Origin: Phycisphaerae bacterium
GTDB lineage: Bacteria; Chloroflexota; Anaerolineae; 4572-78; J111
Assembly (NCBI GenBank): GCA_028285035.1
Contig: JANQQF010000169.1
Coordinates: 1-30,092, forward strand
DNA: 30,092 bases
Direction of reading: 5' to 3'
The notes under the pieces were generated by a model, which saw only the letters and a list, made by a program, of their open reading frames with translations, did no database searches and was not told where the DNA came from. A program made the translations under genes and the position numbers. Below are positions 1 through 30,092 of this stretch, one piece after another (the first letter of the stretch is position 1; each line of letters opens with the position of its first letter).

Positions 1-99
1 GATTATTCCGATGTTATCATTCCGTTTATGGGTGAGTATCCTAACCTCATTGAGCCTCTAACCAATGATGAGCCATTTGATTGGGAGTTGCCCGTATGA
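1..99 (+). CDS. C-terminal end of an unidentified protein (partial)
   Basis: The frame starting at base 1 is open to a TGA at 97-99. It gives 32 residues rich in acidic and hydrophobic positions, ending DEPFDWELPV. The gene begins outside the window. Its stop overlaps the ATG of the next gene (ATGA at 96-99), which is typical of translationally coupled genes and supports this frame being real. The fragment is too short to assign a family. Confidence 0.6.
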   Translation, partial: DYSDVIIPFMGEYPNLIEPLTNDEPFDWELPV

Positions 100-440
100 G
101 TAACGAAATGAACTTTAGTGAAGCTCCAGCCTCAATAAATTTGCGATTTAACTACAAAGGCTACAACGGCGTAATGCTCACCCTACGCGGCCCGAGCGGC
201 CTCGACGTCCTACAAAAGCTCGACGCCGCCCTCGCCAAACTCGACGCCATCGGCGCGACGCCCCACACGGGCACCCCGCCCCGCTCGACGCATGGCAGCA
301 ACGAGAATGGCTCCGTACCGCAATGCCCACAACACGGGCCGATGAAACCGAGCAAACACGGTGGCTACTATTGCCCCAAAAAGATTGCCGAGGATGGCGG
401 GAATGGTAAGCCGATCTACTGCAAGGCAAAAGCGGAATAA
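96..440 (+). CDS. Small protein with C-terminal zinc-ribbon-like segment
   Basis: The start is placed at ATG 96 because it overlaps the stop of the preceding gene; a TTG at 81 would also be in frame. The product has about 114 residues. The N-terminal half reads like a small beta-rich domain (LRFNYKGYNGVMLTLRG) followed by an Ala/Leu-rich helix. A low-complexity linker leads to a Cys/His cluster (CPQHGPMKPSKHGGYYCP and a final C) that could bind zinc. The motif CPxHGPM also occurs in the unrelated small protein at 12981-13283. It may be a DNA- or RNA-binding accessory protein of the element, but that is inference; I do not recognise the family by name. Confidence 0.7.
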   Translation: MSNEMNFSEAPASINLRFNYKGYNGVMLTLRGPSGLDVLQKLDAALAKLDAIGATPHTGTPPRSTHGSNENGSVPQCPQHGPMKPSKHGGYYCPKKIAEDGGNGKPIYCKAKAE

Positions 441-444
441 AAAA

Positions 445-466
445 GGGGAGACGCCTTTGTCTCCCC
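445..466 (-). terminator. Intrinsic terminator for minus-strand transcription
   Basis: An 8-bp stem GGGGAGAC/GTCTCCCC encloses a 6-nt loop. On the minus strand it is followed by six T residues and then ATT; on the plus strand it has no T tract. It therefore ends minus-strand transcripts, yet the gene beside it reads plus. The nearest minus-strand gene is the E2-like gene ending at 1639, now separated from it by the TnpB element. Confidence 0.7.
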
Positions 467-479
467 AACCAATCGGACT

Positions 480-1655
480 AAAAATCAGGCAGTGATAGAT
501 AGCTCCGAATTGATAACAATGAAAATAACTGCAAAAATCAAGCTCCAACCAAATAGCGACCAACATGCGGCCCTATTGACTACTCTCGAAACCGCCAACG
601 CCGCTTGCAACTACATTAGCCAAGTCGCTTGGGACAATCGGACATTCCGACAGTTTGACCTACACCATTTTGTCTATTACGATGCCCGTGAACGCTTCGG
701 CCTATCCGCAGATATGACCATTCGCTGTATTGCCAAGGTCGCTCACGCTTATAAAGCTGATCAGAAAACCAAGCGTACATTCAAAGCAACAGGTGGCTTT
801 CCTTACAACCCTCGCACGTTACGCTATGTAATTGAGGGCGGCTTTGTAACCATCTGGTCGATAGTGGGTCGCCTCAAAATCTCCTTTGTCGCTGGTAATC
901 GTCAACTTGAACAACTCAAAACCCAAAAAGGTGAAAGTGAATTACTCTTTACCAACGGTCAGTTTTACCTTGCCGCCACTTGTGACACTGACGAACCCGA
1001 TCCCATCGAACCCACAGACGTTTTAGGTGTCGATCTCGGTATCAAAAACATTGCGACAACCTCAGACGGGCAGAAGTTTGCCGGAAATCACCTTAACAAC
1101 ATTCGCCGCCGTAGACGTAGGCAACGAAAAAACATTCAACCCGTGGGTACGAAATCGTCTAAGCGCAAACTCAAACGCTTGTCGGGTAAAGAACGTCGTT
1201 TTGCTACCCACATTAACCACTGTATCAGTAAGCAAATCGTAAACACTGCGAAAGACACGAATAGCGCGATTGCTCTTGAAGACCTCAAAGGTATTCGCAA
1301 TAGGATACGGCTTCGCCGCAGTCAGCGCGACGATTTGCACAGTTGGGCCTTCTTTCAGTTGGGCGAGTTTATCAAGTACAAAGCCAAGCTTGCGGGTGTT
1401 CCCGTGGTTTTTGTTAACCCTCGATACACTTCTCAGGCTTGCCATAAGTGCGGCTCGATTGATAAAGGTAATCGCAAAACGCAAGATAAATTCCTATGCC
1501 TTTCGTGTGGACACGCTGACCACGCGGACATTAACGCGGCCCTGAACATTTCTGTTCTTGGTCGGGCAGTTGTAAACCTGCCAATAGACTCGAGCTGGTC
1601 AGAAGCTACTCTATTAGCCCTTACCGCATAGTTCAGGGTCAAAGCCCTCTAGGGT
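480..1655 (+). mobile_element. IS200/IS605-family TnpB-only element (IS1341-like), approximate ends
   Basis: This element consists of a single tnpB with short flanks and no TnpA transposase. The left flank (about 480-518) contains a sequence that recurs at 28.29 kb as one arm of a long hairpin, consistent with a transposon end. The right flank just after the tnpB stop has small stem-loops (AGGG-TCAAAG-CCCT and CCCTCTAGGG) where an omega-RNA scaffold would be encoded in this family. Exact ends cannot be fixed without an empty-site comparison. The right end appears to reach into the last codons of the converging E2-like gene. Confidence 0.5.
519..1631 (+). CDS. tnpB: TnpB RNA-guided nuclease (IS605 OrfB family)
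   Basis: The product has 370 residues from ATG 519 (MKITAKIKLQ, the usual TnpB beginning); GTG 492 upstream is in frame but adds non-family residues. TnpB is a transposon-encoded endonuclease guided by an RNA from the element's right end. The split RuvC domain is complete: D172 in GVDLGIKN, E254 in IALEDLKG, and D337 in DHADINAALN. A four-cysteine zinc ribbon is intact (C308, C311, C327, C330), and an arginine-rich stretch lies near 205-215. Length matches compact TnpBs, so the protein looks active rather than decayed. There is no tnpA nearby, so mobility would depend on a transposase elsewhere. It converges on the E2-like gene, with only 7 bases between the two stops. Confidence 0.95.
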   Translation: MKITAKIKLQPNSDQHAALLTTLETANAACNYISQVAWDNRTFRQFDLHHFVYYDARERFGLSADMTIRCIAKVAHAYKADQKTKRTFKATGGFPYNPRTLRYVIEGGFVTIWSIVGRLKISFVAGNRQLEQLKTQKGESELLFTNGQFYLAATCDTDEPDPIEPTDVLGVDLGIKNIATTSDGQKFAGNHLNNIRRRRRRQRKNIQPVGTKSSKRKLKRLSGKERRFATHINHCISKQIVNTAKDTNSAIALEDLKGIRNRIRLRRSQRDDLHSWAFFQLGEFIKYKAKLAGVPVVFVNPRYTSQACHKCGSIDKGNRKTQDKFLCLSCGHADHADINAALNISVLGRAVVNLPIDSSWSEATLLALTA

Positions 1656-2289
1656 TGTTTACCGCCTCCTGAAATTGTCCATAATAAATTAAATCCTTAA
1701 CCGGGTATTTCTTTGCTTTAGCCTGGTGCAGCTCGCGCCACATGGCCAAGACTGAGCCGCCGTGCTTCCGACTTTTGCCATTACTTAGGTGGTCATTGAA
1801 GCCACTTTCAAAAAACACCTCAACCGCCTGCCAGATCGTACTCAGTCCAGCCACCGGAAAGGCGGCGGAGCCAGCACAAACGCCGTGTTGTCCAGACACG
1901 TTAGGACACGGCGCGTGATAGATCGACGTGTGGCGATCTGGCCAGTCATTACCCTTGAGGGCATAGGCCCCATAGTTGCGCCCCCAGCCAAAAAACACGA
2001 GCGGAGGCAAGGGCACCTTCAGGGTCTCGGCCTCACTCGTCACACTCACTGACCACACCTGCGCTGGCACCAGCACGCCAACATACTCCTGACCATCACG
2101 CCGACCGACCCACAAACACCCCTGGGGTAGCGGCCCGGCGGTCACATTGATACCGGACAGCGCCGCTGTTACCGCTTGCGGGTCCACACAGTACGGCTCC
2201 TCGCCGTGTTTATGTAGCAGGACTGCATCGCTGTAGAGATGAAGGCTGCCCTGGTAGCGGCTATAATCCATTGATGTGTAGTTACTCAT
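1639..2289 (-). CDS. E2-like protein, PRTRC system protein B type (Prok-E2 family D)
   Basis: The product has about 216 residues, starting at ATG 2289 behind GCGAGG; this start overlaps the upstream stop by 8 nt, implying coupling. The C-terminal half matches what I know of PRTRC protein B. It has PPLVFFGWGRNYGAYAL, then an IYHAPCPNV segment, then GVCAGSAAFP carrying the candidate catalytic cysteine. After that come VEVFFESGFNDH and a helical end with a WRELHQ segment. In this family the protein is proposed to act as the E2 partner of a plasmid ubiquitin-like pathway with a ThiF E1. Here the ubiquitin-like gene is two genes upstream and no E1 is visible. The last residues (NNPRGL) lie where a TnpB element abuts, so the native C-terminus may be altered. 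Assignment is from motif memory, without a search. Confidence 0.75.
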   Translation of the reverse strand: MSNYTSMDYSRYQGSLHLYSDAVLLHKHGEEPYCVDPQAVTAALSGINVTAGPLPQGCLWVGRRDGQEYVGVLVPAQVWSVSVTSEAETLKVPLPPLVFFGWGRNYGAYALKGNDWPDRHTSIYHAPCPNVSGQHGVCAGSAAFPVAGLSTIWQAVEVFFESGFNDHLSNGKSRKHGGSVLAMWRELHQAKAKKYPVKDLIYYGQFQEAVNNPRGL

Positions 2290-3184
2290 TATCACCTCGC
2301 AGGGTCGCTGTCACGACCTCGTAAACTCTTTGTAATTTGGCCTGGTCCTGATTGGCCCACAACAGGAGCGGCTCAATCTGTTGCTTGATCTCCATCGCCT
2401 CGGCCCACATCTGCTTGATCAAACCCAGGTCTTGATCCCAGAGCCAACGGTCAGGCCAAATTTCATCGTTCATATCCCAGTACTCATCCAAAACGATATT
2501 CCCCGTCTCGCCGCAAGCCCATTGGGCCGCTAGGGGGATGGCATTTAAGGGCGGTTCAAGTTGATCAAGCACCCCTAGCTGTACAACTAAGTCACACGTC
2601 CGCCCCGTATGGGCTTGATAGATTGGCCCTTCCCGCCACTGCTGTATTTGTCTCTCGAGTAGATTATGGTTAATCTTGGGTAGCCATCGGTCGTGATCGT
2701 ACTTATATAAACCAACCCCACCAACTAATCCCTCTAGTAACGCCAAGACAGGATACTGGTTAATATCCGCCCCCTCCCAACCAATTTCGCCAGGTCCAAA
2801 CCCTAATAAATTGATCGGGATACCATCAAGAAATCCAGCAAAATACCACAATGACATTGGCTCGCCGTCTTCTTCCCAATCTTCCTCATGCTGGGCCGCC
2901 ACCCACAGGTCTTCCAATAACCAATCACAAACATCAAACCAGCCAGCCGCCTTCACCAATGCCAAAAAGTGACCAAATGCATCAACCCAGTAGAGGCCTT
3001 GTGAAATAGCCTCCACATCGGCCAACGACGCTGGAAAATGGGTCTCGACTAAATACAGTACCCGCTCTAGCCGCAAATACTGGGGGGTTCGCAGTGATCG
3101 CCCCGTCACTCGGGCCAAGGTTCGACCTGGCCTTAAAACCCGATGGGGGGCTTGGGGCCAGGTACGGGTGTCAATTGCAAACAT
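2282..3184 (-). CDS. Uncharacterised PRTRC-operon protein (possibly protein F-like)
   Basis: The product has 300 residues. The start at ATG 3184 is supported by GAGAGG eight bases upstream; it overlaps the 3' end of the ubiquitin-like gene by about 50 nt. It is rich in Trp, Asp and Glu, mostly helical in appearance, with an N-terminal basic segment (PHRVLRPGRTLARVTGRSLR) and an acidic middle (EEDWEEDGEP). No catalytic motif or membrane segment is evident. Position between a ubiquitin-like and an E2-like gene matches the place of protein F in PRTRC cassettes, so I suggest that identity only from context. The function is unknown. Confidence 0.7.
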   Translation of the reverse strand: MFAIDTRTWPQAPHRVLRPGRTLARVTGRSLRTPQYLRLERVLYLVETHFPASLADVEAISQGLYWVDAFGHFLALVKAAGWFDVCDWLLEDLWVAAQHEEDWEEDGEPMSLWYFAGFLDGIPINLLGFGPGEIGWEGADINQYPVLALLEGLVGGVGLYKYDHDRWLPKINHNLLERQIQQWREGPIYQAHTGRTCDLVVQLGVLDQLEPPLNAIPLAAQWACGETGNIVLDEYWDMNDEIWPDRWLWDQDLGLIKQMWAEAMEIKQQIEPLLLWANQDQAKLQRVYEVVTATLRGDNE

Positions 3185-3606
3185 TTAGATATCCTCTCGT
3201 GCCATACACGACTCTCATACGCTTCGGTCCGAATGACCTCGGCGATACCAACTACATCAGCCCTATCACCATCCTCGGCCCGTATCAACATCTCAACTGC
3301 CGGATCATCTTTTTCAGGCAGACCAAGCAACGCCTCAGTCATCTGCTCAACTTGCCGGGCAAAACTGGCCTTCTCCGCCTCAAACTCGGCCCGAAAGTCA
3401 TCATTCCCCTTGGTGCCCGTTTTCTTGGCGAATTCAATGGTCTGCTGGCCTTTGGTTTTTTTGCCAATGGTGTAGGTCGCAACCTGTAAGGTTTTATCAA
3501 ACTGGCCGAAATGGGCCTGGATCTGCTCAATCCGCCTGACAGTAACCTCTTCCAATTCTTCCTGGTGGATCTCTTTCCCTGCGTGCTTGTAAATAACCTT
3601 GATCAT
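3133..3606 (-). CDS. Prokaryotic ubiquitin-like protein (PRTRC protein C-like) with C-terminal extension
   Basis: The product has 157 residues. The ATG at 3606 overlaps the ParB stop (ATGA). Residues 1-67 fit the PRTRC protein C pattern: a KVIYKHAG beta-hairpin start, a helix around EEVTVRRIEQIQAHFG, then TIEFAKKTGTKG. Family members normally end at or near the GTKG motif, which would be the conjugated end. Here 90 further residues follow: a charged helix (FRAEFEAEKASFARQVEQM), an acidic region, and a proline-rich tail ending PPIGF. If the protein is conjugated, the extension would have to be removed first; alternatively the domain works as a fixed fusion. The gene lies between ParB and the E2-like operon members. 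Family assignment is by remembered motif, not by search. Confidence 0.65.
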   Translation of the reverse strand: MIKVIYKHAGKEIHQEELEEVTVRRIEQIQAHFGQFDKTLQVATYTIGKKTKGQQTIEFAKKTGTKGNDDFRAEFEAEKASFARQVEQMTEALLGLPEKDDPAVEMLIRAEDGDRADVVGIAEVIRTEAYESRVWHERISKCLQLTPVPGPKPPIGF

Positions 3607-4706
3607 TTCGCCTCCTTTAATTTCTCGTACTGATCCGCCGGGATGTGCGTCTCAAGCATTGAGAGCAACCCCGACACCATATAATTGAATGAACGGGTAT
3701 CATTCACCGGCCCGATCTCGCCATCGCTGTCCAGCGTCAACAGACACTGTCCACTCGGCCCAATCGTCACCGCCAGCCGCCAGGTTGTCCCCAGTTTATC
3801 CACAGGAGACGCAGCCGGTGGCGGTGGGGGAGGGGGTGGGGGCGTCGTTGACTTGGGTTTGGGTTGGGGCGTGGCCTCGCGCTCAATATCGGCCCGAAAG
3901 GGTGGCGCATCACCATATGAGGCTGCGGCCTCGTCTTCTTGTCCCTCAACGGGTAACCACTCCGTATCCGTCGGGTGCGGCGGAGGTGAGGCTGGAGCCG
4001 GGCTGGTGGGTGGCTCCTCTTCGGTATCTTCCTTGAGCCACATCGGCAACGGCTGCGCCTGTGCTGGCTCAGGCTTCGAGCGCTTGATCGAGCGTGGCCG
4101 TTCAATGCCGTCGGTCCCGATCAGGGTCTCACGTATCGGAATTTCCGAGGCTGCCTCCAGCGCCTCACGCACGCTACGAACGGTTTTGTCTGTGGTGTGG
4201 CAATCCTTGGCCAACCACACGTCAGACCGCTCGGGGTATCGCTTAAGCTGCCGCTCAATCACCTGCCGCTTTTCCCGCCGGCTGAGTTGGATACCGTGCT
4301 TGAGGTTATCCAGATCGGCATACTCCTCAGCCGCGGCGCGATCACCTGCTTTGACAATAAACCAGCCGGTTTCAGCCCCAGCCAGCTTGTGCGCGGCCAG
4401 CCGGTGGAAGCCACCGACCAGGGTGTACTGCTCGCCGATTTGAAAGACTGTCATCGGCGGCAGCTCGCTAAGATGCTGGCTGTACTCCATCACCGCGTCC
4501 TGCTCCAGCGCCCCCTCGCGAGGGTTGAGGCTGTTGTCGACGTGAATTTGGTCTATGGGCAGCTCGACGGAAACCGTCGAGCTGCGGAGGCTCTCAAAGC
4601 GGCCCTCTAAAATCGCCGACCGAGAGGTGCCCCGCTCGTCTGCTTCTTTTTGGGCATCCTCCAACATATCCAAGGGAATGGGCACCGCTACGCGTTGTTT
4701 CTTCAT
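3603..4706 (-). CDS. ParB-family partition protein with N-terminal ribbon-helix-helix
   Basis: The product has 367 residues, with GGAG nine bases before ATG 4706. Residues 1-40 look like a ribbon-helix-helix DNA-binding domain (RVAVPIPLDMLEDAQKEA, TSRSAILEGR). Residues about 45-125 form a ParB/Srx N-terminal domain with LNPREG (60-65) and the nucleotide-binding signature GGFHRLAAHKLAG (98-110). A helical HTH-like segment follows (SRREKRQVIERQLKRYPERSD, KDCHTTDKTVRSVREAL). After a long Pro/Glu-rich linker including about nine consecutive prolines comes a compact C-terminal domain (TWRLAVTIGPSGQCLLTL). It probably segregates the element and may bind the repeats at 4.82-4.96 kb just upstream. 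It is the first gene of the PRTRC-like operon. A perfect 9-bp DnaA box falls at 3796-3804 inside it, possibly by chance. Confidence 0.85.
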   Translation of the reverse strand: MKKQRVAVPIPLDMLEDAQKEADERGTSRSAILEGRFESLRSSTVSVELPIDQIHVDNSLNPREGALEQDAVMEYSQHLSELPPMTVFQIGEQYTLVGGFHRLAAHKLAGAETGWFIVKAGDRAAAEEYADLDNLKHGIQLSRREKRQVIERQLKRYPERSDVWLAKDCHTTDKTVRSVREALEAASEIPIRETLIGTDGIERPRSIKRSKPEPAQAQPLPMWLKEDTEEEPPTSPAPASPPPHPTDTEWLPVEGQEDEAAASYGDAPPFRADIEREATPQPKPKSTTPPPPPPPPPAASPVDKLGTTWRLAVTIGPSGQCLLTLDSDGEIGPVNDTRSFNYMVSGLLSMLETHIPADQYEKLKEAK

Positions 4707-4822
4707 AAATTCATACTCCTCATTAATAATTAATACTAATTCTTTCTTACTTCTTTACCCGCTCCACAGGCCATATCTGGGCCAAGCGACGGGTGGGCTT
4801 GGGACGAAGGTGAGCGGCAAAC

Positions 4823-4864
4823 GTAACAAAATGATTCACTGACGTGACAAAATGTTACAAAATT
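4823..4864 (+). repeat. Three iteron-like repeats GTNACAAAATK
   Basis: GTAACAAAATG (4823-4833), GTGACAAAATG (4844-4854) and GTTACAAAATT (4854-4864) are phased at 21 and 10 bp, close to two turns and one turn of helix. The first two are both preceded by AC. They lie in the gap between the initiator-like and ParB genes, beside AT-rich DNA (4861-4880). This is a plausible binding array for the initiator or the ParB/RHH protein. Confidence 0.6.
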
Positions 4865-5982
4865 TATTTAAAAAAATTTTCGCTGTCTTTATCTTGGGAC
4901 ATATATGTCCCAAGATTGATCGGTTGGCCTGGGATCTTGGGACATATATGTCCCAAGAACGCTTCGTTAGGCCGAAATTCCTGGGTTAACTGGCGATGCT
5001 CTGACCAGCCCGGCAAAAACGAAACCAAGCTCTCCACATCGATCTGTTCCCACTCCTCGCGACTGATATCCAAGCTCTCGATAAGCGAGGGTCGCCCTTC
5101 GCTACGACGAGCGGGGCGCAACCAATACTCGTGTTGCTCCTGCAGGTGTGGACTCAGTTGGGCCACTTGGGTGGGGGTTAAAATGGGCAGATACCGCCAC
5201 GTCTGGATATCCAGCCGATTGGCCCATTTGGGGCCGGGTGTGATCTCTACCGCAATCAGATGCTCTTGATAGAGCACCTCTAAGGCCCCCACCTGCCAAT
5301 GAAGACACTTGACCCGACCTGTGGATGTCTGTTCAATCTTCACCGGCCCATACTTCTCACAACACACCGTCGGCGGCGCATCGGACGAGGCCGAGGCCGT
5401 GACCCAGCACTCCACCGGCCCCCCCTTGACGGCGCGGGCGTGACTGCGCCCAATATCCCGGGCCAAAGGCCGATAGTTGTATCGCAGCGGCGGGGACCAG
5501 CGATATTCAGGCTGGTCGATGTCCCGCTCATCATTGGGGATGCGGTGGTCGCTGTCGAGCCGTTTCCACAGGTTGAAGGCTAGACCCAAGTAGGGTGCCC
5601 AGAATGTGGTGGTGTAGTGGCTGATCCGGCTAAAGCCGCCGAGCCGGGCCGGGGTGTAGTCTCGCCCAGCCAAAGGCACGATTTGGGGTCGATCCCCTGG
5701 GGTAAGTGTCTCACGTTGGGTGAGTGTCTCACGTTGCGTGAGTGGCTCGGGCGGTTGCACCACGAATTCGACGGTTAGCGGCTGGCCGTAGGCGTGGGTG
5801 ACGGCGCGGGTGACGTGGCGTAGGAGATGACCTTTTGCGGCTTCCACGGCCAGATCATTGCTCAAGCCGATCTGTAGGGTAGTGTCTTTGATGACCGGCT
5901 TCGTTGAGCGCAACCCCCACTGTTGGATCGCAGGTTCAAATTGTGGGCCTAGATAACTCAAGGCGATTGACCATTTATCCAC
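4864..5982 (-). CDS. DnaA N-terminal-domain-like replication initiator candidate
   Basis: The product has 372 residues from GTG 5982. The first ~75 residues resemble the DnaA domain I fold: W4..ALSYLGPQFEPAIQQW, LQIGLSNDLAVEAAKGHLLRHVTRAVTHAYG, then LTVEFVV. No AAA+ or DnaA box-binding domain follows, so it is not DnaA; plasmid and phage initiators or adaptors carry such N-domains. A short duplication (LTQRET twice, near residues 81-93) and a basic mid-region follow. The last 30 codons overlie two long palindromes. Upstream, a mini-frame with a better ribosome site (GAGGAG before GTG GTG at about 6021-6024) ends in a TAA overlapping this start. Either a 13-residue leader peptide couples translation, or a frameshift hides a longer N-terminus. 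The role in replication is inferred from the domain and from the repeats and ParB next door. Confidence 0.6.
   Translation of the reverse strand: MDKWSIALSYLGPQFEPAIQQWGLRSTKPVIKDTTLQIGLSNDLAVEAAKGHLLRHVTRAVTHAYGQPLTVEFVVQPPEPLTQRETLTQRETLTPGDRPQIVPLAGRDYTPARLGGFSRISHYTTTFWAPYLGLAFNLWKRLDSDHRIPNDERDIDQPEYRWSPPLRYNYRPLARDIGRSHARAVKGGPVECWVTASASSDAPPTVCCEKYGPVKIEQTSTGRVKCLHWQVGALEVLYQEHLIAVEITPGPKWANRLDIQTWRYLPILTPTQVAQLSPHLQEQHEYWLRPARRSEGRPSLIESLDISREEWEQIDVESLVSFLPGWSEHRQLTQEFRPNEAFLGHICPKIPGQPINLGTYMSQDKDSENFFK
4891..4958. repeat. Pair of long perfect palindromes inside the initiator-like gene
   Basis: Two copies are centred 43 bp apart: a 26-bp perfect palindrome at 4891-4916 and a 24-bp one at 4935-4958. 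Both are built on TCTTGGGACATA and its complement. They sit in the last codons of the 372-residue gene and are read in two different frames (LGHICPK and LGTYMSQ), so protein sequence does not explain their identity. This points to selection for a DNA site: origin iterons, a partition site or an operator. Confidence 0.85.
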
Positions 5983-6057
5983 GTGAGTTTGTCCTTGATT
6001 GGTTATTTGTCACCACGATCTCCTCAAAAATGTAAAGTTTGTAAATTTTTTTATCCA
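5975..6057. other. Possible origin: degenerate DnaA boxes beside AT-rich DNA
   Basis: TTATCCACG at 5975-5983 matches the DnaA box at 8 of 9 positions and contains the initiator start codon. TTATCCAAG at about 6049-6057 matches 7 of 9. Between them is an AT-rich run (about 6028-6050). The placement directly upstream of a DnaA-N-like gene is suggestive only. Confidence 0.35.
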
Positions 6058-6103
6058 AGCTCTTGTACCCTACCAAAGGGCAAGAAACTCGCTATGCGAA
6101 AGA

Positions 6104-6343
6104 CTATAGGGTTTGATTGTAATTTCCGGCGCGTGCATCACGGGCCTTTTGATCGATGATCAGGGTGGAGGTGGCCACCTGGGCCAGGGATTGGCCCAGA
6201 ATGGGGTTGTCCGATCCCTCCGTCTCTTCAATCAGGGTTCTGATATGGGGGGCCATTCGTCGGCACTCCTCAATGATGTCATCCAAACCCCAACCAACTT
6301 TGTTGGATATTCGGGTTCGGGATTGAGTGTTTGACTTGCTCAA
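6104..6343 (-). CDS. Hypothetical small helical protein
   Basis: The product has about 80 residues from TTG 6343, chosen because GGGGGT lies just upstream; a TTG at 6367 is also in frame but adds an unconvincing hydrophobic start. It begins SKSNTQSRTRISNKVGWGLDDII and contains a helix ECRRMAPHIRTLIEETEG and another around LAQVATSTLIIDQKARDA. No cysteine or histidine cluster or membrane segment is visible, and I do not recognise the family. It lies upstream of, and co-directional with, the initiator-like gene, with 121 bp between them. Confidence 0.5.
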   Translation of the reverse strand: MSKSNTQSRTRISNKVGWGLDDIIEECRRMAPHIRTLIEETEGSDNPILGQSLAQVATSTLIIDQKARDARAGNYNQTL

Positions 6344-6659
6344 AAATACCCCCAAAAATAGTCTCAAAATTCAGGATCGCTCTAAATCCGTGCTATCCTG
6401 CCCTTAACAATGTTAAATAAAACCCTTTTTTTATAGGGTAGGCCCCGTCCCTCAACAGTGACCTACCCTTACTTAGAGAGGCCCACCTCTCTGCCGTGGG
6501 TGTTGGCCAGGGTGCGTGGTGCCTGAGCCGTCCGCACGTACAGAGGAGTAGGGCACGTTTAATCTAGGTTGCTCCTTGTGCCCCCTGGCCGTGCGACCAG
6601 GGGGACTTACAAAGGAGGAGGAGAAGAAGCACGGCTGGTAGACCAGACCAACCGGCCCA
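6344..6659. other. Non-coding region with several hairpins
   Basis: No convincing gene is present. A 13-bp inverted repeat TTAACA-A-TGTTAA (6404-6416) could be an operator. Hairpins include GGGTAGG/CCTACCC (about 6436-6470), AGAGAGG/CCTCTCT (about 6475-6492) and CCCCCTGG/CCAGGGGG (about 6580-6603). A purine-rich run (AAAGGAGGAGGAGAAGAAG) follows at about 6611. On the minus strand this lies downstream of the tRNA-like gene. It may be a structured RNA or decayed tRNA-cluster DNA; I cannot assign it. Confidence 0.4.
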
Positions 6660-6752
6660 GGTGACTGTCGGGAGTCGAACCCGAATCTACGCCCGACCAC
6701 TTACGCTCTCAATTCGTGTGGCGGGGTGCTCTGCCTGTTGAGCTACAGTCAC
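6660..6752 (-). tRNA. tRNA-like gene with abnormal anticodon arm
   Basis: Acceptor arms GTGACTG/CAGTCAC pair perfectly. A normal D arm (GCTC AACAGGCA GAGC) and a normal T arm (TCGGG TTCGACT CCCGA) are present. Between them are about 42 nt instead of the usual 22. They contain CCCG and CCAC pairing with GTGG and CGGG around a 17-nt loop rather than a standard 5-bp stem and 7-nt loop, so no anticodon can be read. No CCA is encoded. It could be a tRNA with an insertion in the anticodon arm, a decayed phage tRNA, or a tRNA mimic. Confidence 0.55.
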
Positions 6753-6759
6753 AAATAAT

Positions 6760-7029
6760 CTAAAATGGAAACTCACTCTCACCCCCCGGCGGATCAGCCA
6801 CGGCCTGGGTGTCATCACTCTCGATATCCCGCGCCGTCACATTCCCCGCCTGATCAATGCTCACAACGATCTGCCAGCGCTCGAAATTCCGATGGGTGAC
6901 CTCAACCACAGTCTCGGCCAGCCGCTCAGGCTGGTAGTACAACCAGAAATGCAGGGCCGCTTCGACAGGTGTCTTTAGGCCGAGTACTTTGATGATTGGA
7001 GAGCCAGAGGTTTGGCAGTCGTAGCTCAC
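6760..7029 (-). CDS. Hypothetical protein with SSB-like acidic tail
   Basis: The product has 89 residues. The ATG at 7029 overlaps the stop of the preceding gene (ATGA type), so it is coupled. It appears to be a small alpha/beta domain (PVEAALHFWLYYQPERLAE, WQIVVSIDQAGNVTARDI). It ends in an acidic tail finishing GGESEFPF, which resembles the C-terminal tip of single-strand binding protein (DDDIPF type) that docks replication and repair partners. The tail resemblance is seen; the function is inference. It ends only 7 bp from the tRNA-like gene. Confidence 0.6.
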   Translation of the reverse strand: MSYDCQTSGSPIIKVLGLKTPVEAALHFWLYYQPERLAETVVEVTHRNFERWQIVVSIDQAGNVTARDIESDDTQAVADPPGGESEFPF

Positions 7030-7400
7030 CGTTTCACTCCTACAGGGGGTAAAAATTTGAGATACACCCGTGCTTCTAACTGCTTAGGGGGGCGACAAAG
7101 ATATGGTTTACTGGTTTCAACCAGTCGATATCCTTGAGCTTGCATCATTGCCGCGATATCACGGGCGACAAACTCGACAGTTTCAGCCTCGGCCCACACC
7201 CGGAGGTTGACCAGTTCGGTGGCTGGATCGGCTTTTTTAAGATCGTGCTTGTTCCATTGCTTGGCTCTGGAGTCCCAAAAGAAGCTGTTTTTTTGTAGGA
7301 GGTCGTAAAGCGCCTCTTGGTTTTTGGTGGCTGGCACGGGGAGGTTATGACTACGTGCGGTCTCTACCGCGCCCTTGTACTTGGCCGTCATCTTAGGCAT
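7026..7400 (-). CDS. Hypothetical plasmid/phage protein
   Basis: The product has 124 residues, beginning MPKMTAKYKGAVETARSHNLPVP. It contains a segment resembling small cyanobacterial or Chloroflexi plasmid proteins (NQEALYDLLQKNSFFWDSRAKQW), then NLRVWAEAETVEFVARDIAAMMQAQGYRL and a basic end (PPKQLEARVYLKF). The latter part looks like a small alpha/beta domain. Its start overlaps the end of the XRE gene by 8 nt and its stop overlaps the next start, so three genes form one operon (7734 to 6760). No function is recognised. Confidence 0.65.
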   Translation of the reverse strand: MPKMTAKYKGAVETARSHNLPVPATKNQEALYDLLQKNSFFWDSRAKQWNKHDLKKADPATELVNLRVWAEAETVEFVARDIAAMMQAQGYRLVETSKPYLCRPPKQLEARVYLKFLPPVGVKR

Positions 7401-7734
7401 TGTTCACCCCCTCCAGCTCCGCCAGATACCGCCCCAGCACCGCGATGTATTCACGAACGGTGGCGGCGGTGGGGGTGGGGTTGGCAATTAACCGAGCGCC
7501 AGTATCAAGTAAGAGATCGTGGAGATCAACACCAAGCACTCGCCCGACAGCAATTAACTGTTCCGAACCGAGCTGCTGCTTATCGCTATCGTTTTCGACC
7601 CGACTTAGTAATGGCTGAGGCAGGGAGCAATCTTCACCAAGAATCTCACGCGCTCTGTCACCAAGTTGCTCTTGACTGAGGCCGTGAATAAAACGAAGAA
7701 TTTTTATTTTCTTACCAAGTGTAATTTGAGTCAC
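7393..7734 (-). CDS. XRE-family HTH repressor
   Basis: The product has 113 residues from ATG 7734. A helix-turn-helix of the Cro/CI type occupies about residues 5-65: LGKKIKILRFIHGLSQEQLGDRA, then LPQPLLSRVENDSDKQQ and LIAVGRVLGVDLHDLL. The C-terminal 35 residues are a short helical tail (VREYIAVLGRYLAELE). It heads a three-gene minus-strand operon and is divergent from another XRE gene at 7916. The shared 180-bp gap with inverted repeats makes this a candidate two-repressor switch. Confidence 0.85.
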   Translation of the reverse strand: MTQITLGKKIKILRFIHGLSQEQLGDRAREILGEDCSLPQPLLSRVENDSDKQQLGSEQLIAVGRVLGVDLHDLLLDTGARLIANPTPTAATVREYIAVLGRYLAELEGVNNA

Positions 7735-7756
7735 AATAACAAACTCTTAGTTTCTC

Positions 7757-7850
7757 ACAGAAGCACAACAAGCCAAAAAAATATCGCCTCAATAAAATGC
7801 TTCTGTATGCAGAGCGATGTTACCATATGAAACTTAACTTGTCAATATGG
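7757..7850. promoter_or_regulatory. Inverted repeats between divergent XRE genes
   Basis: Two perfect 9-bp arms, ACAGAAGCA (7757-7765) and TGCTTCTGT (7798-7806), are 41 bp apart, four helical turns. A second pair, CCATAT (7823-7828) and ATATGG (7845-7850), lies nearer the plus-strand gene. These are likely operators for one or both repressors. No consensus promoter is clear in this gap. Confidence 0.5.
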
Positions 7851-7915
7851 AATATTCAAAATTTAAGGATAAGGTTATTATAAGAAACACATACGTGACT
7901 AAAGAGGACACGACC

Positions 7916-8263
7916 GTGTCGGAGACCAACGACGCTTTACAAAAAACCATCGCCGAACAGTTGCGAAAAGCGAGGGAAGCGGCCAAATTAGACCAAGCCG
8001 ATGTAGCAGATTGGTTAGGTGTAGCACGCAGCACCTATAGCAATTTGGAGCTTGGCCGCTCTCTGCCAAGTGTAGAGTATCTCAGCATATTGAGTAAAAA
8101 GTACGACCTACCAATCAACTTCTTCCTTAAGCAAGCCGATCCCACAGGCCTAGAGCACGAAGAGGCCGAGCTTGTTTCCATCTTCCGTAACCTACCCGAT
8201 GACCTGGATCGCGCCGCTGTAATGCGCTTTGTCCGGGGTTATGCCACTCAAGTGACCAAATAA
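7916..8263 (+). CDS. XRE-family HTH regulator
   Basis: The product has 115 residues from GTG 7916, preferred over ATG 7847 because AAAGAGGA sits eight bases before it, the same ribosome site context as the large regulator at 8835. The HTH spans about residues 8-65: LRKAREAAKLDQADVADWLGVARSTYSNLELGRSLPSVEYLSILSKKYDLPINFFL. A C-terminal helical part (LEHEEAELVSIFRNLPDDLDRAAVMRFVRGYA) resembles the tail seen in many phage-type XRE repressors. It is divergent from the 7393-7734 repressor and probably forms a regulatory pair with it. Confidence 0.85.
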   Translation: MSETNDALQKTIAEQLRKAREAAKLDQADVADWLGVARSTYSNLELGRSLPSVEYLSILSKKYDLPINFFLKQADPTGLEHEEAELVSIFRNLPDDLDRAAVMRFVRGYATQVTK

Positions 8264-8391
8264 CGCCAAATCGCCCCAAGCAGCACCCCCACCTCTTTTC
8301 CCAAATGCCGTACAGTAATCAAAACAACCCGCCATTGGTGGGTAATTTGGGGTTTAGGTGGCTCTGCCGCGGACTGCCGCTCGCTCATAGG

Positions 8392-8592
8392 CTATCGAGC
8401 CTTACGAGCGATGTTTTTTTCTTCGACCAGTGTAACGACCAGCGCGTACGCCTCACCCGACAGCGACCGCTCGGCATAGGCCAAGGCCTGCGGCAGGTCC
8501 GCAGATTTCGCGACCTGGTTCACATAGATTTTCAGGACGGCGGGCTTGCCGGTGAAGGGATGGGGCAATTTGTCAGGCGCAAGGTCTGACAT
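8392..8592 (-). CDS. Hypothetical 66-residue protein
   Basis: The start at ATG 8592 has a strong GGAGGTG ribosome site six bases upstream, which favours this strand over the overlapping plus-strand frame. The product contains a VLKIYVNQVA strand and a helix LPQALAYAERSLSGEAYALVVTLVEEKNIA. It is compact and soluble-looking, with no known motif. It is a single gene between the regulators, facing the 7916 gene. Confidence 0.55.
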   Translation of the reverse strand: MSDLAPDKLPHPFTGKPAVLKIYVNQVAKSADLPQALAYAERSLSGEAYALVVTLVEEKNIARKAR

Positions 8593-8756
8593 AGGGACAC
8601 CTCCAAATATGAAATTGGCGGCTAGGGGAACGCAAGCCTAACCAGCCTCGTGCGGAAAATTAACTCGGTTACCAGCCGAATTCGGTATATTATATCACAC
8701 TTCACTATGTTCACAACGCGAAAATTTAACAAAAGTTTATAAAACTATATGCCAAA

Positions 8757-8806
8757 CCTTAAAATTTAAGGGTTAAATATTACATACCCTAAAATTATGC
8801 TATACT
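8757..8806 (+). promoter_or_regulatory. Promoter and inverted repeat before the large regulator
   Basis: An extended -10 (TG-C-TATACT, -10 at 8801-8806) lies 28 bp before the start, with a poor -35. A 15-bp inverted repeat CCTTAAA-A-TTTAAGG at 8757-8771 could be an operator, perhaps for autoregulation. The surrounding 8640-8830 region is AT-rich and otherwise shows no gene. Confidence 0.5.
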
Positions 8807-8834
8807 GACTATCAAACAGACCAAAGAGGACGTG

Positions 8835-11492
8835 ATGATTGATCCTGGTAAAATCAATCGCCCCCCCCTGGGCAACGTCCTGACCCGCACGAGATTGGCT
8901 CAAAAAATCGATGGTCTCACCGACCATCGATTAATCATTATTTCCGCCCCTGCCGGGTCAGGCAAAACAACATTATTGGTTGATTGGGGTAACTCCGCCG
9001 AGTTACCCATCTGCTGGCTATCCTGCGACGACCGGCTGACCGAGCTGGCCGAGTTCGCCCGCTACGTGCTGGCCGCGCTAGGCACCCGTTTCCCGGCCCT
9101 AAATGACATCCCCCTCACCCCCGATACCCCCATCAACACCGCCCGCGATATCGTCACCCAGCTCAATCACACCATCGGCCTAAATCAGCCCGTGGTCCTG
9201 ATGATCGACGATTGGAACCAGGTCGATACCAGTCAGGCGGTTAATGAGTTTATGGCTGAGTTTCTGATGCTTACCCATTCGGTCAAGATCGTCTTAGCCA
9301 GTCGCCATCTGGTGCGGCTGCCCAACCTGGCCACCCTGATCGTCAAGGGCTACGTGGCCGAGGGGATCGACTACGAAGAGATGGCCTTCACCGTCGACGA
9401 GGTCAAACAACTTTCCCTCATTCAAAACGGGCTGGCCCTCTCCACCGAGGACGCCGAGCGCATCACCAAAGAAACCGACGGCTGGGCAATGGCCATCGCC
9501 CTCCGCGCCCGGCAACACATTGCCCCGGAAAGTGCGGTCTATGATTATCTCGACCGCGAGATCTTTAGCTACTTTAGCGATGACACCCAAAAGTTTCTCC
9601 TCGAAAGCAGTGTGGTGGCTCCCTTCGATACCCCCATCTGCCACGCCGTGCTCAAGCTGCCCGATTGCGCCCCCTACATCAACGAAATCACCAACGCCAA
9701 CCTCAGCCGCCTCCAGGACGACAACCTGATCAGCTATCCCCCCCTCTTTGACGACTTCCTGACCCACACCATCCGCAGCCAGCAACCCGAACACTACCAC
9801 ACCCTCACCCGCCGCCTGGCCGATTACCAGCGCGAACGGGGTGACTTTAAGGCCGCCTATGCGACCCTGCGCCGCATCGAGGACAACGGTCAGATTATCA
9901 AACTAATCGAATGCGCCGCCGTCCAGATGATCCGCGACGGCGAGCAGGTGACCCTGGGCAATTGGCTCAAGGCGTTGCCGGTGGCCGTGGTTGAGGGGAA
10001 TGCCTGGTTGTTGGCCGTACGGGGGAATATCCAGATCACCGGCATCGAGGCTGATGGCCTGGCCGATCTATCGCGGGCGATGGCGTTGGCCAAGCCCGAG
10101 CAGCTACCCCGCATTTTATTGTGGCGGGCCGTGAGTCATTACAACGCCGGGCGGTATGATGCAGCCTTGACCGATATCGAGGCCATTGATTTGACCCAGG
10201 ATACGGGGTTGTTGGCCGAGACGATTTGGGTAAAGGGAAATTGCGCCCGGCGACAACGACAATTTAAGGAAGCGATTAGCCACTATCAACAGGCTATCGC
10301 GGTTTGTGGTGAAGCCAAACTCACGCATATTATAAAATTAGAATTAGCTTTAGCTTACGAACAAACCAACGACTTGGCCCAGGCTGAACGAGTTTATCTT
10401 GATATTTTGAACTATTGGGAAGCGAGCCAGAATATTCAACAACTCGCCTACACTTGGAATAATACAGGGGTCGTTTATCATCGCCAACACCGCTACATTG
10501 AGGCCATTGAGGCTTTTGATAAATCGATCTACCACGCTTACCAAAGCGGCAACCAACGGGCCGCAATATTAGCAGCGGCTAGTGTGGGCGATCTTTACCG
10601 CGATACTCGCGCCATAGATGAGGCTCGTATTGCCTTTATGAAGGCGGCGGACGGGGCAAAGCGAATCGGTTACGAGTTTATCGAACGCTACGCCACCAAC
10701 GCCCTAGCCAGTCTCGACACCATCACCTTGCCCGAGATCGATAACCTCAACCATATCCGACGGGAAATTCGTAAACGCGCACAACATCTCCCTTATGCCC
10801 CGGCCCAGGTAGATATTCGATCCTTTGGGCGGGTCAATGTCCATATTAACCAGAATCGGGTCGAGTTCAAACAGCGAAGCGCAGTCCACCTCCTTTTCTT
10901 GTTATTACAAAAGGCCCGTGGCTTGACCAAGCCCGAAATCGTGGCTGACCTCTGGCCTCATACCACAATTTCACGCAGCCAATATCACCGCATTGTCCAC
11001 GAGTTACGCGACGCAATGCAGGGCGTGGTATCGTTTGATAGCACAGAGAATCAATGGGGGTTTGACTGGTCGTCAGATTACTATTGGGATGTCGAAACCC
11101 TTCTAGCCATCGAAAGTGAGGCCGATCTTGAACGACTAACTTTCGCCTTGGAACTATGGCAGGGAGACTACCTACCTGACGCGGGCTATGAATGGGTCCG
11201 TGAATTTCGAGATGAGTTAGAGCAACTCTATTTGGATAAAACCGGCCACGTGGCCCACACCTATGAGGCAAATAATGATCGATCACGCGCCACTCGTTGG
11301 GCCAAAGCCCTACTCGATCAAGACCCTTACGATGAAGAAGCTGTCCGTATTCTAATGCGTGCCGCCATTACCAGTGGAAACAATGGGCGAGCCGCCACGA
11401 TTTACCGGCGATGCGCGAGCAAGTTAAAAATAGACCTCGGTATTGAGCCGAGCGAAGAGACAAAGTTAGTCTTACAGACCATCCAAGCCTAG
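8835..11492 (+). CDS. LuxR/MalT-like ATPase transcriptional activator with BTAD domain
   Basis: The product has 885 residues from ATG 8835 (GTG 8832 also possible) behind AAAGAGGA. The order is a STAND-type NTPase with Walker A APAGSGKT (38-45) and Walker B VVLMIDDW (about 120-127), then a helical winged region. A long TPR-like helical array follows (about 330-640; pairs such as WNNTGVVYHRQHRYIEAIEAFDKS). Next is an OmpR-type winged helix (about 655-735, FKQRSAVHLLFLLLQKA, KPEIVADLW, SQYHRIVHELRDAM). A bacterial transcriptional activation domain closes the protein (about 745-885, FALELWQGDYLPDAGYEWV, KIDLGIEPSEETKLVLQ). Such proteins are signal-sensing activators typical of Chloroflexota and Actinobacteria. 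It is monocistronic, with its own promoter and terminator. The target is unknown; the peptide genes downstream are candidates. Confidence 0.92.
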   Translation: MIDPGKINRPPLGNVLTRTRLAQKIDGLTDHRLIIISAPAGSGKTTLLVDWGNSAELPICWLSCDDRLTELAEFARYVLAALGTRFPALNDIPLTPDTPINTARDIVTQLNHTIGLNQPVVLMIDDWNQVDTSQAVNEFMAEFLMLTHSVKIVLASRHLVRLPNLATLIVKGYVAEGIDYEEMAFTVDEVKQLSLIQNGLALSTEDAERITKETDGWAMAIALRARQHIAPESAVYDYLDREIFSYFSDDTQKFLLESSVVAPFDTPICHAVLKLPDCAPYINEITNANLSRLQDDNLISYPPLFDDFLTHTIRSQQPEHYHTLTRRLADYQRERGDFKAAYATLRRIEDNGQIIKLIECAAVQMIRDGEQVTLGNWLKALPVAVVEGNAWLLAVRGNIQITGIEADGLADLSRAMALAKPEQLPRILLWRAVSHYNAGRYDAALTDIEAIDLTQDTGLLAETIWVKGNCARRQRQFKEAISHYQQAIAVCGEAKLTHIIKLELALAYEQTNDLAQAERVYLDILNYWEASQNIQQLAYTWNNTGVVYHRQHRYIEAIEAFDKSIYHAYQSGNQRAAILAAASVGDLYRDTRAIDEARIAFMKAADGAKRIGYEFIERYATNALASLDTITLPEIDNLNHIRREIRKRAQHLPYAPAQVDIRSFGRVNVHINQNRVEFKQRSAVHLLFLLLQKARGLTKPEIVADLWPHTTISRSQYHRIVHELRDAMQGVVSFDSTENQWGFDWSSDYYWDVETLLAIESEADLERLTFALELWQGDYLPDAGYEWVREFRDELEQLYLDKTGHVAHTYEANNDRSRATRWAKALLDQDPYDEEAVRILMRAAITSGNNGRAATIYRRCASKLKIDLGIEPSEETKLVLQTIQA

Positions 11493-11512
11493 GCAACAAC
11501 CTAGGCTTTTTT
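11486..11512 (+). terminator. Intrinsic terminator overlapping the regulator stop
   Basis: An 8-bp stem AGCCTAGG/CCTAGGCT with loop CAACAA is followed by six T. The stem begins within the last codons of the regulator gene. Confidence 0.9.
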
Positions 11513-11610
11513 ATTCCCCCGATTTACACGGTTTGGTGGTTTGGTTTAGGGAACCCCGTTGGGAACCCCTCAGTTGTACACTTAAAAAAAGCTGCAACCG
11601 AGGGGGAACA

Positions 11611-11718
11611 ATGAAAGCAAAATTGAAAATATGGACAGCAAAAGCGCTCTGGTTAACTGGGGCAATCCTCGTATTTATAGCAACAGCCGCCCCTGGTGAT
11701 GGGTGTGGCTCCTGCTAA
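11611..11718 (+). CDS. Tiny membrane-anchored peptide ending in a Cys motif
   Basis: The product has 35 residues from ATG 11611, with GAGGGGGAACA upstream; a longer in-frame start at 11533 is not needed. It has a basic N-terminus (MKAKLKIWTAKA), one hydrophobic segment (LWLTGAILVFIATAA), then PGDGCGSC at the end. The layout recalls short secreted or autoinducer-like precursors, but also simple small membrane proteins. I know no family that matches. It is followed 39 bp later by a terminator and is likely its own transcript. A second mini-gene at 12033 also ends in Gly/Cys residues. Confidence 0.55.
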   Translation: MKAKLKIWTAKALWLTGAILVFIATAAPGDGCGSC

Positions 11719-11756
11719 CGGCATCCTCTTCCAACTCGTGCGGAAGTATGCAAAGT

Positions 11757-11788
11757 CCCTCGGACTTACCACCCGAGGGCGTTTTTAT
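11757..11788 (+). terminator. Intrinsic terminator
   Basis: The stem CCCTCGG/CCGAGGG has a 9-nt loop and is followed by CGTTTTTATTT. It ends the 11611 peptide transcript. Confidence 0.85.
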
Positions 11789-11820
11789 TTAGGGACAAAT
11801 ACGATAAGGAGATTGTGATT

Positions 11821-12012
11821 ATGATGAGGGTTGGATTAAAGCTAACGCCTGGTAAAAGAGGCACAAAATCATTAACTGAGAAGTATGGCGATCAGTTGGT
11901 GGCCGTGCGGTATCGCTATGATAAAGAATCGAACAAACGATACACCACCGTCGAAATCATTGTAAAAGAAGCCGACTGGCATCCTCGATCTAAAAATCAA
12001 TCCCCAAGCTAA
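11821..12012 (+). CDS. Conserved hypothetical plasmid protein
   Basis: About 63 residues; starts at 11815 (GTG), 11821 and 11824 are possible, and AAGGAG at 11806-11811 best fits 11821. The sequence RVGLKLTPGKRGTKSLTEKYG, VAVRYRYDKESNKRYTTVEIIV, EADW belongs to a small basic family often seen on plasmids and integrative elements (from memory). The function is unknown; the many Lys/Arg residues and beta-rich look suggest nucleic-acid binding. It probably forms a transcript with the 16-codon mini-gene that follows 20 bp later. Confidence 0.75.
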   Translation: MMRVGLKLTPGKRGTKSLTEKYGDQLVAVRYRYDKESNKRYTTVEIIVKEADWHPRSKNQSPS

Positions 12013-12032
12013 CTCCCTCCTAGGAGACCCCA

Positions 12033-12083
12033 ATGAAATCAAAACGCAAACCCCAAAAACCCGGCCACGGTGGCTGCTGCTGA
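12033..12083 (+). CDS. Sixteen-residue Gly/Cys-ended peptide
   Basis: The frame MKSKRKPQKPGHGGCC is preceded by TAGGAGACCCCA, a good ribosome site at normal spacing. It is strongly basic at the start and ends in GHGGCC. It is too short for statistical support; the ribosome site and the similar Gly/Cys ending of the 11611 peptide are the only arguments. It could be a metal-binding or RiPP-like peptide, or noise. Confidence 0.35.
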   Translation: MKSKRKPQKPGHGGCC

Positions 12084-12140
12084 TGGCACAGCGGCGGCCT
12101 GAGAGGCTGAGTCACGGCGGGTGTGGGTGTTAATAAAAGA

Positions 12141-12165
12141 AGCCCCGCCAGGGAGAGACGGGGCT
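12141..12165 (-). terminator. Intrinsic terminator for the pentapeptide gene
   Basis: The stem AGCCCCG/CGGGGCT is followed on the minus strand by TCTTTTATTA. It lies 120 bp past the stop of the minus-strand pentapeptide gene. The 12166-12285 stretch between holds no gene. Confidence 0.7.
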
Positions 12166-12285
12166 GTGGGGGGTCAAGTTGGTGGGCATCCGGAAGATTT
12201 CGTCGTCAATCGGCCAACTCGACGGGGGATATTTTAGCACATTTGTTCTGATAATCAAGGGGTACGATGGTCCTAGGGAGTAGGC

Positions 12286-12933
12286 TTAGTCGTCCACCCG
12301 CACCAAGCTGTGGTCGAGGGGATTGAAGCCGCCGGGCCAGCGGGTGGCAGCGTTGTATCCTGCCCCGAACAGGATTGCCCCGCTCAGGTTTGCCCCCCTC
12401 AGGTCTACCCCGAACAGGATTGCCCCCCTCAGGATTGCCCCCCTCAGGTTTGCCTCGCTCAGGTTTGCCTCACGCAAGTCTGCCCCGCTCAGGTCTACCC
12501 TACTCAGGTCTGACTCATGTAGATTGGCAAGCCGTAAATCTGCCTCATTCAGTTTGGCATATCTTAACTTGGCCTGACTTAAATTTACCAAACCCAACTT
12601 CGCCCCAGCTAAATCAACCGTCCGCAAATCCCGCCCGCTCAAGTCAAACCGCGATAACGACCCCCGCCGCCCATCCTCGGCCCAATGTAGGGCGATTTGA
12701 TACTGTCGATCACGCTCCGACAGCGTGTCGAACGCGGGCGCGGTCGGAGCCTCACCTAGCCCTGCCAATTCGCTTTCTAGCGCAACCACCTTCGCCATAA
12801 TATCCTGTATCTCCATCGTCACCGCAGGGTCCACGTTATCGCCCTGCCGAGCGGCACGTTTTTCAAGCTCAAACTTACGCCGTAGGTGGGTGTTGATAAG
12901 GTCGCTTATTTCGTCCTGTCGTGATTGGCTCAT
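12286..12933 (-). CDS. Pentapeptide-repeat protein
   Basis: The product has about 215 residues from ATG 12933. This start is chosen because an upstream terminator hairpin ends in Ts directly before it, and the extra 20 codons upstream would cross that hairpin. The N-terminal third is helical and charged (DEISDLINTHLRRKFELEKRAARQG, a coiled-coil-like stretch). From about residue 95 come A(D/N)LXX repeats (for example ADLREANLSEANLRGAILRG), forming a quadrilateral beta-helix. The end is YNAATRWPGGFNPL, a common cap. Such proteins can mimic DNA or scaffold; no target is shown. A decayed relative of the same cap lies at 28399-28467. Confidence 0.9.
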   Translation of the reverse strand: MSQSRQDEISDLINTHLRRKFELEKRAARQGDNVDPAVTMEIQDIMAKVVALESELAGLGEAPTAPAFDTLSERDRQYQIALHWAEDGRRGSLSRFDLSGRDLRTVDLAGAKLGLVNLSQAKLRYAKLNEADLRLANLHESDLSRVDLSGADLREANLSEANLRGAILRGAILFGVDLRGANLSGAILFGAGYNAATRWPGGFNPLDHSLVRVDD

Positions 12934-12939
12934 AAAAAA

Positions 12940-12965
12940 TGCCCCTGCGTGGTTATACAGGGGTA
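12940..12965 (-). terminator. Intrinsic terminator between 12981 gene and pentapeptide gene
   Basis: The stem CCCCTG/CAGGGG has a 10-nt loop and is followed on the minus strand by ATTTTTT, immediately before the pentapeptide ATG. Its 3' arm (GCAGGGGC) is also the only ribosome-site-like sequence for that gene, so folding could hide it. Confidence 0.7.
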
Positions 12966-12980
12966 TTTTAACTGAATGAA

Positions 12981-13283
12981 TCAGGAGGGGCAAGCGGTAG
13001 CCGACTCCTCCCCACCGTCACCTTGTGACAACAACCCCACCACCGCCGCCAAGGTCCCATCCTGGGACACCTCGGCCCGCAGCGCTTCGCCCTCGCAATC
13101 GAGGCACGTCACCTCCATTGGCCCGTGGGCAGGGCAGACCGGGGTGAATTGTCCGCCATTAAAGAAATCACAAATCGCCTGCGCCGTTGCCATCTCTCGA
13201 CACATACAAACAAAATATTTGTAGCTTGGCCCGGTCATCACGTGATACTCGTTCTCAGCCTGCTTACTCACGATACATATCAT
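12981..13283 (-). CDS. Small Cys-rich protein with zinc-ribbon-like segment
   Basis: The product has about 100 residues starting near 13283-13286 behind GGAGG. A segment MTGPSYKYFVCMCREMATAQAICDFFNGG is followed by a Cys/His cluster CPAHGPMEVTCLDCEG that could bind zinc, then a helical tail. The CPxHGPM motif is shared with the protein at 96-440. A GC-rich hairpin (CCCCGC/GCGGGG, about 13302-13320) lies just upstream of the ribosome site. The function is unknown. Confidence 0.65.
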   Translation of the reverse strand: MICIVSKQAENEYHVMTGPSYKYFVCMCREMATAQAICDFFNGGQFTPVCPAHGPMEVTCLDCEGEALRAEVSQDGTLAAVVGLLSQGDGGEESATACPS

Positions 13284-13328
13284 CATTACCTCCGATCCCC
13301 CGCCGCCGTAGCAGCGGGGCCTCATTGT

Positions 13329-13604
13329 TTAATATTCACTCGGCAACAGAATCGTCGTCGCGCTTCGATCCCATTCCGTGATAATCCAAATTTTTGTTTG
13401 ATCGGGCAGATAGTAGGCGCTGAATATCCGTCCGCCACTGGTTAGCGCGGCATCGTTGGCCGCTTTGTCTTCGTCGCCCAGGTCGCCCCAATCGCCGCAG
13501 TGGTGACGGTCGAGGTATGTTTCGGGCGTGGTGTCGTTGGCGTGGATCGCTTCGTTTGCGCCGATGGTGGTGTAGATGGTGCCAAGGTTGAATTTTGGGG
13601 TCAT
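13329..13604 (-). CDS. Conserved plasmid-related protein
   Basis: The product has about 91 residues. The ATG at 13604 is preferred (GGAG eight bases upstream; ATG 13610 is too close). The sequence NLGTIYTTIGANEAIHAND, then HHCGDWGDLGDEDKAANDAAL, RIFSAYYLPDQTKIWIITEWDRSATTILLPSEY matches a widespread small protein found on plasmids and conjugative elements (recognised from memory; biochemical role unknown). It is the last gene of the Rad52 operon, 11 bp after the Rad52-like stop. Confidence 0.8.
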   Translation of the reverse strand: MTPKFNLGTIYTTIGANEAIHANDTTPETYLDRHHCGDWGDLGDEDKAANDAALTSGGRIFSAYYLPDQTKIWIITEWDRSATTILLPSEY

Positions 13605-13615
13605 TGTCATTTCTC

Positions 13616-14266
13616 CTATACCGCCACAGCCTCACCCCGTAGGGCATCAAGCTGCTGGCGTAATGTTTTGCCGTAGTTGACTAGCTGGTCCTCATTAGCT
13701 CCGTTGAGCTTGCCGAAATCCCACACAAAACCCGCGTCAATCGCTTTGATCTCGCCGACTAACTTGCGGATACGGCGATTGTAGGCGGCGATGAGTTTGC
13801 TTTCGGGCTGGGGTGGGGAGCTAACCACAACCCCACCATTAGGCGATTGATCACCGTACAAGTCGAGGGCGACACCTAACAGGCTGGCGCACTTCTTGAG
13901 CGCATCACTCCCGGCGGCTTTGAGATCATCGCCGAGGCTGATGAGGTTACCATTGCGGTTACGTTTGACATCTGAGGCCCCAAATTGATTTTTGATCAAA
14001 TCACCGTTTGGGGTGTGGACAGTTAGGCAACCTTTAACGATCACTTCTTGCGGGTCGGCTGGGCTGGGGATGATCATTTCATCGGAGATGGTGAAGGACC
14101 AGGACCAGCCAAAGGCCTCGTTTAATTGGCGGGTGACCCAATCGTGTGAGACATAGGACAACATTGTGTTGCCGCGTCCTTTACGCTGCTTGATAGCTTC
14201 ACGTGGGGTGCTTTGGGTGAGGATGTTCATTTGGGCGGTGGTGATGGTGGTGAGTTGGTTTGTCAT
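13616..14266 (-). CDS. Rad52/Rad22-family single-strand annealing protein
   Basis: The product has 216 residues; its ATG shares a base with the upstream stop (TAATG). Residues about 20-135 carry the Rad52-type core: MLSYVSHDWVTRQLNEAFGWSWSF, VKGCLTVHTPNGDLIKNQFGASDV, SLGDDLKAAGSDALKKCASLLGVALDLYG. Phage and plasmid members bind ssDNA and anneal complementary strands. The C-terminal region (PPQPESKLIAAYNRRIRKLVGEIKAI) is helical and probably binds partners. It is co-transcribed with two small upstream genes, one of which has an SSB-like tail. This suggests a self-contained recombination or replication-restart module. Confidence 0.88.
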   Translation of the reverse strand: MTNQLTTITTAQMNILTQSTPREAIKQRKGRGNTMLSYVSHDWVTRQLNEAFGWSWSFTISDEMIIPSPADPQEVIVKGCLTVHTPNGDLIKNQFGASDVKRNRNGNLISLGDDLKAAGSDALKKCASLLGVALDLYGDQSPNGGVVVSSPPQPESKLIAAYNRRIRKLVGEIKAIDAGFVWDFGKLNGANEDQLVNYGKTLRQQLDALRGEAVAV

Positions 14267-14571
14267 TAGAACGGCACCTCGATTTCGTCATCTAAGTTAA
14301 TGGGTTCGGCTTCGATGTACTCACCCGTAAACGGGATGGTATCATCGACGGCTAGTCGGTACTGTCGCCATAAGTCGTCTTGATCTTGGCCAAAGCCGAA
14401 ATATTCGCCGTTAACAAAAACCTCAAATTCCTCTAGTTCTTCATTCCAGAAAACGCCGTCTTTAACGGTCAGGCTTAAAAGACTTTCCTGCTCGGCTCGA
14501 TAATGGTCGGGGTCAACCCCGACCGGAACGGTGAGCCAATCGTTGTTGGAGAGGATAATTGTTGTAGTCAT
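14266..14571 (-). CDS. Acidic small protein with SSB-type C-terminal tip
   Basis: The product has 101 residues, coupled on both sides by TAATG overlaps. It is strongly acidic and rich in aromatic residues (FEVFVNGEYFGFGQDQDDLWRQY). It ends EPINLDDEIEVPF, close to the SSB tip DDDIPF that recruits RecO, RecG, PriA and others. There is no obvious OB-fold signature. As a partner of the annealing protein it may recruit host repair enzymes; that is inference. Confidence 0.7.
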   Translation of the reverse strand: MTTTIILSNNDWLTVPVGVDPDHYRAEQESLLSLTVKDGVFWNEELEEFEVFVNGEYFGFGQDQDDLWRQYRLAVDDTIPFTGEYIEAEPINLDDEIEVPF

Positions 14572-14873
14572 TATGCCACCCCCATCAATTGGTTGTTTAC
14601 TCGGTTGACCTGCTCGGCCATCGCGTTACCGATACGCTGTTCGGTTTCGGTGATGGTCATTCGGGCGAGTACGGTGCTGGCTCGGAAATTCCGAGTTGCC
14701 TTGCGGCTGCGGCTGCTTGATCGCTTGCGCTTGGCTGGTTTGGCGTTGGGGTCATAGTTGGCGAGGCGTTTTTGCCAGTAGGCGAGGTCCGCGCCGGGGA
14801 TGATTTGCTCGATGGCTTCGGCGAGGGTTTTTCCGCTGTTGACTTCTGCGTGTAGTTTTGCTATGATTGTCAT
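14571..14873 (-). CDS. Basic hypothetical protein, first gene of recombination operon
   Basis: The product has 100 residues. An AAAGGA site precedes ATG 14873. The N-terminal part is helical (KLHAEVNSGKTLAEAIEQIIPG, LAYWQKRLANYD). A very basic middle follows (AKPAKRKRSSSRSRKATRNFR), then a helix (MTITETEQRIGNAMAEQVNRV). The Lys/Arg/Ser stretch suggests nucleic-acid binding. Stop and next start overlap. The leader contains a long hairpin (14895-14940) and the promoter is at 14954-14982. Confidence 0.65.
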   Translation of the reverse strand: MTIIAKLHAEVNSGKTLAEAIEQIIPGADLAYWQKRLANYDPNAKPAKRKRSSSRSRKATRNFRASTVLARMTITETEQRIGNAMAEQVNRVNNQLMGVA

Positions 14874-14894
14874 TAGATAGTCCTTTCGGGCTTG

Positions 14895-14940
14895 GCCCTT
14901 CGGAGTCTTCTTGGCGGGAGATCGAAGGGCTTTTTGTTTT
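14895..14940. other. Leader hairpin of the recombination operon
   Basis: The arms GCCCTTCG (14895-14902) and CGAAGGGC (14933-14940) enclose a loop with CTTGGCGGGAG, similar to the loop of the hairpins at 15319 and 18553. It lies in the 5' leader of the minus-strand operon. On the plus strand it is followed by TTTTTGTTTTG and could also act as a terminator for plus-strand read-through. Confidence 0.55.
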
Positions 14941-14953
14941 GTGTTACATACAT

Positions 14954-14982
14954 ATTATACACGATCGTGACTACATAGTCAA
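14954..14982 (-). promoter_or_regulatory. Sigma70-type promoter of the Rad52 operon
   Basis: On the minus strand the -35 is TTGACT (14977-14982), the spacer is 17 bp and the -10 is TATAAT (14954-14959). A perfect palindrome CACGATCGTG fills the spacer next to the -10, which is well placed for repression. Confidence 0.8.
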
Positions 14983-15031
14983 TACCAATTAGACATAATT
15001 AACCTTAAATTATACACGGTCGTGACTACAT
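14954..15031. repeat. Two 23-bp direct repeats with palindromic core (operators)
   Basis: Copies at 14954-14976 and 15009-15031 differ at one base and share ATTATACACG-TCGTGACTACAT around CACGATCGTG or CACGGTCGTG. They are 55 bp apart. They lie between the divergent Rad52 operon and the XRE gene at 15097, whose product is the obvious candidate ligand. Confidence 0.75.
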
Positions 15032-15035
15032 CATC

Positions 15036-15064
15036 TTGACACCAAGCGTGGTTCATATTATACT
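15036..15064 (+). promoter_or_regulatory. Sigma70-type promoter of the small XRE gene
   Basis: TTGACA (15036-15041), a 17-bp spacer and TATACT (15059-15064) lie 33 bp before the ATG. The nearer operator repeat ends 5 bp upstream of the -35. Confidence 0.85.
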
Positions 15065-15096
15065 AAGGGGGAAATGTTTTAATGGAGGATATAATT

Positions 15097-15309
15097 ATGG
15101 TCAACAATATAAAGACCTTGCTCGATAGTGCAGAGCAAAATCCTCATTGGTTAAGTCAGCAGGCAAATTTAACCTACAGAATCGTCCTAAAATTATACAA
15201 ATCTGAGGTCATCCCGCCTACAACACCAATCGGCACACTAAAATCTATAGCTCGCGTGCTAGGTGTTAGTGTTGATGATTTATACACAGAGAAAATAGTG
15301 AAGTCGTAA
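15097..15309 (+). CDS. Small XRE-type HTH regulator
   Basis: The product has 70 residues from ATG 15097, chosen for GGAGG eight bases upstream; ATG 15082 is also in frame. It is nearly all a Cro-like HTH: NIKTLLDSAEQNPHWLSQQANLTYRIVLKLYKSE, then PIGTLKSIARVLGVSVDDLYT. It is divergent from the recombination operon and probably represses both promoters through the paired repeats between them. Confidence 0.8.
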   Translation: MVNNIKTLLDSAEQNPHWLSQQANLTYRIVLKLYKSEVIPPTTPIGTLKSIARVLGVSVDDLYTEKIVKS

Positions 15310-15318
15310 AATAAAACA

Positions 15319-15357
15319 GGCCGCCCGATGGCATCTTGGCGGAAGCATCGAACGGCC
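15319..15357 (+). other. Hairpin element A (recurring structured motif)
   Basis: The stem GGCCG..CGATG / CATCG..CGGCC carries an apical CATCTTGGCGGAAG. It lies in the 5' leader of the 15385 gene, about 16 bp before its ribosome site. It closely matches the element at 18553-18590 and may be a regulatory RNA or protein-binding hairpin. Confidence 0.6.
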
Positions 15358-15384
15358 CCATCACAATCATAACGGAGTATGATT

Positions 15385-15588
15385 ATGACTACTAACATTG
15401 TACCACCGACCTCCGAGGTCGACCAACCTCCACCTAGTGGCGACATCAGCCACCAAGTTAAATTTATTCTCTACACGGCTCAATTTTTAGATCAGGAGCT
15501 GCAACGATATTACGTAATGACCAACCAGGTGCCAAAAATCGAGGTCGGTGCGGTCACTCGAATGGTCGAGGCAAAAATGACTCCTTGA
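15385..15588 (+). CDS. Hypothetical small protein, paralogue of the gene at the right edge
   Basis: The product has 67 residues from ATG 15385 (CGGAG seven bases upstream). It starts with a Pro-rich segment (VPPTSEVDQPPPSGD). The helical core HQVKFILYTAQFLDQELQRYY is clearly homologous to HQLKFIRYTAWFLDSELQRYY in the partial gene at 29915-30092. That conservation shows both are real genes. The function is unknown. Its stop codon overlaps the -35 of the next operon's promoter. Confidence 0.75.
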   Translation: MTTNIVPPTSEVDQPPPSGDISHQVKFILYTAQFLDQELQRYYVMTNQVPKIEVGAVTRMVEAKMTP

Positions 15589-15616
15589 CGGTATAATGAA
15601 GATTAATTATACTGTC
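15585..15616 (+). promoter_or_regulatory. Promoter with overlapping inverted-repeat operator
   Basis: TTGACG (15585-15590), a 17-bp spacer and TATACT (15608-15613) form the promoter. An inverted repeat with arms GACGGTATAAT and ATTATACTGTC (one mismatch) covers it from -35 to -10. The operon behind it is thus likely kept off by a dedicated repressor. Confidence 0.75.
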
Positions 15617-15646
15617 TCAACCATTTATTTAATTAATTGAGCAAAA

Positions 15647-17551
15647 ATGAAACTCGATAGCCGCCGTTTCTTTTCAACCACCCAGCGCAACGAAATATTT
15701 GTCATGTACAAAGGGCGTTGCGCGATCTGTGGTGAGAAGCTGGACGAGAACTGGCAAGCGGATCACATTATTCCGTGGTCACAGGGCGGTCGGACGGTTA
15801 TCGAGAATGGACAACCTACTTGTGAAACGTGCAATAAAAAGAAAGGGGTTAGCACTATGAAGCCAAGAGAGTGGCAAGCGAAATTTCTGCGAAGTTATGA
15901 GGCGTGGATTGATCGGGATTATCTTCTGGTCGCCACACCAGGGGCGGGAAAAACTAGTGCGTCATTACTGGCTGCCAAGCAGTTGATACAACGACGAGAG
16001 ATCGAAAAAGTGATTGTTGTTTGTCCTACCTCGTCGCTGAAAAAACAGTGGGCCGATAGTGCTGCCAACTTCGGTATCCAGCTTGACCCCAATTGGGAAA
16101 ACGGGCCGATTAAGCGCGATTATCACGGAATTTGCCTGACATACAGCAAGACTGTTCACAGTGAGAGAATGCTACAGTTTCTTTGTGATCAAGATGCAAT
16201 GATTATTCTTGATGAAATACACCACTCTGGTGACGATAAAGCTTGGGGAATATCTGTTACAAACTCCTTCGAGGAATCATATCGCGTACTGGGTCTATCT
16301 GGAACACCTTTTAGAGGTGACAATAGTGAAATTCCTTTTGTTCAGTACGAAAAGGGTGTTGCTATTCCCCAATTCACGTATGGTTACAAGGACGCAATTA
16401 AGGATAATGTATGTCGAATGGTGATGTCTCCCTCTTTGGACGGCGGTGCTGAATTTTACCATCGAGGAAAGATGCACGAATGGAATTCGTTTACCGACAT
16501 TACAAACCGAGATGAGGAATCACAACTACTTAAAGCTCTGTTGATTGACGTTGAAGGTGATTATTTAACCGAAGTTTTAACCGAAGCAAACGAACGATTA
16601 GACGAAATAAGAAGACACGATACATCGAATGCTGGTGGGCTTGTTGTCTCGATAAGCACAGATCACGCCGATAGTATAGCGAATCGGCTAGAGTTTATAA
16701 CTGGTGAAAAACCGGCGGTGGTTCACTCTAACACGCCTAACCCAACAGATATTATTAAGAATTTTGCTAAATCAAAAAAGAAGTGGATTGTTGCCGTTCG
16801 GATGGTATCGGAAGGGGTAGACATTAAACGGTTACGGGTTGGGGTCTATGCCACCAACATTATGCAAGAATTAACCTTCCGCCAGATTATCGGGCGTGTC
16901 GTGAGGCGAACCGATGAATATGATAAATGGGCCTATTTTTATATCCCCCTAGCCCCTCGATTGGTCGAATTTATGACCAGAATCAAAGACGAGATCACCC
17001 ACGTCATTAACGAGGGGCGAAATAAACCACCAGCGATCGACATTGATTACAACGAAGATGAACCAAAAGAGCCAAAAGAATACACCCCCTCACCTATCAT
17101 CCCCACCGGAACGGATCGCAACAGGCCCGAAGACAAGGTTATAGCAGAAAGCCAGTCCTATAATTTTGATGAAGCGAAAAGGCGAAAAGAACAAGCCGAG
17201 CAAGAAATGGGAATCACATTGAATGAATGGGAATGGGCTAGAATTATGGAGATAGCTAGAGACGAAGAGGACCAATCAGAACCAGAGCTAAAACCAGAAA
17301 AACCTAAGTATTTAAAGAAAGAAAAACTGGGACCAGAGTGCAACAGAGCCGCCTATAGCGCGGCCTCTCAGATTAAAGCGATGTATGACACAAGTTTGGA
17401 CACCAGACAGATTGTCTCTAGAATACACGCTTATTGGAACAAGCAAGCAGGCATTAAGTCGCAGCGTGACGCAACAGTTGCTCAATTGGAAAAGAAACTG
17501 ATTTGGCTCAAGAGTGGTCAAGTCGAGAAAAATCCGAGGTGGTTTCTATAA
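15647..17551 (+). CDS. HNH nuclease fused to SF2 helicase
   Basis: The product has 634 residues. The HNH domain is at about 10-70: CAICGEKL (C25, C28), DHIIPWSQGG (D39, H40), C59 and C62 completing the zinc knuckle, with N63 following. The SF2 DEAD/DEAH helicase is at about 75-430: ATPGAGKT (96-103), DEIH (179-182), SGT (208-210), VSEGVDI (377-383), QIIGRVVRR (403-411). The last 200 residues are charged, with linker KEPKEYTPSP and helices. The helicase resembles restriction- and defence-type translocases; a fusion to HNH at the N-terminus suggests a DNA-cutting motor. All key residues are present. The ribosome site is weak. The stop shares a base with the next start (TAATG), so at least three genes are coupled. 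The role, whether defence, replication or recombination, is not shown by sequence alone. Confidence 0.88.
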   Translation: MKLDSRRFFSTTQRNEIFVMYKGRCAICGEKLDENWQADHIIPWSQGGRTVIENGQPTCETCNKKKGVSTMKPREWQAKFLRSYEAWIDRDYLLVATPGAGKTSASLLAAKQLIQRREIEKVIVVCPTSSLKKQWADSAANFGIQLDPNWENGPIKRDYHGICLTYSKTVHSERMLQFLCDQDAMIILDEIHHSGDDKAWGISVTNSFEESYRVLGLSGTPFRGDNSEIPFVQYEKGVAIPQFTYGYKDAIKDNVCRMVMSPSLDGGAEFYHRGKMHEWNSFTDITNRDEESQLLKALLIDVEGDYLTEVLTEANERLDEIRRHDTSNAGGLVVSISTDHADSIANRLEFITGEKPAVVHSNTPNPTDIIKNFAKSKKKWIVAVRMVSEGVDIKRLRVGVYATNIMQELTFRQIIGRVVRRTDEYDKWAYFYIPLAPRLVEFMTRIKDEITHVINEGRNKPPAIDIDYNEDEPKEPKEYTPSPIIPTGTDRNRPEDKVIAESQSYNFDEAKRRKEQAEQEMGITLNEWEWARIMEIARDEEDQSEPELKPEKPKYLKKEKLGPECNRAAYSAASQIKAMYDTSLDTRQIVSRIHAYWNKQAGIKSQRDATVAQLEKKLIWLKSGQVEKNPRWFL

Positions 17552-18183
17552 TGGCAGACTTAAATAAGCCAATGTTGGCAGGGCATTTGTTAGACGCACT
17601 ATATTGGAGCGTCAGGAATGGGAAGGCGTTAAGTAACATTCCTGGCCTAGTCGAGCAATTAGTGGCTGAGGACATCTGGAAAGAGGTCTACGTGGAAGAA
17701 ACCGAACGCACCGTGACCTACGATAGTTTCGAGGATTTCTTGAATACACCTCCACCTGAGGGGTTAGGAGTAAAGCCGGAAGACCTCAAGAACTTAATTA
17801 AGGATGACCTCGGTACATTAAATTTACTTGATGAGGCGTTACAAGGAAAACCAGGAAGGCCGTTAGAGAGAAATAGACGGAGTGATAAAATTGTGAACAA
17901 TGTTCACAATAAAAAAAGAAAAAGTCCTGTTGGGAATAACCGTCAAGCCAGTATTCGTCGTCTTCGCAAGCATCGTCCTGACTTGTTGCAGCGTGTTCTT
18001 AACAAAGACATTTCTGTTAATCAGGCGATGGTCGAGGGTGGATTTAGAAAAAAACAATTAGTCGTAATGAAAGACACTAAGCTCGTCGCAAAGATGCTAA
18101 AAAGTAACTTCACTCAAGATGAACTCGAAGAAATTATTACTGAATTGCACAACCAAAACGATGAAGGGGAACAAAATGAGTGA
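17551..18183 (+). CDS. Hypothetical protein with C-terminal DNA-binding-like motif
   Basis: The product has 210 residues from ATG 17551, overlapping the helicase stop. The N-terminal part is helical and acidic (LAGHLLDALYWSVRNGKAL, VEEFERTV-like region, LGVKPEDLKNLIKDDLG). After a basic linker (GRPLERNRRSDKIVNNVHNKKRK) comes SIRRLRKHRPDLLQRVLNKDISVNQAMVEGGFRKKQ, a motif seen in several plasmid and cyanobacterial or Chloroflexi DNA-binding proteins (from memory). It is probably the DNA-targeting or specificity partner of the HNH-helicase. The middle carries GTGAACAATGTTCAC, a perfect inverted repeat at about 17892-17906. Confidence 0.7.
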   Translation: MADLNKPMLAGHLLDALYWSVRNGKALSNIPGLVEQLVAEDIWKEVYVEETERTVTYDSFEDFLNTPPPEGLGVKPEDLKNLIKDDLGTLNLLDEALQGKPGRPLERNRRSDKIVNNVHNKKRKSPVGNNRQASIRRLRKHRPDLLQRVLNKDISVNQAMVEGGFRKKQLVVMKDTKLVAKMLKSNFTQDELEEIITELHNQNDEGEQNE

Positions 18184-18541
18184 CACAATCGCGGAGATCA
18201 AAAAATTTGTCGGCCAAGGCGCCCTAGATGATATGATTATCGATCAAGCATCTGTTAAGTACAAAATCGAACTGTGGGGCGGAAAAACTACCGTCTATGT
18301 TATTGGACAGGAGAGTGAAGAGGTTTACGAATGGGGGCGTAGCTGTCGCTACAAGTGGATAGCTAAATTCAAGTATGATTTTAAGTGGCAGAGCGGTTAT
18401 CACGCCTGGGCCGAGCTTGCTTTACGTGATGGCCTTATGATAGGCGCCAACCAAAGCGAAATCGAAGAAGAAGTCTGGGAAGATGTCGTCGGACCGATGA
18501 CACGTGCAGACGTACGAGCTAATGAACTTTTACCCCAATAA
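18176..18541 (+). CDS. Hypothetical third member of the HNH-helicase operon
   Basis: The product has 121 residues from ATG 18176, behind GGGGA and overlapping the upstream stop by 8 nt. It reads as an alpha/beta protein with strands KYKIELWGGKTTVYVIGQES and a Trp/Lys/Tyr-rich central part (YKWIAKFKYDFKWQSGYHAW), then a helical acidic end (EIEEEVWEDVVG). There are no recognised motifs. It is co-translated with the HNH-helicase and therefore probably part of the same system. Confidence 0.7.
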   Translation: MSDTIAEIKKFVGQGALDDMIIDQASVKYKIELWGGKTTVYVIGQESEEVYEWGRSCRYKWIAKFKYDFKWQSGYHAWAELALRDGLMIGANQSEIEEEVWEDVVGPMTRADVRANELLPQ

Positions 18542-18552
18542 TAAATAAAAAT

Positions 18553-18590
18553 CGGCCCACTCGATGCCAACTTGCCGGAAGCCATCGGAG
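18553..18590 (+). other. Hairpin element B (recurring structured motif)
   Basis: The stem CGATG/CATCG has an apical CCAACTTGCCGGAAGC. Over 38 nt it aligns with element A at 15319 (GGCC, CGATG, CTTG-CGGAAGC, ATCG in the same order). It lies in the leader of the 18694 gene, after the three-gene operon. A shorter relative, ATCGGCCAACTCGACG, is at 12209-12224. Confidence 0.6.
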
Positions 18591-18693
18591 CAACCCCACC
18601 CCCCACCCGACCCCCCCCACCAAACCCGCGTCTCCGCTACACCGCCCGTTTCCTTGAATAGTTCAGGGGGCACTACAGAAAGGAGTGTGACAG

Positions 18694-19002
18694 ATGAGCA
18701 GCAAAGATTATTATGCCTCAATTATCTCCACAATTGAGAGCATTACCAAAAGCGTTGCTAGGGAAGCCTCAAACATGTTTGAGGCTTTCTTAACGACCTT
18801 ACGTGAAATTTTTGGCTTCCCCGATGACACTCCAGAGGCGCATCTTCCATACAGTTACATCCGTGATCATTGTTACGATTGGGATGCATTCTGCGCTGAT
18901 GTGGGTTTAAATCCACGCATTCTTGATGAGGGACTCGCTACAGGTAATGAGTTGTACATAGCCAAAATCACCGTGTTTCAAAAGCACAATGTCTTAAAAT
19001 GA
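18694..19002 (+). CDS. Hypothetical protein with an internal DNA palindrome
   Basis: The product has 102 residues, with AAAGGAG before ATG 18694. The N-terminus is helical (SKDYYASIISTIESITKSVAREASNMFEAFLTTLREIFG). The C-terminal half is compact and acidic (DHCYDWDAFCADVGLNPRILDEGL). No family is recognised. The codons for EASNMFEAF form a 24-bp perfect palindrome (18764-18787, arms AAGCCTCAAACA) followed by TTTCTT, so it could act as an internal terminator or a binding site. Confidence 0.65.
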   Translation: MSSKDYYASIISTIESITKSVAREASNMFEAFLTTLREIFGFPDDTPEAHLPYSYIRDHCYDWDAFCADVGLNPRILDEGLATGNELYIAKITVFQKHNVLK

Positions 19003-19046
19003 CCTCCCCCTCCCCTGAAGCGCAAACGAGGTCGAGCGATTGTTAA

Positions 19047-19145
19047 CGGGTTGACCAGCCGCCTCGGGGGCGTGTGCGGCGACGGGTGAGTAAGAGTGTC
19101 ACCGCTCCGATTTCGGAGATGGTCACGGTGAATGTGAGGGTTTAG
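19047..19145 (+). pseudogene. 3' remnant of a gene ending VTVNVRV
   Basis: After an in-frame TAA (19044-19046) the frame is open for 32 codons and ends RRRVSKSVTAPISEMVTVNVRV. The minus-strand remnant at 29570 ends TRRVSVSEVNLISEVVTVNVRV, and the last 22 bases before the stops differ at one position. The upstream body of the gene is missing. The stop overlaps a strong terminator, so the tail and terminator were kept together. Confidence 0.65.
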
Positions 19146-19168
19146 GGCTGCAATTGCAGCCCTTTTTT
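19144..19168 (+). terminator. Intrinsic terminator
   Basis: The 20-bp perfect palindrome AGGGCTGCAATTGCAGCCCT is followed by six T. It starts at the stop codon of the remnant gene. Confidence 0.9.
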
Positions 19169-19182
19169 GTTGTCCAAAGATA

Positions 19183-19234
19183 AAAATGTGATGTTTTTGT
19201 GACGTTCTTTAAACGAAAATGTGACGCTTTTGTG
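19183..19234 (+). repeat. Two 19-bp direct repeats upstream of the 223-residue gene
   Basis: AAAATGTGATGTTTTTGTG (19183-19201) and AAAATGTGACGCTTTTGTG (19216-19234) are 33 bp apart with two mismatches. They sit directly before TATAGT (a possible -10 at 19236). They are likely operators or activator sites for the gene at 19293. Confidence 0.6.
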
Positions 19235-19292
19235 GTATAGTGTGAGCAGGTTGTTACTATCCAATGTATTGTAATGAAAGGAAGGTAAAACA

Positions 19293-19964
19293 GTGAGTAC
19301 CAGTGTTCAAGATGTACCAGTCGACTTGGACTGGTTGAAGAAGCAAGCAGAGGCAAAAATCAAAGAACTTGGAAATGCTACGCAATGGGTTTTAGATAAA
19401 AAATCAACTCAGCCGCCAGTAGGCAGTAACCCAGATTTCCCGCTCGTGGAGGCCGCGGAAGGTGGCGGTGGGCCTCCCTACGAGGCGCAGGACGTGGTAA
19501 GTATCTATGGAGCTGACCCATCCGTATCTCCGCAGACGGGGTGTATATTTGAAATTAATTCAGATGATATGGCCGCTGGCGATGTGAAGATTACATTGCC
19601 GACAGAAATTCTAGGAGGAAGTTATGAGAAAACTCCAATATGGATTGAATTCAAAAATAGTATAGTGATAAAAGGTCCAGATGGATGTAAAGATCATGGA
19701 GTTTGGACTTTTGCGGTTTCTTATTTTGTCCCCGACAAATCGTTTGGTGTTTGGTTGAAATGGTACCCAGATAATCAATCCCCCGTCCCATATTTCATAC
19801 AGTTCAAATGGGGGTTTATATGGAAGTTTGAGTCGCAAGAAAGTGAACAAAGTATTACCTGGCAGCGCTACCAGGGGATGGTGTGGAGTGGTTATTTAGT
19901 TCGTGGTCAAGGACAGGCTGAGTCGAATGAGAAGTTGGAGTGGCAGTTGTGTCAAGTAGGGTGA
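19293..19964 (+). CDS. Hypothetical 223-residue cargo protein
   Basis: It starts at GTG 19293 after GGAAGG. A helical N-terminus (DLDWLKKQAEAKIKELGNATQWVLDKK) and a Gly/Pro linker lead to a beta-rich, Trp-rich domain (PIWIEFKNSIVIKGPDG, GVWLKWYPDNQSPVPYF, KWGFIWKFESQESEQ, WQRYQGMVWSGYLVRGQG). There is no signal peptide. I do not recognise the family. It is a single gene with its own repeat-rich promoter, between a gene-tail remnant and the tRNA-like repeat, and is probably accessory cargo. Confidence 0.7.
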   Translation: MSTSVQDVPVDLDWLKKQAEAKIKELGNATQWVLDKKSTQPPVGSNPDFPLVEAAEGGGGPPYEAQDVVSIYGADPSVSPQTGCIFEINSDDMAAGDVKITLPTEILGGSYEKTPIWIEFKNSIVIKGPDGCKDHGVWTFAVSYFVPDKSFGVWLKWYPDNQSPVPYFIQFKWGFIWKFESQESEQSITWQRYQGMVWSGYLVRGQGQAESNEKLEWQLCQVG

Positions 19965-20041
19965 TACTAGGATGGGAACAGCAAAAGCAACCTCAACTCA
20001 TCGATACGTACAAAGATGATAACGCTAGAGGCAATTGCTAG

Positions 20042-20089
20042 CCCCACCCCAAATTATCCTTCAACGACAAAATCGACCGCTTCTGGTAA
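20042..20089 (+). pseudogene. Very short gene-tail remnant before a terminator
   Basis: After an in-frame TAG the frame reads PHPKLSFNDKIDRFW and a stop, 6 bp before a bidirectional terminator. The composition looks like a genuine C-terminus, but 15 codons are too few for certainty. The rest of 19965-20095 shows no gene. Confidence 0.3.
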
Positions 20090-20095
20090 GGAAAA

Positions 20096-20121
20096 AAGCC
20101 CAGCGTCATGACGCTGGGCTT
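20096..20121. terminator. Bidirectional intrinsic terminator
   Basis: This is a 26-bp perfect palindrome, AAGCCCAGCGTCA with its complement. It has a T-rich tract on the plus side (TTCGTTATTTT) and six T on the minus side. It ends the unit that contains the minus-strand tRNA-like sequence. Confidence 0.85.
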
Positions 20122-20134
20122 CGTTATTTTCATT

Positions 20135-20210
20135 AAGACTGAGGGCAGATGTGTACAAAGGAAGGGTTAGCCCTCATTCAGATGGGCCGGGTCGGACTCG
20201 AACCCGCACG
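20135..20210 (-). repeat. tRNA-3'-end-like repeat, copy 1 (possible attachment site)
   Basis: Read on the minus strand, a degenerate T arm GCGGG-TTCGAGT-CCGAC and an acceptor-like CCGGCCC-A (20183-20207) are followed by TCTGAATGAGGGC, CCTTTGTACACA and TGCCCTCA. The same order occurs on the plus strand at 28479-28606. There is no 5' half of a tRNA. It abuts a truncated gene tail at 20211. This looks like a tRNA attachment-site scar; two mismatches in the T stem show decay. Confidence 0.6.
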
Positions 20211-20324
20211 CCATTGTCTTCCTCGCCCACCCTCCCCAACAACTTCGACACCGCCCTCGTCATCTACGACGAGAAGAACACCATCTGGCCGTGGCAAAAG
20301 CGGGACGAGGGTGTGGAGGTGTAG
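20211..20324 (+). pseudogene. 3' remnant of an unidentified gene
   Basis: The frame ending TAG at 20322-20324 reads SSSPTLPNNFDTALVIYDEK, then NTIWPWQKRDEGVEV. It has the look of a real C-terminus but runs straight into the tRNA-like repeat on its 5' side, with no start or promoter. Confidence 0.5.
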
Positions 20325-20348
20325 CTGAAACGCGGCTGACGGAGGGGG

Positions 20349-20386
20349 TTGACCCGTCCGGCCTGCTCGGGTACAATCACTTGTAC
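20349..20386 (+). promoter_or_regulatory. Promoter and operator of the toxin-antitoxin pair
   Basis: TTGACC (20349-20354), a 17-bp spacer and TACAAT (20372-20377) form the promoter. An inverted repeat GTACAA-TCAC-TTGTAC (20371-20386) overlaps the -10, fitting autorepression by the antitoxin or the complex. Confidence 0.8.
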
Positions 20387-20397
20387 AGGAGGCAATG

Positions 20398-20775
20398 ATG
20401 GCAACGAAACCAGATATTTCTGAGGGCAAGAGCGGTAGCCCGATCTTTAACGACAAATGGGAATTGGTGGGTCTCTACAATGATGCTGACGGCGTCATCC
20501 GTTTCGACGATTCCCGCGTCCCTCTGGATGCTATCGTGATTGCCTTCAAGCAAGGGGCTGCCCCCGAGGAAATCGCCTCACAATACCCTACGCTTAGGCT
20601 GGCCGATATCTACAGCGCTATTGGCTACTACCTCAACAATCAAGACAAAACTGAGGCCTACCTCAAAACCCGACAAGCGAACGCTCAAAAACTACGCCAG
20701 AAGGTCGAAGCCCATCAGGGTGATCGCCAAAGCCTCCGTGAACGACTACTCGCCCGTAAAGCCGAAACAGGTTAA
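20398..20775 (+). CDS. DUF433-family antitoxin
   Basis: The product has 125 residues. AGGAGG precedes ATG 20395/20398; 20398 has the better spacing. The DUF433 HTH-like domain covers about residues 10-80: GKSGSPIFNDKWELVGLY, VPLDAIVIAFKQGAAPEEIASQYPTLRLADIYSAIGYYL. A basic helical tail follows (KTRQANAQKLRQKVEAHQ, RLLARKAE). DUF433 proteins pair with PIN-like DUF5615 toxins, encoded 3 bp downstream here. It probably binds the inverted repeat at its own promoter. Confidence 0.85.
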   Translation: MATKPDISEGKSGSPIFNDKWELVGLYNDADGVIRFDDSRVPLDAIVIAFKQGAAPEEIASQYPTLRLADIYSAIGYYLNNQDKTEAYLKTRQANAQKLRQKVEAHQGDRQSLRERLLARKAETG

Positions 20776-20778
20776 GCA

Positions 20779-21129
20779 ATGCTTCGCTTGCTGGCTGATG
20801 AAAACCTGAATGCAAACATCATCCGAGGTGTGCTCCTTCAACGGCCCGAGGCTGATTTTGTCCGGGTTCAAGATGTCGGGCTAGGCGGGGTTGATGATCC
20901 GACCATACTTGAGTGGGCGGCCAAAGAGGGGCGGGTCATTGTAACCCAGGATGTCAACACGATGATCGGTTACGCCTACGAACGGATAGCGGCGCAGAAA
21001 CCAATGGCTGGAATGTTCGTAGTTCAGCAAGCCGATTCACGAATTGGCCTAGTCATCGAAACGATTGTCCTCGCGATTGATTTGTCGGAAGACATCAAGT
21101 GGAAAAATCGGATCGAATATTTACCCTAA
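20779..21129 (+). CDS. DUF5615 PIN-like toxin
   Basis: The product has 116 residues. It begins with the family signature LLADENLNANIIRGVLLQ, where D7/E8 are the acidic site. Then come FVRVQDVGLGGVDDPTILEWAAKEGRVIVTQDVNT with a further conserved Asp, then MFVVQQADSRIGLVIETIV. The fold is related to PIN/Mut7-C RNases, so it is a likely RNA-cleaving toxin. The gene follows the DUF433 antitoxin by 3 bp in one operon, and its length is normal for the family. Confidence 0.87.
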   Translation: MLRLLADENLNANIIRGVLLQRPEADFVRVQDVGLGGVDDPTILEWAAKEGRVIVTQDVNTMIGYAYERIAAQKPMAGMFVVQQADSRIGLVIETIVLAIDLSEDIKWKNRIEYLP

Positions 21130-21367
21130 AACAGGATAGTCACCCCACCCCCTTCCCCCTCAATCGAACAATATTCCGCCCTCCGCCCCACCCACCAAAC
21201 AAAATTCATCAGTCCAATCGGCTCAATCAGGCTGGGCACCGCATAAAATGAGTGGAATGCGAAGTAGAAAAACTGTTTTATTTCGCTTTAATCCCCTTAC
21301 CCGAAATAAAATTAACGGTGTTAAAATACAATTGACTTTCGAGTAAGTTTGTATAAAGTTGCTATTT

Positions 21368-21712
21368 ATGGAATTACTATGGTTGAGTTTTATTGTAATT
21401 TTGACAATGCTTGGCTCGTGGTGGCTAATTAATGTATCACGTCGTCAGGGGGAACAGTTCAAGAAAGGACGAATGATTGCTAGCATCTTGAGCCTGATTA
21501 TTGCTTGTGCAAGTTTCCTGGTGCTTCAGATATACTGGGAACAACAGGTAAATCAAAGTTCAGGTGGGCCTTCTGGAGCGATAGCGGCTGGTGCAGGAGG
21601 AGCTTTTTTGTTATTAGCTACAACGATAATTTGTTTTACTAGCTTTATCGTGATAATGATAGTTGTGGCATTAGTCCTAGATATACAATACTGGTATCAA
21701 AGAAACCAATGA
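21368..21712 (+). CDS. Small integral membrane protein
   Basis: The product has 114 residues from ATG 21368. Three membrane segments are visible: LLWLSFIVILTMLGSWWLI (about 3-21), MIASILSLIIACASFLVLQI (about 35-54) and a long one from AGGAFLLLATTIICFTSF to VVALVL (about 75-105). A short loop with QQVNQSSGGPSG lies between the second and third. The ribosome site is weak. The upstream 240 bp are AT-rich with a TTGACT (about 21330) but no well-spaced -10. Single gene ended by a strong terminator; function unknown. Confidence 0.7.
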   Translation: MELLWLSFIVILTMLGSWWLINVSRRQGEQFKKGRMIASILSLIIACASFLVLQIYWEQQVNQSSGGPSGAIAAGAGGAFLLLATTIICFTSFIVIMIVVALVLDIQYWYQRNQ

Positions 21713-21733
21713 TCAATTAAAGATAACCAACAA

Positions 21734-21765
21734 AAAAGGCGCAGGCCGAGGGGCCTGCGCCTTTT
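21734..21765. terminator. Strong bidirectional terminator
   Basis: A 12-bp stem AAGGCGCAGGCC/GGCCTGCGCCTT has a 4-nt loop and T or A tracts on both sides. It separates the membrane gene from the convergent tail operon and serves both. Confidence 0.92.
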
Positions 21766-21794
21766 CGATTCCCCTGGTAGCCGCACCAGTTTAA

Positions 21795-22355
21795 TCACAC
21801 CCCGGCATAAATAATATAATTGACCGTCAAATATGGCTGCATATTGTTGTGAGCATTGTCGCTGCCAGTGTTGTTATTTGTCTGTACTGTTCGATTACCA
21901 CCCGACTCCGCCGCCACATCGGCTCCGTTATCTCCTGTGCCTAGGCCAGAGCCATCACGTACGCGATAGGGGTTGTGGGTATGGGCGGGTAGCTCGCTCT
22001 CGGTCAGCGTATGCGTCTCCGCCCCGCTGTTGCCGCCCAATGTGTCGGCCTGCCCACTGGTCACCCGATTGGCCGAGGTGCCGCCCATATTGTCCTTGCC
22101 GAGTGGGATGCGCCCCCGTAGGTCAGGCACGTTGAACGTGGTCGAGCCATTCCCTGCCCCGTAAGTCGTCCCCACCACCGCAAACAAATCGGCATAGGTC
22201 GTCCGGCTCACTGCCGAGCCGTCACAAAGGAGCCAACCTGGTGGGGCTGTATTCGTGGACCACGGCAGCGGGCCGATACCTATGGGTAAGGCCAAGGTGT
22301 CCAATTCAGCTTGCAATGTCGCCCGATTCATCGGGTCGGTTGTTTCTAAAGCCAT
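21795..22355 (-). CDS. Phage tail collar-domain protein
   Basis: The product has 186 residues. A tail collar domain begins at about residue 26: IGPLPWSTNTAPPGWLLCDGSAVSRTTYADLFAVVG, TTFNVPDLRGRIPLGKDNMGG. The C-terminal part contains HTLTESELPAHTH and NNMQPYLTVNYIIYAG, the classical ending of these proteins. They form distal tail or fibre structures that contact the host surface. It is the last gene of the tail operon; GGAGT lies a few bases before its ATG. Confidence 0.92.
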   Translation of the reverse strand: MALETTDPMNRATLQAELDTLALPIGIGPLPWSTNTAPPGWLLCDGSAVSRTTYADLFAVVGTTYGAGNGSTTFNVPDLRGRIPLGKDNMGGTSANRVTSGQADTLGGNSGAETHTLTESELPAHTHNPYRVRDGSGLGTGDNGADVAAESGGNRTVQTNNNTGSDNAHNNMQPYLTVNYIIYAGV

Positions 22356-22364
22356 AATAACTCC

Positions 22365-24344
22365 TTAATTCAAAGTAATCGGCTGGATCGAGTTGGCCAC
22401 CTGCGCCTCAAACTGGATCAAGCCCCGCCCCTGCGTGCATTGCACCTCGATAATGTGCTCTTTCTGCAAGGTCGTTTCAGCTAATAGGTGGCTGGATATA
22501 TCAATCGTATACTTGCCATCGCCCAGCGCAATATCAGAGGCAATCACGATGCCGTTCAGTCGCACGGTGACGGTGTCGGGTAAGGCGTCCTCCTCAAAGA
22601 AACCAAACACTGTTTGGATCTCTGGCATATCGTGAGTATGTGGGTTATCGTGCCTATGTGGGTTATCGTGTGTGTGTGGATTGTTGTGAGAGTGAGGCGC
22701 GAAGGACGGCCCCCCATTTATATTAACATTCGTCCCGTAGTTGGCTACAACTGAGGCGTTCTTTAGATATAATGGGACACCCGTATCTGCGTTTGGGTCA
22801 TCTATAATAGACCAGGGGTGACCGTGAATTTGTTCGTCGTCCCCAGTTTCATTATTACTCGGTCCCCCAGTCTCATTATTGCTCGGTCCCCCAGTCTCAT
22901 CATTACTTGGCCCACTCGTGGTTTCCGACAATTGCACCGACTTCACATTCCCCTTAAGCGGCCCACCGGTCAAGGTGATAAAGCAGTAGTAAAAGGCCAG
23001 TGTCTCCACCCCAAACGTAATCGAAAACTTGGCCCGTACCTCGGGGTCGTCTACCGTGGCCGCTGCTGCACCTTTTTCGTAAGGGCCAACGGTATAGGTG
23101 TTGGTGGTCGGCTGTGGATGGATACGGCTTTGCTCAAAGGCCCGGATCGTATTGGCCAACAGATCCTCGGTTGTCTCCTCGTGGACCGCGTTCTTATTAA
23201 TCTTGAGCGTGGTGCTGGCTCCGGCCCCGTAGGTGTGGCTCATCTCCAGGATGTAAAACTCGTCATCCAAATCAAGCCACTCAGCCGTCCCGTATCGCGT
23301 TTGAGAGACGCCTTGGTATCGAACCCTAATCTTATCCCCCTCGCGCACTGAGCCAGGCGTCAGGCCGGTGACAGCCAGGCTGTAGACCACCTGCCGATCC
23401 CTCAAATTTAACAGGCTGGCCAAGGTGGCCTCGTATAACACATTGGCTGCGAATTTCCGACTATCGGGCGTGTTACTAATCGGGCGCAGATCCTTACGCA
23501 GAAAACGCCGCTCGGTCAACCCCCACCTATTCATGCTGTCGGTGTCACGGATGTAGTAGTACTTGGTGCCATCAGGTAACAATGCCTCGTTGCGCGGGTG
23601 CCCTGGTTGAAAGGTGTCGGCCTCGCCGAGTGAGATTGTAGCCACACCCAAGGCCCCGCCAAAGGGGATCAGGCTATTAACCACCACGTCCGATTGATAA
23701 TCGATATCCAGACTCGTAATCTTGCACACGTTGGCATTGCTATAAATCTCTGGGTGAATGGTCAACCCTTTACCACCAATCGCCTCAACGCCACTGCTCG
23801 CGCCAAACACACCAAAATCCAAAGTTTCAGGGATGCGACCCTCACGAAAATGATACCCAAAGGTCTGGGCGATGATAGAGACCCCGTCAAAAATGGTCTC
23901 ATACCAAAAATCCATCGGGGCGGGCGTAGTAATGGTATCAACATCACCCAACGACCAGCCCGACCGCAGCGGTACAATCTCGGCGAGGACGTGATTGACA
24001 TCAGCCGTTGCTCCGTCAAAGCTCCGTTGTAGGGTCGTTTCTCGGCTTAACTCACGCAAGCCACCTGCCGCGTTGACGGTCACGGTTTGGCCGGTGGCAC
24101 TGAGTTTGTGGTTGAGGTACGAGGCTTGGCCGAGGAGGTAAGATTGCCCTCGGTTTTCCCAATAAATCTTGAAGTCCTTGCCCTCAATCTCAGGGTAAGC
24201 GCCATCAGCCACCGACATCGGAAAGGACCATTTACCAATTCGACTAAGTGCTCGGGTCTCAGTGACCTGTGAGGCGGTCAGGATTGAGGTCTTGCCTGTT
24301 TTATTGCCCGTGACCGGGTCGTGTAGATCTATTCTAAAAGCCAT
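22365..24344 (-). CDS. Phage tail hub/Tal-like protein with His-rich loops
   Basis: The product has 659 residues from ATG 24344, which shares a base with the upstream stop. The N-terminal 400 residues resemble siphophage baseplate hub (Tal or gp44-like) proteins: FRIDLHDPVTGNKTG, IGKWSFPMSVADG, DFKIYWENRGQSYLLG, VREGDKIRVRYQG, DEFYILEMSHTYG. Further on are three tandem GPSNNETG octapeptides. Near the end is a His-rich run with HTHDNPH-type repeats that could bind metal, as in long-fibre metal-knitted stalks. The C-terminal domain is beta-rich (DTVTVRLNGIVIASDIALG). Position after Dit and before the collar protein fits a hub and receptor-binding role. Name assigned by order and general resemblance. 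Confidence 0.75.
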   Translation of the reverse strand: MAFRIDLHDPVTGNKTGKTSILTASQVTETRALSRIGKWSFPMSVADGAYPEIEGKDFKIYWENRGQSYLLGQASYLNHKLSATGQTVTVNAAGGLRELSRETTLQRSFDGATADVNHVLAEIVPLRSGWSLGDVDTITTPAPMDFWYETIFDGVSIIAQTFGYHFREGRIPETLDFGVFGASSGVEAIGGKGLTIHPEIYSNANVCKITSLDIDYQSDVVVNSLIPFGGALGVATISLGEADTFQPGHPRNEALLPDGTKYYYIRDTDSMNRWGLTERRFLRKDLRPISNTPDSRKFAANVLYEATLASLLNLRDRQVVYSLAVTGLTPGSVREGDKIRVRYQGVSQTRYGTAEWLDLDDEFYILEMSHTYGAGASTTLKINKNAVHEETTEDLLANTIRAFEQSRIHPQPTTNTYTVGPYEKGAAAATVDDPEVRAKFSITFGVETLAFYYCFITLTGGPLKGNVKSVQLSETTSGPSNDETGGPSNNETGGPSNNETGDDEQIHGHPWSIIDDPNADTGVPLYLKNASVVANYGTNVNINGGPSFAPHSHNNPHTHDNPHRHDNPHTHDMPEIQTVFGFFEEDALPDTVTVRLNGIVIASDIALGDGKYTIDISSHLLAETTLQKEHIIEVQCTQGRGLIQFEAQVANSIQPITLN

Positions 24345-25210
24345 TAATACCACGTCCTCGCAAAATAAAATCGCACCGTGCACGTGCCTACACTGTCAGC
24401 CGTAAGGGTCAGGGTGTTATCCCCCGGCCACAGCTCAAAGGGCACCACCTTACCCAGCGTGATATTTGGCCATTCCACCGGCCAGCCGTTCCGTTTGGCC
24501 TGGCGCTTGCCCAGGTAGATGGTCAGTCGCTCGCTGTTGTTCAGTGTGCCGGTCCATTTAATCGAATGGCCCGTGCGTTTATTTATAATCGCAGGGTTAG
24601 TCACCCCGCCGTCAAACTCAATAATCCCATCGGTCACGTTGGCGTTACCGCTGTTGGTCACCGTCCAGCTTTCGTTGGGGCTGGCCAAGGCGCGCTCGAC
24701 TACCCCCTGACCCCAGATGTAACCCGCTGCCTCAACATCGGCCCAGGTGTGATGATCGCCGAGGTACAGCATATCGTGATAGGTCCACCACTCAGGCACC
24801 GACCGCTGCCAGACGATATCAACCGGCCCCACCCATAGGTTACCCACGTTCACCACCTCCATTGTCCAGCGGGCCGAGGTGCACTTGGCCCAGGTGCAGC
24901 GTTTGGATAGGTCGGGGAGTTGGGCAATCAGTAGGCGGGTGCCCTCGTTGGCGTCGTTGGGTGATTGCATCATGGCACCGACCAGGTCGTCAATCGCGCC
25001 CTGTAAGTCGTTGACATCATCCACCGTCACATAAAACCGCTTGTTGATGGTGTCACCAGCCATAGAGTCGGGGGCCGTACCGTTAACATCAAAGAAGCCA
25101 TTGACCCCTGGCAAAACCTGTTGATCTGGTCGCCGCTCGGCTCCCTGCGTTTCCGACATCCCTGGCTGATCGGATTGAAAGTGGTAGTGCCCAAATTGAA
25201 CAATATGCAT
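24344..25210 (-). CDS. Distal tail (Dit-like) protein
   Basis: The product has 288 residues; its ATG shares a base with the tape-measure stop (TAATG). Middle and C-terminal features fit Dit proteins: a ring-forming domain with WVGPVDIVWQRSVPEWW, then a galectin-like end (TNSGNANVTDGIIEFDG, LTIYLGKRQAKRNGWPVEWPN, FELWPGDNTLTLTADSVGTCTVRFYF). Dit forms the hexameric hub joining tail tube and baseplate. Gene order tape measure, Dit, Tal, collar is the standard siphophage order. Confidence 0.75.
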   Translation of the reverse strand: MHIVQFGHYHFQSDQPGMSETQGAERRPDQQVLPGVNGFFDVNGTAPDSMAGDTINKRFYVTVDDVNDLQGAIDDLVGAMMQSPNDANEGTRLLIAQLPDLSKRCTWAKCTSARWTMEVVNVGNLWVGPVDIVWQRSVPEWWTYHDMLYLGDHHTWADVEAAGYIWGQGVVERALASPNESWTVTNSGNANVTDGIIEFDGGVTNPAIINKRTGHSIKWTGTLNNSERLTIYLGKRQAKRNGWPVEWPNITLGKVVPFELWPGDNTLTLTADSVGTCTVRFYFARTWY

Positions 25211-28206
25211 TAGGCAAACCCTCTTAAGGCGTCTTGCACGCTGCGGGCTGTTTGCTGCGAGCCTGCGTAGCCTTGTCCCGGATTATTATTGTTGACGATA
25301 ATTGTATTATTGGTCGTTTTGTTACCCCCACCCGCTGCGCCAGGATTGAGGTGGAAGTTGCCGGGATTAATGTTCTGGGGCAACGCTTGCGGGTTACCGC
25401 CTTGTTGCAAGGCGTCCAACTCTTCCCGCGCCGCTTTCTCTTGTTCGACCAGTTTATCAAGGTGAGCCTGTTGCTCGGCCTCAACCTCAGCATAATGGGC
25501 CGCCAGCTTGTCATTCTCTTGGCTGGCCCAATAGTCAAGCGCCTCTAAACGATCCTCAAGGTTGCGTCGTTCTTTCTCCAGGGCCTCTTCAGCTTTAGCC
25601 ACTTTCTGAGCCTCGCGCTCGTCGATCTGGGCCAACTCAGCGTCGTTTCGTTGTTGTAATTTCTCCGCCGCCTTTTCCGCTGCCTCATCCTTTTTGGTGA
25701 TCTCACGCTCAAGACGTGCCTCTAATTCATCCTCACGCGCTGCAAACTGAGCGACTTCTTCCTCGCGCTCGCGCTCCCGCTCCGCCCTGGCTCGTTCTGC
25801 ATTCTCTTGAGCGGCAGCACGTTCTCGTTCGTAACTCTCTTTAAGATCGGCCTCACGCTGCTTTAACGCCTCCAGTCGCTCGGCTCGATCCTCCTCAAGG
25901 GCCTGGCGTCGTAGCTCGGCATCACGGGTCAGCCGCTCGGCCTTTTGTGTCGCCTCTCGGTCTAAAATCTCTAGCTCACGCTTAACCCGATCATCAACCA
26001 AAGCCAACTCGGCGTCATTGTCCTCTTTGAGCTTGGCCTCTTTCTCGGCCTTACCCTCCTCAAGGAGACGCAACTCCTCATCTTTGTTAAACTTAAGAAG
26101 TTTTCGGGCAAAAGGATCGGCCTCGGCAAATTCATCAGAGAAACGGTCCTCAATCGCTTTGCGCTCGTTTTGGTAATTCTCTTCAAGCTTTAGCAGTTTG
26201 GCCGCTGAGTCCTCGCCTCGTTTCACCCGCGCTTGCTCGGCCTTGCTGATGATATCAGCCCGTTTATCTGCGGTATCCTGTTCTAAATCGGCCAAGGTGT
26301 TGGCTAATTTAGCGGCGTCAGTGGCCAGTTTTTGATCGGTATCACGGTTGACCTTGGCTCGGTCTCGGTTGGCCTTGGCCAGATCGTCTTTCAAATCGGC
26401 TTGCAGTTCAGCCAGGGTGTCGCCTAAATCTCGCTCGATCTCGGCCAACTCCGTGGCCGCGTCCCGTTGGGCGCTGGTCCGGTCAGCATTGAGTTTGGCC
26501 ACATTCTCATTAAACTTGCGGTTGATCTCGGTTTTATCTGAGGCCAGCTTGCGCTCGATATCAGCCAAGCCCGACTCTAACTTTTCATTAGCCTTAAGCC
26601 GGGCGTCCGTTGCTTCTTCGGCAGCCTCGGCAATTGTGGCGGTCAAATCTTCTTGTAGGCGGGCTACTCGCTGGTTGTGATCAAACCACAGCTTATCTTG
26701 CTTCTCGACAAATTTCTCGCCTACCTCAGCTAAAGCGTCGTCATATTCGCCCGCCGTTTCAATCAGGGCGTCTTGCGCTGAACCGGTAGCCTCTTGTAAA
26801 TTTTCGACCGCATTAGCCGCCGCATCAATAGCGGCTTCTTGCTCGCTCCAGACTTCCTTACTGGTTGAAATTCCGTCATTCATTAGTTGGAACGATTCGC
26901 GGAAATTCTCCCCAAACGACTCTCGGATATTACCGCCGATGTCGGCCACATCAGCCTCAAACCGACTTGACGACTCCGCCCAACTATCCTCAAAGGCGGT
27001 GAAGGGGTTCTCAAAATTTTGCAGGGCCTCACTACCAGCTTGGAAGGCTCCAAAAAATGCTCCGAGCCGCTCTTGGGCAACCTGCACCCCTGTGTCCACC
27101 CCATCAACCAGGGCGTTACTAAGGCCTGCCGAGAGGGAGATGGAAAGTTGAAAGCCACGATTGATGGTGTTGATCCGGTCAGCGATCCCGGTAAAAACTT
27201 CCCCCGCATCACCGATCCCGGTGATTGATTGCACCAACTCGTAAACATTGGCTGCATAACCCGCCGCGACTTGGGTATAGCCAATCATTATGGCAATGGT
27301 ATCACCCGCGCTGTTGGCCAGCTCTAAAATTTCCTCCCGATTTTCACGGATAAACTTCGCCACATCTTGCAGCGAGTCTTTCCACTCCTCGGCAATCGGC
27401 TCCCCAAAAACCGCCTGGAATTCAGTACCAAAGGCCCCGATCTCTTTCTCTAGTCCGGCAATAGTGTTTTTCTGGGCCTCAAGCAGCCCCTCGTCGAAGC
27501 CGATGTCGCCTAGACTATTTTTTAGGGCCTCAGACAATCCAGCTAAATCGCCACTGCTCTCACTGACAAACCCTCTGATAAGAGATTTGGTAATGCCAAA
27601 TCTCTCATTAAGAGAGGTCAGGTCTGTCCCCCCCGACGACACAAACTCAGAAATGGAAAATGCGGCCCCGCTAATGCCCTCTGCCGGGTTGACGGCGGCC
27701 AGCAATTCGGCGGATTTTAGTAGACTACGAAACTCATCATTGACCCCGCCGGTTTGCACCACGAGTGATTGAGAGGCCGCTGCCAATTCACCAAAAGGTA
27801 CCCCGACATCGGCGGCCTCTTTTTTAAGCTCGGCAATCAAGCCGTTGGCCGCGCCGACGCTACCCAGCAGTTTGGTGAAAGTGACGGTCAGGGTCTCGGT
27901 CTCTCGATTGAGGGCCACTCCGCCCTTAGCGTAGTTGAGAAAAAATTCACCAGCCGCTATGGTTAGCTCGAGAAACTTATGACGAAGATCGGTCACAATG
28001 TCGGATAATTGCGTATCCTTAAATCTTTCACTAAAGAAACTAGATAGCGCACTACTAGCCCCGCTGGTTTCATCTTCGAGGGCGTCAAATTTGCTACCCA
28101 GGCCATCTAAATTGTCCTCTAGCTCACTTGACTTTCTAAGAAACCCATCAAAAGTGGCTGTAAAGCCGTCCTTGAAAGTAAGTGAAGCTATTAGATCAGC
28201 TGTCAT
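25210..28206 (-). CDS. Phage tail tape measure protein
   Basis: The product has 998 residues from ATG 28206 (AAGG upstream). The N-terminal region has tape-measure features (VTFTKLLGSVGAANGLIAEL, ADVGVPFGELAAASQSLVVQTGG, FGITKSLIRGF), and hydrophobic stretches near 300-330 suit membrane insertion on ejection. Residues about 450-930 are one highly charged coiled coil rich in Ala/Glu/Lys/Arg. The C-terminus is Asn/Gly-rich (NNTIIVNNNNPGQGYAG), then a helix. With roughly 0.15 nm per residue, the usual rule for these proteins, it would set a tail of about 150 nm. It is the first gene of a four-gene, start-stop-coupled operon. Confidence 0.9.
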   Translation of the reverse strand: MTADLIASLTFKDGFTATFDGFLRKSSELEDNLDGLGSKFDALEDETSGASSALSSFFSERFKDTQLSDIVTDLRHKFLELTIAAGEFFLNYAKGGVALNRETETLTVTFTKLLGSVGAANGLIAELKKEAADVGVPFGELAAASQSLVVQTGGVNDEFRSLLKSAELLAAVNPAEGISGAAFSISEFVSSGGTDLTSLNERFGITKSLIRGFVSESSGDLAGLSEALKNSLGDIGFDEGLLEAQKNTIAGLEKEIGAFGTEFQAVFGEPIAEEWKDSLQDVAKFIRENREEILELANSAGDTIAIMIGYTQVAAGYAANVYELVQSITGIGDAGEVFTGIADRINTINRGFQLSISLSAGLSNALVDGVDTGVQVAQERLGAFFGAFQAGSEALQNFENPFTAFEDSWAESSSRFEADVADIGGNIRESFGENFRESFQLMNDGISTSKEVWSEQEAAIDAAANAVENLQEATGSAQDALIETAGEYDDALAEVGEKFVEKQDKLWFDHNQRVARLQEDLTATIAEAAEEATDARLKANEKLESGLADIERKLASDKTEINRKFNENVAKLNADRTSAQRDAATELAEIERDLGDTLAELQADLKDDLAKANRDRAKVNRDTDQKLATDAAKLANTLADLEQDTADKRADIISKAEQARVKRGEDSAAKLLKLEENYQNERKAIEDRFSDEFAEADPFARKLLKFNKDEELRLLEEGKAEKEAKLKEDNDAELALVDDRVKRELEILDREATQKAERLTRDAELRRQALEEDRAERLEALKQREADLKESYERERAAAQENAERARAEREREREEEVAQFAAREDELEARLEREITKKDEAAEKAAEKLQQRNDAELAQIDEREAQKVAKAEEALEKERRNLEDRLEALDYWASQENDKLAAHYAEVEAEQQAHLDKLVEQEKAAREELDALQQGGNPQALPQNINPGNFHLNPGAAGGGNKTTNNTIIVNNNNPGQGYAGSQQTARSVQDALRGFA

Positions 28207-28289
28207 AGATTTTTAGCCTTGCGGAAATCCCCGACATAGTGTCGTGGGGGGTAAGGCTTACCCCTTTCATTTAAAGTTGGCCTGAATCA
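28207..28289. other. Non-coding leader of the tail operon with two hairpins
   Basis: CCCCGACA/TGTCGTGGGG (about 28229-28249) and GGGGTAAG-G-CTTACCCC (about 28248-28265) can each fold, and they share bases. No consensus promoter is seen for the minus-strand tape measure gene here, so transcription may start further right or depend on a phage factor. Confidence 0.5.
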
Positions 28290-28343
28290 AAAACAGGCAG
28301 TGATAGAAAGCCCCGATTGGGGGCACCTATCGCTACCTGTTTT
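28290..28343. repeat. Long hairpin related to the left flank of the TnpB element
   Basis: The arms AAACAGGCAGTGATAG and CTATCGCTACCTGTTT pair with one wobble and one mismatch, around GCCCC-GATT-GGGGGC. About 29 of 32 bases of the left half match the sequence just before tnpB (481-512). It has T tracts on both sides. It may be a transposon end, a miniature derivative mobilised in trans, or a shared terminator. Confidence 0.6.
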
Positions 28344-28398
28344 GTGTTCGTGGGTATTATATCAGATTGTGATTAGAGTTTCAACCGCATATCGCGAC

Positions 28399-28467
28399 CT
28401 ACTCCACCAGCACCGCCCCGGCGGTGGCGGGGTCGAAGTCGTCGGGCCAGCGGGTGGTGGTGGAGTA
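28399..28467 (-). pseudogene. 3' remnant of a pentapeptide-repeat gene
   Basis: The minus-strand frame ends YSTTTRWPDDFDPATAGAVLVE and a TAG. It aligns with the cap of the intact pentapeptide protein (YNAATRWPGGFNPLDHSLVRV at 12.3 kb). No repeats remain; the 5' side runs into the tRNA-like sequence. The arms TACTCCACCA/TGGTGGAGTA make the segment a hairpin. Confidence 0.6.
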
Positions 28468-28478
28468 AAAAACCCAAA

Positions 28479-28606
28479 TCTGTGGGTTCGAGTCCCACCC
28501 GACCCATCTGAATGGGGGCATCCTCTCTCAGTGACACGCTCCTTAACCGGGAGCCACTCCCTTATAGGGTAGAGAAACGACCTTTGTACACAATAATGCC
28601 CTCATT
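28479..28606 (+). repeat. tRNA-3'-end-like repeat, copy 2 (possible attachment site)
   Basis: A perfect T arm GTGGG-TTCGAGT-CCCAC (28482-28498) is followed by an acceptor-like CCGACCC and A (28499-28506), with no 5' half of a tRNA in front. Downstream it shares TCTGAATG.GGGC, CCTTTGTACACA and TGCCCTCA.TC with the inverted copy at 20135-20210, but carries about 50 extra bases between. Integrases commonly use this part of tRNA genes; no integrase is in the window. It abuts the pentapeptide remnant. Confidence 0.65.
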
Positions 28607-28621
28607 CTTTTTTGGATAACG

Positions 28622-28654
28622 AAAGGCCAACCGAACAATCGGTTGGCCTTTTTT
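28622..28654 (+). terminator. Intrinsic terminator downstream of copy 2
   Basis: The stem AGGCCAACCGA/TCGGTTGGCCT has loop ACAA and six T. It corresponds in position to the palindromic terminator after copy 1 at 20.1 kb, though the stem sequence differs. Confidence 0.9.
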
Positions 28655-28697
28655 GTTAATGTCTAGCTTTTCTTCTTGATCTTCGTGTAAATTTCCC

Positions 28698-28726
28698 TTG
28701 ACAAACTGTTTTTGTGTATGTATAAT
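28698..28726 (+). promoter_or_regulatory. Consensus sigma70 promoter
   Basis: TTGACA (28698-28703), a 17-bp spacer and TATAAT (28721-28726) form the promoter, the strongest in the window. The following leader of about 140 nt has hairpins GTAGCA/TGCTAC (about 28767-28793) and GGAGTAC/GTACTCC (about 28798-28826) before the ribosome site. Confidence 0.88.
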
Positions 28727-28869
28727 ATGTGTATGTCTAGGTGGCTCAGTTTTCTTATGCCTTGGTGTAGCAGCGCTGGTTTTTTAGTGCTACTTAGGGA
28801 GTACTCCAAACACTGGTGTACTCCAAATCACCAAAATTAACCAACCTTATGGAAAGGAGGTGCACACAC

Positions 28870-29124
28870 ATGTTAGAGACCCTCTCTACTCATAAAAAGG
28901 ATAAAGAAGATTTAGGTGTAAAAAGGTACAACCTCGTCCTTCCTATGTCTTTATTTATCCAACTCCGCGACGTTGCTGATGCAGATGGAGAGTCGATTGT
29001 CACTATCTTAAAGCAGTTTATTCGATTGGGATTGATGGTTGTGGAAATTTCAAAAAACAATCCAAATGTTGAGATAGTAATCAGAGATGGTGATGATGAG
29101 AAATCCATAATTCCTATGTGGTAA
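28870..29124 (+). CDS. Ribbon-helix-helix-like small protein
   Basis: The product has 84 residues. AAAGGAGGT is eight bases before ATG 28870, an optimal site. Residues about 17-55 (VKRYNLVLPMSLFIQLRDVADADGESIVTILKQFIRLGLMVV) have the strand-helix-helix pattern of CopG/Arc-type DNA-binding proteins. A short acidic end follows (NVEIVIRDGDDEKS). It probably regulates its own strong promoter or acts as an antitoxin for the next gene; neither is shown. Confidence 0.7.
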   Translation: MLETLSTHKKDKEDLGVKRYNLVLPMSLFIQLRDVADADGESIVTILKQFIRLGLMVVEISKNNPNVEIVIRDGDDEKSIIPMW

Positions 29125-29182
29125 AACGTTGTGGGGTCAAAAATAAATCCAGTAATGCAAGCTAAAAGCAAGGAGTTTTATA

Positions 29183-29491
29183 GTGAATTCACCAAAGCCA
29201 AGCGACCTAGACAGCCGCGTAACTTCTGAAAAAATAGTGGGCAGATTAATGTCAATTATCACCGAGCAGTGTGGTGGTGATGTAGACCATTGTGATATGT
29301 CCCAGACTGTTGAAATTGAGATTCTGTTCAAAGAGGTTGCCCAACCTAAGAGCAAGATTGCTATATTCAGCCAGAATATTTTTACCTTTCTGGTCGGTGT
29401 AGGAGTTGGGATTAAGCTTGTCTCTGTTAGTCCTAAAACAGCAGAAACCCTTGAATCGTTCTTAGACATTGCAACAATTCTATTTCAGTAA
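29183..29491 (+). CDS. Hypothetical protein with one hydrophobic segment
   Basis: The product has 102 residues from GTG 29183 behind AAGGAG. The N-terminal part is soluble (DLDSRVTSEKIVGRLMSIITEQCGGDVDHC, VEIEILFKEVAQPKSK). One possible membrane or buried segment follows (IFTFLVGVGVGIKLVSV), then a helix. No family is recognised. It lies 58 bp after the RHH-like gene in the same transcript, with a terminator 33 bp beyond; the pair could be a toxin-antitoxin or other cargo unit. Confidence 0.65.
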   Translation: MNSPKPSDLDSRVTSEKIVGRLMSIITEQCGGDVDHCDMSQTVEIEILFKEVAQPKSKIAIFSQNIFTFLVGVGVGIKLVSVSPKTAETLESFLDIATILFQ

Positions 29492-29523
29492 GTTGTGTTC
29501 ATTTCCACAACCTACAAATAAAT

Positions 29524-29558
29524 AAAAAAAACGGATTATTCATAGTCCGTTTTTTTTA
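29524..29558. terminator. Bidirectional intrinsic terminator
   Basis: The stem ACGGA/TCCGT, extended by A and T tracts of seven or more on both sides, lies between the plus-strand 29183 gene and the minus-strand gene remnant. Confidence 0.88.
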
Positions 29559-29569
29559 TTCCCAACTCC

Positions 29570-29782
29570 TCAAACCCTCACATTCACCGTCACCACCTCA
29601 GAAATCAGATTAACCTCACTCACTGACACCCGCCTCGTGACCGGAATACAAACACACTGACACCCACTCGACCCGCCCCCGGTGCCTGGCTCGGTGACCG
29701 TGTCCCCCTCCGGTCCCACCCGCATCGCCCGCCGCGCTTGCTGGGCGGCTTCGGCAACCTTCGGAACACAAAAGCACCTCAG
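29570..29782 (-). pseudogene. 3' remnant of a gene ending VTVNVRV (longer copy)
   Basis: The minus frame is open for 70 codons to TGA at 29570. It reads PKVAEAAQQARRAMRVGPEG, then a Gly/Ser linker, CQCVCIPVTRRVSVSEVNL and ISEVVTVNVRV. The last part is homologous to the plus-strand remnant at 19047. A 50-residue version could start at an internal ATG, but no good ribosome site was seen. It may be the tail of a larger (possibly structural) protein whose body was lost. Confidence 0.6.
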
Positions 29783-29801
29783 TTATTAACTAAGGTGCTT
29801 T
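29771..29801 (-). terminator. Hairpin terminator for the right-edge gene
   Basis: The arms AAAGCACCT/AGGTGCTTT enclose a secondary stem AGTTA/TAACT. On the minus strand it is followed by TTTTGTG, and on the other side by a run of A. It probably ends the transcript of the 29915 gene. Confidence 0.65.
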
Positions 29802-29820
29802 ATAAAAAAGGGGTGCCCCA

Positions 29821-29876
29821 GGTGGTAAGGCTGGGGACTTATACAACATCCGCACAAATTGGATGGCATTGCCACC
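29821..29876. ncRNA. Candidate structured RNA element
   Basis: The outer arms GGTGGTAAGGC and GCATTGCCACC pair at 10 of 11 positions (one wobble) around an inner hairpin CATCC/GGATG. It lies between the stop of the 29915 gene and the hairpin at 29771. No known RNA family is recognised. Confidence 0.35.
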
Positions 29877-29914
29877 CGATTATATCATAGATAAGATGAT
29901 AATCCACCCCTAAT

Positions 29915-30092
29915 TTATCGAATTGCTTGACTGATAATCCGCTCAATGGCCCCAGCTTCAAGGCGCGGCAGTTGTTTGCTAATGGCGTAGTAACGTTGCA
30001 ATTCACTGTCCAGAAACCAAGCGGTGTAGCGTATAAATTTTAATTGGTGGTTCACATCGCCCGTGGGCGGAGGTTGATCGACCGGAGGGGTC
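29915..30092 (-). CDS. Paralogue of the 15385 protein (5' end outside window)
   Basis: The minus-strand frame is open from the window edge to TAA at 29915-29917, giving 58 residues. It reads VDQPPPTGDVNHQLKFIRYT, then AWFLDSELQRYYAISKQLPR and LEAGAIERIISQAIR. It aligns without gaps with the 67-residue protein at 15385-15588 through VDQPPP, HQ-KFI-YTA-FLD-ELQRYY and the EAGA/EVGA helix. The function is unknown. Two diverged copies on one element suggest separate roles or acquisition with separate modules. Confidence 0.75.
   Translation of the reverse strand, partial: TPPVDQPPPTGDVNHQLKFIRYTAWFLDSELQRYYAISKQLPRLEAGAIERIISQAIR

Follow-up and report, generated by a model that had tools for sequence, protein, structure and literature searches.

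Organization of the locus

The DNA analysed here (hereafter the window, 30,092 nucleotides) carries four overlapping, intact open reading frames on the minus strand, spanning 4706-3603, 3606-3133, 3184-2282 and 2295-1639 and encoding, in order of transcription, a ParB-like protein, a ubiquitin-like protein (Ubl), a 300-aa protein and an E2-like protein. These coordinates bear out the four overlapping minus-strand genes of the preliminary description, and its Ubl and E2 assignments also hold; however, the two genes occupy the second and fourth positions of the operon rather than the third and fourth given there. The features of the region are as follows.

4864..6367, minus strand: two genes upstream of the cassette, of 372 aa and 87 aa, also found with it in its nearest relatives (homologues of the former in L011, L030 and L031, of the latter in L011)
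3603..4706, minus strand: ParB-like protein, 367 aa, with a head of ~44 residues (PHROG ParB-like, E 1.4e-10; homologues in L006, L011, L012, L030 and L031)
3406..3606, minus strand: Ubl core (residues 1-67 of the 157-aa protein), whose last four residues, 64-67, are GTKG (L011 homologue, beta-grasp model, alignments)
3136..3405, minus strand: companion domain, making up residues 68-157 of the 157-aa protein, with PIGF at its C-terminus (profile search; predicted helical)
3133-3135, minus strand: stop codon of the 157-aa Ubl-companion gene
2282..3184, minus strand: 300-aa protein, assigned to the rapidly diverging helical family of such operons (homologues in L011, L030 and L031; profile-profile matches)
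1639..2295, minus strand: E2-like protein, 216 aa from the ATG at 2289 (Prok-E2_D match, invariant motif, model)
1876-1878, minus strand: predicted active cysteine, C138, of the E2
492..1631, plus strand: TnpB-type gene lying at the E2-JAB junction, with ATG 519 as its probable start (NCBIfam guided_TnpB; sequence)
1..491, plus strand: last part of a gene group that reads rightward and is unrelated (sequence and translation)
within 1..491, plus strand: open frame entering from the contig edge and running to 99
81-440, plus strand: 119-aa open reading frame with no family match
445-466: terminator-like inverted repeat

The ParB-like protein matched Pfam ParB_N weakly (E 0.042). The ribbon-helix-helix domain formerly proposed for its head was not confirmed: the matches obtained, to antitoxin-like models, had E values of 0.14 and 0.3, and the head of ~44 residues is missing in L031 and L011, the two best-matching ParB relatives. 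The 300-aa protein gave profile-profile matches of 96.5% and 98.1% to proteins in the same operon position of relatives, from which we infer that it belongs to the helical family described in 2006 for type 6d operons (see below). It gave no match to NCBIfam PRTRC_F.

The Ubl precursor and its companion domain

To judge from its sequence, the 157-aa protein is a Ubl precursor, in which a domain ending in GTKG is followed by an unnamed companion domain of ~83 residues. The window protein itself reached neither the Prok_Ub nor the PRTRC_C model. Its identity as a Ubl is nevertheless supported by its relatives, by a predicted beta-grasp fold and by shared motifs: the Ubl homologue detected in L011 at E 1.9e-9 gave a Prok_Ub score of 30.2 bits. 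Against PRTRC_C, the relatives in L030 and L010 score 17.9 and 36.5 bits, below the curated cut-off of 45.95. The closing Lys-Gly of the Ubl is invariant in 16 and 14 aligned rows. In the window, Gly67 of GTKG is conserved but internal, since the companion domain comes after it, whereas the Ubls of three relatives terminate exactly at the equivalent glycine.

Among the 23 loci with a Ubl (L001, L032 and L036, where none was found in the stretch searched, are excluded), the companion is fused to the Ubl in 10, encoded by a separate adjacent gene in 12 and undetected in one, L005; those of L007 and L009 were missed at first and found by a second search confined to one short region. The loci include close kin (L007-L009, L013-L014 and L033-L035), and thus these counts do not represent independent events. 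No Pfam or NCBIfam family was found above cut-off for the companions of eight relatives, and the domain is predicted to be helical. Its C-terminus is nearly always a glycine plus one hydrophobic residue (P-x-G-F/L). As the profile was seeded with eight fusions picked for a GF ending, and is itself biased to GF, the seed endings are no evidence for this; of the 14 non-seed companions, 10 end in GF, three in GL and one (L004) in neither.

All nine fused-precursor relatives have a JAB gene on the same record, and a JAB is accordingly expected for the window precursor. Together with the precursor layout and the Ubls that stop at the glycine, this predicts cleavage by JAB at that position. The same evidence counts against a JAB-free system.

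The E2-like protein

The E2-like protein scored 80.8 bits against Pfam Prok-E2_D (PF14460; gathering cut-off 25), in agreement with the E2 family proposed earlier; its match to NCBIfam PRTRC_B, at 74.3 bits, lies far under the curated cut-off of 131.45. Structure prediction of the 157- and 216-residue proteins, suggested in the preliminary description as a check, yielded the beta-grasp model of the Ubl, but Foldseek matched neither the Ubl nor the E2 model at E <= 0.001. VIA-align returned modest Z values on the Foldseek candidates of both, and the sequence profiles of the two proteins found no solved structure. As the structure matches are weak, the labels 'E2' and 'Ubl' rest mainly on sequence families and motifs.

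The cysteine and the Pro-Asn of the E2 are invariant in 20/20 and 14/14 aligned rows and intact in the window. The invariance of these residues and of the Lys-Gly of the Ubl is the pattern expected for conjugation, and it makes it very improbable that the Ubl and E2 serve without covalent attachment, as components of a complex for partition or replication, even though ParB-like and other genes adjoin the cassette in some relatives and a target of conjugation has yet to be named.

A short CCCT/AGGG repeat was observed at 1645-1654, inside the E2 tail. Considering this repeat and the 7 nt that separate the stop codons of TnpB and E2, the final E2 residues may be derived from the right end of the TnpB element.

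Absence of JAB and E1 genes from the window

Profiles built from the relatives were searched against 261 six-frame stretches of at least 50 residues covering the 30,092 bases, and the best matches had E values of 0.2 for ThiF and 0.27 for JAB, with no remnant of either gene seen; the claim that the window lacks both is thus upheld. In leave-one-out controls, 17/17 ThiF and 14/14 JAB sequences were recovered at better than 1e-40, although the ThiF rows L006 and G001 are the same gene, and therefore not truly held out, and some rows are close relatives of one another.

The window has the appearance of a phage contig that is incomplete: 1.6 kb beyond the E2 gene it stops at its left edge, off which an open frame runs, and no end repeat was found; tail genes are present, and a PHROGs scan of 30 window proteins gave no head or packaging families among the matches shown. 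The E2-JAB junction is occupied by the TnpB gene (NCBIfam guided_TnpB, 208 bits, cut-off 100), with homology starting at residue 6-12. An Rfam search at gathering thresholds found one tRNA alone and no guide RNA family in the window. Searches of genome and viral contigs with the E2, the 300-aa protein, the 119-aa frame and the ParB-like protein as single queries gave no confirmed relative, and neither did an E2 alignment against genome contigs find one. The tape-measure protein of the window had no match in the 13 records searched, in a search without a positive control, and kinship with those phages is accordingly evidenced for the cassette region alone.

Complete and incomplete cassettes in relatives

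Similarity to the E2 identified 15 IMG/VR records, and every one of them contains ThiF and JAB matches, the latter above the Pfam cut-off in 13. Of four records checked, one, G005, has an end repeat (127 nt). In 13 of the 16 loci measured, no more than 20 nt separate the E2 stop from the start of the JAB gene. On pCHRO.01, a complete circular plasmid, the operon is divided after E2, and an intact JAB-ThiF pair lies 33.4 kb away.

Four complete plasmid records, searched whole, lack a full ThiF. Three of these four (L033, L034 and L035) carry a truncated JAB, ThiF or E2, and in L034 and L035 the truncated genes adjoin insertion sequences. These plasmids, and the TnpB gene at the junction in the window, are what would be expected of a decaying cassette, in which the arrival of TnpB also removed JAB and ThiF and left behind genes that are idle or in the course of being lost. 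We regard such decay as possible, though not as the leading explanation: the four window frames are intact and tightly overlapping, with the E2 cysteine and GTKG kept, no JAB or ThiF remnant is seen, and loss is seen in none of the 15 IMG/VR records.

The plasmids also bear on whether the phage could retain a working minimal form, with Ubl and E2 of its own, borrowing E1 and JAB from its host or from a coresident element. Pseudanabaena galeata CCNP1313 and Tolypothrix PCC 7712 each have a ThiF-less plasmid plus other plasmids with the full set, and ABRG5-3 and PCC 7601 likewise hold full-set plasmids, so that borrowing between replicons is possible. The ThiF-less plasmid NZ_AP017561.1 has a JAB match (82.9 bits) far from the cassette, and AP017376.1 keeps E2 with neither ThiF nor JAB on the record. 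However, no Ubl was found on AP017376.1 in the stretch searched, and JAB accompanies every fused-precursor relative. A minimal form is therefore improbable, and the reduced cassette that headlined the preliminary description is unsupported: the contig looks incomplete, with its edge 1.6 kb past E2 and TnpB at the junction, all 15 records have ThiF and JAB matches, and the Ubl precursor should need a protease. Displacement of the missing genes, the other option raised there, is our first choice, and a minimal system accounts for the data less well than displacement or loss does.

Comparison with known systems

The gene kinds of the window are those of operon type 6d of Iyer, Burroughs and Aravind (2006; PMC1779556), which comprises a Ub-like protein, a helical protein described as rapidly diverging, an E2-like protein, JAB and an E1-like protein, with cyanobacteria among its examples; relatives of the window have the same complement. 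The window has the conserved-cysteine E2 and the conserved C-terminal glycine, though internal here, but differs in its phage setting and in the absence from the contig of the JAB and E1 genes that the 15 relatives possess. In addition, its Ubl is fused to a companion domain, of which the passages on type 6d make no mention.

The PRTRC systems are also similar, as the window E2 matches PRTRC_B and the relatives match PRTRC_C, PRTRC_A and PRTRC ThiF, but the window E2 and the Ubl, JAB and ThiF of L030 fall below the curated cut-offs. No window protein reaches those of PRTRC_B, PRTRC_C or PRTRC_F; the latter two are passed by the Burkholderia phage BgVeeders33 locus (L005) alone. The Bil system (BilABCD) combines a Ubl, an E1, an E2 and a JAB-type DUB, reported to act first in processing the Ubl (PMC11354881), and shares these kinds of component with the operon type, although BilA, as described there, has two Ubl domains. 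PADLOC models had no match at E 0.01 to the four window proteins; the ThiF of L030 matches the PADLOC E1-E2 models across the nucleotide-binding part. Lambdoid TAPI/TAPK is a phage Ubl with a C-terminal domain and a proposed release by JAB at the last glycine (PMC1779556), but in the account given there it has other genes, another place and no E1 or E2.

Proposed pathway and implications

We propose that the window probably carries the front half (ParB-like protein, pro-Ubl, helical protein and E2) of a phage-borne Ubl conjugation operon, broken at the E2-JAB junction, which now holds a TnpB gene, with JAB and E1 most likely located elsewhere on the same phage genome, off the contig. In this operon, JAB would release the Ubl from its companion by cleaving the 157-residue precursor on the C-terminal side of Gly67 of GTKG; a ThiF-type E1 would then adenylate and charge Gly67, and the Ubl would be handed to Cys138 of the E2, which would attach it to a target, possibly aided by the helical protein or the companion. 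JAB could take the Ubl off the target again.

A more speculative suggestion, to which we assign a low probability, is that the JAB-type cut after GTKG turns the 157-residue gene into two mature products, the Ubl and a helical companion, the latter having a dedicated role in the Ubl systems of phages and plasmids, as an adaptor, an E3-like factor or a second modifier. In the last and boldest case, the helical companion would itself become a modifier once the same protease had bared its terminal glycine. Within the literature covered, with preprints and most subscription papers outside its scope, we recognised no account of the companion or of an E1-less phage copy.

These analyses replace the tempting claim of an E1-free ubiquitin-like system with points that can be tested. 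In a PRTRC-related clade of phages and cyanobacterial plasmids, the Ubl would be made as a precursor in which the candidate cut site is defined. It is accompanied, either fused or in a neighbouring gene, by a conserved protein for which Pfam and NCBIfam have no model. Copies of the two kinds may serve as a test of whether the JAB peptidase acts in maturation as well as in removal, and the whole Ubl-E2-JAB-E1 operons on phages, some of them beside ParB-like genes, make the question of the targets concrete.

The cassette and its gene products

The four overlapping minus-strand ORFs of the preliminary description were present at the location it gave, as confirmed by ORF coordinates and translation. 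The feature is real and the names of its parts were mostly right, but the reduced E1-less system built on them is not needed. Nor does a strict PRTRC label hold, as the curated cut-offs were not reached; the cassette is more safely called 'related to PRTRC, operon type 6d'.

The fourth gene (1639-2295, minus strand) encodes an E2-like protein, which matched Pfam Prok-E2_D with 80.8 bits and resembles PRTRC protein B with a score under the NCBI cut-off. Cys138 and the preceding Pro-Asn were invariant in 20/20 and 14/14 aligned rows, and the resulting cysteine frame, PN..xVCxG, is similar to the HPN..C frame of eukaryotic E2s. For the AlphaFold model (mean pLDDT 85), Foldseek alone returned no significant match. 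VIA-align reported 24 rows, of which the first 17 were entries containing ubiquitin-type E2, with low Z scores (top 4.3) and with E2 taken as the aligned chain on the basis of chain length.

Homologues of the 300-aa third protein were found in three related loci (L011, L030 and L031). Its profile matched two sets of proteins from the same operon position: one from six plasmid loci together with a single IMG/VR locus (96.5%, 82 columns), the other from eight IMG/VR loci (98.1%, 228 columns). Judged by sequence, it is probably the counterpart of the operon type 6d helical protein described by Iyer and others 2006 (PMC1779556).

Residues 1-44 of the ParB-like protein (3603-4706, minus strand) form an extra N-terminal segment that is missing in relatives L011 and L031, and gave only very weak antitoxin-like matches. 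Other features of the window are as follows.

6660-6752, minus strand: tRNA gene; four-base anticodon (cacg) with no amino acid assigned by ARAGORN; Rfam tRNA, 42.8 bits
8832-11492, plus strand: MalT-like ATPase of 886 aa that carries TPR repeats plus a BTAD domain, uncommon on a phage-like contig
15647-17551, plus strand: protein of 634 aa in which an HNH nuclease domain precedes a DEAD/DEAH helicase; top PADLOC match PbeA (86.9 bits), covering the helicase part

Probable displacement or loss of JAB and ThiF

The reported absence of ThiF and JAB was borne out: profiles of the relatives' proteins gave no credible match in 261 six-frame stretches, and leave-one-out controls worked, with two ThiF rows (L006 and G001) being the same gene and some rows close kin. 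Both genes were matched in 15/15 IMG/VR records retrieved by E2 similarity, and JAB begins no more than 20 nt away from the E2 stop in 13 of the 16 loci measured. In the window, 7 nt separate the E2 stop from the end of an opposite-strand TnpB gene, beyond which lie approximately 0.5 kb, holding the last part of a group of rightward genes, and then the contig end. The contig is phage-like, encoding tape-measure, distal-tail and collar proteins. It is probably incomplete, since no end repeat was detected, an open frame runs past the left edge, and no head or packaging family was among the PHROG families shown for 30 ORFs.

On the circular plasmid pCHRO.01, Ubl, the helical protein and E2 lie at 259.4-261.4 kb, with a TnpB gene 2.1 kb beyond E2, while JAB and ThiF lie together at 294.8-296.2 kb. 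A second Chroococcidiopsis plasmid, whose record spans 319.1 kb, has its E2 at 33.9 kb and its JAB-ThiF at 317.4-318.8 kb, and is split likewise if that record is circular. Thus, the operon can break at the E2-JAB junction with its second half retained. TnpB genes were also observed shortly downstream of the cassette in L006 (an IMG/VR record; 9088-10242) and L004 (pCHRO.01; 9674-10858).

The alternative, loss of the second half, also occurs among relatives. Among the best 60 of 118 records in the E2 search, the first 42 were cyanobacteria and Chlorohelix; 37 of these were within the best 60 of 371 ThiF records, 37 within 48 JAB rows, and 35 in both. Five were absent from the listed ThiF rows, and in the four searched whole (all but NZ_CP064882.1) ThiF was blank in three and a fragment in one. 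JAB, ThiF or E2 is truncated in L033, L034 and L035, with insertion sequences adjoining the latter two, and AP017376.1 (L032) retains the helical protein and E2, with no Ubl, JAB or ThiF found within its stretch. Taken together, we somewhat favor displacement of JAB and E1 off the contig, with loss of JAB and ThiF as the second choice and a working minimal form without its own E1 and JAB a distant third.

The Ubl precursor and its companion domain

In the window Ubl gene, the sequence past the GTKG motif is a separate domain.

3136-3405, within the Ubl gene: conserved companion domain of ~83 residues, fused to or beside Ubl; also in L002-L004, L006-L018, L030, L031 and L033-L035

The Ubl gene ends exactly after GxKG in L002, L031 and L033, and two residues beyond in L035. 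Ubl was found in 23 of the 26 loci searched (including the window), with the companion fused in 10, encoded by a separate downstream gene in 12 and undetected in one (L005). Its C-terminal tail is P-x-G-F/L (among 14 non-seed members, 10 end in GF, three in GL and one in neither), and eight companion-bearing proteins matched no Pfam or NCBIfam family at its cut-off.

JAB was on the same record in all nine fused-precursor relatives, its Pfam matches being below cut-off in some (L012, L015 and L034). The records with Ubl and without intact JAB are L002 and L033, both with unfused Ubl; in L035, where the JAB beside the cassette is truncated, Ubl is likewise unfused. The rule is one-directional, because L031 combines JAB with an unfused Ubl. 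This distribution, read from sequence, is what release of Ubl by JAB would be expected to produce. JAB is proposed to release Ubl from other Ubl fusions (PMC1779556) and BilC is reported to act so on BilA (PMC11354881).

In L002 (Planktothrix agardhii p1), the cassette has ThiF and the Ubl gene already stops at GSKG; the whole 119,566-base record gave no Pfam JAB match. L002 therefore offers a natural contrast for the idea of Ubl maturation. The features worth retaining are the layout of the pro-Ubl and its companion domain.
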